Virus record (IMG/VR): IMGVR_UViG_3300047175_000033
Span: 1-62,905 of that record
Length of the DNA stretch: 62,905 bases
Strand: one strand, 5' to 3'
Source: a virus
Shown here: in pieces, positions 1-62,905 of the stretch
How positions within the stretch are numbered: position 1 is the stretch's first letter
Layout: each line of letters starts with the position of its first letter
Translations under genes and position numbers: made by a program
Notes under the pieces: generated by a model
Seen by the model: the letters and a program-made list of their open reading frames with translations, nothing else
What the model was told of the DNA's origin: nothing
The model's database searches: none

Positions 1-149
1 ACGGCGCCGGGGCATGGGGCGGTGGTGACGACACGGCGGTCGCAGCTGAGGTAGTGGACGCAGCACCGGCCGCCAGCGGCGCCACGGTCGTTTCCGGCAC
101 GCCGGACGGCCTGAAGAGCCTGCTGGATAACTGGGACGACAACGAGTAA
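1..149 (+). CDS. 3' end of the acid-tailed ssDNA-binding-type protein (duplicate contig end)
   Basis: This open frame has no start in the window and stops at 147-149. It encodes the same C-terminus (ending DNWDDNE) as the gene at 61647-62894. Bases 1-160 match 62695-62905 except that 51 bases, 17 codons, are missing here. The missing segment lies between two CGGCGGT copies, which collapse to one at 34-40. It is therefore the other end of a circular or terminally redundant molecule and not a second gene. Confidence 0.9.
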   Translation, partial: GAGAWGGGDDTAVAAEVVDAAPAASGATVVSGTPDGLKSLLDNWDDNE

Positions 150-160
150 TAACTATCGGG
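1..160. repeat. Terminal direct repeat with 62695-62905
   Basis: The first 160 bases repeat the last 211 bases of the window, apart from a single 51-base gap. This is what an assembler leaves when a circular or circularly permuted genome is written linearly. The unit genome is then about 62,745 bases. The gap falls exactly between 7-base direct repeats (62728-62734 and 62779-62785), which fits replication slippage or a mixed population. Confidence 0.9.
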
Positions 161-178
161 GCGGCCACGCGCCGCCCC
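158..178 (+). terminator. GC hairpin after the replication operon's ssDNA-binding gene
   Basis: An 8-bp perfect stem (158-165 with 171-178) closes a 5-base loop just after the stop codon at 149 and before the gene at 201. No U-tract follows, so it is a weak or factor-dependent terminator at best. It may instead protect the 3' end of the upstream message. Confidence 0.4.
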
Positions 179-200
179 CATCCCACCACCGGAGATTTCA

Positions 201-551
201 ATGTCACGTATCATCACTGCCGATCGCCGCGATCAGATCGCCGCCGCCCGTCTGGCCGACCCCGAGGCCCTTGGCCCCATGCTGGGTGAGCTGGTCGTGG
301 AGGGCAACATCCCGGTCGAAGCGGTGGCCGAGCTGCTGAGCGTGTCCGACGTGACTGTGTACCGTTGGATGTATGGCACCGTAAGCCCGCGCGACGCGGA
401 CAAGATTCTGAAGCTGAAGCGTTTTCTGACCGTCCTGCGCAAAGCCAGGCGTGCCCGCGACCTGCCCCTGTCCGGCACCGTCAGGGCTCGCGTCCAGGCT
501 GTGGGTCGCCTCGTACTTGCCCACCGGCCGACACCGAAGCCCGCTGAGTAA
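201..551 (+). CDS. Small helix-turn-helix protein
   Basis: A 116-residue basic protein. Residues about 36-60 form a clear helix-turn-helix (IPVEAVAELLSVSDVTVYRW) like that of MerR or resolvase-type HTHs, followed by a Lys/Arg-rich tail. The start ATG follows a GGAGAT ribosome site. It lies between the ssDNA-binding-type gene and the primase-helicase on the same strand, so it may regulate replication genes or help recognise an origin. No full-length family is recognised. Confidence 0.75.
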   Translation: MSRIITADRRDQIAAARLADPEALGPMLGELVVEGNIPVEAVAELLSVSDVTVYRWMYGTVSPRDADKILKLKRFLTVLRKARRARDLPLSGTVRARVQAVGRLVLAHRPTPKPAE

Positions 552-583
552 GATAACGACTGGCCGACATCACGGGGCGCCTC

Positions 584-3514
584 ATGAATCTGCGGGACTT
601 TCTAGCACTGCTGACCCCTCCTATGGGGGTCATCTTCACCGCCACGCCGGCACAGGTCGGCTGGCATAATGTTGCGCACAAGACGCTCGACGAGGCGGTC
701 CAGCACGTCAACAAGATGACGTTCGAGGGCAACCCTGCCTACTTCTCGGTCGCCTCATACGATCAGGCGCGTTACTGGGATGAGGGTGCGCAGAAGTGGC
801 GCAGCCGCACGCAGGAGAACGCCCGCCATATCCGTTCGTTCTTTCTCGATCTCGATGTCGACCCGGCCGACCCGCAGAAGTTTGCGTCAAAGCAGGACGC
901 CATCGCGCAGCTGAAAGCGTTCGTCAAAAAGATCGACCTGCCGCGCCCGATGGTCGTGGACTCAGGCGGCGGCGTGCATGCGTACTGGCCGCTCGTGCAT
1001 GCCATTCAGACCAGCGACTGGCGGCCGGTGGCCGAGCAGTTCAAGGCGATCTGCATTCACGAGCGGTTCCGTTCAGACCGTAGTTTGACCTCGGACCACG
1101 CCCGCGTATTGCGCGCACCCGGCGGGTTCAACACGCGCCGCGCCGCGCCGGTCAAGGTCCTGATGCCTACGGCGCCGATCAGCTTCACGGACTTTGCGCA
1201 GCGTATCCACAGCTACGCCGGCCAGCATGCCGTGGCCAGCACCGCCAAGGCCGCAGCCGCGACATCCGCACCGATCGCAGGCGCGCAGGCAAGCGTGTGG
1301 GACGGCCCCGACAATCTGGGCGCGACCAATGACCCGCTCAACTTTGACCGCATCGTTTTCCACTGCGCGCAGATGCAGCTGCAGGTGGCAACACGTGGCA
1401 GGGATTCGGGCGAGCAGCTATGGCGCGCGGGGCTCGGCCTCGCCAAGTTCAGTGAGCCGCAGGAGAAAGCCGCCCGCGCGATCTCGGACGGCCACCATGA
1501 ATTCAGCCTGCCGGCGACGATCACGAAGATCGAAAACTGGAAGACCGGGCCGACCAACTGCAGTCATTTCCATCAGCTTAATCCTTCGGTGTGCGAAGCA
1601 TGTCCGCACTGGCAGAGTCTCACCTCGCCGGCCCAGCTCGGCCGCCAGATCGTGCAGGCGCCGCCGGCTGTGGTGGAAGTGCCCGCGCCCGGTGGCGGGA
1701 CGATCGAGGTCAAGGCGCCCGAGCTGCCCACGGGATACTCGCGCCGCTCCGATCGCGCGATCGTGATCGAGACCGAGGATCAGGACGGGCGCATTCACTT
1801 TCAGACTGTCTGTCCGTACGACCTGTACCCGCTTGCGATCCGCAGCCAGAACGGCACGGACGCGAACGTGGATGAGCGCAGCGTGTGGCGCGTACACCTG
1901 CCGCTCGTGAAGGGCCGCCCCATGGAGCCGCGTGACATTGACGTGCCACTGGGAATGCTTGCCGACACGCGCGCCCTGTCCAAACTGCTGTACTCCAAAG
2001 GCGTCGTGCTTTCCGGGGAGCAGCCCAAAATGACCCAGCAATTTATGTCAGCCTACCTTCAGAAACTGGCCAAGGAATCAGGCCGCGACAAGCTGTACGA
2101 ACGCCTCGGCTGGCATGATGGCCACGGCGCATTCGTGCTCGGTGACCGCGTGCTCTACGCAGACGGCACCGTGCAGCCGCATCAGCCGAGCGACGCGATC
2201 CGCTCGGTCACCAAGGGCACGCTCAAGGCCGCCGGCACGCTGCAGGGCTGGAAAGACGCCATGCAGTTCTACAACCGGCCGGGCTACGAGGGGCACCGCT
2301 TCTTCATCTATCTGGCGCTGGGCTCGGTGCTGTTCCACATGAACGACACCGGCAACAAGGGCGTGCTGGTGGCCGCCTCGGGCGCGTCCGGCCGGGGCAA
2401 GACCACCTGCCTGAAGGCGTGCAGCTCGATCTGGGGCGACCCGAATTCGCTGCTGCTCAACGGCAACCGCGAGGGCTCAACCACCAACGCGTTGTACAAC
2501 CACCTCGGCACCGTCCACTCGCTGCCCATGCTGTGGGATGACACCACCGAGCGCGATCCCGATGAGGTGCGCCGCTTCATCCTGAACGTGCCGCAAGGCG
2601 AGGGCAAGCGCCGCATGCAGGCTGACGGCACCATGGTCGGCCGCCTCGATACGTGGGCCACGCTCGTGCTGATGTCCACCAACGCCGACGCGATCAGCGC
2701 GCTGATGTCGACGGGCAAGGACGTGGACCCGCACCTGATGCGTATGGTCTCCGTGGAGTTCGGGCTGGTCGATACCGGCACCAACGCCAAGATCGAGGCC
2801 GACCGCTTCATCCGCGCCATGGGGCAGAACCATGGGCACGCCGGCCCGATTTTTATGCAGGCCGTTATTCAGCACTCCGAAGCTATACAGCGGGGCTTCA
2901 TCAAGAATGTGGAGATGATTGACCGGCGTCTCGCGTCGAGCAACGCAGCGGCCGAACGCTTCTGGTCGTCCACCGTGGCCACCGCGTACACAGGCGCGCA
3001 GATCGCTACGAAGCTGGACCTGCTCAACTTTGACTATGAATCCGACCTGACCTGGGCGATCAACCTCGTTACCCGGCAGCGCGAGTCGATCCGCGAATCG
3101 TCCGTGAGCCCGCAGGAGCTGCTCACCACGTTCCTGAACACGCACCAGCGCAGCACGCTCGCGATCTCCACCAAGGCCAGCAACCTCGACAACATCGTGC
3201 TCAAGCCGTTCGACGATCTGCTCGTGCGCCACGAGGTCGACCGTGACCTGATCTATGTCGCGCGCTCCGCAATGATGGAGTACTGCAGCACCAACCGCAC
3301 CAGCTTTCGCGCACTGGAGTGGCAGCTCGAACAGTCAGGAATCATCGTCAAGCGCGGCGTACAGAAGGTTCTCGGCGCCGACACGATTTACAGCAAGGGC
3401 CAGTCACGTTGCTGGCTGATCGACGCGGCCAGGCTGGAGGGCCGCACCCAACCGAACCCGCAGCCGGCACCGGCCGCGAACGTCGTACCTATCAAAGGAG
3501 CGAAAACAGCATGA
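584..3514 (+). CDS. Primase-helicase fusion (AEP-type primase plus DUF927-like ATPase)
   Basis: A 976-residue replication protein. The N-terminal third looks like an archaeo-eukaryotic primase. It has an acidic FFLDLDVD motif at about residues 86-93, an SGGGVHAYW histidine motif, and the RAPGGFNTR element typical of RepB-like or Bacillus-type primases. The C-terminal half carries a P-loop, GASGRGKTT, at about 599-607 and a Walker B LWDD at about 650, as in DUF927 superfamily-3-like helicases. It probably primes and unwinds DNA for the polymerase A encoded at 54.7 kb. A Pro/Ala-rich tail ends the protein, and the stop overlaps the next start as ATGA. Confidence 0.85.
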   Translation: MNLRDFLALLTPPMGVIFTATPAQVGWHNVAHKTLDEAVQHVNKMTFEGNPAYFSVASYDQARYWDEGAQKWRSRTQENARHIRSFFLDLDVDPADPQKFASKQDAIAQLKAFVKKIDLPRPMVVDSGGGVHAYWPLVHAIQTSDWRPVAEQFKAICIHERFRSDRSLTSDHARVLRAPGGFNTRRAAPVKVLMPTAPISFTDFAQRIHSYAGQHAVASTAKAAAATSAPIAGAQASVWDGPDNLGATNDPLNFDRIVFHCAQMQLQVATRGRDSGEQLWRAGLGLAKFSEPQEKAARAISDGHHEFSLPATITKIENWKTGPTNCSHFHQLNPSVCEACPHWQSLTSPAQLGRQIVQAPPAVVEVPAPGGGTIEVKAPELPTGYSRRSDRAIVIETEDQDGRIHFQTVCPYDLYPLAIRSQNGTDANVDERSVWRVHLPLVKGRPMEPRDIDVPLGMLADTRALSKLLYSKGVVLSGEQPKMTQQFMSAYLQKLAKESGRDKLYERLGWHDGHGAFVLGDRVLYADGTVQPHQPSDAIRSVTKGTLKAAGTLQGWKDAMQFYNRPGYEGHRFFIYLALGSVLFHMNDTGNKGVLVAASGASGRGKTTCLKACSSIWGDPNSLLLNGNREGSTTNALYNHLGTVHSLPMLWDDTTERDPDEVRRFILNVPQGEGKRRMQADGTMVGRLDTWATLVLMSTNADAISALMSTGKDVDPHLMRMVSVEFGLVDTGTNAKIEADRFIRAMGQNHGHAGPIFMQAVIQHSEAIQRGFIKNVEMIDRRLASSNAAAERFWSSTVATAYTGAQIATKLDLLNFDYESDLTWAINLVTRQRESIRESSVSPQELLTTFLNTHQRSTLAISTKASNLDNIVLKPFDDLLVRHEVDRDLIYVARSAMMEYCSTNRTSFRALEWQLEQSGIIVKRGVQKVLGADTIYSKGQSRCWLIDAARLEGRTQPNPQPAPAANVVPIKGAKTA

Positions 3515-3882
3515 GCGATATCGACAAGACCCTCGCCGAGCGCGGCGAACGCTATGGCCAGTTCCGTGATCATGCAGTGATCGCGCAGGACATCAAGGAT
3601 GCCATGTGGCACCGCGACGGCTGGACGCGTCTCGCGCCCGACCAGAAGCAGGCATTGGAGGTGATCGCCGACAAGGTGGCGCGCATCCTTAACGGTGACC
3701 CGCAGTACCACGACAACTGGCACGACATCGTGGGGTACGCCAAGCTGGTCGCCGATCGCCTGATCGAAACGCAGCAGGGCACGGCGCTCACCGAGGCCGA
3801 GGTGCGGCAGCTGCTCACCCAGACAGCCGGCGCGTCTTCGTCGGTGCGGTATGGCGAGGATCGTATGGGCCAGCGGGGTTAG
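3511..3882 (+). CDS. DUF6378-like phage protein
   Basis: A 123-residue protein started at the ATG that overlaps the primase-helicase stop (ATGA) and follows an AAAGGAG site. An in-frame open stretch upstream is read-through of the larger gene's other frame and is not used. The pattern LAERGERYGQF..H, then ADKVARILNGDP..HDNWHDIVGYAKL, matches a family common in lambdoid and podoviral genomes, often near replication genes and of unknown activity. Translational coupling suggests it works with replication. Confidence 0.8.
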   Translation: MSDIDKTLAERGERYGQFRDHAVIAQDIKDAMWHRDGWTRLAPDQKQALEVIADKVARILNGDPQYHDNWHDIVGYAKLVADRLIETQQGTALTEAEVRQLLTQTAGASSSVRYGEDRMGQRG

Positions 3883-3883
3883 C

Positions 3884-4465
3884 ATGCGGACCCCCGTGCG
3901 CGACCTGATGAATATGTTACGGGAGCACGGGCTCGAAGCCGTGCGCCAGTACAACCGTCCCGGCCGCGTCTGTATCGATGCGCGCGCCCCCAACGGTGTC
4001 GAGACCATGTTCTCGGTATCCATGGCGTCCGCGATGGACGTGCGCAACGATCTGGACACCAAGAACATGATCCGCAAATTCGCCCGACAGAACCCAGCAC
4101 CCGAGACGACTACCATGAAGAAAGCCACACTCGCCGCTGTGCCGGCTGAGGCTGTAACCGAGGCAGCGCGCGAGCTGACGCCCACCGAGTTCTATCGCCT
4201 GTGCGAGTGGACGAAGACCGCCAACGTCCGCGACTTGCCGAACCTCGAAACGCTGGCCGGCATCGCCAGCCGCCACTCCACAATGACCATCAGCGAGAGC
4301 GTAATGCGTGAGGCGATGGGCGCCGTGGGTATGCCCGAGCCCGACCACTGGCATGCGCCTGGCGACCCTCAACTCGTTGTAGCGTGGGAGCTGGGCGCGC
4401 TGATGAAGCAGCTGGGTGTCGAGGCGTCGCCGGCATTCAAGAAGCTGCTGGAGAGCATCGGGTGA
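3884..4465 (+). CDS. Hypothetical protein
   Basis: A 193-residue protein started at the ATG one base past the preceding stop. An alternative in-frame ATG at 3851 would overlap that gene by 32 bases. Residues 1-70 are basic and the C-terminal half is helical and acidic. No family is recognised. It ends the plus-strand replication operon, four bases before the convergent stop of the minus-strand gene at 4470. Confidence 0.7.
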   Translation: MRTPVRDLMNMLREHGLEAVRQYNRPGRVCIDARAPNGVETMFSVSMASAMDVRNDLDTKNMIRKFARQNPAPETTTMKKATLAAVPAEAVTEAARELTPTEFYRLCEWTKTANVRDLPNLETLAGIASRHSTMTISESVMREAMGAVGMPEPDHWHAPGDPQLVVAWELGALMKQLGVEASPAFKKLLESIG

Positions 4466-4469
4466 GCCT

Positions 4470-4715
4470 TTACGGGAGCACGAAGTCGGGGTACAGGCGT
4501 TCGAACCGCTCAGTGCGCCTGTACAGCTTCGCGCGCATATCGTAAGCCATGTTATCGGGCGCAAGCTCGCCGTAGAGTCTCAGGTCGAGCGACGCCTGCG
4601 GGATCGATATGCCATAGAAGTCCGACAGCACGCCGCGCCGGATCGTGCCGTAATGGGCGAGCAGCAGGTCAATGAAGCGCACACGCTGCTCAACCGCGTA
4701 GTTGAGGCCGTTCAT
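4470..4715 (-). CDS. Orphan winged-helix protein of BrxR/CapW (WYL regulator) type
   Basis: An 81-residue protein with RVRFIDLLLAHYG, then DFYGISIPQASLDLRLYGELAP followed by DNMAYD. This is the signature of the N-terminal winged helix of BrxR/CapW regulators, which normally continues into WYL and WCX sensor domains. Here the protein ends right after the wing, so only the DNA-binding part is present. It is the last gene of the minus-strand regulator operon and its start overlaps the upstream stop (ATGA). It may act as a dominant repressor on host or phage operators. Family placement comes from motif reading only. Confidence 0.75.
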   Translation of the reverse strand: MNGLNYAVEQRVRFIDLLLAHYGTIRRGVLSDFYGISIPQASLDLRLYGELAPDNMAYDMRAKLYRRTERFERLYPDFVLP

Positions 4716-5038
4716 GGGGCCTTGATCAAGAAGTCATCCGCGTTCTTGCCCTTCATCCAGTTGGGCATGCCGCCCTGTCCGGTCCACGTGGCGCCGCTCA
4801 CAGGGTCCCGGTACTTCGGGGGCCTGGGGTTGCTGCTGCGGGTGCGTGGCGGCCGTACGCGGGCCGGAGCGTGGGGGAGCAATGCCTTCAGGTCGTCCAC
4901 AGTGATGGTGCCACTGGCCAGCATGTTCTTGATGGCTTCAAGCGTGCCATCCTTCACACGCTGCCGCTCGGCGATGACCTTGGCCTGGAGCTGCTCCAGC
5001 TGCTGCTCCAGCTCGGTGAGATTCGATTCGACTAGCAT
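4712..5038 (-). CDS. H-NS-like nucleoid protein, copy 2
   Basis: A 108-residue protein. An N-terminal coiled coil (residues about 5-40) should mediate dimerisation. The C-terminal PPKYRDPVSGATWTGQGGMPNWMKG segment is the H-NS DNA-binding loop as written in Burkholderia BpH3-type proteins. A Pro/Arg linker joins the two. It is likely to bind AT-rich DNA and either silence phage genes or counter host H-NS. It is a diverged paralogue of the gene at 5306 and its start overlaps the upstream stop (TGATG). Confidence 0.9.
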   Translation of the reverse strand: MLVESNLTELEQQLEQLQAKVIAERQRVKDGTLEAIKNMLASGTITVDDLKALLPHAPARVRPPRTRSSNPRPPKYRDPVSGATWTGQGGMPNWMKGKNADDFLIKAP

Positions 5039-5325
5039 CAGTGCTTCACCTGTTGGTTATTCATCAGGAGCCACGCAGCGATGACGCGGCGCACCTCGGG
5101 CGACTCCCGCATCTCGCTCACCTCGACCTCGGTGGGCAGGCGCAGACAGCGCTCGTGCATGTCGAAGATGCCCGCGCCACCACAGTCTATGCAGACCGCA
5201 ATGTCGCCGTCTTCCGGGGCGTTGTCGCCGCCCGTGTTCGTGTGGTGGGTGTTCAGCTTGCCACAGTACGGGCAGGTCAGCGTCAGCGGGTGGTCGACCC
5301 GCCGGTTACTTGATGAGGTACTCAT
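5038..5325 (-). CDS. Small Cys4 zinc-ribbon-like protein
   Basis: A 95-residue protein started at the ATG inside the end of the H-NS gene (20-base overlap). A 12-residue longer form is possible but has no better ribosome site. A CPYCGK pair and a CIDCGG pair, about 28 residues apart, form a probable zinc ribbon. The C-terminal half is helical, with an EVSEMRESPEVRRVIAAW stretch. It sits between two H-NS paralogues and may modulate nucleic-acid binding. No specific family is recognised. Confidence 0.7.
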   Translation of the reverse strand: MSTSSSNRRVDHPLTLTCPYCGKLNTHHTNTGGDNAPEDGDIAVCIDCGGAGIFDMHERCLRLPTEVEVSEMRESPEVRRVIAAWLLMNNQQVKH

Positions 5326-5662
5326 CGCGATCGGCCACGTCCCTGATCCACGCCGGGGCACGGGCCACGCCGCTCCACGTCTCGCCGGTCTCGGGGTTGC
5401 GGTACTTCGGCGGCTGGGGGCCGCGCCTGCGCCCGGTGACCTTCACCTTGGCCTTGGAGGGCTTCGCGCTCTTCGGCTTGGCCTTGGTGACCGCCTCGAC
5501 CGTGCGGGGCGTCCTGGCCGGGTGTGCGCCGTTCAGGTCGGCCGTGGTGAGCCCATGCTCATCCATCAGCGCGTGGACCTGCTTCAGCGCCGCATCCTTG
5601 ATCATGCTGGAGAGGGCGTCGCGTTTGGCTATCAGCTTTTCCAGATTGACTCGATTTGACAT
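5306..5662 (-). CDS. H-NS-like nucleoid protein, copy 1
   Basis: A 118-residue protein with an N-terminal helical oligomerisation region and a Lys/Ala/Pro-rich linker (residues about 55-85). The C-terminal motif PPKYRNPETGETWSG plus APAWI is close to the consensus of proteobacterial H-NS/BpH3 DNA-binding domains. It begins the three-gene H-NS operon downstream of the replication initiator. Plasmids and phages often carry such proteins to lower the fitness cost of new AT-rich DNA. Confidence 0.92.
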   Translation of the reverse strand: MSNRVNLEKLIAKRDALSSMIKDAALKQVHALMDEHGLTTADLNGAHPARTPRTVEAVTKAKPKSAKPSKAKVKVTGRRRGPQPPKYRNPETGETWSGVARAPAWIRDVADRDEYLIK

Positions 5663-5702
5663 AAAAGAAATGATCGAACTTCTGAAGGCGGGGTTAAGAA
5701 AT

Positions 5703-5753
5703 GCAACTAACTGTCTAGCGCGCCAGCGCCCACAGGCTTCGACGGTTAGTTGC
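5703..5753 (-). terminator. Long inverted repeat between the rep and H-NS genes
   Basis: Thirteen bases at 5703-5715 pair with 5741-5753 with one mismatch, around a 25-base GC-rich loop. It begins two bases past the rep stop. On the minus strand it is followed only by a short ATTTCTT, so it is a weak terminator or attenuator that would separate initiator from H-NS expression. Confidence 0.5.
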
Positions 5754-5754
5754 G

Positions 5755-6558
5755 TTATGCGGCGCGCTTCACAGCGACCAGATATGAGGGTCGTGGGCCG
5801 ACTTCATAGCTGTCGATAAATCGCTCGTCGGCCAGTTCACCGAGCGCCTTGGCCAGCTTCTGACGGAACCCACGCGCGCTGGTGTGCTTCGAGCCGCACA
5901 GCTCGTAGATCGTCGCGGCCTTGTATGGCAACGGTTCTGCGTGTGTCGCATAGAACGCATGGAGCCACTGGGCCAACCCTGAGAGGCGCCGCTGCCGCAC
6001 CCAATCAATCAACGTCAGATCGTTACCGGTCAGGATGCTGGCGAGCGAGTGATCGAGAAAGATGATCCACCGGGTGCCGCTCGTGACTGCCTCGCCAGCG
6101 ATCGTGTTGATCAAGTGAGCACCATAAAGCCGCCAACGCTTAGGCTTGCGGTCCTCCACGTACACCGTGCCCTCCAGCATGCGCTTGTAGCTGTTGCGCA
6201 GACGATCGTAGGACTCCTGCGAATCAGACCAGCCCAGCCCGCGTAGTGCCTCGGACGCGTCGACCTGCACGGCTTCGCCGAACGGTGTCGTGCGAGCGAT
6301 GTGGACAAGCTGCATGAACACGAGGTGGTCGTCCTGGTCAAGCTGCGTGCCGGTGTACTTCATCGTCACGTTGTTAAGCGATGCTATGACTTCTTCATCG
6401 TACCTGCGGCGCGGCGCGCGCTTCTCGCGCACCGAGAACAGCGCACTGTTTGCGAGGCATTTGGACAGGCCGCGCACGTCCGCGCCCCACAGGTCAAGCT
6501 GGCGGGGCAACGTGCTAAATTCTTCTTCGAGCCGCTGAGCGGTTGCCAACGCGTTCAC
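5755..6558 (-). CDS. trfA-like: TrfA-like plasmid replication initiator
   Basis: A 267-residue protein resembling TrfA of IncP plasmids, which binds iterons and loads the host helicase with DnaA. Diagnostic stretches are ALFSVREKRAPRR, the YTGTQLDQDDHLVFMQLVHIAR block, WRLYGAHLI, and the C-terminal VRQRRLSGLAQWLHAFYATH. Six iterons and a DnaA box lie directly upstream, completing a plasmid origin. I use the GTG at 6558, preceded by AGGGAAAGGG. A TTG at 6588 opens the frame earlier but would lie upstream of the expected transcript start. Iteron binding probably also represses its own promoter. Confidence 0.9.
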   Translation of the reverse strand: MNALATAQRLEEEFSTLPRQLDLWGADVRGLSKCLANSALFSVREKRAPRRRYDEEVIASLNNVTMKYTGTQLDQDDHLVFMQLVHIARTTPFGEAVQVDASEALRGLGWSDSQESYDRLRNSYKRMLEGTVYVEDRKPKRWRLYGAHLINTIAGEAVTSGTRWIIFLDHSLASILTGNDLTLIDWVRQRRLSGLAQWLHAFYATHAEPLPYKAATIYELCGSKHTSARGFRQKLAKALGELADERFIDSYEVGPRPSYLVAVKRAA

Positions 6559-6590
6559 GCCCTTTCCCTGAATTAAGTGCCAATGCAACT

Positions 6591-6620
6591 ATCGTAGCAA
6601 AAGATGTTACTGAATGACAA
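6591..6620 (-). promoter_or_regulatory. Putative sigma70 promoter of the rep gene
   Basis: On the minus strand TTGTCA (6615-6620) and TACGAT (6591-6596) are spaced by 18 bases. Transcription would start near 6584, upstream of the GTG at 6558. The DnaA box and the first iteron lie just behind the -35, so initiator binding could shut the promoter off. Confidence 0.55.
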
Positions 6621-6625
6621 ACGAG

Positions 6626-6634
6626 TTATCCACA
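6626..6634 (+). promoter_or_regulatory. DnaA box in the plasmid-type origin
   Basis: TTATCCACA is an exact match to the strongest DnaA box. It lies 17 bases before the first iteron, as in other iteron plasmids that need host DnaA for opening. Confidence 0.8.
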
Positions 6635-6651
6635 GGCACCCACTCGGGGCT

Positions 6652-6787
6652 CCGGTGTTTGGGATACGCTCTCCGGTGTTTGGGATACGTTCTCCGGTGT
6701 TTGGGATACATATGATCTGTCCCCCTCCGGTGTTTGGGATACGCTTTTCCGGTGTTTGGGATACGCTTTTCCGGTGTTTGGGATACG
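6652..6787 (+). repeat. Iteron array: six copies of a 17-bp repeat
   Basis: CCGGTGTTTGGGATACG occurs at 6652, 6673, 6694 (last base A), 6727, 6749 and 6771, all in the same orientation. Start-to-start distances are 21, 21, 33, 22 and 22 bases, that is two or three helical turns. The initiator would therefore sit on one face of the DNA. The array lies between the rep promoter and an AT-rich stretch at about 6800-6890, and is the probable vegetative origin of the episomal form. Confidence 0.93.
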
Positions 6788-6965
6788 CCACCCTCCCGAA
6801 ACAAACTTTAAAATCAAGCACTTAGCACGGTTACTAACAGGCAATAAGCCTTTTATAAGCCTTTCTTTATTAAAACCGTCGCCGGGTAGTTGTAAACCCT
6901 GGGGTCAAAAAACCAGTTTTGCAAGGGGGTGGTTTACCCGCGCCCTGCCCTTCTCAATTCCCCTG

Positions 6966-7094
6966 TAGAATCCCGGCCGTGCGGCGCCCCCTCGGAACCC
7001 GCATCGCCCCGCGTGGCGGCCCGATGGTCTCTCAGCACGCGGCGGCGTCTTGCATGGCCCCTACCCGGCTCACCCGCCCGTAGGGGCTTTTTTT
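6966..7094 (+). ncRNA. Possible small RNA ending in a strong terminator
   Basis: No open frame of note lies on the plus strand from 4466 to 7291, yet a strong intrinsic terminator ends at 7094. A -10-like TAGAAT at 6966-6971 lies about 90 bases before its stem, with no convincing -35. A transcript of about 115 bases, GC-rich and able to fold, would fit. It might be a copy-number or incompatibility RNA, or may simply insulate parA from the origin. This is inference from the terminator. Confidence 0.35.
7057..7094 (+). terminator. Intrinsic terminator upstream of the parA promoter
   Basis: An 8-bp perfect stem (7057-7064 with 7080-7087), a 15-base loop and seven T residues (7088-7094). It is one of the best terminators in the window and has no coding gene before it on this strand. 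Confidence 0.85.
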
Positions 7095-7138
7095 ATGTAT
7101 CACCGTAATGACAGACATATATACGCCCGCCTATAAGG

Positions 7139-7179
7139 TTGACAATACGGTTGTCAATACATAGTTACAGGCGTATAGA
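7139..7179 (+). promoter_or_regulatory. Operator-like palindrome within a parA promoter
   Basis: TTGACAATACGGTTGTCAA (7139-7157) is a perfect 7-bp inverted repeat around five bases. Its right arm is also a -35 (TTGTCA, 7151-7156) spaced 17 bases from TATAGA (7174-7179). A dimeric repressor bound here would occlude the polymerase. The ribbon-helix-helix partner of ParA is the obvious candidate. Confidence 0.6.
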
Positions 7180-7227
7180 CATACATACCTACAGAGGTAT
7201 GACTGGTGTGGTTTATATGTTCGGTTA

Positions 7228-7257
7228 CTAACAGATGTAGTTATGCTGATGTATAAT
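7228..7257 (+). promoter_or_regulatory. Second parA promoter with perfect -10
   Basis: A consensus TATAAT (7252-7257) is preceded at 18 bases by CTAACA (7228-7233). Transcription would begin near 7264, 27 bases before the parA start and its GGAGGT ribosome site. Confidence 0.5.
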
Positions 7258-7290
7258 GATGGCCAGACATTCAACCAGACGGAGGTGTGT

Positions 7291-7947
7291 ATGTCGGTCA
7301 TCGCAGTCGTAAATCCCAAGGGTGGCGTGGGCAAGACCGCGCTCGCCACCAATCTGGCGTCAGCCTTCAGCCAGGAGGGCAGCACCAAGCTGGTCGACGC
7401 CGATCCCTCACAGCACTCGGCTGACGACTGGCTCCAGTGGCGGGACGACGCCGGGCACACCGGCATTGGGCGCGCGATCCTGCGCGGCAAGATATACCCG
7501 GCCCTCAACGCCGAGCGTGACAAGTGGGACACCGTTGTGGTGGACTGCCCCGGCAGCGACTCCGACGAGACGCGCGGCGCCATGGGCGCGGCCGACCTCA
7601 TTGTGATGCCCATCAACATCGGGCAGTCCGAGATCAAGGCCCTCCACCAGATGGCCAAGCTGATCAAGGAAATGCGATCGATGGGGCTGGAGACCGCGAT
7701 TCTCGCCGTCCTGAACAACGTGGACGTGGCGTGTACGCGGGAGTGCGCCGAGGCCCGCGAGATGCTGAGCGCCACGCCCGATCTGTTCCGCCTCCATGAC
7801 ACCGTGCTGTGGCGGCGCCAAGCCTTTCGTATGGCTTTCCGCGACGGGCTGGGCGTCCATGAGCTGCCGGTTGGCACGCACGACGGAAAGGCCACGGCCG
7901 AATTCAGAACCCTGTTCAAAGAGGTGCAACGTGAACTCGCCGCGTAG
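7291..7947 (+). CDS. parA: ParA-family partition ATPase
   Basis: A 218-residue Walker-type ATPase of the short ParF/type Ib size class. It starts MSVIAVVNPKGGVGKT, with the deviant Walker A lysine pair, then has a DADPSQ motif and a VVVDCPG Walker B region. Lacking an N-terminal HTH, it would not bind its operator itself. It probably segregates the episomal phage genome over the nucleoid with its ribbon-helix-helix partner encoded next. The start at 7291 follows GGAGGT; an in-frame ATG at 7243 lies before the likely transcript start. Confidence 0.92.
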   Translation: MSVIAVVNPKGGVGKTALATNLASAFSQEGSTKLVDADPSQHSADDWLQWRDDAGHTGIGRAILRGKIYPALNAERDKWDTVVVDCPGSDSDETRGAMGAADLIVMPINIGQSEIKALHQMAKLIKEMRSMGLETAILAVLNNVDVACTRECAEAREMLSATPDLFRLHDTVLWRRQAFRMAFRDGLGVHELPVGTHDGKATAEFRTLFKEVQRELAA

Positions 7948-8284
7948 ACCCGCACTCAAGTCGTTTCTCGACGGCGCCCCGGTGGCCACGGTCGAAGCCA
8001 CGCCGGAGCCCAAGGCTGTGAAGCCGAAGCGCGTCCCGAAGCCAAAAGTGGCCAAGCCAACGCCGATCGCCAAGGCCCCGGAGCAGGCCGAGCTGACGCT
8101 CACCGACGTGGAGATCGAGCCGACCAAGCTGGTCAGCCTTAAAATACCACTCAGGATGTTTGAGGACATCGATACGCTGCGGCGGAACTCCCGTATCACG
8201 TTGACCGATATCTTTGTCAAGTCGGCTGCGCCGCAGGTGGCGCGGCTCATGGTTGAGCTAGGCAAACGACAGGGGCACAAGTGA
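7931..8284 (+). CDS. ParA partner with ribbon-helix-helix domain (ParG/omega-like)
   Basis: A 117-residue protein that starts with GTG inside the end of parA, with GAGGTG as ribosome site. Residues 1-60 are a Lys/Pro/Ala-rich disordered tail. Residues about 66-110 (VSLKIPLRMFEDIDTLRRN then LTDIFVKSA) look like a ribbon-helix-helix fold. A flexible basic N-terminus plus C-terminal RHH is the layout of ParG-type centromere-binding proteins, whose tail stimulates ParA. It may also repress the operon at the palindrome at 7139. Confidence 0.8.
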   Translation: MNSPRRPALKSFLDGAPVATVEATPEPKAVKPKRVPKPKVAKPTPIAKAPEQAELTLTDVEIEPTKLVSLKIPLRMFEDIDTLRRNSRITLTDIFVKSAAPQVARLMVELGKRQGHK

Positions 8285-8541
8285 TGGAAGAGTTCAACGA
8301 AGACCGCGCACGCGCGGCGACGATCGAGAGCCTGCGCCACGCCGGCCAGACGCTGCTGGTCAATGAGGTGATGTGCCGTGATCTGGTAATCACCCTGATG
8401 GGTGCGCCCGACGAGAAGTGGGCGCAGTGGTTTCTGGACCGTGTCCAGTTGCTGCTGGGTATGGTGGCCGGCAGGGTGGAGTCCGGGGTGGTCCTCGACG
8501 CGGCGAAGAAGCCCACCACGACCAGCACCGAGGTGCACTGA
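8284..8541 (+). CDS. Hypothetical protein in the partition operon
   Basis: An 85-residue acidic, helical protein. Its ATG overlaps the stop of the RHH gene and its own stop overlaps the next start, so it is translationally coupled to partition. No family is recognised. A Thr/Lys-rich tail follows a helical body with LVNEVMCRDLVITLM. Confidence 0.7.
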   Translation: MEEFNEDRARAATIESLRHAGQTLLVNEVMCRDLVITLMGAPDEKWAQWFLDRVQLLLGMVAGRVESGVVLDAAKKPTTTSTEVH

Positions 8542-8825
8542 TGGACATGCGACGTGTCTGCGCGGACAACGACTATACCGACTATCGGGCGTTCCCGAAC
8601 GGCCGGGACGCGTGCCTGACCCAGCTGATGTTCACCTGCGCCATCATCGCCGATATCGAGTATTGGGGGTATGGCGACCGCTGGTGTTACGAGACATACG
8701 CCAAGGCCAAGGCCGCGCTCGACGCGTGGGATGGAGAGGGTGAGCCCGCCGGCTGGCACCGGCACCCCGACACGGGCCGGCGGCGCGAGGGTGGCGACCC
8801 GGCGAAAGAAGAGGTGTACTTCTGA
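8541..8825 (+). CDS. Hypothetical protein
   Basis: A 94-residue protein with an aromatic centre (IEYWGYGDRWCYETYAKAKAAL) and a charged Gly/Arg tail. Both ends overlap neighbouring genes by one to four bases. Similar short YGDRWCYET proteins occur in other phages without known function. An in-frame extension upstream to 8418 is a shadow of the previous gene. Confidence 0.7.
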   Translation: MDMRRVCADNDYTDYRAFPNGRDACLTQLMFTCAIIADIEYWGYGDRWCYETYAKAKAALDAWDGEGEPAGWHRHPDTGRRREGGDPAKEEVYF

Positions 8826-9241
8826 TGAGCGCGTTACTGGTTATTGGCACCGAGCAGCGCGAGGCGCTGGCACTGCTGCGCGGCCGGGCGAGCGAGAACC
8901 CGGTCGACATCGTAGCGCTGCTGCAGAACATCAGGACGCCCGAGGGCAAGAAACGCCACAAGGCGCAGATGAATACGCAGAGCCTGTTCCTGCCCACGGA
9001 CTTTCTGGTGACCTTCAGCATCGAGACGGGCCACGGGGCGGGCACCTGCCGCCACATGAGCATGAGCGTGGGACGCCCCGATCGCGTACCCCACCCGGCA
9101 GCGGTGTGGATGGTGGCCGAGGAACTGGGCTTCGTTGGCGGCCTCGATCAGTGCATGCACTACATCGAGCAGCTGGAGGGCCACGGCGAGGCCGTCAACG
9201 TCATTCAGCCGGTTTCGGTGATGCCATGCGCAAACGCCTGA
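8825..9241 (+). CDS. Hypothetical protein
   Basis: A 138-residue protein coupled to the preceding gene by a TGATG overlap. The centre reads MNTQSLFLPTDFLVTFSIETGHGAGTCRHMSMSVGRPDRVPHP, and this looks like a conserved phage accessory protein of unknown role. The C-terminal third is helical. Its last 16 bases overlap the membrane-protein gene that follows. Confidence 0.7.
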   Translation: MSALLVIGTEQREALALLRGRASENPVDIVALLQNIRTPEGKKRHKAQMNTQSLFLPTDFLVTFSIETGHGAGTCRHMSMSVGRPDRVPHPAAVWMVAEELGFVGGLDQCMHYIEQLEGHGEAVNVIQPVSVMPCANA

Positions 9242-9477
9242 CCGGCACGCGGCTACTGATCGGCTGCCTCGTATGGTGCGCCGCGTTCGCCGTGCTCGAT
9301 CTGGCCATGCGCCAATGGTTCGCGCTCGGTGGCCAGATCGTCTGCCTGATCTTTATCGGCTGGGTGCTGCGGCGGGAGGTGCGCTATCAGCGGGAGATGC
9401 GGCGGCGCGAGCAGGAGTGGCAGCGCATGCCGGCAGGTCTGGACGAATGGCACAGACGTAACCCTGAAGAGCCGTGA
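9226..9477 (+). CDS. Small two-helix membrane protein
   Basis: An 83-residue protein with two hydrophobic segments (about residues 9-27 and 35-52) followed by a long basic amphipathic helix (RREVRYQREMRRREQEW). The topology suits a membrane anchor or holin-like protein, but the cytoplasmic coil is unusual for a holin. Its last 125 bases lie antisense to the end of the i-spanin gene. Confidence 0.7.
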   Translation: MRKRLTGTRLLIGCLVWCAAFAVLDLAMRQWFALGGQIVCLIFIGWVLRREVRYQREMRRREQEWQRMPAGLDEWHRRNPEEP

Positions 9478-9979
9478 GCTTGTCTATTTCCCGCTGGTCG
9501 TCTCCGGCGACAGTGAAAACGCGGCTCGCAACCGTTGGGTCGAGGTCTGCGTAGGCGGGGCCACCATCATCCACGCCGGGGGTGCTGGCGGGGGCGGGCA
9601 CACCGTCGCTACGGGAATGGGAGCAGGAGGTAACTGCGACGCGCAGCCGCTGAGTGCCTGCAGCGAGCTGAGCAGCAAAAGCACGAGAGTCGTTTTCATG
9701 GGCCGTCTTCTCCTTCGTCAGTTGATCGTCCAGCGTTGTGATCCTGCCCTCAGCTGCCGTGTGATCGGCGAGGGCCTTGGCGTCTGCAGCTGCCGCTGCG
9801 GCCGAGATCGCAGCAAGTCGCTGGGCGTTCGCGGCGTTTTCTTTCTCGTGTGCGGCCTGCTCCTTGGCCAGCTTCGCGCCGTCATGCACACCCACCGCGT
9901 AGCCACCGAGCCCGACACCGAGCACGAGCGCCACGAGGTACGGCAACACCTTCTCCACCAGCAACGCGATAGCAGTCAT
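9353..9979 (-). CDS. Rz: i-spanin (Rz-like)
   Basis: A 208-residue protein with one N-terminal membrane segment (residues about 6-30) and a long Ala/Lys/Glu coiled coil (35-115). This is the i-spanin design: anchored in the inner membrane, it reaches across the periplasm and fuses the membranes with its o-spanin at lysis. The o-spanin is encoded wholly within it in another frame. The C-terminus is longer than usual, with a Cys pair and a Pro/Ala tail, and runs 125 bases into the convergent gene. Confidence 0.88.
   Translation of the reverse strand: MTAIALLVEKVLPYLVALVLGVGLGGYAVGVHDGAKLAKEQAAHEKENAANAQRLAAISAAAAAADAKALADHTAAEGRITTLDDQLTKEKTAHENDSRAFAAQLAAGTQRLRVAVTSCSHSRSDGVPAPASTPGVDDGGPAYADLDPTVASRVFTVAGDDQREIDKLTALQGYVCAIRPDLPACAATPARAAASPADSAPPAAAPSR
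9484..9699 (-). CDS. Rz1: o-spanin lipoprotein (Rz1-like), nested in Rz
   Basis: A 71-residue outer-membrane lipoprotein. A signal peptide (MKTTLVLLLLSSLQA) leads to a lipobox LSGC with the modified Cys at residue 19. A Pro-rich mature part (PPAPIPVATVCPPPPAPP) follows, the hallmark of Rz1. It lies entirely inside the i-spanin gene in a different frame, as in lambda. It would pair with Rz to disrupt the outer membrane. Confidence 0.9.
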   Translation of the reverse strand: MKTTLVLLLLSSLQALSGCASQLPPAPIPVATVCPPPPAPPAWMMVAPPTQTSTQRLRAAFSLSPETTSGK

Positions 9980-9981
9980 GC

Positions 9982-10365
9982 TCAGTCTCCGTCAGGGTCG
10001 ATCGCAGCCGCGCCCGCATCGGGCAGGATCGACTGCGCGCAGTGATCAGTAGGCTGGCCCGCGATCAGCGTGGCTACCCAGCCAAGAAAGCGGCACAGCA
10101 CGCAACCCCACACGCGACCGGCAGCACGGGCTTTACCCGAGCGGCTGGAGATCGTTTCGCGCGGGTCGCCACCTGCCAACGTGTTGCCAAAGCAGTCGAG
10201 CGCGTAGAGCCACGAATGCGCCCAGCCATCCCCATTCGGGCGATACATACCGGCCGTGGCGCGCAGGAGATTCCAGAAGCCCACCGCGAGGTTGGCCGGA
10301 TAGTCCAGAACGTCAGCAAGGTGCATCAGGTACAGGGCCACCAGTGCCCAGCCGGTCATGGTCAT
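9982..10365 (-). CDS. Small membrane-associated protein of the lysis cassette
   Basis: A 127-residue protein that starts in an ATGA overlap with the lytic transglycosylase. The N-terminus is hydrophobic (MTMTGWALVALYLMHLADVLDY), and WVATLIAGQP-like and CVLCRFLGW stretches occur near the end. A Pro/Asp tail closes it. Position between endolysin and spanins suggests a lysis role, perhaps an antiholin-like or pinholin-like function, but no family is recognised. Confidence 0.6.
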   Translation of the reverse strand: MTMTGWALVALYLMHLADVLDYPANLAVGFWNLLRATAGMYRPNGDGWAHSWLYALDCFGNTLAGGDPRETISSRSGKARAAGRVWGCVLCRFLGWVATLIAGQPTDHCAQSILPDAGAAAIDPDGD

Positions 10366-10964
10366 GGTGCCGCTCCACAGGTGCGTACGCCCCAGCCCAG
10401 ATACAGGGGCTGATGCTTGAACAGAATCCAGCGCGGGTACATCCGGCTGTAGGTAAAGTTCTTGTCCGACTGCCCGGCGTTGATGTTCTCGGTGGCGCCG
10501 AACCAGCGCCCCGGCGTCGACGATTGCCGCTGCGCGCGCTGCACGTAGCCGAGCCCGGCGTTGTAGCCCTTCAGGGCCGCTGCCCACTGGTCGCATGGCG
10601 TAGTCCCCTTCACCCGCGCGCGCAGCCAGCCGTCATAGCGCACGAGCGCGCGGATCGCCCACGTCGGGTTATACGGGTCCGGCGCACCCAGTTCGGGGTA
10701 CTGGCGGCTGATCATCGTGGCCGTGTCGTCCATGAACTGGGCGAGGCCCTTGCCGTCATCCCACGCGGTCACGCCAGCCCGCCAGCCCGACTCCTGCATG
10801 ATCTGCCCGGCGAACATCGGCACCGGCGCCTGGACGCCATAGACAGCCTGCGCTTCGCGGACCAGCGTCGCGCGATACTGTAGAGATATATCGGCGCCCA
10901 TACAGCCGTATGTATAGACAGCCATACAGGCCGCCATACATCCACCGGTATATACGGTCTTCAT
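10362..10964 (-). CDS. Endolysin, lytic transglycosylase (SLT fold)
   Basis: A 200-residue enzyme that would cleave the glycan strands of peptidoglycan. The catalytic glutamate is in GQIMQESGW (about residue 58), followed by GLAQFMDDTA and AALKGYNAG, the conserved blocks of Slt/goose-lysozyme-like transglycosylases. The N-terminal 25 residues are odd: Cys, Met, Tyr and Gly recur (GGCMAACMAVYTYGCMGAD), encoded by repeated TGTATGG-like units. They may act as a weak signal-anchor. The start is fixed by an ATGA overlap with the upstream gene. Confidence 0.88.
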   Translation of the reverse strand: MKTVYTGGCMAACMAVYTYGCMGADISLQYRATLVREAQAVYGVQAPVPMFAGQIMQESGWRAGVTAWDDGKGLAQFMDDTATMISRQYPELGAPDPYNPTWAIRALVRYDGWLRARVKGTTPCDQWAAALKGYNAGLGYVQRAQRQSSTPGRWFGATENINAGQSDKNFTYSRMYPRWILFKHQPLYLGWGVRTCGAAP

Positions 10965-11224
10965 AGCCCGAGCGAGACCGAGAGCATCGCGGCGGCCATC
11001 ACGACCGCGCGGCGCAGCTGGTCGCCAACGTCGCTGAAGCGGCCGACACGGGCGAACGCCCGGCGATCAATCCAGTAGCCCACGTACGCAGATACCGTCA
11101 CGTTGGCCAGCTTCCACAGAACGATCTGGGCCTGCGGCTCGACGTCGAAGGTACGCAACGTGATGCAGGCCGCGTAGAGGACGGCGGCGAGGGCCAGCCA
11201 TTCGAGCATGCGCGACTTGTTCAT
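10961..11224 (-). CDS. Putative holin
   Basis: An 87-residue protein with two or three hydrophobic segments (about 10-30, 37-53, 70-86) separated by a short basic YWIDRRAF turn, which recurs in a family annotated as phage holins. It lies directly before the endolysin with ATGA coupling on both sides. A holin here would time release or activation of the transglycosylase. The longer open frame to 11308 lacks a ribosome site. Confidence 0.7.
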   Translation of the reverse strand: MNKSRMLEWLALAAVLYAACITLRTFDVEPQAQIVLWKLANVTVSAYVGYWIDRRAFARVGRFSDVGDQLRRAVVMAAAMLSVSLGL

Positions 11225-11439
11225 AGGAGTGCCTGCGTGATTTTCTTGATGAGCCCGCTGGAGCCCGCACCGTAGACCGCGAGCACGACCAGCGCGCGCA
11301 CGAGCCACGTCCCGACAAGCGACAGCACGCCACGCGTGACCTGTGCCTGAAACCGTGCCAGGGCGCGCGCCTCAAGCAGATCGACAATCGCCTCGATATC
11401 CGCCTGCGTGAGCTTGCGTTCGATGGTCGTTCCAGTCAT
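11221..11439 (-). CDS. Small membrane protein, possible second holin or antiholin
   Basis: A 72-residue protein. An N-terminal amphipathic helix (TQADIEAIVDLLEARALARFQ) precedes one membrane span at about residues 40-65. The start at 11439 follows GGGGAAGGTG. It is the first gene of the lysis cassette and is coupled to the putative holin, consistent with a holin/antiholin pair. Confidence 0.7.
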   Translation of the reverse strand: MTGTTIERKLTQADIEAIVDLLEARALARFQAQVTRGVLSLVGTWLVRALVVLAVYGAGSSGLIKKITQALL

Positions 11440-11533
11440 CACCTTCCCCTTGTGCTGGTCTGAAGCCAGCGGACGTGTCGCCCGCCAGACGTGCAGAAGT
11501 GGCGTGTGGACCGGCCGCTTGGCAGATAGTTCG

Positions 11534-13855
11534 TTATCCTGAAGGTATTCTAACTGTGCGCTCATGATCGTAGGTAAGAATAAATACATGCGATTGATTG
11601 CCGCCGAGAGGCTGCGACAGGAAACCGGTAAGACCGACCGCAGTGCAGCCCGTCACACCGACCGAGAGATCGATTCCGATGACGCCGGCCACACCAGCTG
11701 CGCCGACAGAAGAGAGGGGAGTAGCCACGCCGGTCAGTTCGGCGAGGCCGGTGGCGCTTACGCCCGTCGTGCCCAGCGTGGTGCCGCTGGCAATCTGACC
11801 CGCCTGCGCAAGAGCAGTTGCACCGCTCGGCGTGATATGGAAGCCGGAGCCTAATGCGCCGACGCCCACTGTCGCGTCGTTGCCACTGAGGGAGAGCGTG
11901 ATCGACGCACCGGCCGCACCAACGTCGCCCGCGATGAGGACGCCCGTAAGCGGCAGGGTGGAAGCGGGGGAGAGCGTGCCCGATGCTCCTGACAACGTGT
12001 TGCCAGATAGTTTCAGCAGCTGGCCGGGGGCCACGGTGCCCGCTGCGGCGGCTGCGGCGACACCCCCTGTTGCCTGCGAGGGCACGACGGTGCCCGCTGC
12101 ACTTTCTGCGGCCACGCCAGTCAGCGCCTGTGCCGGCTGGAACACAACGACATCGCCTGCCTCGGATGTCCCGGCGACGCCTGCCAGCGTGAGTACGACG
12201 GAAGGCGTGGGCGCACCCGCCACGCCCGAGGCCGCTACCCCAGTGAGGGCGGCCGAACGGTCACCCGCCACCGAGACGCTGCCCGTCGAACCCGTCGCGT
12301 TCTCGCCCGTCAGTGCCGCGCTGATCGTTACGCCGACCGCTCCGATACCGCCGGTCGCACTGACCTGTGAGAGCGACGCCGACATGACCGCAACCAGCGT
12401 GCCGACACCACCCGTTGCCGATACACCGCTGAGCGGCACCTCGCCGTCGCTGACCGAGCCCACCGCGCCCGCAGCACTGGCGCCACTCAACGCGGCCGAG
12501 ACAGCTGGCCCAACGGTGCCCACCGCTCCTGTGGCGGATACGCCGGTCAACGCAAGGGAAGTCCCGCCACCCCCGCCGCCCGACAGCGCAGCAAGCAGTG
12601 CCGCACCTACAGCCGTATAGCTGGTTGTGCCCGCCGAGAATGAGCCGGTCGGACTCGATACGGGCTCTACCCACGCAAACAGCATCGAGGGGCCGAACGT
12701 GTCGTTAAAGTCAATCGTCAGGCCGGTCGGCTGCGGCGAAAAGGCGCCCGCCGATTCGTTCGCGCCGCTGAAAAATGTGAGCAGCATTTCGCCGGTCGAC
12801 GCGGGCGTGAGCGACGGCGTCGAGGCTGTCGGGTTCGCGCTCGCAATGCCACTCGTGTCGACCACCACTGTCGCCGTACCGGTGCCGCTCTTGCGCAGGA
12901 TGGCGACCACATACGACACGTAGGACGTTGCGGGGAACGTGAAGGTAACAGCTGTAGGGTCGCCAGAAGCGTAGTGGTGCGTCCATACCCCGGCGCCGGT
13001 ATTGAACACCTGCTGCGTGTAGCCGCTGGGCGGTGTGACGCTCGCGGCCGGCACATTCGTGTTCGACACGACCTGCATGCCGATGACGATCAGGTCGCCC
13101 GGCTGCGCGTTGTTCTGGGTGAAGTCAATAACGGCGCTGGTCGCAGCTACTGACAGCGCGCCATTCTGCATGCCGCCGAACGTGATATTCGGCGCCGCAG
13201 GTGTGGCCGCCGTTGCCCCCGCTGCCTTCAGTGCGATCTGTGCGCCGAACTGCAGGAGCAACGTGGAGTTCCAGCTGATGTCCTGATTGCCCGTACCCGC
13301 CGCAGTCGACAGCGCCTTGTCGTAGATCGCGATACTCGGGCCGGCGGTGGTCTCCTTCCGCAGCGTGAGGCCGGAGGGGAGATTCGTAATCGCGCTGCCG
13401 CCGCCATCAAACGACTGCAGGTAAAGCACCACCAGCTGGTCGCCATTCCAGTTCGGATTGACTGAGGGCGCACGATACAGCGGGCTCTCGATGGCCGCCT
13501 GGTTGCTCGTGATCAGGGCGCAGCAGTTCGATACGTCGATAGGCGTCGTCGTATCCACACCGCTGTAGACCACGCACGCGCTTTCCCACCATGCAATCGC
13601 GGTGGTGCTGGCCGTGATGCTTGCCGGGTCACCTGCCTGATAGACGCGATAGCACACCAGCACGTCGGGCTGGTTCATCGTGGGCACAACGGTCCACCCG
13701 GCCGGCGCCGTGATCGCCTGTGGGGCCGCCCCCGGATCGAGGATAAACGCAGCGATTGTCACGTCACCGGCCACGAGCCCGGTAGGCAGCGTCAGCGTCG
13801 TCGAGAGCGCGTGATCATTCGGGCCTGTGGAGCCGCCCACGTATGCGATAGCCAT
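11534..13855 (-). CDS. Tail fibre/adhesin with degenerate Gly-Val repeats
   Basis: A 773-residue virion protein. Residues 1-215 and about 220-425 form two beta-rich modules, each with GD(V/L)xIxAF-like and WTxHY/YRVY features typical of phage tail-fibre head domains. After a GGGGGG hinge at about 427, roughly a dozen degenerate repeats of the form LTGVSATGAVGTV run to about 745. These would make a beta-strand shaft. It is the last gene of the tail operon and probably contacts the host. Confidence 0.75.
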   Translation of the reverse strand: MAIAYVGGSTGPNDHALSTTLTLPTGLVAGDVTIAAFILDPGAAPQAITAPAGWTVVPTMNQPDVLVCYRVYQAGDPASITASTTAIAWWESACVVYSGVDTTTPIDVSNCCALITSNQAAIESPLYRAPSVNPNWNGDQLVVLYLQSFDGGGSAITNLPSGLTLRKETTAGPSIAIYDKALSTAAGTGNQDISWNSTLLLQFGAQIALKAAGATAATPAAPNITFGGMQNGALSVAATSAVIDFTQNNAQPGDLIVIGMQVVSNTNVPAASVTPPSGYTQQVFNTGAGVWTHHYASGDPTAVTFTFPATSYVSYVVAILRKSGTGTATVVVDTSGIASANPTASTPSLTPASTGEMLLTFFSGANESAGAFSPQPTGLTIDFNDTFGPSMLFAWVEPVSSPTGSFSAGTTSYTAVGAALLAALSGGGGGGTSLALTGVSATGAVGTVGPAVSAALSGASAAGAVGSVSDGEVPLSGVSATGGVGTLVAVMSASLSQVSATGGIGAVGVTISAALTGENATGSTGSVSVAGDRSAALTGVAASGVAGAPTPSVVLTLAGVAGTSEAGDVVVFQPAQALTGVAAESAAGTVVPSQATGGVAAAAAAGTVAPGQLLKLSGNTLSGASGTLSPASTLPLTGVLIAGDVGAAGASITLSLSGNDATVGVGALGSGFHITPSGATALAQAGQIASGTTLGTTGVSATGLAELTGVATPLSSVGAAGVAGVIGIDLSVGVTGCTAVGLTGFLSQPLGGNQSHVFILTYDHERTVRIPSG

Positions 13856-13861
13856 AGCCGC

Positions 13862-14854
13862 CTAGTCCGGTTTGTAGGTGACGCCGATCGCATCCGGCTG
13901 CGCTGTGATCGCCAGCACGTTGCGCACAGAGGCATTCGTGAACACGCGGATACGACCGGGAACGAGTGCCGGAGCGATAGGGGTGCCACCCGTGGCGACC
14001 AGCTGGCCAGCTGCACCTTGAGCTGCGGCTCGGGTGAGCGCGCGGATGACACCCGCTATCGCCGACTCCACTGCGCCCGCAGCAGCAACGCCGGACAGCG
14101 CGAGGGTTACGCTGGGCGACGCCGGGGCGTAGCTAATGCGAATCTGGCCGTCGCCGCCGTCGCCGCCCATTGCGGAATTGAAGCTGCCGCCACCGCCGCC
14201 ACCGCCGCCGACCTTCCCGCCTGCCGCACCGGGCTGGCCAGTTGTCCCATCCCACACGCCGCCCGCACCGCCGCCGCCGCCATCCTCGTCGTCAGCACCC
14301 GGCAGTCCTGCTTCCGCGCCGCCCAGACCGCCCGCGCCGCCGAGACCGTTGTTGCCTGCGCCGCCGTTACCGCCGTCGCTGCCTGTCGGCGTGACTGCAT
14401 CGACACCATCTCCGTCAGGACCCGCCGCGCCGCCACCGCCGCCCGCGCCGGGGAAGCCGTCCCCCGCGCCAGAACCGCCTTTGTAAAGCGTGTCACCGAT
14501 CGTGCCCTCACCGCCTGCGCCAGGGCCACCGCTCGAAACCTGTGCTGGCTGACCACCTGTTGCGTAGATGAGCGGCGGGTCGCCGAACGATACATCCCCA
14601 CCAGCGGTGCCTGGACCGCCCGAGCTTGGATCTGTGGCCACACCGCCCGCGCCGACCAGACACGGGATCGTGCCAGTCAGGCCGGGTACGTTCGCTACCG
14701 CAGCGTAGCCGCCACCGCCGCCACCGCTGCCGATAAAGCCGGAACCATCCGAGCCCGCGCCGCCGGCCGAAAAACCCTCGATCAGATTGTCATCGGTCCA
14801 GTCGGGGGGAATCTCGAACTCGGTGGTCCCCGCCGGCAGGATGATGGTCTTCAC
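13862..14854 (-). CDS. Glycine-rich tail fibre protein
   Basis: A 330-residue protein. Residues 1-25 form a beta segment (PAGTTEFEIPPDW). Long Gly/Ala runs (GSGGGGGGYAAVANVPG, then GGAGSDG-like stretches) dominate residues 30-235, as in phage fibres with collagen-like or polyglycine-II tips. The C-terminal region carries one copy of the same SVTLALSGVAAAGAV repeat found in the next gene. It is probably part of the receptor-binding apparatus. Confidence 0.75.
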   Translation of the reverse strand: MKTIILPAGTTEFEIPPDWTDDNLIEGFSAGGAGSDGSGFIGSGGGGGGYAAVANVPGLTGTIPCLVGAGGVATDPSSGGPGTAGGDVSFGDPPLIYATGGQPAQVSSGGPGAGGEGTIGDTLYKGGSGAGDGFPGAGGGGGAAGPDGDGVDAVTPTGSDGGNGGAGNNGLGGAGGLGGAEAGLPGADDEDGGGGGAGGVWDGTTGQPGAAGGKVGGGGGGGGSFNSAMGGDGGDGQIRISYAPASPSVTLALSGVAAAGAVESAIAGVIRALTRAAAQGAAGQLVATGGTPIAPALVPGRIRVFTNASVRNVLAITAQPDAIGVTYKPD

Positions 14855-14867
14855 GGCGCCGACCGGC

Positions 14868-15314
14868 TTAGTTGACCTGCAGCAGCGCGGTGCCCGCAGC
14901 GTTGACCGGCATCGTCAACGTGAGCGTGCCGGCCGTGATGGTCTGCGCGCCGAACGTGTGAACCGATACCGCCTTGTTGCTCTGCGACGAGTTGTAGAGC
15001 AACACGCAATCGAAAGCAGTGCTAAGCGTGACGCTCGTGTAAACGATCGACGCCGAGGGCGTCACGTAGGCCGAGGTGCCGCTGGTCGTCGGCGCGGTGC
15101 CGAACGTCACAGCCACGCCGCCGGCCGTGTAGCCGGTGCCGGTCACTTCGCCCGAGGTCGAATAGGCGGTGGTCGCCGCGCCCATCGAGTTGCCGGTGAC
15201 GAAGAGAGCGGCCTTGAAGGTATCAGCCGAGCGATAGGCAGCGCTGAAGGCGTGGAAGCCATTCAGCAGGTCCTGCTTGAACGAGGTGCACATTGCTTGT
15301 GCGTTGGCTGGCAT
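14868..15314 (-). CDS. Tail-associated structural protein
   Basis: A 148-residue beta-rich protein. The FKQDLLNGFHAF start, the TGEVTGTGYTAGG block and FDCVLLYNSSQSNKAVSVHTFG mark a family seen in many tailed phages of Proteobacteria next to tail genes. It is probably a small virion or fibre-assembly component. It has its own ribosome site and no overlap with neighbours. Confidence 0.7.
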   Translation of the reverse strand: MPANAQAMCTSFKQDLLNGFHAFSAAYRSADTFKAALFVTGNSMGAATTAYSTSGEVTGTGYTAGGVAVTFGTAPTTSGTSAYVTPSASIVYTSVTLSTAFDCVLLYNSSQSNKAVSVHTFGAQTITAGTLTLTMPVNAAGTALLQVN

Positions 15315-15339
15315 GTCGTACTCCTAAATAAATTGGTGG

Positions 15340-15540
15340 TCAGGAAAGCGATGCAATCATTGCTTCCGTCAGGAGCGCCTTTTTCAGGAATACGTGGGCG
15401 CTGCGGTGCACGATCTCGTCACTGCCCGGCAGTCGGTATTCTACCCACGTAGTGCGCTCGTTGTCGTCCTCATAAAGCCCATCGCACTTGACAAGCTGCG
15501 ATTCGTCCATGGGGCCGTGGATCGTTGTAATCGTTGCCAT
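15340..15540 (-). CDS. Hypothetical protein
   Basis: A 66-residue acidic protein (MATITTIHGPMDESQLVKCDG...). The start is the ATG one base after the upstream stop; the longer frame to 15678 is a shadow. The content VEYRLPGSDEIVHRSAHVFLKKA suggests a compact alpha/beta fold. It sits between tail genes and has no recognised family. Confidence 0.65.
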   Translation of the reverse strand: MATITTIHGPMDESQLVKCDGLYEDDNERTTWVEYRLPGSDEIVHRSAHVFLKKALLTEAMIASLS

Positions 15541-15541
15541 G

Positions 15542-15778
15542 CTATTTCCCCTTCTTCGGTGAAGCGACCATGCCCTTGCCTTTACCCAGTACCCGGTTGG
15601 CCCTGGCGTCAATCGAGTTCTCTTCGCTCTTCGACATGCGGCCGGCGTGCTCAGCCGCGCTCGCGCGTGACTTGGCATCGGCGGCGTGCGCCTTGTCCTC
15701 GACCGGGTAGCTGCGGCCGGGGCCGGCGAAGTCGCCGGAGGGCATTTTCTTGCGCTCGGCGGTGTCCAGTTTGGCCAT
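15542..15778 (-). CDS. Conserved small phage protein (FAGPGRSYP family)
   Basis: A 78-residue basic protein. The segment SGDFAGPGRSYPVEDKAHAADAKSRASAAEHAG is a strongly conserved phage motif, usually in a capsid or head protein or its neighbours. A Lys/Gly tail ends it. Its ATG overlaps the upstream stop (ATGA). Function is unknown, though virion association is likely from context. Confidence 0.75.
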   Translation of the reverse strand: MAKLDTAERKKMPSGDFAGPGRSYPVEDKAHAADAKSRASAAEHAGRMSKSEENSIDARANRVLGKGKGMVASPKKGK

Positions 15779-16050
15779 CAGAACACCTCGACAGGAGTGA
15801 CGGTGAGGCCGCCGATCGACGAGCACCAGTACGCACCGCTCGCCGGGCAGGCGATCAGCTCTGAGCGGCCCGGCGGGATCGGGATGAGCGGAGTCGCCGG
15901 GACCGCGTTGGTCGCGCTGAAACCGAAGTCAGCCCATGCGCTCTCGCTGCCGGTGTTGCTCACCAGCACGTGCGAAGCCTGGGCCGTGCGGGCGACCGCC
16001 GTGGCCGCTGCAATCGTGACCGGCTTGCCGGTCTGACGGAATGGATACAT
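15778..16050 (-). CDS. Small beta-rich structural protein
   Basis: A 90-residue protein (MYPFRQTGKPVTIAAATAVARTAQ...). The VLVSNTGSESAWADFGFSAT and PIPPGRSELIACP segments resemble phage proteins that fold as a beta sandwich, sometimes fibre-associated. It is coupled to the next gene by ATGA. Confidence 0.65.
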   Translation of the reverse strand: MYPFRQTGKPVTIAAATAVARTAQASHVLVSNTGSESAWADFGFSATNAVPATPLIPIPPGRSELIACPASGAYWCSSIGGLTVTPVEVF

Positions 16051-16059
16051 GTATCTCTC

Positions 16060-16644
16060 CTATTGGATGGTAATGACGCCGCGCAGAATCTCGGTGACGA
16101 TGCCGCTGGTCGGGTCCGTATTCATCAATGCGTAGTAGCCCTGCTGCCACGTAACGCCGGCCGTCTGCAGCAGCGGCACGATCGTCATGGCGTTCAGGTC
16201 CACGGTGATGCCCGACGGGTTCGTGAGCGTCACGAGCGGCGTGTCATTCATCTCCGGCGTGTCGTAGACGTTCAGGGTGAACTGCTGGCCCGTGAGGTTG
16301 GCCGGCGTGCTGTACACCAGAAATCCGCCTGACAGGTAAGCACTATAGTCAGCACTGCTAACATCAGTGAGCGCGACAGTGTTGCCGTCGACATACAGCG
16401 ACTTTTTCCACTCTTCGCCACGCGGCGGGTATGAACGCGCGTTGATCTGCGTCATGCCCTGCACGCCGTTGAGCGCCACCGGCCAGCCATAGGGCACCCC
16501 GTGATTGGGCGCCGTAACCACGGCGGGCGCGGCCTGCGTGATCCCCGTGACCGGAACGGTCGTCAGCTCGTCCGTACCCCAGCGCACGACCATGTGCCAC
16601 GTCTCGCCGGCCTGTACATAGAAGTCCTGAATATTCCGGCTCAT
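16060..16644 (-). CDS. Probable tail protein
   Basis: A 194-residue protein with an Ig-like or beta-sandwich composition. MSRNIQDFYVQAGETWHMVVRWG is followed by a VTGITQAAPAVVTAPNHGVPYGWPV loop seen in phage fibre and baseplate proteins. The start at 16644 was chosen because the longer frame overlaps the large upstream gene. The order suggests it is part of the tail tip or fibre. Confidence 0.7.
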   Translation of the reverse strand: MSRNIQDFYVQAGETWHMVVRWGTDELTTVPVTGITQAAPAVVTAPNHGVPYGWPVALNGVQGMTQINARSYPPRGEEWKKSLYVDGNTVALTDVSSADYSAYLSGGFLVYSTPANLTGQQFTLNVYDTPEMNDTPLVTLTNPSGITVDLNAMTIVPLLQTAGVTWQQGYYALMNTDPTSGIVTEILRGVITIQ

Positions 16645-16678
16645 GGGTGCCCCGCCTGAGAAATGTGTGGAGTGTACA

Positions 16679-19600
16679 TTACTGCCCCGATGGCATCGCC
16701 GCGTAACCGACCTTGGCCTGCGCCGCCGGCAGCTCGCGACGTGTGAGCGGCATACCGAAGCCGGACTGCGCGCCGATCGCGTACTCCTGCACGTGTTGCC
16801 GGATGGCGTCGGCCGCGCCACGGATCGGCTGATACGGGTTCGCGGCGTTGAACTTCATCATGGCGTCCATCGCATCCTTCTGCAGCCCGGTGTCGCCCGT
16901 CTGCATGGCCTTGACCATCTGATCGTCAATCACGCTGCGGCGGTGCTGCAGCAGCTGCTGGCTTAGGCTCTGGCTATAGGCGCCTTCATCGCGCGTCGCC
17001 TTGTCGGCCGTGCGGAAGCCTGCAGCCTGCAGGGCGGTGTCCCACGTGCCCGCTGCGAACGTGCCATCCGCCTGCTGCTCCCCGAACGGCAGCTTGTTGC
17101 CCTTGCTGTCGGTATAGCCGCCCGCGCCGATCGCGCCACCCAGCTCGGCCGCCTTGTAGTACGGCTTGAGGCCGCTCGGCAGCATCTGCTCGATCCCCTT
17201 GACGTAATAGCCATCCGAGATTTTGCTCATGCCCAGCGCGAGGTCGACACCGGCATTGATCGCCGGACCCATGAGCTGCTGCGACTGGCTCTCGATGCGA
17301 TCGGACAGCATGCGGCGATCGACCAGAAACTCGGAGCCCGGCAGCAGGTTCTCAAGCCCGAAAGTCGACGTGTCCATGTTGACCAGATGCCCGAGGCCAT
17401 GCGCGATGATGTCGCCGCCCTGCTGCCCGAACGTGCTGTTCAGGAAGTTGCGCACGCTGTCGCGCACGTCGGTCGGATCGTCCTGATCCTTGGCCAGCGT
17501 GTTGTACGCACCAAACGCCGCGTTGGCGAACGGCAGGCCCATCACGCCCGAGATCATCGCGGTGGTGGCCATCAGGCCAAGGAATTCCTTCTTGGCCTCA
17601 GACGAACGCTGGGCGCCGGCCGCGCTCCTGTCCTGCGAAAAGAAGCCGTCCTGCACCGTGCGCACGATCTGCTGCATGGTCTGTAACTGATAGTTCATGA
17701 ACGCCGTCAAGAGCGGCGTGACCTTGCCCGCGAACCCCTGCTTGCCGATCTGGCGGGCAGTGTTGTCCGGGTCAAAGTTGTCCATCGCGTTGTTGACGTT
17801 CTTGATCGCCCACTCGGTCGCAGCCTGCGGCGTCATGCGCTTGTCACCGGCCGCCGTCGCAAGCCGGAACGATGCGAGGCCCATCGTGAACCGGTTGGTC
17901 ATCTCGGCATACTGCGCCGTCATGGAAGCAAGCCGCGCCACGTCCTGTGAGCGCTGGCTCGACCCACTGATCGCGTGCTGCAGCTGCTGCGCCTGACCCA
18001 GCTTCAGGATGCCCCGGTCATGCAGCTCCTGCACGAATGCCTCTTCGGCGGCCGACAGCCCGAGGCCCCGGAAGCTCATGCCGGTATCGAGCACGCCACG
18101 CATGCCGCCCTGCGCGTAACCGGCGCGGATCGTGTTGGCGATCACCTTCATGGCCACACCCGTCGCCCCCGCGATTTCCTTGGAGCCACGCACCGCGCCG
18201 TACTTCGCGGCGAGGATCGGCAGACCACGGTGCCACGGCTGCGCCATCGTGCGGATATAGAAGGCCGGGGAGGCGGCCAGATAGAACGTGTGCCCCAGCG
18301 AGTTGAGCAGATTGATGTTCGTGTTGTCGATCCGCTTCATGCCGTTGGCGTAGCGCTGGTTGATCTCGTTGGCAACCATCTGCGCGCGGGCCGCGTTGTC
18401 ACCCGTGCCCGTACGGTTCAGGGCCGTGATCGAATCCGACATGGCCTTGACCGACGCCCCGAAGTGCTGGTTCGTGTAGCTGTTGGCCATGTCCTGCACG
18501 TTGCCCGAGGCGCGGCGCGCGAAGTTGCCCACAAAGTCGGCATCGTAGCCCGGCACGCCCCGGCGCTGCATCTTCGCGCTGCGCGCGCTCGTCTCCGGCA
18601 GCATGGACATCAGCTGGCGCGTAAGCGTCTGTTTCATCTCCAGCGCCTGCTCGGCGTTCAGACCCATGCCCTCGACCATGTCGTGCAGCGACTCGTTGAG
18701 CTGCCGCAAGGCCGGTGTGATACCCGCGACGTTCTGCATGTCCATGTTGGCCAGCAGGCCGCGCGCCGAGCCCGGCACGTCGATCGAATCGCCGCCGGCT
18801 GCGATCAGCTTGTTGAGCAGGCCCTGCGCCTGATCGAGCGTATCGACACGGAAAAACGCGTGTGTCTGGCTGTTCAGGTCACCCAGCACCTTGTTGGTTC
18901 CGGTGAGCGCGGCCTGCAGCTTCGCCTGCGTCTGCGCGGGTACGCCCGGCTTGAATGCGACGTTCACAAAATAATCGCCGTCGCGCCCGAGGCTGAAGTA
19001 CGGGTGCTGCACCTGCGCGGTGTACAGACGCTCCAGCTCGGCCATCTGGGTACGCAACTGGGAATTGGCCGGCAGGTCGCGCGCATCCTTGAACATCGCA
19101 TCGAGCCGTGCCCCCAGCGCCGAGCTGGCACCGTCCAGATGGAAGTCCGGGTGGCCGTTGCGGGCACCCTTAAGGTCCGGGTTCATGAGGTCGAGCCGGG
19201 CAATGTGCTGGGCCGCGAGCTGGCTCTCCATGCGGGCACCCGTAATGCGGTCCTCCATGCGCGCACGGTTCGCATCACCCGGTTCCATGCGCGCGAGTTC
19301 GGCTTCGAGGCGCGGGGTCGCACCGATCGCGGCGCGCAGCTTGTTGGCGGCAATCGTCGCCGTCGTCTGGATGAGCGATTTGCGGTTGTGCTGCTCGCCC
19401 TCGCGCACCAGCGCCTTCAGGTTCTCCGGCAGCTGGGTGTACATCCGGTGGATGTTGTCCACGTGCGTCTTCAGGCTGTCATCGAGCGACGCGTTATCGG
19501 CCTTGTTGCGCGCGAAATTCTTGGTGTAGTCAAACCCATGAATGCTCGCCTCGCCGCCAATGGTCATCATCTTTTCGCCATAACCACGCGGGTCTTTCGT

Positions 19601-22600
19601 TGCGCGCAGCGCTTCCTGCGAACGCTTCACGTAGTCGCCCAGGCGGTCGCTGATGTGCTCGGACACGACGCGGCGCAGATCGCGCGCGGCACGGTACGCA
19701 TCTACTGCCTTGACGAATCCCGACTGCACCAGCTCCGGCACCCCGCTGATCTGGTGAGCGATGAAGTCAACCGTTTTCCAGCCGAGCATGTGCTGGAATA
19801 CCGGCCGGCTGATCCGGTCGAGCGGCACCTTGTCGCCCAGCTTGTCGGCCACCCTGGCGAAGCTGTGCAGGACCTTGTCGGTTGCGCCGGCCGCGCCCTG
19901 CGGCGACTTCTCGAAGTCGGCTTCGTTCTTTGCCGCTTCGAGCATCACATTGGACGCGTCCATGGCCTTCGCGAGCGCGGTGCGGTCGTCCGTCTTCAGG
20001 CCGAGCATCCGGCGCGCGGCGTCCACCACGCGTGACCACAGCGACTTGCCGGTGCCCTGCGACTGAAGGAAGCGCTGGAATTGCGGGTTCGACCGCAGCT
20101 CGGCGGCGAATTCCTGCGCGTTGGTCAGCCCGTAATGATCATCCGGCGAGGCCACCTTGAGCGCATCGGTGCGCACCTTCTCCATGTCGTCAAACGCGCG
20201 CTTGAGCTGGGCCTCAGCCTGCGTGCGCGGTGTGCCGATCGTCTGCGCGCGCTCGATCGTGTGAAACAGCGCGGCGTGCGTTGCCTCGTGCAGGATCGTC
20301 CCCTCCGACTCGCCGCCGGGATGGATGTTGATGCGGTCAGCATCGGGGTAGTAGGCGCCGGCCGCTTTCGGGTCGAACCCGTCGCGGTGGATGCTGGTCT
20401 TCAGGCCCAGCTCGCCCAGGCGCTGCGCGAGGTCGCGCACCCACGGCTGCGAGCCGTTCGTGGCCAGATGCGTAAGCATGTCCGACAGCTTGTGCGAGAC
20501 GATCGCCGGAGCCAGAAGCCCCGGATCAACCACGTCCGGGTTGGCCATCTTCAGCGGCTGTTCGAGGCGCTTGGTGTACGGCTTCCCGGTCGCATTCGCG
20601 CGGTCGAGCGTGGCCTGCACGGTCGCCTCGTCATGCTGGCCCGCGTCGGCGTTGATCGCCTTCAGGTTCTCGTAGGCTTCCTTGGCATCGGTGAAGCGCT
20701 GCTGCTCAAGATCAGACAGCTGCTCTTTCTTGAACATGCGGTCACGAAAGCCCGCGATGGTCTTCTGCACGTTACGTATTGCGGCCGGGACCTGATCGCG
20801 CACGGTGGGCTCAAAACCGCCCGGCATCGTGGCTGCGATCTTCGCCGTCTTCGGACCCGGTTCGGCGGGGCCAAGCGGGTCCTTGGGCGGGATGTTCTCC
20901 CCAAGCGCGGCTTTCGCGGCGGCCGGCTGCTCGCCCGCGATGCGCGTCGGCGTCTTCTCTGCAGGCTCGGCAGCAGGCGACGGCGCGGCAGTTTCCGCTG
21001 CGGGCTTCTCGGCCTCCCACTTGTCAGCCAGCTTGTTCATGAGCGTCTGCACGTCGACCGACATGTTGCCCTTGGCCGCATCGCGCACCGCATCGATCTG
21101 GTCCTGATGCGTGGCCATGCCGTCGAGCTTCAGCTTGCCCACGCGCGCATCAAACGAGCGCATCGCGGCGCCGCTCACGCCGTCCGCTTCCTGCTTGACG
21201 GTATCCGCGTCGCGCGTCAGCTCTTCGGTCTGCTTCGGCGCGTTGGCGTCCGGCTGCACGGAGCTGGACCGCGTGCCTTCTTCGTCCTCCACGCGGTCGG
21301 CCAGCTGCTCACCCTTCGCGCGCGTGGCGATCAGGTTCGACTCGTGTTCACGCTGCGCGTCGTAGGCGCTGTACGCGTCGTCGATCTGCTTCTGGCGCAG
21401 GGCCTGCTGCATCGAGTCGGCCAGCTGCGTGTTGGTACGATCCTCGGGCGCCTTCTCATCCACCAACGGGTTGAGGGATGGTTCGGGCGCAGCCTCGCGC
21501 CCGGCAACCATTTTCTCGTAGCTGTCGGCATCCTCGCGCATCAGCGCTTCCTGCGTGTCAGGCGAGGCGAGATACGCCTTGTACGCCTTCGCGAGGTCCT
21601 GCCCCTTCAGGTCCTTGGCCGCGTCCGTCTGCGCGAACGTGGCGCGGTCCATCGGCGCCGCTGTGGGGATACCTGCGTCGCTCAGCACGCTCTTGACCTG
21701 ATCGTGCAGATCGCTGAGCGCCTGTGTGTGATCGGCGGCCTGTGCGTCGGTCGCAGCCGGCGGCGTGTCCAGCCCGATCATTTTCGCCCACGCGGCGGGG
21801 CGCTCCGCTTCCGGCAGACCGCTGATGAAGGCGTTCGCATGCCCGATGTCGTTGGACGACGAGCCATCAGGGAACGTGAACGAACGCACGCCCGGCGGCA
21901 AGACCGTGCCATCCGGCATCACCGGGATCGGCGTCTGTCCCATCGGCAGCTGCGGGTACTGGGTGTGCGTGAGCAGCGGCGTGCCCTGATCCACAGATGC
22001 GCCCGGCGCGGCGGCTTCAGCCGGTGCGGCCGGCGTCTCGGCGACCGGATTGCCCAGTAGCTGCTGCCATGCGGCGGCGCGCTGTTCAACCGGCAGGCCG
22101 TTGATATACGCCTGCGCCTGCCCGATGTCGCTGGACGAGGACTGGTCAGGAAAGTTGAACACGTGGCCAATCGGGGCGTGGTACAGATTGCCCTCGGTGT
22201 CGCCGATCACGTTGCCGCCAATCCCCGGCAGCTGTCCGGGCGCTGGCTCTGCGGGCGCAGCAGCGGCCGGCCCGTAAAACGACTCAGGCGCACGCGGCCC
22301 CTGCTGCGGCGTCGGCTGGACCACTCCCGGCTGAAACAGCGTCGGGTCGACCGGCAGGCCCTGATTGTCCGTGATCGCCGTGTCAGCATTCGCGCGGAAT
22401 GCCGCCGCCTTGGCCGGGTCGACCTTGGCCAGCGCCGCCGCGTACTGGTCGGCGAGCTGGTTACGGATCGCGGGCGACGTGTCGGGGCTGGCCAGCGTCT
22501 GCGCGCTGCGCGCGGCGGCACGCACACTGAGCGCGCGGGACACGAGCCCGAGCGGCGTAGTGACAGCGGTTAGCCCCAGCATCGGGACGATCGAGTCTTT

Positions 22601-23446
22601 CATGGCCTCCAGCGGACTCGTGTCGTCGATTCCGTAGGAGTTCTCAATTTTCGCCTGCATGCCCGCCTGCGCGGCGCCGACTCCGACCGCTTCAGCGGCC
22701 GAGAGAGGCAGCTGCTTCAGGAACGGCGCGACCACGCCACCCTGGCCGGTCATCTGGCTGAGCACGTCTGCGGCGGCGTCTGCGCCTTCGGTGCCGACCA
22801 TTTTGCCTACTGCGCTACCGACCTTGCCGAGCATCTGGCCACCAACGAGACCGAGGCCCGTCATGGTGGCGAACGTACCCGCTGCACTGAGGTTCGCGGC
22901 GGTGCGTGCGTCTTCAGGATTGACGCCCTTGGCCTGTGCTTTCTCCAGCGTCTGCTGGCCCGCCTGGGCGCCGAAAAGCGCGCCACTACCAACCGCACCC
23001 GCGCCGGCAATGGCGGCGGCCGGGATGTCGACTGGAGCAGCGAAAGCGGCAGCGCCCAGCGCGAGCGGCACGGCAGCGATCGGCGCGATCTGTTCGGCGC
23101 CTGACGCGAGCGCATTGGTCAACCCGTTGTGAGCTGCCGGATTGAGCGTAAGGCCCGGTCGCTGCGCCATGCCCTGACCGAAGTTCGTCAGCGACTGCCC
23201 GATCTGCTGCGCGCCCACGAACTGCAGCGCCTGACCGCCGAGCTGCGGCAGGTCAGCGAGCGCACCGCGCGCCAGACCCGTACCGATTTCACCGAGCGCA
23301 CCACGCTGCGGCAGCGGCGCTGCGGGAGCGGCCGGCTGCGGTGCCGCGATCGGCGCAAAGGGATCGACAATCTGCGGCATCGCGCCGGCCGGTGCCGGAG
23401 CTGCTGGTTGCCCCTGTGCGGGCTGAAACGGATCGACAATCGCCAT
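16679..23446 (-). CDS. Giant internal virion protein, polyvalent type with metallopeptidase domain
   Basis: A 2,255-residue protein, over a tenth of the genome. Residues about 115-215 are Ala/Gly-rich and hydrophobic, suited to membrane insertion. A DIG/INGLP repeat occurs twice (about 430-465 and 521-556). A zinc-metallopeptidase motif, LHEATHA, lies at about 1053. A hydrophobic FYLAASPAFYIRTMAQPW block lies near 1730. The C-terminal 260 residues resemble large polyvalent protein domain LPD38. Such proteins are ejected into the cell with phage DNA. Probable roles are DNA entry and early counter-defence. Confidence 0.85.
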   Translation of the reverse strand: MAIVDPFQPAQGQPAAPAPAGAMPQIVDPFAPIAAPQPAAPAAPLPQRGALGEIGTGLARGALADLPQLGGQALQFVGAQQIGQSLTNFGQGMAQRPGLTLNPAAHNGLTNALASGAEQIAPIAAVPLALGAAAFAAPVDIPAAAIAGAGAVGSGALFGAQAGQQTLEKAQAKGVNPEDARTAANLSAAGTFATMTGLGLVGGQMLGKVGSAVGKMVGTEGADAAADVLSQMTGQGGVVAPFLKQLPLSAAEAVGVGAAQAGMQAKIENSYGIDDTSPLEAMKDSIVPMLGLTAVTTPLGLVSRALSVRAAARSAQTLASPDTSPAIRNQLADQYAAALAKVDPAKAAAFRANADTAITDNQGLPVDPTLFQPGVVQPTPQQGPRAPESFYGPAAAAPAEPAPGQLPGIGGNVIGDTEGNLYHAPIGHVFNFPDQSSSSDIGQAQAYINGLPVEQRAAAWQQLLGNPVAETPAAPAEAAAPGASVDQGTPLLTHTQYPQLPMGQTPIPVMPDGTVLPPGVRSFTFPDGSSSNDIGHANAFISGLPEAERPAAWAKMIGLDTPPAATDAQAADHTQALSDLHDQVKSVLSDAGIPTAAPMDRATFAQTDAAKDLKGQDLAKAYKAYLASPDTQEALMREDADSYEKMVAGREAAPEPSLNPLVDEKAPEDRTNTQLADSMQQALRQKQIDDAYSAYDAQREHESNLIATRAKGEQLADRVEDEEGTRSSSVQPDANAPKQTEELTRDADTVKQEADGVSGAAMRSFDARVGKLKLDGMATHQDQIDAVRDAAKGNMSVDVQTLMNKLADKWEAEKPAAETAAPSPAAEPAEKTPTRIAGEQPAAAKAALGENIPPKDPLGPAEPGPKTAKIAATMPGGFEPTVRDQVPAAIRNVQKTIAGFRDRMFKKEQLSDLEQQRFTDAKEAYENLKAINADAGQHDEATVQATLDRANATGKPYTKRLEQPLKMANPDVVDPGLLAPAIVSHKLSDMLTHLATNGSQPWVRDLAQRLGELGLKTSIHRDGFDPKAAGAYYPDADRINIHPGGESEGTILHEATHAALFHTIERAQTIGTPRTQAEAQLKRAFDDMEKVRTDALKVASPDDHYGLTNAQEFAAELRSNPQFQRFLQSQGTGKSLWSRVVDAARRMLGLKTDDRTALAKAMDASNVMLEAAKNEADFEKSPQGAAGATDKVLHSFARVADKLGDKVPLDRISRPVFQHMLGWKTVDFIAHQISGVPELVQSGFVKAVDAYRAARDLRRVVSEHISDRLGDYVKRSQEALRATKDPRGYGEKMMTIGGEASIHGFDYTKNFARNKADNASLDDSLKTHVDNIHRMYTQLPENLKALVREGEQHNRKSLIQTTATIAANKLRAAIGATPRLEAELARMEPGDANRARMEDRITGARMESQLAAQHIARLDLMNPDLKGARNGHPDFHLDGASSALGARLDAMFKDARDLPANSQLRTQMAELERLYTAQVQHPYFSLGRDGDYFVNVAFKPGVPAQTQAKLQAALTGTNKVLGDLNSQTHAFFRVDTLDQAQGLLNKLIAAGGDSIDVPGSARGLLANMDMQNVAGITPALRQLNESLHDMVEGMGLNAEQALEMKQTLTRQLMSMLPETSARSAKMQRRGVPGYDADFVGNFARRASGNVQDMANSYTNQHFGASVKAMSDSITALNRTGTGDNAARAQMVANEINQRYANGMKRIDNTNINLLNSLGHTFYLAASPAFYIRTMAQPWHRGLPILAAKYGAVRGSKEIAGATGVAMKVIANTIRAGYAQGGMRGVLDTGMSFRGLGLSAAEEAFVQELHDRGILKLGQAQQLQHAISGSSQRSQDVARLASMTAQYAEMTNRFTMGLASFRLATAAGDKRMTPQAATEWAIKNVNNAMDNFDPDNTARQIGKQGFAGKVTPLLTAFMNYQLQTMQQIVRTVQDGFFSQDRSAAGAQRSSEAKKEFLGLMATTAMISGVMGLPFANAAFGAYNTLAKDQDDPTDVRDSVRNFLNSTFGQQGGDIIAHGLGHLVNMDTSTFGLENLLPGSEFLVDRRMLSDRIESQSQQLMGPAINAGVDLALGMSKISDGYYVKGIEQMLPSGLKPYYKAAELGGAIGAGGYTDSKGNKLPFGEQQADGTFAAGTWDTALQAAGFRTADKATRDEGAYSQSLSQQLLQHRRSVIDDQMVKAMQTGDTGLQKDAMDAMMKFNAANPYQPIRGAADAIRQHVQEYAIGAQSGFGMPLTRRELPAAQAKVGYAAMPSGQ

Positions 23447-23448
23447 TG

Positions 23449-24555
23449 TTAGTTCCCGTACGCCTTGGCGTAGTACGCCTTCAGGGTGTCGTCGCTCACA
23501 CCCGGATTCGCTGCGCGGGCGCGCGTAAGGAAGTTCTCCAGCGTCGGCTTGACGCCATTACCCGGCGCTGCAACCGGCGTCACTGCGCCTGCGCCCGAGG
23601 TGCCGTAAAGCGTGTCCGAGCCGGTCGGCATGCCGTAGGCGTTGTAACCCGTGTGCTGGCTGATCGGGCGCGGCGTGTTGTCGACCCCGTACTCTTCGGC
23701 TTCCTTGCGCGTGTTTTCCACGGTTTCCTGCGCCGTGGCGTTGGTCTGTGCTTCGGTCTCCCCGGCGATCGCCTGGTTGAGACTGTCCGCGCCCTGACCC
23801 TGCACCTGCCCGAAGTTGTTCTGGCCAACCGCCGCCGCGAGCATCGCCGCCCGCGCGTGGAAACCGAGGTCGCCACCGTTACCTGCCATCGCGTTCAGGT
23901 TGCGCATGGACGCCATCTGGTAGGCGAGCTGCTGCTGGAACCCGTAGGCGATCGCATCACGCGGGTCGGCAAAGTGGCCGTTCACGATCGTGCCGCCACC
24001 GGGCAGGCTGGAGAGCGGAACGTTGCCACCGTTCGACTGGTTGAACGGGTCCCATAGCGTAGGGTCACCACCACCACCACCGGCTGCACTCGTGCCCCCA
24101 GCCGCGCCGCCTACACCACCCGTCAGCGTCGGCAGGTTCACCGCTGCGGTCGCCGGGCCAACCTGACCACCCATATTCGCGGGCAGCGGCGGCACGTTGA
24201 CCGGGCCGGTCGAGTTCGGATCGTCAGTCCCCGGCAGTGGGGTCACCGCATTGACCGAGGGTGTCGCGGGCGTCGTCGGCGCGGTCGAGGCCGCAGCGGC
24301 AGGCACGGTCGGCTGCACGGGCGCACCCTGCGTTGCGCGCACGAGCGCAGCGGTGTCGATCGGCTGGCCGATCGGGGCGGCGGGTGGCGCGACAGCCGGC
24401 GTGAATGTCGGGATCGCACCCGACGTAGTACCCCGCGCGTTCGTGTCGAAGCGGGGCAGATATTGCGACGGCGCGACAGGAGCCGGCACCGGGAGCGGTG
24501 CCCCCGGATAGCGCCCGACAAACTGCGGCGGGAGTCCAGTGGTGGGATCGGCCAT
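23449..24555 (-). CDS. Virion protein, Pro/Ala-rich
   Basis: A 368-residue protein. The first 165 residues are low-complexity Pro/Ala/Thr/Gly. A helical core (DAIAYGFQQQLAYQMASMRNLNAMAGNGGDLGFHARAAML) follows, and the end is a short globular segment with a NFLTRARAANPGVSDDTLKAYY helix. Lying between the giant ejection protein and a coiled-coil protein, it is likely an internal virion protein. No enzymatic motif is visible. Confidence 0.7.
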   Translation of the reverse strand: MADPTTGLPPQFVGRYPGAPLPVPAPVAPSQYLPRFDTNARGTTSGAIPTFTPAVAPPAAPIGQPIDTAALVRATQGAPVQPTVPAAAASTAPTTPATPSVNAVTPLPGTDDPNSTGPVNVPPLPANMGGQVGPATAAVNLPTLTGGVGGAAGGTSAAGGGGGDPTLWDPFNQSNGGNVPLSSLPGGGTIVNGHFADPRDAIAYGFQQQLAYQMASMRNLNAMAGNGGDLGFHARAAMLAAAVGQNNFGQVQGQGADSLNQAIAGETEAQTNATAQETVENTRKEAEEYGVDNTPRPISQHTGYNAYGMPTGSDTLYGTSGAGAVTPVAAPGNGVKPTLENFLTRARAANPGVSDDTLKAYYAKAYGN

Positions 24556-24564
24556 GACGGCTCC

Positions 24565-26598
24565 TTAGTTACTGAAGTTGTAGTTCGTGTTCGTGTTCGT
24601 GCCGGTGCTGCTGATCGAGCTGACCGACGTGTTATCGGAAGTCGAATTGCTCGTCGAGGTCGAAGTGGTGTTCACCTCGCTCACCGTGCTGTTGTTCGCC
24701 GCCGACTGGTTCACGTTGTAGCCCACGCCATACGTCACGTGGTCGCCGATCTGGCCCGACAGGTTCACCGACGAGAGCGACGCCGCCGCGAGCTGCGCGG
24801 CCACCTGCGCGCCGCCCTTGATCGATTCGATCAGCAGGTTGACCTGCTGGATAAGCGTCTGCACGTTGGCCTTGGCCGCTTCGACCCGCAGGTTGCCGGC
24901 CGCTTCGAGCACCTGCGCATCCGCCTTGTAGACCTCGGTCTCGCTACCCACGCGCGCCGTCTCGCCCTGTACCTCGGCCGAGAACACCGACACGTTGGCC
25001 TCCAGCTCTTTCACCAGTGCGCCCACACGGTCCACTTCCGCGCCGACCTGCACGCGGTACGCATCCGTCAACGTCTTGAAGACATCGAGCGGCAGCTCCT
25101 GGGCGACCCTGATCTCGATGTTCTTGGCCGCCACCAGCGCGTCGACCGTCGCCTTGAAGCCCTGCACCTCGCTGTTGTACGCACTGGCCTCAGTGCTGTA
25201 GATGTCGACCAGCGTGGACTGGGCCTTGACCAGCGTGGCATAACCATCGTACTCCTCAGCTTTTGCCCGCACGGTTTCGGCGTAGGCGCCCACCTGTGCG
25301 GCAAAGCTGTCGATCAACGTCTTGTTGATCATGGCCTTGGTGTTGGCCGCGTCGACCTCGGTCTTGAAAATGTCGATCACTGCCTGCGCGGCCGTAATCT
25401 GGGCGCGGTAGACATCAATGGCCTGCTGGTTGATCTCGCCGACCAGTTTCTGGGCGTCGATCTCGGCGCGGTACAGGTCCAGCTTGGTCAGCTCGCCCTG
25501 CAGCTGCGCCTTGTAGGCGTCGATCTGGGCGGCGTATGCCTGCACGTCGGCCGCATAAACCGCAGCCTGCTCGCGGTAGATATCGATACCGACCTGCTGG
25601 GCGTACTTCGCGGTGTCGAACGCGCGCTGCGCGATCTGGTTCGTGTAGGTAATCAGGCCCTCTTCGACCTTCCATGCCTGGTCGAACGCGAAGCGCCGGT
25701 TGCTCTGTTCGAGGTCGGCCTGCTTGATCATGACATCGCGCGAGGCAGCGATCACGGTCGACTGGGAATCCTGCAGTCCCTGCTGGATTTCGAGACTGAG
25801 CGCGCCCGGCGGCTTGGTGAAGCCGCGCTGGGCAAACATGCGGATCGATTCCTGAATCTTGCGCGACGATGCGACGATCTCGCGGGCACGGTCACGATCC
25901 CAGATCGCCTGTTCGACAGCCGGAGCCAGACCCGTCGAGATGCCATTGATCCACGAATCGAGCGTGCTGCGCAGGTCCTGCAGCAGCTGCGACGTGTACG
26001 CCTGCTCCGAGAAGCCAAAGATGTACGCGGGCGCGAGCGGCGAGTCCGGGGTGACGGCGGTGAACGTCGGCAGGTTCAGGAGCGGCTCGACCGGCACGTT
26101 GATGCCCTGAAGGCTCGGCACGGCCGGCAGCACGATGTCAGGGGAGTCAGGAATCGCCACGTCCGGCAGCGACGGCGCAAGCGGCACGGTCGCGCTCAGC
26201 GGCAGCGGGGCGGCCGGAATGTTGAGGGTGGGCGGCTGCGCGTCAAACGTCGGCGCCGGACCCAGCGCGATGTCCTGCACCGGGGTGAGCGTCGGGGCAG
26301 ACGGCACAGCAGGCAGATTCATCGCGAGGCCAGCCGGCACCTGCGGCAGCGGCGGTGTGACGAATGCCGTCACGGTGGCGTCCACGGAACCGAGCGTACC
26401 GTCAATCGGTGCGATCGTCTGCAGCTCGGCCGCCGCGCCGTTCAGTTGCGACAGGAACGCGACCGCCTCGGTAAACGCGCTGGCCGCGTAGGCTTGCGCG
26501 GTCGCGAATCCACTCTGCACCAGCTCCGAGGCGCCGGTCGACTGGGGCGGCGGGGGGAGGGGCGACGGCGGATCAAAAATGGAATCGATAGTCGACAT
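24565..26598 (-). CDS. Long coiled-coil virion protein
   Basis: A 677-residue protein. Pro-rich residues 60-190 precede about 400 residues of Ala/Gln/Lys/Glu helices with repeating DIYRxxxxxYxAxVQAY units, a tape-measure-like or internal-core type of coil. The last 60 residues are almost only Asn, Ser and Thr. It probably lines the head-tail channel or the internal core used for ejection. A promoter-like segment lies just before it. Confidence 0.75.
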   Translation of the reverse strand: MSTIDSIFDPPSPLPPPPQSTGASELVQSGFATAQAYAASAFTEAVAFLSQLNGAAAELQTIAPIDGTLGSVDATVTAFVTPPLPQVPAGLAMNLPAVPSAPTLTPVQDIALGPAPTFDAQPPTLNIPAAPLPLSATVPLAPSLPDVAIPDSPDIVLPAVPSLQGINVPVEPLLNLPTFTAVTPDSPLAPAYIFGFSEQAYTSQLLQDLRSTLDSWINGISTGLAPAVEQAIWDRDRAREIVASSRKIQESIRMFAQRGFTKPPGALSLEIQQGLQDSQSTVIAASRDVMIKQADLEQSNRRFAFDQAWKVEEGLITYTNQIAQRAFDTAKYAQQVGIDIYREQAAVYAADVQAYAAQIDAYKAQLQGELTKLDLYRAEIDAQKLVGEINQQAIDVYRAQITAAQAVIDIFKTEVDAANTKAMINKTLIDSFAAQVGAYAETVRAKAEEYDGYATLVKAQSTLVDIYSTEASAYNSEVQGFKATVDALVAAKNIEIRVAQELPLDVFKTLTDAYRVQVGAEVDRVGALVKELEANVSVFSAEVQGETARVGSETEVYKADAQVLEAAGNLRVEAAKANVQTLIQQVNLLIESIKGGAQVAAQLAAASLSSVNLSGQIGDHVTYGVGYNVNQSAANNSTVSEVNTTSTSTSNSTSDNTSVSSISSTGTNTNTNYNFSN

Positions 26599-26648
26599 GG
26601 CGGCCCTTTAGTAACAGACGCAAGTCTATATTCTGTTAGGATTCCTGT

Positions 26649-28136
26649 CTAACTTGTTTCCTGGAAGCCGTTCGCGACCGTCTGGTTAAGCAACCCGATA
26701 TCGAACCGGCCGACAATAACGGTCGACGCGGCATCCGAGCCGCCGGCTTCACCCGCCCAGGTTCCTTGCCCGAAGGTCACGAGCAGCGTACCGTTTTCCA
26801 TCTGCGTCGCCTCGATCTGGGTGAAGCTCGGCACGTTGCCGAACGCGACGAAGTTGGTCCCCATGGTCGCACCCATGCAGTCGGACCCGCCATAGATCGT
26901 GACCCCACTGCCATCGGCGCTGACGAAAGCCACCGCATCCTTGACCGAGTCGTAGACGAGCAGCGCCTGCGCGTAGATGTCGAACTCCGGGCCGCCCGGC
27001 AGCGACTGGAGCAGTTCCCAGCCCGATCCCGTGTCCTTGTACAGACCGTCATTGGACTGCGCAAAGAGCGTCGTGCCCTGCATCACGACGGCGACCGGAA
27101 AGCCCGGCACGTCAGGCCACGACTGCAGCTGGGCGCCGGTTCCCGAGATCAGATGGACCGCCCCGTTACTGTCGACAATCAGGAAGTTGCCGTTCGCCAG
27201 CGCCTGCGCGAAGCTGACCCCGGTGTTGCTGATGAAACTGTTGTTGGGCCATGAGAGCGTCGTCCTCGCGCCGGTTGCCGGATTGATCGCGACGGTCGAA
27301 TAGACATTCGTGCCGCCACCCGAGGCATCAATCGTGACCTGATCAAGATACGCAAGCGCGGCGCCAAACGTCGTGCCTGTCGTCCAGAGCTGCAGCACGT
27401 CGCCACTGGTGCTCGGGTAGGTCTGGTTGTACGGCGGGATGATCTCGGACGGCGAGCCCCCGGCGGCCCACATGCTGGTCGTGCTGAGAAAAGTGAGCGC
27501 ATCCGGTACGTTGTAGGTCTGCTGCGGCACAACAGCCGAAGCACCGACAAAGTTGCGCGACTGGTCAGCCGCAATGCCGGGACTGCCCCCAAGGGTTGGA
27601 TAGTCGATCGTGGCCGAGCCGATGACCTCCAGCGTAGCGGGGTTGAGCTGGATGAGCAGGGCGCCGTTGGTCGGGAGCGCCGGGCCGTTGTTGTTGAAAT
27701 AGGCAACCGGCCCCGGCGAGGACGTGACCAGATACATCGCATCGCGCTGCGGTGTCATCACCGCCGGATAGTACTGCGTGTTATACGTCGGGATCGGCTG
27801 CGAGTAGGTCTGGATGTCCGGCCCCCACACGCACGCCTGGGTCGGCACGAGCCCGGTGACCGTGGGCGCGGCCGGCAGCGGCGGCAGCGTTGCATGCTGC
27901 GGCGGGGCCGCCGGCGTGGCACCCGGCGGCGGCACGATGCGGATCGTGTCCTGCCCATGCACCGACATGCAGGTGATTACAGCGCCGTCTGGCAGGCGCG
28001 TCGTGCTGCTCAGCGTGGCGATGCCGCCCATGACCATGCGGTTCTTGAGCACCCCAAGCAGCGTGCGGGCGACCCCGATATACGGCGCCGCCTCGTCGCC
28101 CGGCGTGTCCTTGCGGACCTCGCGATACTCACGCAT
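26649..28136 (-). CDS. Tail protein, beta-propeller-like
   Basis: A 495-residue protein. After a helical N-terminus it is beta-rich with recurrent units such as AMYLVTSSPGPVAYF, NGNFLIVDSNGAVHLISG and DAVAFVSADGSGVTIYGG, which suggest propeller blades. The start is the ATG overlapping the upstream stop by eight bases; a GTG five codons earlier is possible. Probably part of the tail tube, nozzle or spike. No named family is certain. Confidence 0.7.
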   Translation of the reverse strand: MREYREVRKDTPGDEAAPYIGVARTLLGVLKNRMVMGGIATLSSTTRLPDGAVITCMSVHGQDTIRIVPPPGATPAAPPQHATLPPLPAAPTVTGLVPTQACVWGPDIQTYSQPIPTYNTQYYPAVMTPQRDAMYLVTSSPGPVAYFNNNGPALPTNGALLIQLNPATLEVIGSATIDYPTLGGSPGIAADQSRNFVGASAVVPQQTYNVPDALTFLSTTSMWAAGGSPSEIIPPYNQTYPSTSGDVLQLWTTGTTFGAALAYLDQVTIDASGGGTNVYSTVAINPATGARTTLSWPNNSFISNTGVSFAQALANGNFLIVDSNGAVHLISGTGAQLQSWPDVPGFPVAVVMQGTTLFAQSNDGLYKDTGSGWELLQSLPGGPEFDIYAQALLVYDSVKDAVAFVSADGSGVTIYGGSDCMGATMGTNFVAFGNVPSFTQIEATQMENGTLLVTFGQGTWAGEAGGSDAASTVIVGRFDIGLLNQTVANGFQETS

Positions 28137-29295
28137 CAAAGCCGCCGACACGGCGTTTCAGCACGGTCGGTTGCAGCTCGATCATGTTCAGGTCGAAGTA
28201 CGCGCCGTTCTGGTTATCGATCTCGAACTGCCAGTAACGCGCCTCCAGCCCCTTGCCCACCCGCACGCGGGCACCATGGAGCCCGGCCGCCTGATTGGTC
28301 GGCAGCAGGTAGTCGCGCTCGGTCACCTCGTCAGTAAAGACCCGCAGGACCAGATTGCCGTCTGTCCGGTAGCCGACATAGAGCCGGTCGACGCGCTTCA
28401 GGTGCGACGTGGCAAAGTCCGTGATGCCGACGCGGGCCGCCGCCTGGATCATCTCGCCGTTGTCCGTGTCACCCGTAAGCGCGAAGAGCCCGTTCGCGGA
28501 CGCGCCCAGATAGACACCGTTGAACTGGGCGAACGAGTTGAACGGGAAGTTCGAATACGTCCAGACCGAATTGGTCTCGGTCTGCATGACCACCGTCGAC
28601 ACCGGACCGGTCGCGGCCGATTCCCCCGTAGCCTGCAGCTGCAGCGCCGGAAGGGTCAGCTCGACCTTGCCCGTCACCAGCATGGCGCCGGCCGCATCGA
28701 GCTGGACGACCGGCAGCGTCAGCTCGACCTTGCCGACCGTGCCGCTATAACCCCTGATCGCGAGCGCGAATTCCCTCAACGTGTTGTGGGATGCGCCAAC
28801 CAGCCCGGTCAGGGCCTGCGACCGTACTGCCGGAGCGGGGAGGGTCAGCGCCACGGCCCCGACGTGTGGGATCGAGGCCGCCAGCTGCAGCGTGGGGGCG
28901 CGCATGAGCAGCGAAACGAAGCCCACAGCGCCCGTCGTGCCCTTCACAGCCACCTGTGGCACCGGCAGGCGCAACCGGGCCGCAGCAGGGCCTAGAATGG
29001 CCACTTCCGGGGCGGGCAGCGTGAGCGCCACTGCACCAGACGCGCCACTGAACCCCGCCGCCGCGAGGGTCGGGCTCGGCAGCGTCAGCCTGACCTTGCC
29101 CACGACCGACGTAAGACCCCGGATCGAGATCACCGGGGTGGGGAGCGTCACCGCCGCCGTGGCGGCTGCGCCCGTTGAACCCCGGATCGCGATCTGCGGC
29201 AGGAGCGCGAGCGCTACCGAGCCCGAGAGGTAGCGAAGAGAGCCTACCGCCCCGGTGCCGGCGACCCCTGTCAGCGCGAGGGTGACGTTCGCCAT
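28129..29295 (-). CDS. Tail protein with TGAVGxVxLTLP repeats
   Basis: A 388-residue protein. About nine degenerate repeats of 20-28 residues (LALTGVAGTGAVGSL, then ...VVGKVRLTLPSP, ...ASGAVALTLPAP) fill residues 1-245. They share the core of the repeats in the fibre genes at 11.5-14.8 kb. The C-terminal 145 residues are globular, with ...VYLGASANGLFALTGDTD. It may form a rigid beta shaft tied to the tail. Confidence 0.72.
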   Translation of the reverse strand: MANVTLALTGVAGTGAVGSLRYLSGSVALALLPQIAIRGSTGAAATAAVTLPTPVISIRGLTSVVGKVRLTLPSPTLAAAGFSGASGAVALTLPAPEVAILGPAAARLRLPVPQVAVKGTTGAVGFVSLLMRAPTLQLAASIPHVGAVALTLPAPAVRSQALTGLVGASHNTLREFALAIRGYSGTVGKVELTLPVVQLDAAGAMLVTGKVELTLPALQLQATGESAATGPVSTVVMQTETNSVWTYSNFPFNSFAQFNGVYLGASANGLFALTGDTDNGEMIQAAARVGITDFATSHLKRVDRLYVGYRTDGNLVLRVFTDEVTERDYLLPTNQAAGLHGARVRVGKGLEARYWQFEIDNQNGAYFDLNMIELQPTVLKRRVGGFDA

Positions 29296-29298
29296 GGG

Positions 29299-30072
29299 TT
29301 ACTGCGCCGGAACCGTCGCCGTCCAGCCCTGCAGGGTCGTCGTTGCACCCGCAGCGAACGCGGTGTTGTTCAGGTTCATTTCAGCGCCGGCCGTCGCAAT
29401 CGCGCCGTCGAGGCGGATCGCCGTCCCCACCGCGTCGAGCGCATGCGAGTCGGCCACGCTGCCGTACTGACGGAACCAGCCCGCCGTACCCGAAGCCACG
29501 TTCACGCCGCTCCACGTCTGGGTGCCCAGGTTCGGCAGCACGCCCGCCGCGACCACGTCGAACAGCAGCCCGTTGACCGGAGCCACACCGCCCGCCATGT
29601 TGGCCGTGGTCTCGGTGATCGTCGTTGCCGTGGCGGCCACCACGAAGCCGTTGGGTGTTGCGCCCGAGCCAGGCAGCGCCGAGATCGTGACCACGTCGCC
29701 GGCCGCGCTCGCCACATAGTCAGGCGCGCTCTTGAAGCGGTTGATCTGCGCAGCGATGTCGATCGCGGTCTGGCCGAGCGTACCGTCGAACGGCACCGCG
29801 CCGCCGAGGATGTCGATACCGTTGACCGTCAGCGTGTTGAGGGAGCCGCCCGCACCGCCGGTCAGCGTGAGCGAGCCAGTCGCGACCACTTCAGAAGTCA
29901 CCGCGCCCGCGTTACTGCTGATCGTGGTCAGCAGCGTGCCGGTCGGTGCCGCATCGGGGGTCGCGGGCTGCGCGCCCGTGTAGATTTCGATGATGCCGTT
30001 ACGCAGGGCGCCGTCAATGCTGCCTTCCTTCGCGAGGAAGTTACGCAAGCCGGTCGAAAGCCGCATCGTCAT
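29299..30072 (-). CDS. Phage structural protein
   Basis: A 257-residue beta-rich protein starting MTMRLSTGLRNFLAKEGSID after an AAGGAG site. N-terminal IEIYTGAQPATPDAAPTGTLL marks a family widespread in podovirus tail or head clusters. The central region has Ala/Gly/Thr strands and the end repeats the STGxAGWFRQYG.. theme. Likely a virion component of unknown position. Confidence 0.72.
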   Translation of the reverse strand: MTMRLSTGLRNFLAKEGSIDGALRNGIIEIYTGAQPATPDAAPTGTLLTTISSNAGAVTSEVVATGSLTLTGGAGGSLNTLTVNGIDILGGAVPFDGTLGQTAIDIAAQINRFKSAPDYVASAAGDVVTISALPGSGATPNGFVVAATATTITETTANMAGGVAPVNGLLFDVVAAGVLPNLGTQTWSGVNVASGTAGWFRQYGSVADSHALDAVGTAIRLDGAIATAGAEMNLNNTAFAAGATTTLQGWTATVPAQ

Positions 30073-30083
30073 GATAGGACTCC

Positions 30084-31328
30084 TTAAAGATTGTTCGAAA
30101 CAATGAAGCGGTTAGGGCCGGGCATAAACAGCGCCGCGCCGCGCCCATTGACCGGAAAGCTGTACTTCGTGCGCGTCAGGTTCTGGATGGACAGCTCAGC
30201 CATGCCGCAACAGATCCCCTGTGAGGTGAGCCAATACGGGAACAGTCGCGCTCCCTGCTTGCCGTCCCCGATCAGCGAACCATCGACATAGGCGAGCGAA
30301 CCCTCTACGGCGCCGTAGTTTACCTTCGGGACATACTGAAAGTCTTCAGGACTGCCACCTATTAAGGAGCCGCAGCTCGAATCGGTGCCGATGAAAAGGC
30401 CGCTGTTCTTGCCGTTGTCGTACATTTCGCGGTCAGTAAGCGGCGCGAGCAGCGTGATCCGGCCATCGAGCGACAGGTATTTACGCAGGTCGAACAGCTC
30501 ATAGCCGAAGCCTTCGGAGTAGTAGAGCGTGTCCCCGACTGCCACGAACAGGTGGCCACGGTAGTACGCGATCAGCTGCCCGAGCGGCGGCGGCCCGAAA
30601 AACTGCTGGTTGAGCGGTGTGCTGAATTCGCTGGTGTCGTCGCCGTAGTACGTGGCGAGGACGTTCGCGGACACCACAGCGGCCACATACAGGATGTCGC
30701 TGTTGGGCGTCGAGAGATACAGGATTTTGAGCGTCACACCCGGATCGGTCGGCACCGGCAACGCGAAATTCAGTGCGCCACCGGCCGGCACATCGATCGT
30801 GCCCGCAAGCGGAGCGCCCGATTCCTGCCCGTCGCTGCGCACGTACGTCATGGCGAACTGGTACGCGCCCGCTGGCATGTTGCCAGTAGCCAGCGCGGGC
30901 GCGGGCAGCGGCGGCACGGCGAGCCCCCAGCTGCGCGTCACACCGTTTTCCAGAATGCCGGCGTCAACGCCGTTCATGTAGTAGACGCGTTCGCTCACCT
31001 TCGCATAGCTCACCGGCACGCCCACGCCCTTGAGCGTCGCGATCTGCCGGGTGGTGTAATTCTTGGCCAGCTGCATGAGCTGGGAACCCTGCGCAAACAG
31101 GCATGTCTGGCCCAGATCGTCGGCCCACAGCGAGTGCATGGCCCCGGCGAGGACGGACGTGTAGCCCGAGCGCCGCGCGATGCGGCCGGACTTGTCGATA
31201 TCGATGTTGTTGGCCACCGCCAGATCAGCGGCGGTGAAGCGCTCGGGGGTTACGTCGTTACGCAGGCCGGTAAAGGACTCGTATGTGATAACGTCCTGAT
31301 CGCGCTGCTGGGTCTGGTTTTCGGCCAT
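30084..31328 (-). CDS. Tail nozzle/stabilisation protein (P22 gp10 or gp12-type)
   Basis: A 414-residue protein. The start ITYESFTGLRNDVTPERFTAADLAVANNIDIDKSGRIARRSGY is typical of podoviral propeller proteins that close the head-tail channel. Repeated HSLWADDLGQTCLFAQGS- and GTDSSCGSLIGGSPEDFQYV-like blades follow. Position after the head-tail adaptor supports a tail-nozzle role. Confidence 0.78.
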   Translation of the reverse strand: MAENQTQQRDQDVITYESFTGLRNDVTPERFTAADLAVANNIDIDKSGRIARRSGYTSVLAGAMHSLWADDLGQTCLFAQGSQLMQLAKNYTTRQIATLKGVGVPVSYAKVSERVYYMNGVDAGILENGVTRSWGLAVPPLPAPALATGNMPAGAYQFAMTYVRSDGQESGAPLAGTIDVPAGGALNFALPVPTDPGVTLKILYLSTPNSDILYVAAVVSANVLATYYGDDTSEFSTPLNQQFFGPPPLGQLIAYYRGHLFVAVGDTLYYSEGFGYELFDLRKYLSLDGRITLLAPLTDREMYDNGKNSGLFIGTDSSCGSLIGGSPEDFQYVPKVNYGAVEGSLAYVDGSLIGDGKQGARLFPYWLTSQGICCGMAELSIQNLTRTKYSFPVNGRGAALFMPGPNRFIVSNNL

Positions 31329-31331
31329 AGC

Positions 31332-32111
31332 TCATCGCGTCCACGAAAACCCGTTAGCGCCGTATTTGAACTGGGACTCGGCGAACATCTTGCGTTTCGC
31401 CTCGCGCGTGGCGGCGGCGACCGCTTCCTGAAACGCCTGCTTGTGCTGCTCGGCCGAGGTCGGGGCACCCGCGTCACCGTCGAACGTGCGTTGCGCGCGG
31501 TACGCCGCCCACTCCAGCACGTCGAGCTGGTAGTCCTCGGGCAGCTCCGACTCGCGTTCGAGGTCGGTCTGCACGTTGCGATAGCCCGACATCGGCAGAC
31601 GGATCACGCGCACAAAGAGCGTCGTGCCGTCCTGCACCGGGGAGGGCACCGGATAGACCGACAGCGTCATGCGGCTGTTGCGGTTGTAGACCAGCGACTC
31701 GTCCGTGAAGTAGGCGAGTGGCTGGCCCGGCGGCAGCTGCGACGAATACGGGTCTGCGATGTCCCACGACAGCGCCTGCACCGGCTGGGCCTGCGTGATG
31801 AGCGCGTGACCGCTGCGCTGCAGGTCGTACGGGGAGCCGTTCGCGTCGACGTAATGCGCCGAGAGCACCGACAGCAGCGTCTTGTGCAGCGGGTACATCT
31901 GCACCGTGTTTTTCAGCGTCACCTGGGTGAGTTCAGGTGTCGTCGAGTCGCGGATGATCAGCGACTGCCGGGCGAAACGACGCTCGGCGTCACCGATATA
32001 GCGGAGCAGCGTCTCGTCGGACCACAACGAATCAGAGTCACCTGCGATCTGATCGCTGTTATCCCGCAACACGTTGTAGCGAAGCTCGTCGAGCTGCTCC
32101 TGGAGGGTCAT
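31332..32111 (-). CDS. Head-tail adaptor (DUF6682-like)
   Basis: A 259-residue protein. The N-terminus LDELRYNVLRDNSDQIAGDSDSLWSDETLLRYIGDAERRFARQ and the central ITQAQPVQALSW segment are shared by a podoviral family placed after the capsid gene. The C-terminal LEWAAYRAQRTFDGDAG..AEQHKQAF is helical. It probably joins portal and tail nozzle. Its ATG overlaps the upstream stop. Confidence 0.78.
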   Translation of the reverse strand: MTLQEQLDELRYNVLRDNSDQIAGDSDSLWSDETLLRYIGDAERRFARQSLIIRDSTTPELTQVTLKNTVQMYPLHKTLLSVLSAHYVDANGSPYDLQRSGHALITQAQPVQALSWDIADPYSSQLPPGQPLAYFTDESLVYNRNSRMTLSVYPVPSPVQDGTTLFVRVIRLPMSGYRNVQTDLERESELPEDYQLDVLEWAAYRAQRTFDGDAGAPTSAEQHKQAFQEAVAAATREAKRKMFAESQFKYGANGFSWTR

Positions 32112-32482
32112 TAGCGATCCCCGTTCGAGCGGCGCGATTCCGTGATGACGCGGTACGGGAAGCGCAGACGGTCGCGATAACCGATCACCTGACGCATGGC
32201 GTTCGTGATAGGCACCGACATGACCGCATGGTCGAGCACGTCGAGCACCGAGCGCGGCACGTCGACCTCGTAACCGGCCTGAATCAGGAACGTGCGCCCG
32301 TTCACACCGACAAACTGGCCGCCCGGCGGAATCTGATCATTGTCTTCGAGCATGATCTTCACGCGCGGTTCAACCGGCTTCGCCTTCACCTTCGGCTTGA
32401 CCGGCGCTGCGGGCTCATCGCCTGAGAGCGCTGCCGCTGCATCCGAAAGGTTGTCGCCCAAATCCACTGTCTGCTTGCTCAT
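32111..32482 (-). CDS. Small virion-cluster protein
   Basis: A 123-residue protein. A disordered N-terminus (residues 1-40, Ala/Pro/Lys) leads to a compact beta domain, IMLEDNDQIPPGGQFVGVNGRTFLIQAGYEVDVP, and a helix with VLDHAVMSVPIT. This domain is common beside capsid genes. Both ends overlap neighbours by one to four bases. Confidence 0.72.
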   Translation of the reverse strand: MSKQTVDLGDNLSDAAAALSGDEPAAPVKPKVKAKPVEPRVKIMLEDNDQIPPGGQFVGVNGRTFLIQAGYEVDVPRSVLDVLDHAVMSVPITNAMRQVIGYRDRLRFPYRVITESRRSNGDR

Positions 32483-32727
32483 GAGTCACCCGTCGCCTGT
32501 TTGAAAGCCTGCTCATATTCCTCGTCCATGCCGGGCGGGGGTTTGAGCGTATCGAGATGCGCGCCGATGAAGGTTTTCACCTCATCAGCGGTGGTGAAGG
32601 CGAATCGCTTCCACGGGTCTTCCCAGTCGGTCTTCGGCTTGCGGTTGTTTTCCATGACCTTCGGGTCACAGATTTCGACCTCATAGCCGTTGGTCAGCTT
32701 CTCGATCCGTACGATGCAATCGCCCAT
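32479..32727 (-). CDS. Hypothetical virion-cluster protein
   Basis: An 82-residue protein. The ATG at 32727 is used because GAGGA lies eight bases before it; a GTG 15 bases earlier opens the same frame. IVRIEKLTNGYEVEICDPKVMENN and WKRFAFTTADEVKTFIGAHLDTL suggest a small alpha/beta fold. It is the first gene after the terminator downstream of the capsid cluster. Confidence 0.7.
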   Translation of the reverse strand: MGDCIVRIEKLTNGYEVEICDPKVMENNRKPKTDWEDPWKRFAFTTADEVKTFIGAHLDTLKPPPGMDEEYEQAFKQATGDS

Positions 32728-32751
32728 CACGTAATTCCTCACCAGAAAAAG

Positions 32752-32782
32752 GTGACCGGCCGCCGGGGGGCTGGCCGGTCCT
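32752..32782 (-). terminator. Intrinsic terminator downstream of the capsid gene cluster
   Basis: Read on the minus strand, an 8-bp perfect stem (32780-32773 with 32761-32754) and an 11-base GC loop are followed by ACCTTTTTC. It would limit read-through so that capsid genes are made in excess over the tail genes. Confidence 0.75.
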
Positions 32783-32799
32783 CAAGGCGCTACGGAAAC

Positions 32800-33204
32800 C
32801 TAGCCTTCGATCTGGTAGACGTACGTCGCGGTCGGGTCGAACACGCCAGCCGGCCACGTCACCGAACGCAGCGGGTTGCTCAGCGGGTTCGAGCCCAGCA
32901 CGGTCGGCCCGAGCGTCGTGGTGATCGCCTTCGACGCGGCGCTACCGCTGCCGGTTGCGAGCGTCGTTTCGAGCGCGTTGCCGTCTGCCATGCCGTCGAA
33001 CCACTCGAACGAGCGGCCCACGTTGGCGGCGACCGAGCTGGCGATACACAGCAGCAACACGTAGCGCGGCGCGAAGCCGATCGGCAGCGTGTAGGCGGCC
33101 GGCGTGCCGCCGTCACCCGCGATCTGACCGCTGGCATAGTTGACGATGCCGGCCGAGTCGTTGCCCTGCGGGGCAGGCGAGAGCGTAATAACTTGGGTAG
33201 TCAT
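32800..33204 (-). CDS. Small structural protein, possible capsid decoration protein
   Basis: A 134-residue beta-rich protein between the major capsid gene and a terminator. PIGFAPRYVLLLCIASSVAANVGRSFEWFDGMADG is a motif of small phage structural proteins. Expression on the same message as the capsid, before the terminator, suggests a high-copy virion part. The specific role is not shown. Confidence 0.7.
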   Translation of the reverse strand: MTTQVITLSPAPQGNDSAGIVNYASGQIAGDGGTPAAYTLPIGFAPRYVLLLCIASSVAANVGRSFEWFDGMADGNALETTLATGSGSAASKAITTTLGPTVLGSNPLSNPLRSVTWPAGVFDPTATYVYQIEG

Positions 33205-33263
33205 GATGGAGTCCTAAGTATGTCCTGTGGTAGAGACGCCCGGCGAACCGGGCGTGTCACGCT

Positions 33264-34319
33264 TTAGACGAACGCCGTAGCGGCAACTTCGAGGCGGCAC
33301 ATCCACGCATCATTCAAGATGCAGGCTGTGGTCATGGCCTTCCAGCCGACCGTGCCCCGTTGCGCCAGCGGGTCCGAGCTGGACGGCTTCGGATTCACCA
33401 CCATCGGCACCAGCGAGTCCTTGCCCTTCAGCGGCACGATGCCGTACGAGTCGCGGCCGATGAACAGGACCGGATAGACGTCGGCGTTGGTGCCCGAGGT
33501 CGAGCGCATTGCCGTGCCCGAACCGGCCTCTGCACCGCCCGCATCAGGCCACGGCGCAAAGATCGTCGACTGCAGGTAACGCACCGTTTCCACCGAGCCG
33601 ATTTCATTCTCGAACGGGGTGACCGTGCCGTACTGCTTCGTCGGGATGAAGCCCGTGATGTTACGGATGTCGCTTTCGAGGTCCGGGTGGACCAGCGCGA
33701 TGAATGCAGCTTCGATCGGCTCCGTACGGAAGTCCGGGGTCGACTTGACGATCTGCGTCAGGCGGCGCGCGTTCTGGCGCGTCAACGCGGTCGTGATGTT
33801 GCGCTGCTGCGCGAGGCTGATCGGCGTGTTCACCTGGGTACGTGCCGTGCCGTTCGCGTAAAACACGTTCAGACCGGCCTTCAGGATATTGAAGCGGATC
33901 GTTTCGATCGTCTGCGCGGCCGACTCGCCGAGCGCTTCGGTAGCCTGTGCCAGCACCTGGTCTTCGGCCGTGTCCAGCACCACGTCCGTGATCGTCACGT
34001 AGTCGCCGTACTGCACCAGCGTCACGGTGTAGTCGGTGTTCGCCAGCGCCTTACCGCTCGGCGTCACACCTTCAACCAGCGGCGTCAGCGCAAGCGGCGT
34101 GTTGAAGGCTTCTGCCGGGTTGCCATCACCCGCGCCGCCGGTTGCACCAGCGAGGTAGTAACGACGGAACTTGGCGATCTTCGTGTTGTTGTTCGGGACC
34201 GGGTAGGTCTGGCCGAACTTTTCGATCACGAGATACGGGAGACCACGCTTGAGAAGCTGCGACACTGCGAACGCGGCAACCCGCGGGCTGATGTCGCCAT
34301 AGACGGTTACTGCTGCCAT
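33264..34319 (-). CDS. Major capsid protein (N4 gp56 family)
   Basis: A 351-residue protein. FGQTYPVPNNNTKIAKFRRYYL, then LVEGVTPSGKALANTDYTVTLVQYGDYVTITD and DQVLAQATEALGESAAQTIE, are the conserved blocks of the N4-gp56 major capsid family with the HK97 fold. Length is typical. It follows scaffold and an 82-residue gene, has an AAGGAGT ribosome site, and is preceded by about 120 bases of promoter-like DNA. Confidence 0.9.
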   Translation of the reverse strand: MAAVTVYGDISPRVAAFAVSQLLKRGLPYLVIEKFGQTYPVPNNNTKIAKFRRYYLAGATGGAGDGNPAEAFNTPLALTPLVEGVTPSGKALANTDYTVTLVQYGDYVTITDVVLDTAEDQVLAQATEALGESAAQTIETIRFNILKAGLNVFYANGTARTQVNTPISLAQQRNITTALTRQNARRLTQIVKSTPDFRTEPIEAAFIALVHPDLESDIRNITGFIPTKQYGTVTPFENEIGSVETVRYLQSTIFAPWPDAGGAEAGSGTAMRSTSGTNADVYPVLFIGRDSYGIVPLKGKDSLVPMVVNPKPSSSDPLAQRGTVGWKAMTTACILNDAWMCRLEVAATAFV

Positions 34320-34442
34320 GACCGACTCCTTAAAGAAAAGGAAAATATATCTAGGATTCCTAACTTTGCAGTGCCGGTCACATCCCGCTTGTATGGGTGA
34401 GACGCAGTGCTCAGTGTTACGTTTGTGACTATAAGCGAGTGA
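34320..34442 (-). promoter_or_regulatory. Putative promoter region of the capsid gene
   Basis: This 123-base gap is AT-rich near the capsid gene. On the minus strand a TATATT box lies behind a TAGGAATCCTA palindrome (34352-34362), and a TATAGT lies nearer the upstream gene. A related GGATTCCT element sits before the genes at 26598 and 40602. Confidence 0.4.
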
Positions 34443-34691
34443 CTAGACGTTTGCAATCGCCAGAGCGATCTGCTTGAAATTAAGATCGGTCTCGCTGTTG
34501 TTAATACCTGCACGCGTTGCCGTCGCGCCGAGCACCGCAAGCGCGACGCCCTTCTCGGCGATGCTCACCTGCGAGGCCGCGATCGACGTGGTCGACGCGG
34601 TGCCGCTGTTGAGCGAAATGAGCAACGCTTTCGCCGTGTTGCTCAGACTGGCCGCTTCCTGAATCGCGGCGTTGGTTACTTGCGAGGTCAT
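34443..34691 (-). CDS. Small Ala/Ser-rich protein before the capsid gene
   Basis: An 82-residue protein with AASLSNTAKALLISLNSGTASTTSIAASQVSIAEKGVAL and a NNSETDLNFKQIALAIANV tail. It is helical and of low complexity. Lying between scaffold and capsid, it could be an assembly factor or minor head protein. It has no recognised family. Confidence 0.65.
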   Translation of the reverse strand: MTSQVTNAAIQEAASLSNTAKALLISLNSGTASTTSIAASQVSIAEKGVALAVLGATATRAGINNSETDLNFKQIALAIANV

Positions 34692-34703
34692 TTCGCTGCT
34701 CCT

Positions 34704-35696
34704 TTAGCCGCCTACGGCTTCCTTGAATGCTGCATCAAAATCGTCCGGGTCCGGCGTGGTCACCGGCTCGCTGCGGCTCGACTTCACGATCTTCAGCGAA
34801 GCAGCAGCCGCAGCAGCGGCGGGGGCCAGTCCTGCTGCGGCTGCAGGGGCTGCGGCTGCAGGTGTGGGCGTGGGGGCCGGGGCCGCAGCGGCGGGTGCCG
34901 CATAGCCGGTTTCCTTCTTGAACCGGGTGATCAGATCGGCCACGTCGCTCGCGCTGCCCGTGTTGGCCACGTTCTGGTAGGCCGCCTTCAGGTACGCCGG
35001 CTGCGTCTCGATCCACGCCAGCGTCTTGTCGCGCACGTCGTCATAGTCCGGCACCAGCTTCACGAGGTCCGAATACTGGGTGCGCGTCGACGTGGTTTCA
35101 TAGCCCTGCTCCAGCGCTTCGAGGCGCGGACGCAGCTGCTCGAAAATGTGGTTCACCAGCTGGCCATACTCGGCCCGGCGCAGCAGCATCTCGCCGCGCG
35201 CCATATCCGGCCACTCCTTCACATACGAGTCGACGATCGCCTGCTCTTCAGGCGTGAAGGGCGACGCAGCTGCGGCCGGCGTTGCGGCGGCCGGCGTCGG
35301 GGTGAGTGCGGGTGCGGGTGCGGCGGCGGTCGGGTTGCGCTTCAGCTCGGCGAGTTCGGCCTGCAACGCGGCGAACTGGGCCGCGAGGTCCGGCTGCGCT
35401 TCAGATGCCGGGGTCGCGGCAGGTTGGGCCGCAGTAGACGTAGATGCTTCCGCAGAAACGGCAGGCGTGGCCGCTGCGGTGCCGGCCGAAGGGTTTCCCG
35501 CTTCCCCTGCGGGTACAGCTGCTGCAGCCGCCGGAGTGTCCGCAGGTGCCGCAGCCGATGCGGACGGGGACACAGCAGCCTCAGCAGGTGCGGCGGGGGC
35601 CGCAGCAGCTGTCGGGGTCGACGACGTGGCAGGCGTCTGCAGCTCGGCAAACGCGGCGCTGAATTCGTCGTCTTGGGTTTGGGTAGGATCACTCAT
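34704..35696 (-). CDS. Scaffold-like head protein
   Basis: A 330-residue acidic protein. Ala/Pro/Thr-rich flexible arms (residues 20-150 and about 275-315) flank a helical core, FTPEEQAIVDSYVKEWPDMARGEMLLRRAEYGQLVNHIFEQLRPRLEALEQGY. The end, TTPDPDDFDAAFKEAVGG, is a short helix that could bind the coat protein. Length, composition and position between portal and capsid fit an internal scaffold. Confidence 0.75.
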   Translation of the reverse strand: MSDPTQTQDDEFSAAFAELQTPATSSTPTAAAAPAAPAEAAVSPSASAAAPADTPAAAAAVPAGEAGNPSAGTAAATPAVSAEASTSTAAQPAATPASEAQPDLAAQFAALQAELAELKRNPTAAAPAPALTPTPAAATPAAAASPFTPEEQAIVDSYVKEWPDMARGEMLLRRAEYGQLVNHIFEQLRPRLEALEQGYETTSTRTQYSDLVKLVPDYDDVRDKTLAWIETQPAYLKAAYQNVANTGSASDVADLITRFKKETGYAAPAAAAPAPTPTPAAAAPAAAAGLAPAAAAAAASLKIVKSSRSEPVTTPDPDDFDAAFKEAVGG

Positions 35697-35727
35697 GGTC
35701 GCTTTCTATCCGTCAAGATGTTATTTG

Positions 35728-36009
35728 TCAAGCAGTGCGAACGAAAATCTCGTCGAGCAGCTGTTCGTACATCGCTGCCTCAGCCTGCAATTTCAGAAAC
35801 TCAGAAGGCTGGCATTGCCGCAGCTTGCGGTCCAGCTTGCTGAGCCGCTGCTGCAAGAGCCCCCGGAGCGACCACAGGCCCGGTTCCTCCCGGCATGCCT
35901 GCACCCGCCGCAGCAGGTCCGCTTCCTCCTGCCGCGCCACCATCGCCGGCCCCAGCGCCGGATGCTGCAGCGGATTGCCCCGCTGCGGCTGTTCCATTTC
36001 CGCCATCAT
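35728..36009 (-). CDS. Small helical protein overlapping the portal gene
   Basis: A 93-residue protein whose first 209 bases lie within the 3' end of the portal gene in another frame. Its EEADLLRRVQACREEPGLWSLRGLLQQRLSKLDRKLRQCQPSEFLKLQAEAAMYEQLLDEI segment is a convincing amphipathic helical protein, more so than the low-complexity portal tail it overlaps. It may be an assembly chaperone. The start could be any of the first two or three Met codons. Confidence 0.7.
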   Translation of the reverse strand: MMAEMEQPQRGNPLQHPALGPAMVARQEEADLLRRVQACREEPGLWSLRGLLQQRLSKLDRKLRQCQPSEFLKLQAEAAMYEQLLDEIFVRTA

Positions 36010-38158
36010 TTCCCCCCATCAGGTCAGTCGGTGACACCTGATCCGGGTTCAGCCCCTTCTCAAGTGCGCTCAGGATCACGTTGGCCGTGGTTGCCTCGGC
36101 CGCCGCGCTGTTCTTGCCAGCCTGCGACAGGTCCTTGAGCGCGCCCGCGAGGATTTCGCGAATCTGCGCCTGCAGCATCTGCTGCGCGGACTGTTGCTGC
36201 TGTTGCTGCTGCTGGGACGCCGCCGCGTCGATCGCGTCACACCGCGCGTCGTCGTAAACGATGTCCTCAACGTCCAGATCACGCACCCGTACGCGAGCCC
36301 GCGCGAGGTTGCGCATGTTGACGTACTGCTTTTCCTCGTCGGTCAGCGTCTGGGCGAAGTTGTCCAGCTGGATGCCCAGCACTTCCTTGGCGATCAGGCT
36401 GGTCGCGCCGCGCGCCACCGGCTTGAAGTCGCCCTTGATGGCCGGGTTGGTGCTGAAATTGCGGTTGAATACGAGCATCGAGCCGATCAGCGACTCGGTG
36501 AACATGTCCACGTTGCGGACCACGTCCTTGAAGGGCAGCGCGGCGTCGCCACGCAGCATCGAGGCGCCGGTCGCAGTGCGGAATGGCTCGCTGGGTCCCT
36601 TCTGCATATCGCCGCCGGTCGCGGCATTGACGAACGTCTCGGAATCGGCGAATCCCTGAAAGAGGTGCACGAGGCCGGTCAGCTCTTCGAGGTGCACCGG
36701 CATGTCGATCGCGCGGATCGCGGGGTATTGCGCGGTCGCCGGGTTGTCGTCGTCGCGGTAGAAAATCTTGTCCGGGTTGATGCTCGTGATGTCCTGATTC
36801 GGGCTCAAAAGCTGCGTATTGAACTCAAAAACACGCTGTATGCCGCCGTTGTCGAGCGCCATCCGGGTCGCCGCGCACAGGCCCAGCTGGCTGTCGCGCA
36901 CGATCGCCGGCAGGCCGTTGCCGAGCAGGAACGTCTCATCCTCTTCGAAAATGAAGTGGTGGTACGTGTTCATTTCCCGGTCGGTTTCCAGCTGGCTCCA
37001 CGGGTTGATCTCGGCCTTGACCACGTAGTCGCCCATCAGCCAGACGATCGCTTTCAGGTCCTCTTCGAGCTTGTCATCGGGCACCTTGACCCCGCACGCG
37101 GCGAGATCGGTGCCGTGCACGTAGCCGTCCCAGACCCACGCCTCGTATTTGTTCTTTTCGGACTGCGACACGTTGATGGCGACACCCATCGCGCGCAGCT
37201 CGGTCTCGAACGCGCGGCGCACATAGTTACCCTGCGGCCACTGGCGCAGGAAAATGTCGATCTGGTCGGCCATGAAGTCGGGTCGCTGCTTGAGCATGAC
37301 GACCTGGTGCCGGCTCATCACCACGCGTTCGAACTGGCCATCCATCTGCGCGAGCGTCTTGGCCGACATGTCGGGGTAGTAATCCCACAGCGACACCCAC
37401 TCATAGCAGGGCCGGTATGCGTTGTACGGCGTCGCGATCAGGCGCCCCTGGGCGTCCATATCCCAGCGCCGCATCTGCTCTTCGCGAACGAACGGCCCTT
37501 TCAGGATGCCCGCTCCATACTGGATGCCCGAGGCGATGACCTTGCGGCATAGCGACACGTAATCGCATGCGCGATTGCCGCCCAGCTCCTGCAGCTGGTC
37601 CTCGATCTCCAGCTCCATGCGGCGGGCGCGCTTCTTGGCGAACTCGCGGATCGCCTGCTCGATCACCGCGTCATCGGGCTTCTGGGGTGGGCCACCGGGC
37701 ATTGCGGCCGCCTGAGACGGGTCGCTCGCCTGCTGGGTCGCCATGATCTGGTCGAGCACCGTCTGCAGGTCCTCCTGGTCGAGGTCCGGCACTGCGCTCG
37801 GGGTGACGGTCCAGTTCTTGTCGTCGGCCTGAAACAGCAGGTTCATGAGGCGCGAGAGCATGCTCACGCATTTCCAGCGGGTCAGCTTCGGGTACGCCCG
37901 CGAGCGGTTCTGGTCGAGCTGCCGCTCGATGTCGGGGTCATAGACGCCCAGATACTGGCGCGCATTGCGCTCCCACTTCAGCTCGGCTAACCGTCGGTCG
38001 CTCTCGTACTGGCGAAACCGCCCGTAGAGCTGCGCGCCCAGTGCCCGCATCCCGGCCGGGTTGATCTTCACGATCCCCGCTGACAGGGCCGAAGTCGGCC
38101 CCGGCTGGGTCGCCGAGGGTGGCACGTAGGGCTGGCTCGACTGGTTGGCAGAGATCAT
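35801..38158 (-). CDS. Portal protein
   Basis: A 785-residue protein. The N-terminal RFRQYESDRRLAELKWERNARQYLGVYDPDIE..RSRAYPKLTRWKCVSMLSRLMNLLF segment and a central DYYPDMSAKTLAQMDGQFERVVMS block match podoviral portal proteins. It would form the dodecameric DNA gate on which scaffold and terminase act. The last 90 residues are Gly/Ala/Pro low complexity and overlap the next gene in another frame. Confidence 0.85.
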   Translation of the reverse strand: MISANQSSQPYVPPSATQPGPTSALSAGIVKINPAGMRALGAQLYGRFRQYESDRRLAELKWERNARQYLGVYDPDIERQLDQNRSRAYPKLTRWKCVSMLSRLMNLLFQADDKNWTVTPSAVPDLDQEDLQTVLDQIMATQQASDPSQAAAMPGGPPQKPDDAVIEQAIREFAKKRARRMELEIEDQLQELGGNRACDYVSLCRKVIASGIQYGAGILKGPFVREEQMRRWDMDAQGRLIATPYNAYRPCYEWVSLWDYYPDMSAKTLAQMDGQFERVVMSRHQVVMLKQRPDFMADQIDIFLRQWPQGNYVRRAFETELRAMGVAINVSQSEKNKYEAWVWDGYVHGTDLAACGVKVPDDKLEEDLKAIVWLMGDYVVKAEINPWSQLETDREMNTYHHFIFEEDETFLLGNGLPAIVRDSQLGLCAATRMALDNGGIQRVFEFNTQLLSPNQDITSINPDKIFYRDDDNPATAQYPAIRAIDMPVHLEELTGLVHLFQGFADSETFVNAATGGDMQKGPSEPFRTATGASMLRGDAALPFKDVVRNVDMFTESLIGSMLVFNRNFSTNPAIKGDFKPVARGATSLIAKEVLGIQLDNFAQTLTDEEKQYVNMRNLARARVRVRDLDVEDIVYDDARCDAIDAAASQQQQQQQQSAQQMLQAQIREILAGALKDLSQAGKNSAAAEATTANVILSALEKGLNPDQVSPTDLMGGNDGGNGTAAAGQSAAASGAGAGDGGAAGGSGPAAAGAGMPGGTGPVVAPGALAAAAQQAGPQAAAMPAF

Positions 38159-38187
38159 GTGGAGTCCTCACTAATTTGCACGTGAGT

Positions 38188-39627
38188 CTAGCGCATAGCG
38201 TAACTATTGCCCACATTCCGCTGCCGTGGCGTCTTGCTGCTGTCCCGGCGCGTCTGCTTTTCCTCGCCCCGGCGGCAGTAGCGCGTCAGGTAGGTGAAGC
38301 TGTCGGCGATGTTCGAGTGGATGTTCTTGTCCGGCGTGTCTTTCTGGACCCCGTCCGAGCCCTTCGTCACGGTGTATTTGTACCCGCCGACGAGCGAGCG
38401 GATCAGCTTCACGCAGCGCGGGTCGATCTCCAGCGCCGGGCCGTCGCCGGTCAGCCGCATCATGTAGTACTGGGCCGGATCGAGCCGGCTGTCGATCGAG
38501 TTGTCGCCGTCGTAGTGCACCTTGAAGTGCTTGCGCACCTCGGCGAGCACGCTGGAACCCTGCTTGCTCTGCGAGCTGTTGACGCTCGACGGGTCGGGGA
38601 TCACCAGCACTTCCATGCCCTTGTACTTCTGGAACAGCAGGGGCTTGATCTTCTCGGCGATCAGCCGGTCAGTGGCGTAGTTCTCCAGCGCGAACTCGTC
38701 GAGTACCCGCACCTTCCCAACTGTGTAGTCGTACTGACCAATTGTGACGCCGCAACGCTTGCCGGGGTCGTAGCCGATCAGCACCGGCAGGGCCTTGTTC
38801 GGCACCAGAAAGTTGCGCGCGACGTGGATTTCGTTGTTGAACATGGGGAAAACAGGCTTCCCGTTCATGGAATAGCCCCACTGGACCTCGATAAACTGCT
38901 TGATCCAGTGCTTGGTCTTGCCCTTGGCCAGACTGGTGTAATAGTCGCGCTTGCCCGGCAGGTTTTCGGTGTTTTCGGCCTGCTCCGAGAAGCCCGAGGG
39001 CTGCTTGAAGTACGTCCAGTTGTCCGGCGGCGGCTGGTCGGGCGGCAGTTCGTCGTGATCCTCCAGCATCGGATACCACCAGTCCGACTCCATCCCCGGA
39101 TTGGACGCCCCCCACATGCCCCAGTTGGTCGCACCGCCCTCGATCTCCGGCGGATAGCGCCCGCAACGCGCCGACAGTGCCTCGATCAGCGCCTGCGGCA
39201 GCTGCACGAACTCGTCGACGATGGCGAACGTGACTTCCAGCGACAGCACGCGGTCCACGTCGTCCGGCGTGTCAAGCGGGCGGAACAGCACCTCGCATTC
39301 GACATCGCCATAGCGCAGGATGAAGTCTTTCGAGGTCGCCTTCCACTTGCCGGCCTGCCCGTCCTTGAACCAGTAGTTAAAGGACTTGATGGTCGTGTCG
39401 GCGAGCTGCGGCGCGGTGTTACGCACGATCACACAGCGGCTGCGGCGCACCCCGTCGATCGGGGAGGGCGCCTGCAGCTGGGCCATGTAGATCAGCTTGA
39501 AAAAGATGCCGGTCGTTTTCCCCGAGCCCACCGGCCCCAGAATCCAGTCGAGGAACAGCTCGCCCGGCTTGTAGTGCTTGATGAAGTTCCGGACGGTGGG
39601 CGGCGGCGTGTACTGGATGGTCGTCAT
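38188..39627 (-). CDS. terL: Terminase large subunit
   Basis: A 479-residue packaging motor. Walker A GPVGSGKTT lies at about residues 31-39, Walker B FAIVDEF at about 134-140, and the RNase H-like nuclease domain begins at GYDPGKR near 284, with acidic partners downstream (PDPSSVNSSQ and DKNIHSNIADSF). It would cut concatemers and pump DNA through the portal. The TGATG overlap couples it to the 77-residue gene upstream. Confidence 0.93.
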   Translation of the reverse strand: MTTIQYTPPPTVRNFIKHYKPGELFLDWILGPVGSGKTTGIFFKLIYMAQLQAPSPIDGVRRSRCVIVRNTAPQLADTTIKSFNYWFKDGQAGKWKATSKDFILRYGDVECEVLFRPLDTPDDVDRVLSLEVTFAIVDEFVQLPQALIEALSARCGRYPPEIEGGATNWGMWGASNPGMESDWWYPMLEDHDELPPDQPPPDNWTYFKQPSGFSEQAENTENLPGKRDYYTSLAKGKTKHWIKQFIEVQWGYSMNGKPVFPMFNNEIHVARNFLVPNKALPVLIGYDPGKRCGVTIGQYDYTVGKVRVLDEFALENYATDRLIAEKIKPLLFQKYKGMEVLVIPDPSSVNSSQSKQGSSVLAEVRKHFKVHYDGDNSIDSRLDPAQYYMMRLTGDGPALEIDPRCVKLIRSLVGGYKYTVTKGSDGVQKDTPDKNIHSNIADSFTYLTRYCRRGEEKQTRRDSSKTPRQRNVGNSYAMR

Positions 39628-39860
39628 CAGTTCAGGGGCTGTACGCCGTCCGGCAGGTCGTCGAGGTTAACGAAGCGCAGCTCGATGTTGCCGGTGCCGG
39701 GGACCTGCCCGAGCACCAGCGCCTTGCCCGCGATCATGCTGTCCATGCCCTGCTCGTCGTCGCACGTGAGCACGAGACTGTTCAGCCCGGCCTTGTGCAG
39801 GATCATCGCCACCAGCCGCGCATCCGCATCGGCGACGTGTTCGAGGACACGCAGCGTCAT
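39627..39860 (-). CDS. Hypothetical protein before the large terminase
   Basis: A 77-residue acidic protein (MTLRVLEHVADADARLVAMILHKAG...). It has an alpha/beta look with LVLTCDDEQGMDSMIAGKALVLG. It lies between the two terminase subunit genes, both ends close to or overlapping neighbours. Not recognised; a packaging accessory role is inferred from position. Confidence 0.65.
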   Translation of the reverse strand: MTLRVLEHVADADARLVAMILHKAGLNSLVLTCDDEQGMDSMIAGKALVLGQVPGTGNIELRFVNLDDLPDGVQPLN

Positions 39861-39862
39861 GA

Positions 39863-40156
39863 CTAGCCCCGGCTGACGAAGTGCGCCGAGACGCCCACCG
39901 ACGCGTGCGTGAGCGGCACCTTTTCGGCGTCCACGTCCGGCATCCAGCTGTAGCTGACCGCGCCGTGCATGTTCACCATGATGTCGCGGGTGTCGTCATC
40001 CACCAGCGCGCCAAGGTACAGGTCGAGCGCTTCGAGGGCGATCTCGCGGTCCTGCACGTGCACCGGCTGCGCGTTGACGACCTCGTTGAAATGCTCACGC
40101 GCGAGGCTGCGGGCTTCGTGCTTGGTCGCGCACTGGAAACTGAACGAATAGGACAT
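39863..40156 (-). CDS. Hypothetical protein in the packaging cluster
   Basis: A 97-residue protein. SFSFQCATKHEARSLAREHFNEVVNAQPVHVQDREIALEALDLYLGALVDDD is a pattern of small phage proteins with a ferredoxin-like fold. It sits between the small terminase and a 77-residue gene with two-base gaps. Function is unknown. Confidence 0.7.
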   Translation of the reverse strand: MSYSFSFQCATKHEARSLAREHFNEVVNAQPVHVQDREIALEALDLYLGALVDDDTRDIMVNMHGAVSYSWMPDVDAEKVPLTHASVGVSAHFVSRG

Positions 40157-40158
40157 GG

Positions 40159-40602
40159 TTACCCCAGATTGATCTGGATGTTGAATGAATTGCCCTGACC
40201 CACTTCGGCGGCCTTGGCATCGAATCCTGCCCAGCGGACAGTATTTTTGATGATGTCAGCGCGCACGCTGTCGGAGGTGCCGGGGTTCTGGGCCATGTGA
40301 AATGCCGTGTCCAGATACGCCTCGGCCTGCATGCGCGCCTTCACCTTGAAGCCCATGCCGTCGATCTTCAGGGCCTCGATCGCTTCCTGATACGCCTTGA
40401 TGAAGACGGGGTGCGCGATCAGGTCCCTGAACTGGTCCCGTGACATGCCATAGGCGCGGCAGATGTTGGCCGGTGAGTCGACCTTCATGGCCAGCTCGTA
40501 AGGCAGCATCGGTGGGAACCCGAGTTCGGCCGGGTTGCGCGCATCCACGTCCGTGAATCCGGGCAGGTTGGGCGTCGGCGGCAGGGCGAGAACGGTGGTC
40601 AT
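40159..40602 (-). CDS. terS: Terminase small subunit
   Basis: A 147-residue protein, first in the late operon. The N-terminal half includes an HTH-like region, NICRAYGMSRDQFRDLIAHPVFIKAY, and the C-terminal half has a MQAEAYLDTAFHMAQNPGTSDSVRADIIKNTVRWAGFD helix, typical of small terminases of this phage group. It would recognise the packaging site and load the large subunit. Confidence 0.8.
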   Translation of the reverse strand: MTTVLALPPTPNLPGFTDVDARNPAELGFPPMLPYELAMKVDSPANICRAYGMSRDQFRDLIAHPVFIKAYQEAIEALKIDGMGFKVKARMQAEAYLDTAFHMAQNPGTSDSVRADIIKNTVRWAGFDAKAAEVGQGNSFNIQINLG

Positions 40603-40971
40603 ATGCTTCGGAATCCTGACTATTAGACGGGAGGATATACCAACAACTGGCCGTCAGGTAAACGGGATCGGCGCAACTAAGGGATTTTTTGCGGAAAATT
40701 TCATAGCGACATGTAACTAAGAGGTTTCGCAGCAAATCTTATGTATGCGTGCATGGACGCCGGACGCCCAATCCCTCCTTCGATCCCCCTTGGCCGCCCC
40801 CGCTGCCAGAAAAAGAATTACTCCCCAGGACATTCCGGTATGAATGCCGTTTTGTCCGTGAATCGCTTGCTGGGCGTGGCTTTGCGGCTATTGCGCTCAT
40901 TCGTCGACACGTGCATGCTTAGGACTCCAGTAGCAATTTCGTTACTGGCAACTAGTCGGGAGATAGTCACC
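40603..40971. promoter_or_regulatory. Divergent early/late promoter region
   Basis: This 369-base gap separates the two divergent halves of the genome. On the minus strand TTTACC (40657-40662) and TATATC (40634-40639), 17 bases apart, would drive the late operon. On the plus strand TTGCGG (40689-40694) and TGTAAC (40712-40717), also 17 apart, are a weaker candidate. It also holds the first, imperfect GGACATTCCGG hairpin (40828-40857). Confidence 0.5.
40828..40857 (+). repeat. Dispersed intergenic hairpin, copy 1 (imperfect)
   Basis: GGACATTCCGG on the left is matched by CCGTTTTGTCC on the right, so GGACA/TGTCC and CGG/CCG pair but the middle does not. It is the leftmost member of the family and the most decayed. 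Confidence 0.55.
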
Positions 40972-41652
40972 ATGGCAACGATCAACACGGCAGTAGAAAA
41001 AGCAGCAATCGTTATCACGCCGTTCCATAACGATATGTTCGCAATCCTGAATACCGGTCTGAAAGCGTCGAAGACTATGCACAGTAAGTTGCTGGCACTG
41101 GTCAAGACAAAGCACAGTGCTTTGCCCACTTTCGAGGCGTATTCCCTGGACTGCGATGCACTCGCCCAGCTCGTACGTGACAAGGGCTTGTCCGCTGAGT
41201 CGGATCATTTCCACAAGGCATACCGCGCAGCATTGGTGGAGCTGTTCGGGGCAATCCCTGTTTCCATGGCCAACGAGGCGCGGCGCAAGTATGACGACCG
41301 TCTGACGCCTGAACAGAAAACCGTGTATGACAAGGCATTGTCAGAAGCGCAAGCGGCCAAGGAACCCGCACACGCGGCTGTCGCAAAGGCTGTACGCGCC
41401 GTCAAGACTGCGAAGAGCCAGAAGGTGCAGGACACGGCGGGCGCACCGAAAGGTGAGGTGAAGGATCAAAAGGTGAGCAAGGATGAGTCTATCGAACAGC
41501 TTGTCGCACGTGTTGGCATGTTTCCGCTGCTCGACGCAATCGTCAAGACGCTGAATGCCGTGAAGGCGACGCAAGGCAAGGCTAAGGCACTCGCGCAACT
41601 AACCGCGCAACTAACGCGCGAAATGAAACCCGCTGAAAAGAAGGCCGCATAA
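40972..41652 (+). CDS. Early protein, Ala/Lys-rich
   Basis: A 226-residue protein started at the ATG that follows a CGGGAGA leader; the longer frame from 40741 runs through the promoter region. Residues 1-115 are a mixed globular part and residues 120-200 a Lys/Ala-rich basic helix (AKAVRAVKTAKSQKVQ). Such composition suits nucleic-acid binding. It is the first gene of the plus-strand early region and is followed at once by an intrinsic terminator. No family is recognised. Confidence 0.72.
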   Translation: MATINTAVEKAAIVITPFHNDMFAILNTGLKASKTMHSKLLALVKTKHSALPTFEAYSLDCDALAQLVRDKGLSAESDHFHKAYRAALVELFGAIPVSMANEARRKYDDRLTPEQKTVYDKALSEAQAAKEPAHAAVAKAVRAVKTAKSQKVQDTAGAPKGEVKDQKVSKDESIEQLVARVGMFPLLDAIVKTLNAVKATQGKAKALAQLTAQLTREMKPAEKKAA

Positions 41653-41670
41653 CTTGTTTGGAGCTAGTGC

Positions 41671-41700
41671 AGAGCCCGCCAGCAATGGCGGGCTCTTTTC
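41671..41700 (+). terminator. Intrinsic terminator after the first early gene
   Basis: A 10-bp perfect stem (41671-41680 with 41687-41696), a 6-base loop and TTTTC. It should end most transcripts of the first early gene. A leader-like AACTTGTTTGGAGCTAG at 41651-41667 lies just before it but has no start codon at the usual distance. Confidence 0.85.
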
Positions 41701-41725
41701 GTATGTCTACTTGTTAGGGGATACC

Positions 41726-41854
41726 ATGCTAGTCCGTCGAACGTCCTGGACAGTGCGCGTTCTCATGCGCTTGCCTTTCCGTTTCTATGCGATTGAATCC
41801 GCGCGTGTAGGGCCGGATACCGTGACATATGTGACCGTGCGGATAGTCCTGTGA
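41726..41854 (+). CDS. Small basic protein (42 residues)
   Basis: ATG at 41726 is preceded by the phage-typical leader ACTTGTTAGGGGATACC. The product, MLVRRTSWTVRVLMRLPFR and then 23 more residues, is basic and partly amphipathic. It overlaps the next tiny gene by four bases (GTGA). The leader is the main evidence that it is translated. Confidence 0.55.
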   Translation: MLVRRTSWTVRVLMRLPFRFYAIESARVGPDTVTYVTVRIVL

Positions 41855-41922
41855 GAGCGCTTATCGTGCTATCCATTGTTGTATGGTCGATTGTCGCGGT
41901 ACTCATCTATCGGCCTATCTGA
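41851..41922 (+). CDS. Tiny membrane peptide (23 residues)
   Basis: A GTG start overlaps the preceding stop, giving MRALIVLSIVVWSIVAVLIY plus RPI. Nearly the whole peptide is a single membrane span. Its size resembles small regulatory or toxic membrane peptides. The only supports are the hydrophobic pattern and translational coupling. Confidence 0.45.
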   Translation: MRALIVLSIVVWSIVAVLIYRPI

Positions 41923-41942
41923 CAACCCGTTAAGGGGTATGA

Positions 41943-41976
41943 GCGGACATTCCGGTACTTTTGCCGGTTTGTCCGC
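41943..41976 (+). repeat. Dispersed intergenic hairpin, copy 2
   Basis: GCGGACA pairs with TGTCCGC and CCGG with CCGG, with two T-T mismatches between. The loop is eight bases. No gene start with the phage leader follows; a 640-base untranslated stretch does. Confidence 0.7.
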
Positions 41977-42613
41977 TTAGTTGCATATATCGCCGTATAG
42001 TGACACTGTAATCCGCCGTAAGGTGCGACCTGCTTTCTCTCAATCCATTGCCAGACAAGGCATTGCGACCTTTGCCCAATTCCCTGTAGCACAACTGCTT
42101 AGCGGATTGCTTTGTTGCTATCCATGGCAAAGCCTTATCCATCAACGTGCTGCACTCAAAAATCACTCTAACTAAACTCATTAAACTAAAAAAGCACCCC
42201 CATTTTGGGTCTACGTGTGACCGTCAACTAACTTTGGGTAGTGCATGCTCTGACATGCAAGACTCCCTCTAGTCCACTCTCAGACAGCCTACGCACTCAT
42301 ATCGATTCACCCATTGTGCGTGTCATCCACCGCGCGAACTGCTTTTTATGCTTTTTTAGCCCGGTCCCAATGCCCGCAAGGCTTTGACCCACCATTAGTT
42401 GCACCGGCCCCCGGAAAGTCCGTTTAACCGGGCTGCTTTTTAGCCGTGTGGACATGGATGGCCTACAGCACGTTAGGCAGGCTTTAAGTGCGCACCGACG
42501 CGCCCAGCGCGAGCGTGTCAACGGATAGCCACGCACGACCGCGTATTGCGTCTAGGCGCAAGCCTACGTAATATGTCGTACGCCTAACTAATTTGAAGGA
42601 GCGATAGACTACG
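41977..42613. other. Non-coding early region
   Basis: About 640 bases without a credible gene. It is AT-richer than its surroundings and contains several AACTAA words, a TGCATG/CATGCA palindrome (42242-42259) and an 8-bp long-range stem (42358-42365 with 42427-42434) flanked by T-runs. A weak promoter (TTGCGT 42546-42551, TAATAT 42569-42574) lies before the gene at 42614. It may hold untranslated RNAs or an origin, or may be the relic of a lost gene. Confidence 0.5.
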
Positions 42614-43201
42614 ATGGGTGCAGCATTGGACCTGACTGGATGGCAGAGCGGATCACTCACAGCACTCGCCCGCGTGGAGAACGACGCGATAGGCAAGGCG
42701 CAGTGGGTATGCCGATGTGCGTGTGGTGGCGCACACATAGTGCGTGCGGATAACCTGCGCGCGAAGCGTGTCACACACTGCATGGGATGCAAGCCAGCGC
42801 CGCGCGAGCCAGTTCGTATCGTCGCGTGGTATCACCTGCAACTGCTGGGGCCGGAATTCACGGGTAGGCCGGGCATTGTTGACGGATGCGCAGGCTTCGC
42901 CGTGGCCATGCGCGGTGACATCGAGCTGATGCACACGGAATGGATCGTAGGGCGTACGGTGCGCAGGCAGCAGCCATGCGTGCTGATGGGTGCCGTGCGT
43001 CACTTCGCAGCCAGTGGGGTGATCCGCTGCGCGGCGGATACGCCGAGTGTGTCAGGGTGGATACGCCGGCATGAGGCCGACATCGAGCGGCACTCGTTCA
43101 ACGAGGGCGATGCGGTCTGGACTGCGTGGCACAACCGTACGGGCGTGTGGCGCGGGCCAGTCGACGCCGTGGAGGTAGAGGACCTGTCGGCCATTCTGTA
43201 A
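42614..43201 (+). CDS. Zinc-finger protein with HNH/AP2-associated N-terminal motif
   Basis: A 195-residue protein. The start DLTGWQSGSLTALARVEN, then QWVCRCACGGAHIVRADNLRAKRVTHCMGCK, is the N-terminal DNA-recognition motif found in phage HNH and AP2-type endonucleases, with four Cys to bind zinc. No HNH motif follows; residues 66-195 are a different, beta-rich part with two Trp-rich turns. It may be a DNA-binding protein derived from a homing endonuclease. Confidence 0.7.
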   Translation: MGAALDLTGWQSGSLTALARVENDAIGKAQWVCRCACGGAHIVRADNLRAKRVTHCMGCKPAPREPVRIVAWYHLQLLGPEFTGRPGIVDGCAGFAVAMRGDIELMHTEWIVGRTVRRQQPCVLMGAVRHFAASGVIRCAADTPSVSGWIRRHEADIERHSFNEGDAVWTAWHNRTGVWRGPVDAVEVEDLSAIL

Positions 43202-43437
43202 AGCCAGCGATTATAGACACGGGCATTTTAGATAATCAATAGTCTGGATTCATATAACGAATAGGTGTAAACACTTATGCAGTAAAACGTACTCGTAGAA
43301 AGTGATGCGTGCGTGAAACATGGCCAGCTCGTATAGACGACTGGACTGGCGCGGCTATGTCATTGATTCGTAAGGCATTGCGTGCAATTAAACGTTTTCG
43401 TATCAGGTAAACACTAAAATGCAAACGAAACACTTTT
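43202..43437. other. Intergenic AT-rich spacer
   Basis: About 240 bases of low G+C with short palindromes and no open frame with a ribosome site. It precedes the promoter-like element at 43438. Nothing more specific is visible. Confidence 0.5.
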
Positions 43438-43472
43438 TTACACTTGAAGTTATTCGTACCTTACGCGATACT
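43438..43472 (+). promoter_or_regulatory. Early promoter-like element, copy A
   Basis: TTACACTTGAAGTTATTCG (43438-43456) differs at one base from an element at 49539. A -35 TTGAAG (43444-43449) and -10 GATACT (43467-43472) are 17 bases apart. Transcription would start near 43479, before the hairpin at 43566. Confidence 0.6.
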
Positions 43473-43565
43473 GATTGTTCAGACGTAGACGTTGAACAGC
43501 GCAGTTCTTACCGTTCGGTGCCACACACTGGACACAACATTGTGCTGAGGGCTCTACGTCTGAAC

Positions 43566-43597
43566 CGGACATTTCGGATCGGATGCCGGAATGTCCG
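43566..43597 (+). repeat. Dispersed intergenic hairpin, copy 3
   Basis: A 12-bp stem (43566-43577 with 43586-43597) with one G-T pair that would be G-U in RNA. The loop is eight bases. It lies in the leader before the gene at 43694. Confidence 0.85.
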
Positions 43598-43693
43598 AGG
43601 ACCACTATATAGAGAGAAACGCATGGTTGATGCGCTGCGTCCTGCGGCGCGGGTTGTTCCCACATAATGTTGATTGCCCCTGGGGGTTTGAAA

Positions 43694-44017
43694 ATGCGCC
43701 TTGTATTGCGTAATGGCTTTGCACATCCTAACGAAACGTTCGAGTCTGACGATGATCTGGATGCGCTTGTAGATGCGGCAGAGAAACGTTCGGTGCTGGT
43801 GATGGGTGTGCGCTGCGTGCGCATGGTGGCAGGTGTATTGACGGTGGAGTTTTACGACGCATTTAATGCGGCGGCGGCACATGAACTGACTGGGTGGGCA
43901 ATCACCGAGGGCAATGTGCTCAAGCCGAAACTGAAACCGCGTGACGGCGTGCATCCTGCGGTGGTGTCGCAGGGATATGCGTATGGCGACCTCGAACTGG
44001 AAGAAGAAGCAGCGTAG
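43694..44017 (+). CDS. Hypothetical early protein
   Basis: A 107-residue protein. The ATG at 43694 follows GGGGGTTTGAAA; an in-frame ATG at 43667 has no ribosome site. The first half (MRLVLRNGFAHPNETFESDDDLDALVDAAEKRSVLVMGVRCVRMV) is a compact alpha/beta segment and the end is acidic. No family is recognised. Confidence 0.7.
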   Translation: MRLVLRNGFAHPNETFESDDDLDALVDAAEKRSVLVMGVRCVRMVAGVLTVEFYDAFNAAAAHELTGWAITEGNVLKPKLKPRDGVHPAVVSQGYAYGDLELEEEAA

Positions 44018-44024
44018 CAGACCC

Positions 44025-44054
44025 GGACATTCCGGTAATGGTGCCGGAATGTCC
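44025..44054 (+). repeat. Dispersed intergenic hairpin, copy 4
   Basis: A perfect 11-bp stem GGACATTCCGG/CCGGAATGTCC with an 8-base loop. It is followed by TTTCG and the AACTTGTTAGGAGATTGTG leader of the gene at 44087. Confidence 0.9.
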
Positions 44055-44086
44055 ATTTCGTAGTGCTAACTTGTTAGGAGATTGTG

Positions 44087-44344
44087 ATGCGCGAAGTCAA
44101 ACTGGACTCGTTCGAACCCAACGATATCGATACGCTGAAAGAAAAGGTCGGCTATGTGGAATTCACGCAGGCCATCGGCTACCTGGCCACGTGGTGCGCC
44201 GCGTCTGGCGCATACCCGAAAGTGACGCTGTGGTTCGACCCGAAGCAGATCGAGATCACGGCAACGTACCGCAAGGCCGACGATAGCGTGGGCTATGTCA
44301 TTGGCGCCGTGTGGAACGGCACGAAGTTCGGCTTTCATTCCTGA
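44087..44344 (+). CDS. Hypothetical early protein
   Basis: An 85-residue protein translated from the phage-typical leader AACTTGTTAGGAGATTGTG. FTQAIGYLATWCAASGAYPKVTLWFDPKQIEITATYRK is a small alpha/beta fold and the end VIGAVWNGTKFGFHS is beta. It has no recognised family. Confidence 0.7.
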   Translation: MREVKLDSFEPNDIDTLKEKVGYVEFTQAIGYLATWCAASGAYPKVTLWFDPKQIEITATYRKADDSVGYVIGAVWNGTKFGFHS

Positions 44345-44353
44345 TCCGACGAT

Positions 44354-44569
44354 ATGCCACAATTCAATTACACGCGGCAGCATGCACTGCCGCTATGGGC
44401 ACGTCTGTCGATCGAGCGGCTGCAATGCGAAGCGGGTTTGCGCAACGAGGCGCAGCTGAATTACCTGCTCGATGTCTATGCGCGTATCAACGGCGAGCAC
44501 GTGGATGTGCAGATGCGTAATATGGTGCACGCGATGTGTCGCGAACAATTCAAGGAGATGCAGCGATGA
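44354..44569 (+). CDS. Small helical protein
   Basis: A 71-residue protein (MPQFNYTRQHALPLWARLSI...). It is helical, with CEAGLRNEAQLNYLLDVYARINGEHVDVQMRNMV, and resembles small phage proteins without known role. Its stop overlaps the next start (ATGA). Confidence 0.65.
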   Translation: MPQFNYTRQHALPLWARLSIERLQCEAGLRNEAQLNYLLDVYARINGEHVDVQMRNMVHAMCREQFKEMQR

Positions 44570-44790
44570 TTGATACTCACACCGTATTGCAGCGCATTCG
44601 GGATATCAAGCGCAAGGCTGCGCAGGTGCGCAATAACCCGGCGCTGGCTGCGATGTATATGGAAGACATCATTGGATTGTGCGAGACCACGCTGCGCGAT
44701 GCGGGCTGGGTTGATGATGACCCGATGAAGGCGCGCGAGACACTGGAACAGGTCCTGCTCCACAACTCGGCGCGCGGCCACGGCAATTAA
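44566..44790 (+). CDS. Small helical protein
   Basis: A 74-residue protein starting in an ATGA overlap. HTVLQRIRDIKRKAAQVRNNPALAAMYMEDIIGLCETTLRDAGWVDDDPMK is an all-helical pattern. It ends six bases before copy 5 of the intergenic hairpin. No family is recognised. Confidence 0.65.
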   Translation: MIDTHTVLQRIRDIKRKAAQVRNNPALAAMYMEDIIGLCETTLRDAGWVDDDPMKARETLEQVLLHNSARGHGN

Positions 44791-44796
44791 ACCCCC

Positions 44797-44826
44797 GGAC
44801 ACAACGGTATATATACCGTTGTGTCC
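44797..44826 (+). repeat. Dispersed intergenic hairpin, copy 5 (compensated)
   Basis: A perfect 30-base palindrome. The outer GGACA/TGTCC is conserved but the TTC of the family stem is replaced by CAA, with GAA changed to TTG on the other arm. Both arms changed together, which indicates selection for pairing. The leader AACTTGCTAGGAGA follows at once. Confidence 0.92.
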
Positions 44827-44847
44827 ACAACTTGCTAGGAGAATGAG

Positions 44848-45198
44848 ATGAAAGCCAAGTATGAACAGCAGCTGTTCGATCGTGACAAGGCAATACTCGA
44901 CCCGATGGAGTTGGCCGGTGCGCTGTGGTGGTTCATAGAGAACGTGGACGCCGATGCGCCACACCGTACCGCGCTGTTCTTCTACCTGCGCGAGCGTGTG
45001 CGGGGGTCACAAGGCAAGCAGTACCAGTTCTTTGCTGATGAAGCGGCGGTGCGTGCGTACGTGTCGAATGAACTGCTGGCCACGCTGAATGATGACCACG
45101 GCAAGATGCAGAACGAGGAACAGCAGCACTACACCGACGAGGACCGTGCGGAAATGAAGGCACGCATCGCTGATCTCGAACTGTACTTCGGAGACTGA
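44848..45198 (+). CDS. Hypothetical early protein
   Basis: A 116-residue acidic protein behind the AACTTGCTAGGAGAATGAG leader. It has an aromatic block, MELAGALWWFIENVDADAPHRTALFFYLRERVRG, and an acidic C-terminus. It begins a tight three-gene cluster ending at 45904. No family is recognised. Confidence 0.7.
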   Translation: MKAKYEQQLFDRDKAILDPMELAGALWWFIENVDADAPHRTALFFYLRERVRGSQGKQYQFFADEAAVRAYVSNELLATLNDDHGKMQNEEQQHYTDEDRAEMKARIADLELYFGD

Positions 45199-45200
45199 CC

Positions 45201-45470
45201 ATGCAGCTATTCCTGTATCTACTGGTGGGCCGTCTCGAACGGCAGGACTCCGACGTCACCATGCTGATCCCCGCCGAGGATGAGAGCGCGGCGCAGGCTG
45301 CGTTCAAGCGTGGGCTGCAAGAGGACGATGAGGACAACCGCGAGCTGGACATGGATGTGTCCATACTCGTCGGCGAGTACACATCACTCGACACGGTGCG
45401 CGTGCCCGAGGGGACGGACTGGCATCTGTCCACCGTGCATCCGCTTGGCCAAGGACTGACACCATCATGA
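45201..45470 (+). CDS. Hypothetical early protein
   Basis: An 89-residue acidic protein, two bases after the previous stop and overlapping the next start. MQLFLYLLVGRLERQDSDVTMLIPAEDESAAQAAFKRGLQEDDED is a ferredoxin-like pattern found in small phage proteins. Function is unknown. Confidence 0.7.
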   Translation: MQLFLYLLVGRLERQDSDVTMLIPAEDESAAQAAFKRGLQEDDEDNRELDMDVSILVGEYTSLDTVRVPEGTDWHLSTVHPLGQGLTPS

Positions 45471-45904
45471 CACTCACCGAGGAAATCGAGCTGGCCATGG
45501 CCAAGGCATTCTTTGCCAGTGCCTGGGCGGATCAGGTCGAAGATACGGACGACCCGAACGCGCCCAACCTGTCGGGCCAGGAGATCATGGATGTGATGCC
45601 CGATGAGATCGACCCGGCCGCGACGCATGCCGCGACCACGCTGCGCATGGATATGGAGCGGGTCAACAACCTGCCGATGCAGAACATCTATGAGCGTGTC
45701 CGCATGATCCGCGACCGCCGGCAAGGCGATCGACCGATGACGCCCGCTATGTTCGGACATTACTGCGCCATGCAGGCGATGGGCCACGGGGTAGGGCTGG
45801 GCGATGCGTTCGGTGAGGATGTCTACGAGGCAATCAAGGTGCCGTACGTGGAGTTCGGGATGGGGTCGCTGGAGAAAGACTACTTCAAGCCCCGGCGCGA
45901 ATAG
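45467..45904 (+). CDS. Hypothetical early protein
   Basis: A 145-residue acidic helical protein. IELAMAKAFFASAWADQVEDTDDPNAPNLSGQEIMDVMP and RMIRDRRQGDRPMTPAMFGHYCAMQAMGHGVGLGDAFGEDV occur in related phages. It ends the cluster and is followed by a promoter and a hairpin. Confidence 0.7.
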   Translation: MTLTEEIELAMAKAFFASAWADQVEDTDDPNAPNLSGQEIMDVMPDEIDPAATHAATTLRMDMERVNNLPMQNIYERVRMIRDRRQGDRPMTPAMFGHYCAMQAMGHGVGLGDAFGEDVYEAIKVPYVEFGMGSLEKDYFKPRRE

Positions 45905-45940
45905 TTACATCTGTTACTCCACAACGTATTGTCTTATAAT
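45903..45940 (+). promoter_or_regulatory. Promoter for the gene at 46005
   Basis: A perfect TATAAT (45935-45940) lies 18 bases after CTGTTA (45911-45916) within AGTTACATCTGTTAC, a variant of the promoter-like element at 43438 and 49539. Confidence 0.6.
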
Positions 45941-45976
45941 TATGGTGCCCGAGGGTCTATGTTCGGGCACCATAAT
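45939..45976 (+). promoter_or_regulatory. Perfect 14-bp inverted repeat at the transcript start
   Basis: A 14-bp stem (45939-45952 with 45963-45976) and a 10-base loop begin at the end of the -10. It could be an operator occluding the promoter, a 5' stabilising hairpin or a terminator of the previous operon. No U-tract follows, so an operator or 5' structure is favoured. Confidence 0.7.
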
Positions 45977-46004
45977 ATCTCCATCGGAATCGAAGAGGAC
46001 CAAA

Positions 46005-47357
46005 ATGGCGCACGCTTATCAGCTCGGTCGAGCCCGAGCTAATGGCTCAGAGACAACCCGCATATTCTGGGATGAGTCCGAGAAAAGAAAGGTAGCAATG
46101 CAGTCGTACCACCTGATTAAAGCTGATCCCTCCATCTCCCATCTCGATGCTGTCATGGCAGCGCAGCGCAAGGTACTCAAGCCTGATCGCGTGCGGACAG
46201 TCTCAACATTCGGCAAGTTCGCTCCGTGGATAAAACCCATGTGGGATGCAATAGAAGCCGAGAAGAAAACACAGGCGGTGGCAGCGCAAGGCGCGGCTGA
46301 TCTGTTCAAGCCCGAGACCATAGAACAAGTCCCTCCCAAAGAATTCATGCAAGCCGAAGTCGTGGCCGACGAGCCCGCATCGCCCGAACTCCCTCCCGCC
46401 CTCCCTGAAAATCAGACCGTAGTGTTTGCGGACGATGGACGTGTGTTTCAAAAAGCCGATGGCGTGAATATCGATACGCCTGCGCAGACCGAGTCCGGCC
46501 GCAAGCCCACAGTCCACTGGCGTGATGATGAGAAGCGCAAGCTGGCCGCGCGTGTCCACTACCTGCTGAAGTCGTTCACCGACATGCGCCCGCTGGAAGC
46601 GCTGCGCAAGGCCAACGACTCGGAGCTGCCCGGTGACCGCCAGCGCGATATCAGCACGTGGGCGATGGTCGAGGTATGGCTTGACCCAATGCTCCAGCAG
46701 CTGAAGATCGACGAACAGCTCGCCGAGCTGCAGGCCAAGGAGGCACGCGAGACAGCCGAGCGTGAGGCACGTGAGGCGCGCGAACGCGCCGAGGCCGAAG
46801 AGGCCCGCATTGCCGCCATTGTCGAAGAGCGTGTTGAGATGCAGGTCGCCGCACGCATGGCTGAGCAAAGACCGGTAGGGTTGGAGGCCATCATCCAGCT
46901 GTTTGCACTGCGCTTTGCTGAGACACTGGTGCCCGCCATGAGTCACGCTGTCATGCAGGCCGCTTCACTCCAGATTGCCAATATCAATTTCGGTCAGCCG
47001 GCGAAAGAAGAAGCCAGGCTGGTAACACCTCCCAAAGATCGCCTGCCTAAATTGTGCATCGTGGGTCTGCTCAACCAGCAGGCCGAGGATGTACAGAAGG
47101 CATTCCTTGGCACGGTTGAATTTGTATTCGTCAAGTCGCAGGCCGAGGGCGGCGGTGGCCATGGTGGCGCAGGCATGCTCACCAAGTCGGCCAGCTGTGA
47201 CCTCGTAATTGCCATGGTCGATCACATGGGCAAGGATGTCGACGCGAGCGCCAAGCATCTGAAAATTCCCTACCACCGAGTTAATGGCAGCGCATCGGCG
47301 TGCAAGCGTTTCATTACGTCGTGGCTCAATGGAAGTTATTCGGGAGTGGCGGGATAA
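46005..47357 (+). CDS. Duplicated-domain protein with coiled coil and DUF2325-like end
   Basis: A 450-residue protein behind a GAAGAGGA site. Two related helical units, FWDESEKRKVAMQSYHLIKA (from about residue 20) and HWRDDEKRKLAARVHYLLKS (from about 170), each run about 60 residues and end in a WIKPMWDAI/WLDPMLQQL motif. A charged coiled coil (about 240-290) links to a C-terminal Rossmann-like part (about 350-445: KLCIVGLLNQQAEDVQKAF, CDLVIAMVDHMGKDVDASAKHL) that resembles DUF2325. It may be an oligomeric DNA-binding regulator or conflict protein. Family placement is by eye. Confidence 0.75.
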   Translation: MAHAYQLGRARANGSETTRIFWDESEKRKVAMQSYHLIKADPSISHLDAVMAAQRKVLKPDRVRTVSTFGKFAPWIKPMWDAIEAEKKTQAVAAQGAADLFKPETIEQVPPKEFMQAEVVADEPASPELPPALPENQTVVFADDGRVFQKADGVNIDTPAQTESGRKPTVHWRDDEKRKLAARVHYLLKSFTDMRPLEALRKANDSELPGDRQRDISTWAMVEVWLDPMLQQLKIDEQLAELQAKEARETAEREAREARERAEAEEARIAAIVEERVEMQVAARMAEQRPVGLEAIIQLFALRFAETLVPAMSHAVMQAASLQIANINFGQPAKEEARLVTPPKDRLPKLCIVGLLNQQAEDVQKAFLGTVEFVFVKSQAEGGGGHGGAGMLTKSASCDLVIAMVDHMGKDVDASAKHLKIPYHRVNGSASACKRFITSWLNGSYSGVAG

Positions 47358-47605
47358 TGTCTACTCACGGTCCTGTTGAACATGAAACAGTGGCGCAGCT
47401 GAATGCGCTTGGGCATGTGATCGCTGACACATTGCCAGAAGGGTACGGCTTCACTTTGCTGATGTTCAAGTTCGGCGAGGGCGATGACAAGCGCATGAAC
47501 TATCTGAGCAATGCGCCGCGTGAGGATATGATCGCCGCGCTGAAAGAGCTGATCGCGAATTTTGAAGGGCGTGTTGTAGGCGGCAAGAATTATCGCAAGC
47601 AGTAG
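47357..47605 (+). CDS. Small early protein
   Basis: An 82-residue protein whose ATG overlaps the preceding TAA. AQLNALGHVIADTLPEGYGFTLLMFKFGEGDDKRMNYLSNAPREDMIAALKELIANFEGR is recognisable in other phages as a small conserved protein without known function. A hairpin follows. Confidence 0.75.
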   Translation: MSTHGPVEHETVAQLNALGHVIADTLPEGYGFTLLMFKFGEGDDKRMNYLSNAPREDMIAALKELIANFEGRVVGGKNYRKQ

Positions 47606-47611
47606 CACCAC

Positions 47612-47641
47612 GGACATTCCGGTGTGATTGCCGGAATGTCC
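47612..47641 (+). repeat. Dispersed intergenic hairpin, copy 6
   Basis: A perfect 11-bp stem with an 8-base loop, identical in its arms to copy 4. The AACTTGTCAGGAGATAACG leader of the gene at 47663 follows two bases later. Confidence 0.9.
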
Positions 47642-47662
47642 ATAACTTGTCAGGAGATAACG

Positions 47663-47908
47663 ATGGTCACGAAGGTAGAACGAATTGACACGGCCCGCAT
47701 GGATCGGCTGGAGCGTGTCGCACTGGAGCGGCATAACACGCTGCTCGAAAAGCTGGACGGGATAGTCGACCGCATCGGCAAGGTGGAGTCTGTGGCAGCG
47801 CTGGTACTGGCACACGTCAGCACGGACAACCAGACCTATGTCCGCATGCAGCGCACCATCGATGCGCTGATCACACGCGTCGAGGCTCTTGAGCGGGGTG
47901 AGTCATGA
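47663..47908 (+). CDS. Small coiled-coil protein
   Basis: An 81-residue protein of heptad character (RMDRLERVALERHNTLLEKLDGIVDRIGKVE...TIDALITRVEALERG). It would dimerise or trimerise. It follows a hairpin and the phage leader. No family is assigned. Confidence 0.7.
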   Translation: MVTKVERIDTARMDRLERVALERHNTLLEKLDGIVDRIGKVESVAALVLAHVSTDNQTYVRMQRTIDALITRVEALERGES

Positions 47909-48528
47909 GAACCGTCGAGACCACGGTGTACAAATATGGTGAGCTGGGCGAAGCGGCGCAGGCCAGGGCGCGTCAGTGGTACATCAGTAGCGAGCGCGAG
48001 ACGTGGGAGCCTCAGTTCGATGACGTGGTTACGCTGCTGACGCAGCTCGGGTTTGATCTCGACTATCACGACGTGCAGCTGATGAGCGGCAAGACGCGGC
48101 CGGAGCCCACGATCCACTACTCGATAGGCGGCAGCGACGACGGCGCATCGTTCGAGGGCAAGTGGTACGCCGACCGCATGGACACGGGCACCATGCTTGA
48201 TGACCGTCCGACCGATCAGGCGCTGAAGTACATCAACGCGGCGTTGATGACGATCCGCCTGAGCTACCCCGACACTACGTGCCGGGTGGATACATCGGCG
48301 GCCAGCTCAAGCGTACGCATCAACGATGTGGACCGGGGCATGGGCGATGATGACGCCGAGGCCGACGACGATGTGATCAACGTGCTGACCATGGCCGTGC
48401 AGGCTATCGGCAGGTGGATATACGAGGGGTTCCGCGACGAGCTGGACTATCGCCTGTCGGATGAGAACGCGATCGAGGGCATCAACGCCAACGATTACGA
48501 GTTCGATGAGGATGGGGACGTGGTATGA
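47905..48528 (+). CDS. Conserved phage protein (often labelled antitoxin-like)
   Basis: A 207-residue acidic protein. VYKYGELGEAAQARARQWYISSERETWEPQFDDVVTLLTQLGFDLDYHDV opens it and ENAIEGINANDYEFDEDGDVV closes it. Relatives are widespread in phages and are often annotated as an antitoxin of a stability system, a label with little support. No toxin partner is visible here. It is coupled to both neighbours by overlaps. Confidence 0.75.
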   Translation: MRTVETTVYKYGELGEAAQARARQWYISSERETWEPQFDDVVTLLTQLGFDLDYHDVQLMSGKTRPEPTIHYSIGGSDDGASFEGKWYADRMDTGTMLDDRPTDQALKYINAALMTIRLSYPDTTCRVDTSAASSSVRINDVDRGMGDDDAEADDDVINVLTMAVQAIGRWIYEGFRDELDYRLSDENAIEGINANDYEFDEDGDVV

Positions 48529-48758
48529 AAACCATCAACGTCATGCACGCATCGCCCACGCCCAGCGAGGTGCGCTGGTACGAGATCATGGCAGAGCCGC
48601 TCGACTTCGAGACAGCCGAGGCACATGTTGAGCTGGGCGGTACGCTGGTCATCATGAAGGGCGGCAGCGTATACCATGTCGCCGTTGGGCTCGGGCCTAC
48701 GTTCTCCGGCCTGTGGCACGATTGCACCTTTCACATATCGGTGAGGGACTGGAAGTAA
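48525..48758 (+). CDS. Hypothetical early protein
   Basis: A 77-residue protein with a central MAEPLDFETAEAHVELGGTLVIMKGGSVYHVAVG. It starts in an ATGA overlap and ends in a TAATG overlap, so it is translated with its neighbours. No family is recognised. Confidence 0.65.
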   Translation: MKTINVMHASPTPSEVRWYEIMAEPLDFETAEAHVELGGTLVIMKGGSVYHVAVGLGPTFSGLWHDCTFHISVRDWK

Positions 48759-49168
48759 TGTTCGAACTGCCGAAGCAACACTACTACGCGCTGATCGAGC
48801 GCAAGGTGGTGCCGATCACTGACCTGATGCAGTGGGCACGGTGGTACGAGAACGCACGGCGCAATGACGTGACGCGTATCGCTGCGGACACGGTGGGTAA
48901 CTGGTGGGTGTCGACGGTGTTTCTGTCGCTCGATCATCAGTACTTTGATGGGCCGCCGATCCTGTTCGAGACGATGGTGTTCGAGCACCATGACGACCCC
49001 GAGATGCACGGTCACTGTGAGAGCATGTATCGGTACAGCACGATCGAAGAGGCCGAGGTGTGGCACAAGGCAATCGTTGAATCGTTACGCAGGCACGAAA
49101 CAGATGCGGTCGACAAGGCTGCGACGCTGCTCGCTATTGTTCGTAAGGAAGTATTCACCAAGGGGTAA
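48758..49168 (+). CDS. Hypothetical early protein
   Basis: A 136-residue protein. MQWARWYENARRNDVTRIAADTVGNWWVSTVFLSLDHQYFDGPPILFETMVFE belongs to a pattern seen in many phages (DH-FG-GPP-LFETMVF) whose role is unknown. The C-terminal third is helical. Three bases separate it from the next gene. Confidence 0.75.
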   Translation: MFELPKQHYYALIERKVVPITDLMQWARWYENARRNDVTRIAADTVGNWWVSTVFLSLDHQYFDGPPILFETMVFEHHDDPEMHGHCESMYRYSTIEEAEVWHKAIVESLRRHETDAVDKAATLLAIVRKEVFTKG

Positions 49169-49171
49169 ACC

Positions 49172-49510
49172 ATGTGTGAGGAAACCAAGATCGTCACCGC
49201 TGCTCCGTTTGCCAACCCGACGCACTATCAGCTGCACCGACGCGTCAAGCTGGCGACGCCCTGTGTCAGTGCGTTCGTGGCGCAGAACCATCTCGTTGTG
49301 GCGCAGCCCGATGGCATGGTGGTGCGCATCGAGCACGGGCCGAAAGGGGGATGGAACAATCCCCGGTACTACACCTATCACGACCTGTACCACGCACGCA
49401 GCGCCGGCCGCCACCCGAGGTACAGCTGGTACATCGTGCTGGCCGTGCTGGCGAAGAAGCCAGTCACGCCAAAGAACCCGGCGTTCGCTGAGGGCGAGCT
49501 GCCTTTTTAG
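49172..49510 (+). CDS. Hypothetical early protein
   Basis: A 112-residue basic protein with several aromatic turns (NPRYYTYHDLYHARSAGRHPRYSWYIVLAVLAKK). Beta-rich N-terminus. It ends the operon before the promoter at 49539. No family is recognised. Confidence 0.65.
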   Translation: MCEETKIVTAAPFANPTHYQLHRRVKLATPCVSAFVAQNHLVVAQPDGMVVRIEHGPKGGWNNPRYYTYHDLYHARSAGRHPRYSWYIVLAVLAKKPVTPKNPAFAEGELPF

Positions 49511-49538
49511 TACCCGCATTAGTTAGCACTCCGCACAG

Positions 49539-49573
49539 TTACACTTGTAGTTATTCGAAACCCAGAGCATAAT
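49539..49573 (+). promoter_or_regulatory. Early promoter-like element, copy B
   Basis: TTACACTTGTAGTTATTCG (49539-49557) matches the element at 43438 at 18 of 19 positions. TTGTAG (49545-49550) and CATAAT (49568-49573) are 17 bases apart. It would drive the MoxR/VWA module. Confidence 0.65.
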
Positions 49574-49602
49574 GAATGCTCAACTTGTTAGGAGAACGTG
49601 AC

Positions 49603-57838: not shown

Positions 57839-58534
57839 ATGAAACCCCTTGCATGGTCGCACAGTGCGCTGCAGGCGTTCGAGACCTGCCCGCGCCAGTA
57901 CGAAGAGGTCAAGGTGCTGCGCCACTTTCAGGAGCAGCCCAACGACGCGGGGCAGTGGGGCGACCGTTTCCACAAGGAAGCCGAGGCGTTCATTGCCGGC
58001 GTCGTGGCCGGGGCCTACAAGCCGTTGTCGCCTGAGATGCTGCCTTACTCCGCGTACCTCATGCAGTTCATCGGGCGGCCGGGCAAGACGCTGGTGGAGC
58101 AGGAGTACGCGCTCAACATGCAGCTGCAGCCGTGCCAGTTTTTCGACAAGGACGTGTGGTGTCGCGGGATCATTGACGTGCTGTGCATCAATGGCCACGT
58201 GGCCGATGTCGACGACCACAAGACCGGCAAGAACCGCAAGAAGGACATGCAGCAGCTGATCATCTTCGCGCTGCTGACCTTCTATCACCACCCGGAAGTG
58301 GACACTGTGCGCACCGCGTTCCACTGGGTACAGCAGGGCTTTGGCGAGGCGGCCAAGGATCGTGAGACGTTCTATCGCCACCAGATCAATGACCTGTGGG
58401 CGACGCTGATCCCGAAGCTGCAGCGTTACAAGGCAGCGTTCGACGCCGGCATTTTCCCGGCCAAAAAGAGCGGGCTGTGCAAGAAGCATTGCGTGGTGGA
58501 CACATGCGAATACTGGGGCGGGGGGCGGCGATGA
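57839..58534 (+). CDS. PD-(D/E)XK exonuclease (RecB/Cas4-like)
   Basis: A 231-residue nuclease. SHSALQAFETCPRQYEEVKVLRHF is the opening of the RecB-like fold, with a helical GDRFHKEAEAF. The catalytic core is RGIIDVL (about 109) and VDDHKTGK (about 124-131). Four cysteines, one at residue 17 and three in LCKKHCVVDTCEY near the end, could hold an iron-sulphur cluster as in Cas4 and AddB. It likely processes DNA ends in phage recombination. Confidence 0.88.
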   Translation: MKPLAWSHSALQAFETCPRQYEEVKVLRHFQEQPNDAGQWGDRFHKEAEAFIAGVVAGAYKPLSPEMLPYSAYLMQFIGRPGKTLVEQEYALNMQLQPCQFFDKDVWCRGIIDVLCINGHVADVDDHKTGKNRKKDMQQLIIFALLTFYHHPEVDTVRTAFHWVQQGFGEAAKDRETFYRHQINDLWATLIPKLQRYKAAFDAGIFPAKKSGLCKKHCVVDTCEYWGGGRR

Positions 58535-58650
58535 AAACGCTGAGGGCTTATGCGCAGGGTGTCCTGATGGCCGTCGTTGCGTGGGCCGTGGTGATGGGGA
58601 TCATCTGGATCGTCACGTCGCTCGCGGATGCGTTTGATCATATCCAGTGA
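58531..58650 (+). CDS. Tiny membrane protein
   Basis: A 39-residue protein overlapping the exonuclease stop (ATGA). A basic start MKTLRAYAQ precedes one membrane span, GVLMAVVAWAVVMGIIWIVT. No family is recognised. Coupling to a nuclease is unusual and its purpose is unclear. Confidence 0.6.
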   Translation: MKTLRAYAQGVLMAVVAWAVVMGIIWIVTSLADAFDHIQ

Positions 58651-58662
58651 GCCTCGTACCCT

Positions 58663-58950
58663 GTGACAGAAGAAGGAAAAGTTAAGGCCAAGGTCAAGCG
58701 CCTCTTCAAGAAGTACGAGGTGTATTGGCACATGCCGGTGCAGAACGGGATGGGTGAGCCCACGCTTGATTTCGTGGCTTGCCTGCGCGGATTTTTCATA
58801 TCAGTCGAGACCAAGGCGGCGGGCAAGAAACCTACGGCGCGGCAACAGATCACCATGGCGGCGATGCGTGCGGCTGGCGCGTTTGTCTTCGTGGTCTCCA
58901 ACGACGCCGAGCTGCTCGTGCTTGAGTGCTACCTGCAACTTCTATCATGA
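58663..58950 (+). CDS. VRR-NUC domain nuclease
   Basis: A 95-residue stand-alone VRR-NUC. Conserved blocks are MPVQNGMGEPTLDFVACLRGFFISVETKAAGKKPTARQ, with E-x-K in VETKA. Such enzymes resolve or nick branched DNA during phage recombination. It starts with GTG and has a poor ribosome site. It is coupled to the helicase gene by ATGA. Confidence 0.87.
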   Translation: MTEEGKVKAKVKRLFKKYEVYWHMPVQNGMGEPTLDFVACLRGFFISVETKAAGKKPTARQQITMAAMRAAGAFVFVVSNDAELLVLECYLQLLS

Positions 58951-60542
58951 TCGTCCATACTCCGAGCAAGAGCCTGCTGCTGAAAGTGCGGCCCAAAGCG
59001 CTCGCCGCGCTGCGGGATATTTTTCCGTCGCACAGCCGGCTGATGGATTACGAGGGGCATAACCTCGCGCTGCCGCTTAATCTCGCGGTGGTCAAGGTGC
59101 TGCGCAACATGGGCATCAAGGCGCCAAGCCCGGTTCGCTTCTTCTATGACTTCCCACGGCCGGCGCGTTTTGAAACGATCTTCGACCACCAGTATTCGAC
59201 AGTCGACTTTCTCACGCTGCACCCGCGCTGCTTCGTACTGAACGAGCAGGGCACCAGCAAGACGGCAAGCGCCCTGTGGGCCGCTGACTACCTGATGCGT
59301 CTGGGCAAGATCAAGCGTGTGCTGATCTGCGCCAAGCTGTCGACGCTTGAGCAGGTGTGGCTCAACGAAATTTTCGACGTGTGCATGCACCGCACCGCCC
59401 TTGTGCTGCATGACAACGCCGACAAGCGCCGCGCGCTGCTGGCCCAGCCGGTTGACTTCTACATCATCAATCATGATGGCCTGAAGATTCTCGAAGGCGA
59501 CCTGATCGCCCGCAAGGATATCGATCTGGTGATCGTGGATGAGGCGAGCGCATTCCGCAACGGCCAGACAGCGCTGTACCGCTCGCTGGAGAAGGTGATC
59601 AAGGGCCGCAAGGTGTGGCTACTCACGGGCACGCCTTGCCCGAACGCGCCGACCGACGCATGGGCACTCGCGCGGCTGATCGATCGCACCCGCGTGCCGG
59701 ACTACTTCGCCCAGTTCAAGCGTGCCACCATGAATCAGGTGTCAACGCATCGGTGGGTGCCGAAGCCAGGCAGTCATGAGATGGCTTTCGCGGCGATGCA
59801 GCCGGCGATCCGCTTCAAGAAGTCGGACTGCCTGACGCTGCCGCCGGTCACGTACAGCAACCGTCAGTGCGAGCTGAGTGACGAACAGAAAGTGGCCTAC
59901 GGCCAGATGAAAAACCATCTGGTGGCCACCGCCAATGCGACGCAGATCAGCGCGGTGAACGCGGCCGACAAGATCAGCAAGCTGCGCCAGATTCTGATCG
60001 GTGCCATCAAGGACCCGGTCACGGGCGCGTACGTGGTGCTCGACCACAAGCCGCGCCTGAAGGTGTTGCTTGAGACGATCGAAGAGGCGAGCGCCAAGGT
60101 GCTGATCATCGTGCCATTCAAGGGCATCGTGCCGGTGCTGCAGGCTGAGATCAACGCGTGGCACGACAAGCGCAAGGATGGGCGGCGCGCGGCAGTGGTC
60201 AATGGCGACGTGTCGCAGACCAGGCGCAACCAGATTTTCCAGGACTTCCGTGACGACCAGAGTCTCACCGAGATGATCTGCCACCCGAAGGTCATGGCCC
60301 ACGGCCTGAACCTGACGCAGGCTGACCTCATGATTTTCTATGCGCCGATCAACAGCAACGAGGAAAGCATGCAGGTGATGGACCGGATCAATCGCCCAGG
60401 ACAAACCCGCAAGATGACCATCGTGCGCATGTTCGCGAACCAGCTGGAAAAAGAGATTTATGCCGTGGTAGAAGGGCGCGCACTGAATCAGGAGTCGATC
60501 CTGTCGCTGTACAAGAAGGCTCTCGCCGTTTTTGACTATTGA
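58947..60542 (+). CDS. SNF2-type helicase
   Basis: A 531-residue superfamily 2 ATPase. Motif I is EQGTSKTAS (about 98), motif II VDEASAF (about 198), motif III LLTGTPCPNAP (about 228) and motif VI DRINRPGQTRK (about 478-488), the R-x-x-R-x-G-Q pattern of SNF2 family enzymes. It likely remodels or translocates DNA during recombination-dependent replication together with the two nucleases before it. The ATG at 58947 overlaps the upstream stop; a start seven codons earlier is possible. Confidence 0.9.
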   Translation: MIVHTPSKSLLLKVRPKALAALRDIFPSHSRLMDYEGHNLALPLNLAVVKVLRNMGIKAPSPVRFFYDFPRPARFETIFDHQYSTVDFLTLHPRCFVLNEQGTSKTASALWAADYLMRLGKIKRVLICAKLSTLEQVWLNEIFDVCMHRTALVLHDNADKRRALLAQPVDFYIINHDGLKILEGDLIARKDIDLVIVDEASAFRNGQTALYRSLEKVIKGRKVWLLTGTPCPNAPTDAWALARLIDRTRVPDYFAQFKRATMNQVSTHRWVPKPGSHEMAFAAMQPAIRFKKSDCLTLPPVTYSNRQCELSDEQKVAYGQMKNHLVATANATQISAVNAADKISKLRQILIGAIKDPVTGAYVVLDHKPRLKVLLETIEEASAKVLIIVPFKGIVPVLQAEINAWHDKRKDGRRAAVVNGDVSQTRRNQIFQDFRDDQSLTEMICHPKVMAHGLNLTQADLMIFYAPINSNEESMQVMDRINRPGQTRKMTIVRMFANQLEKEIYAVVEGRALNQESILSLYKKALAVFDY

Positions 60543-60615
60543 AGTTACTTGGCATAACGAAGAGAATAGTTACATTCGTTATTTGTGTAGTGGTACTACT
60601 TGAAAGGAGCTAGTG
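60543..60615 (+). promoter_or_regulatory. Intergenic region with variant early element
   Basis: AGTTACATTCGTTAT (60568-60582) aligns with the elements at 45903 and 49537, and GTAGT/ACTAC form a short palindrome (60587-60599). No good -10 is spaced behind it. An ACTTGAAAGGAGCTAGTG leader leads into the next gene. Confidence 0.4.
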
Positions 60616-61062
60616 ATGAGCAAGATGGATGACAAGGTGCTGGAGGCGTTTCTGCTGACGATCCCCTCCATGCCGATCGAGAAGCGCGTCAAGCTGTTTA
60701 TCAAGACGCGCGCTGCGAAGGCGGCGGCGAAGAAAGAGTTCGATGCACAGGAGAAGCAGTTCAACCAGATCATGGAGCGCTGTGAAAACTCCATGCTTAA
60801 AGAAGCGGACGGGCAGGGGGTCACGGGCTTTACCACGCCGTGGGGTACTACCTACACCGCTGAGGAAATGAAGATTTCGATCGCCGACGACAGCGCTTTC
60901 TTTGGCTTCGTCAAGAATCTCGGCGATCTGGATTTCTTCGAACGCCGTGTGTCGTCCACACACGTTAAGCAATACATGGAGCTGAACGGTGGCCATCTCC
61001 CACCGGGGCTCAATGTATTCCGGGAGCGCGTCATGCGCGTACGCAAGGCAGGCGACAAATGA
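60616..61062 (+). CDS. Conserved replication-cluster protein
   Basis: A 148-residue protein. A helical N-terminus (KVLEAFLLTIPSMPIEKRVKLFIKTRAAKAAAKKEFDAQEKQFNQIMERCENSML) and GFTTPWGTTYTAEEMKISIADDSAF form a pattern seen beside ssDNA-binding genes in podoviruses. It probably binds DNA or the ssDNA-binding protein. It overlaps the exonuclease gene by four bases. Confidence 0.7.
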   Translation: MSKMDDKVLEAFLLTIPSMPIEKRVKLFIKTRAAKAAAKKEFDAQEKQFNQIMERCENSMLKEADGQGVTGFTTPWGTTYTAEEMKISIADDSAFFGFVKNLGDLDFFERRVSSTHVKQYMELNGGHLPPGLNVFRERVMRVRKAGDK

Positions 61063-61634
61063 CCATTGAAAACCCCAGCGCCACCGATGTGATGGTGGAC
61101 CTCGAAACGCTCGGACGTGATCCGTATGCACCGGTCCTCTCGATCGGCGCCTGCGCCTTCACCTTCGACGAGACGCCCATTGAAGACACCTTCTATGTGG
61201 CGATCGACATCGCTTCGTCTGTCGAGCTGGGCCTGCGCCCTGACGGCGACACGATCAAGTGGTGGGCACAGCAGGAGGATGCCGCACGCTCACGGGCCTT
61301 TAACGACCCGGAAGCGGTGAGCCTGCCCCTTGCGCTCGATGCTTTCACGGACTGGATGCACAGCCGGCCCGTGGACGTCTGGGGTAACTCGGCGCGCTTC
61401 GATCTCGGAATTCTCGAAGCGGCCTACAAGGCATGTCGCAAGGTAGTGCCGTGGGACTGGTGGCGCGAGCGCTGCTATCGCTCGGTGAAGAGTTTGCCAG
61501 GGGCAAAGCGTACGCCTCTGGAGCGTTTTGGCACGCATCACAACGCGCTCGATGATGCGATCAGCCAGGCAGTTCATCTGCGCAAGCTGTACCGGGCGCT
61601 GGGTCTGACTCAACAGGCTGCGACGGCGGCCTAA
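61059..61634 (+). CDS. DnaQ-like 3'-5' exonuclease
   Basis: A 191-residue exonuclease of the DEDDh fold. DVMVDLETLG (Exo I) lies at about residues 10-19, a VWGNSARFDLGILEAAY block near 107 (Exo II) and HHNALDDAISQA near 159 (Exo III with the catalytic His). It resembles the Rv2179c/ExoVIII-like group. It is separate from the proofreading domain of the polymerase and may trim recombination ends or RNA. Confidence 0.88.
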   Translation: MTIENPSATDVMVDLETLGRDPYAPVLSIGACAFTFDETPIEDTFYVAIDIASSVELGLRPDGDTIKWWAQQEDAARSRAFNDPEAVSLPLALDAFTDWMHSRPVDVWGNSARFDLGILEAAYKACRKVVPWDWWRERCYRSVKSLPGAKRTPLERFGTHHNALDDAISQAVHLRKLYRALGLTQQAATAA

Positions 61635-61646
61635 CTGGAGAATAAA

Positions 61647-62894
61647 ATGAGCAACATTATCCCTTTCAATGCTACGGCGGAACTGCCCGCCCACCTGATG
61701 GCCCTGTTCGGCGACGATAGCAATATCGCCCCGCGCAATACCATCGACATGCTGGGCTACAAGGGCAAGCAGTTCAGTATCACGGTGGGCGGCAAGCGCA
61801 CCGAGCTGCAGAAGAAGGACAGCGATACGGGCGAGCTGCTGCCGGTGCAGGTCATCAACCTCGTGGTGCTCGACCACAACAAGGGCCGCTCGCGTGCGTT
61901 CTACGAGGGCGACTATGTAGACGGCGCGAACAAGGCGCCGCGCTGCTCGTCGTTCGATGGCATCAAGCCGGACGCATCGGTCAAGGACCCCTGCGCGGCC
62001 ACGTGCGCGAGCTGCCCGAACGCCGTCAAGGGTTCGAAGATCAACGAGAGCGGGGCACAGACCACGGCATGCGCACCGAACAAGCGTATTGTCGTAGTGC
62101 CGCCGGGCGAGCAGATCGCCAAGCATCCGCCGTTGCTGCTGAAGCTGGCGCAGACTTCGGTATGGGACAAGAACAACGCGGAGAACGAGGCCAAGGGCTG
62201 GTTCGCGTGGGATCAGTTCGTGGACATGCTGCGCGCCCGCAACGCCAAGCACACCGCCGCCGTCGAGACCAAGGTCAAGTTCGACACCCGCGTGCCGTAC
62301 CCGAAGCTGCTGTTCTCTGCAACGCGTTGGCTGAATCCTGAAGAAGCCATTGCGGCCAAGGCGGTGATGGCCGAGAAGGCTGACGAGATCGCCAAGATTC
62401 TGAACGGCGACGGCAATGACGGCGTCGCAGGATCGGGCGTGTCGCAGGACGGCGTCGAGGCGGTGGGCGACAAGGTGACCAACGCCAACACCGATGACAT
62501 CGCGGCCACGGCAGCGGCAGCAGCGGCAGCTACGGCAGCGGCAGCGGCCACGGCGGCAGCGGCAGCGGCGGCCGAGAAGGAGCGCAAGGCCAAGGCCAAG
62601 AAGGAGCGCCAGCAGGCGGCCGAAGCGGCAGCAGCAGCGGCAGCAGCGGCAGCGGCAGCAGCGGCGGCAGCAGCGGCCGAAGAGGACGAGGACGACGGCG
62701 CCGGGGCATGGGGCGGTGGTGACGACACGGCGGTGGCCACGAAACCTGTGGCGGCAGCACCGGCCGCCAAGGCGGCTCCGGCGGTCGCAGCTGAGGTAGT
62801 GGACGCAGCACCGGCCGCCAGCGGCGCCACGGTCGTTTCCGGCACGCCGGACGGCCTGAAGAGCCTGCTGGATAACTGGGACGACAACGAGTAA
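61647..62894 (+). CDS. ssDNA-binding-type protein with poly-Ala linker and acidic tail
   Basis: A 415-residue protein. Residues 1-235 are globular, with a Cys cluster (DPCAATCASCPNAV and a further Cys about 20 residues later). Residues about 290-350 are nearly pure Ala broken by a Lys/Arg helix. The last nine residues, LLDNWDDNE, are an acidic tip as in SSB proteins. Position at the end of the replication operon supports an ssDNA-binding role; the OB fold itself is not obvious. A shortened copy of its end opens the window. Confidence 0.75.
   Translation: MSNIIPFNATAELPAHLMALFGDDSNIAPRNTIDMLGYKGKQFSITVGGKRTELQKKDSDTGELLPVQVINLVVLDHNKGRSRAFYEGDYVDGANKAPRCSSFDGIKPDASVKDPCAATCASCPNAVKGSKINESGAQTTACAPNKRIVVVPPGEQIAKHPPLLLKLAQTSVWDKNNAENEAKGWFAWDQFVDMLRARNAKHTAAVETKVKFDTRVPYPKLLFSATRWLNPEEAIAAKAVMAEKADEIAKILNGDGNDGVAGSGVSQDGVEAVGDKVTNANTDDIAATAAAAAAATAAAAATAAAAAAAEKERKAKAKKERQQAAEAAAAAAAAAAAAAAAAAAEEDEDDGAGAWGGGDDTAVATKPVAAAPAAKAAPAVAAEVVDAAPAASGATVVSGTPDGLKSLLDNWDDNE
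62500..62690 (+). repeat. GCA/GCG low-complexity tract
   Basis: About 190 bases are mainly GCA and GCG codons, interrupted once by a Lys/Arg-rich stretch. It encodes the poly-Ala linker and is prone to slippage and misassembly. Confidence 0.8.
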
Positions 62895-62905
62895 TAACTA
62901 TCGGG

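Follow-up and report, generated by a model that had tools for sequence, protein, structure and literature searches.

A TrfA/iteron replicon with a partition pair in a podovirus-like genome suggests an episomal prophage and an exchangeable persistence slot

The stretch of DNA analysed here, referred to below as the window, is the whole IMG/VR virus record IMGVR_UViG_3300047175_000033 of 62,905 bases. Around its trfA and parA genes it carries the following genes and features (coordinates in the window; G and L numbers are our own handles for related phage genomes and contigs).

4470-4715, minus strand: gene for a small protein that accompanies the par modules of sister phages (74% identical in G020 and 52% in L193, both with par)
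4712-5038, minus strand: gene for an H-NS-like protein of 108 amino acids (PF00816, E=1.9e-12)
5306-5662, minus strand: gene for an H-NS-like protein of 118 amino acids (PF00816, E=2.2e-8)
5755-6558, minus strand: gene for a TrfA-family replication initiator (PF07042, relatives aligned; the open reading frame reaches TTG 6588)
6591-6620, minus strand: promoter-like site for trfA, TTGTCA-18-TACGAT with extended TG (by consensus match alone)
6626-6634, plus strand: DnaA box TTATCCACA, next to the iterons and matched exactly nowhere else in the window
6651-6786, no strand assigned: six iterons with the 17-nt core TCCGGTGTTTGGGATAC (in trfA sense GTATCCCAAACACCGGA), from repeat search and shuffles
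6795-6880, no strand assigned: AT-rich stretch adjoining the iterons (GC 0.45-0.47 as compared to 0.63 genome-wide)
7095-7255, no strand assigned: putative centromere (parS) with TACATAC-type motifs in 12-bp periodicity upstream of parA
7228-7257, plus strand: promoter-like site for the par operon, CTAACA-18-TATAAT (10 of 12 consensus positions)
7291-7947, plus strand: gene for a ParA ATPase of the ParF/MipZ type, 218 amino acids (phrog_164, ParF 4dzz)
7931-8284, plus strand: gene for a ParG-like partner of 117 amino acids, overlapping parA, with a basic disordered N-terminus and an RHH-like C-terminus (model and fold search)
8284-9241, plus strand: three small genes following that of the partner; their relatives flank other TrfA/par or integrase cassettes

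All parts of a plasmid maintenance module that the initial annotation had named between 5755 and 8284 are present there, the ribbon-helix-helix (RHH) fold of the ParA partner being a probable one. The two H-NS-like genes beside trfA had been passed over; relatives of the one at 4712-5038 are found near TrfA in the phage contigs L192 and L212.

The initiator matches the TrfA profile PF07042 with E=1.4e-25 and 90.4 bits, well above the curated cut-off of 22 and spanning the greater part of the profile (positions 39-271 of 282), in agreement with its description as TrfA-like. GTG 6558 is the likelier start codon as compared to TTG 6588, judging from the relatives, the ribosome binding site and the promoter-like site. 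The plasmid ancestry of the protein is apparent from its matches to 601 plasmids in PLSDB, the best of which, at 50% identity, is the trfA product of the conjugative Burkholderia glumae plasmid p947s3p. Conversely, searches with three different TrfA queries, tblastn among them, gave no match in any of 50,697 named phage genomes. Matches to lytic phage proteins alone, the outcome that would have spoken against a plasmid module, were not seen. PHROG 26900, of unknown function, shows that phages were already known to encode related proteins, and a sequence search against solved structures returned no match for the window TrfA. The statement that TrfA belongs to IncP-type plasmids holds for the family link but is too narrow, since many plasmids outside IncP also carry initiators of the TrfA family.

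Next to the initiator gene lie the elements expected of an iteron-type origin, namely several direct repeats that recur at roughly two turns of the helix, together with a DnaA box and an AT-rich region. The six iterons share an identical 17-bp core at spacings of 21, 21, 33, 22 and 22, which is far above expectation, as none of 500 dinucleotide shuffles of this stretch contained any 12-mer in more than two copies, whereas the real stretch has six of one 17-mer. The exact DnaA box counts solely for its position beside the iterons, because 0.58 chance matches are expected genome-wide. GC content falls to 0.45 at 6800-6949 and to 0.40 at 7100-7249, before parA, against 0.63 for the genome, and the AT-rich stretch at 6795-6880 is probably the unwinding element. 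From the iterons adjoining its gene we predict that TrfA binds these repeats and opens the origin. In all six TrfA loci compared (the window, four phage contigs and B. glumae) iterons precede trfA, mostly 21-23 bp apart, and in the closest loci they are recognisably alike (GTATCCCAAACACCGGA in the window, GTATCTCAAACCCCGAA in B. glumae, GTTTGTCAAACCCCGAA in L004 and GTTCCTCAATCCACGAA in L005). To judge by these likenesses, the TrfA initiator and its iteron site have evidently travelled together.

The partition genes follow. The parA reading frame opens at 7243 with ATG 7291 as the likely start, and its product is a small Walker ATPase of the ParF type, as in ParF-ParG (type Ib) systems. The assignment to ParA is borne out by phrog_164 (E=1.8e-39) and by the nearest solved structure, ParF 4dzz (E=3e-28 with a five-member family profile). 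The partner is less readily placed. A match to a known family, as envisaged in the initial annotation, was not obtained in Pfam, PHROG or NCBIfam, and a single-sequence model was too poor; an alignment of five sequences, however, gave a usable model in which the C-terminal half (pLDDT about 80) forms an extended stretch and two helices. In a fold search with this model the best matches were RHH proteins (ParD, PrpA, CdbA and Arc) at Z scores of 5-6, up to 5.9, a weak match and a modest one if taken alone. Thus the proposal of an RHH partner stands in so far as the model is RHH-like and the position conserved, with the fold itself probable rather than proved. A ParG-like role is likely, given that a protein of the same shape follows ParA at the same position in eight loci including the window, with the same pattern of N- and C-terminal parts. 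Upstream of parA, the region 7095-7255 has its best lag at 12 (p=0.002 against shuffles), and a lag of 12 also marks the DNA before parA in two sister phages, G020 (p=0.003) and G006 (p<0.001), which makes this region a candidate centromere on which the pair may act in partition. This periodicity had not been noticed earlier.

The module resides in what is otherwise a phage genome. It encodes a terminase, a portal and a major capsid protein, and together with TrfA and ParA these give the combination of virion and packaging genes with plasmid replication and partition genes by which phage-plasmids are recognised. The terminase is nearest to that of Pseudomonas phage Rollin (46%) and akin to those of short-tailed phages such as BcepC6B and Cronobacter phage Ss1, and it is by way of these relatives that the phage, known here from its genes, is presumed to be a podovirus. 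For the first 25 kb of the window the named-phage collection contains no near-identical phage. The lytic replication set that had been described as complete with primase-helicase and polymerase A is confirmed in both (a DUF927 primase-helicase and a family A polymerase) and further comprises an SNF2 helicase, a PDDEXK nuclease, exonucleases and an AAA ATPase. The absence of an integrase was likewise upheld: neither PF00589 nor PF00239, and hence neither a tyrosine nor a serine integrase as in integrating temperate phages, is matched in the window or among its Pfam-scanned genes. Nor were conjugation genes found among the Pfam-scanned genes, a resolvase or a toxin-antitoxin system in the contig, or a CI-type repressor recognised among the scanned genes, many of whose products belong to no known family. 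The last 127 bases of the contig are an exact repeat of bases 34-160, so that it closes on itself to a unit of about 62.7 kb, a point absent from the initial annotation. A linear virion genome with circular permutation would account for such closure as well.

Sister phages that share this layout, and whose terminases are 65-77% identical to that of the window, differ in one variable slot between the primase and the lysis genes. Where the window has TrfA, ParA and the partner, G020 has RepL (PF05732, E=1e-32) with a ParA and a partner that are 53% and 40% identical to those of the window, G011 and L193 have an HTH-type initiator with ParA and partner, G006 has a 197-amino-acid initiator candidate with ParA and partner, and G002 has a tyrosine integrase. 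In the slot of five further sisters (G001, G003, G004, G005 and G021) neither an integrase nor an initiator or par cassette was detected. Like the window, the sisters G002, G006 and G020 close on themselves, the overlaps being 126-127 bp in all four. A solitary iteron-like CAAACACCGGAG at position 1730 of G020 was considered as a relic of a TrfA origin and discarded, the 11-mer being found once each in two other genomes as well. The contents of the slot have thus been exchanged, and because the initiators vary while ParA and its partner stay and an integrase alternates with them, the slot looks like one that would serve persistence in the host, i.e. a lifestyle slot. As integrase and other initiator and par cassettes share this one slot, the mode of persistence would be exchanged there by recombination. 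In several sister phages no such cassette was detected, so the virus can propagate without one, a point that, like the failure to recognise a repressor, weighs against a phage-plasmid. In a terminase tree the par phages come out in more than one place; most forks of the tree are weak, and a single origin of the par phages could still be accommodated.

Taken together, we believe that the window is quite probably a temperate phage-plasmid, that is, an episomal and partitioned prophage whose slot cassette is exchanged by recombination. The earlier proposal of an episomal low-copy prophage gains support from the plasmid TrfA matches and from the alternation of the slot with an integrase, the lifestyle as such remaining a probable one. 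Between infections the circular genome of about 62.7 kb would replicate as a low-copy plasmid. TrfA would bind the six iterons and host DnaA the adjacent box, and together they would open the neighbouring AT-rich DNA for loading of the host replisome, which would replicate the circle in one or a few rounds during each cell cycle. The ParG-like protein would bind the 12-bp-periodic region and, with the ParA ATPase, spread the copies at division, and no integrase would be required for persistence. The lytic genes would be kept silent by a repressor, possibly aided by the H-NS-like proteins, and upon induction the phage primase-helicase and polymerase A would take over for lytic replication. The opening of the origin by TrfA and DnaA and the distribution by ParA and its partner are proposed because these proteins belong to known families; the remaining steps we infer.

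A more far-reaching version of this proposal appears rather doubtful to us. It holds that the window represents a large and almost undescribed podovirus family in which persistence is a plug-in cassette in one slot, carrying an integrase or a TrfA, RepL, HTH-type or other replicon, and that in the TrfA type of cassette H-NS-like proteins, not a CI-like repressor, silence the lytic genes.

But could TrfA and its iterons not simply serve lytic replication? They might make up an early origin from which the phage polymerase is supplied, with ParA and its partner doing no more than position phage DNA in the course of infection, in an entirely virulent phage. The module does adjoin the replication genes, and neither a repressor nor a lysogen has been found. 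Yet this fits poorly with the sister phages, which share the lytic replication genes (primase, polymerase and helicase) but either lack TrfA or use unrelated initiators, so that lytic replication does not depend on TrfA. Moreover, a partition pair suits a low-copy replicon rather than a lytic burst, and what takes the place of the module in the slot is an integrase. We therefore regard a purely lytic role as unlikely.

It is still less probable that the cassette serves chiefly to attack or fend off resident plasmids and related phages, its surplus iterons and centromere displacing or excluding replicons of the same type through incompatibility, with stable maintenance secondary or lost. Iterons and centromeres are classic determinants of plasmid incompatibility, and the initiator types differ among the sisters as if pressed to differ. 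Against this, all genes of the cassette are intact, the whole replicon and not the iterons alone is conserved, and the slot alternates with an integrase. Finally, that the plasmid module was joined to the phage as a chimera or in assembly is scarcely conceivable and was rejected: although this is a metagenomic contig of which no identical second copy was seen, it closes cleanly, and its relatives share the arrangement, with a related ParA and partner in the same slot of four or five independent contigs and with the small neighbour genes in common.

An integrated prophage, named in the initial annotation as the finding that would contradict an episomal state, did not turn up when 84,980 bacterial and archaeal genomes were scanned with the capsid protein. 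The scan gave one 49% match (in a Desulfovibrio metagenome-assembled genome) and three remote matches, whereas the capsid protein is present in more than 560 virus contigs. So few cellular matches are consistent with a rarely integrated phage and equally with a mostly virulent family, and no lysogen of the phage or of a close relative was found in the genome and plasmid collections. The only example found as a free circle inside a named bacterium is a distant cousin, pSTEC648_2 of Escherichia coli (CP061838.1), deposited as a circular "plasmid" of 60,552 bp. It resembles the window in having the same replication core and persistence genes, here a HigBA toxin-antitoxin system, in the equivalent slot, and differs in that the shared proteins (primase, polymerase, helicase, exoribonuclease and terminase) are only 25-36% identical, that no TrfA is listed and that a ParB-like gene lies elsewhere. 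This circle could also be replicating phage DNA in the culture that was assembled as a circle. With pSTEC648_2 as the query, megablast returned nothing related from 5,426 E. coli genomes or from the named phages.

How does the module compare with known systems? P1 and other classic phage-plasmids likewise combine an iteron-type initiator and a partition system with separate lytic replication. They differ from the window in phage type and initiator family, both unrelated, and no Cre-like recombinase or addiction module was found in the window. The nearest named phages, Pseudomonas phage Rollin and the Rhizobium phages RHph_TM (terminase 46% and 34% identical, primase 28% and 24%, respectively), gave no TrfA match by tblastn. 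On the plasmid side, p947s3p, which has the closest plasmid TrfA, and p79s4p of B. glumae (NZ_CP100190 and NZ_CP100267) have the gene order ParA-ParG-iterons-trfA, a TrfA 50% identical to that of the window and the iteron GTATCTCAAACCCCGAA in place of GTATCCCAAACACCGGA. Different from the window, however, no phage structural gene is among the features shown around their trfA, p947s3p is typed as conjugative, and their ParG of 52 amino acids has no detectable similarity to the 117-amino-acid partner. The closest parallel in organisation is provided by the cluster A mycobacteriophages, in about 20% of which a partition cassette replaces the integration cassette at the same locus, in some together with a plasmid RepA (PMC7157519). 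In these, parABS occupies the integrase position of close relatives and the prophage is extrachromosomal; yet they are actinobacterial, use ParA/ParB and RepA instead of TrfA, have no identified iterons and have a mostly RNA-based origin (PMC7157519). The window, by contrast, combines TrfA, an initiator of Gram-negative plasmids, and its iterons with a partner of the ParG type, and no fewer than three further initiator types occur among its sisters. Phage-plasmids form an acknowledged class, and their exchange of genes with plasmids has been described (PMC10879196); environmental groups that carry par genes are on record from glaciers (PMC4490671).

Within the searches made, the lineage, the presence of a TrfA/iteron replicon in a phage and the combination of several unrelated initiators with related par genes appear to be new, and we found no earlier description of such replicon swapping in podoviruses of Gram-negative bacteria. 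The slot offers a concrete and testable case of a phage lineage that changes its persistence by swapping a whole plasmid replicon at one locus. Scans that equate the lack of an integrase with virulence would misjudge this lineage, which bears on phage ecology and on the choice of therapeutic phages. The slot is, in addition, a source of several compact phage replicons and partition systems. Low-copy plasmids use small serine resolvases to resolve multimers, and one sister with a par cassette, G006, carries a small serine resolvase elsewhere in its genome.

Four other phage contigs (L212, which is 3300047323_000320, L192, L004 and L005) have TrfA with iterons, and one of the four, of 64.5 kb, contains an unrelated terminase; the TrfA replicon has therefore spread among different phage families. 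The trfA gene of the window is adjoined by two genes for H-NS-like proteins (4712-5038 and 5306-5662), relatives of which are likewise found close to TrfA in L192 and L212. It is possible that the H-NS-like proteins of the window act as silencers of phage genes or as stealth proteins.

The sister phage G006, which carries par together with another initiator, also encodes a small serine resolvase of 209 amino acids (46287-46709, locus L168) that possibly functions in plasmid multimer resolution. XRE-type regulators are present in the slot between primase and lysis genes of several sister phages (G001, 59828-60043; G004, 58882-59142; G011, 606-896; and the G020 slot), and none was recognised in the window. 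The divergent intergenic region at 40603-40971 of the window, which separates late genes (minus strand) from early genes (plus strand), is likely the control region, and no repressor was recognised beside it. One gene in the structural region of the window (16679-23446) encodes a protein of 2,255 residues, which has matches in all sister phages compared.

The primase-helicase of the Rhizobium phages RHph_TM (MN988472.1, 42239-45322, locus L080) is labelled 'putative integrase protein', probably wrongly, as the protein aligns with the DUF927 primase of the window. Finally, the 60,552-bp E. coli 'plasmid' pSTEC648_2 (CP061838.1, loci L189 and L191) looks like an unrecognised phage-plasmid. It contains relatives of the window terminase, portal, DUF927 primase, polymerase and SNF2 helicase, HigBA between the primase and lysis genes, and also a ParB-like gene.
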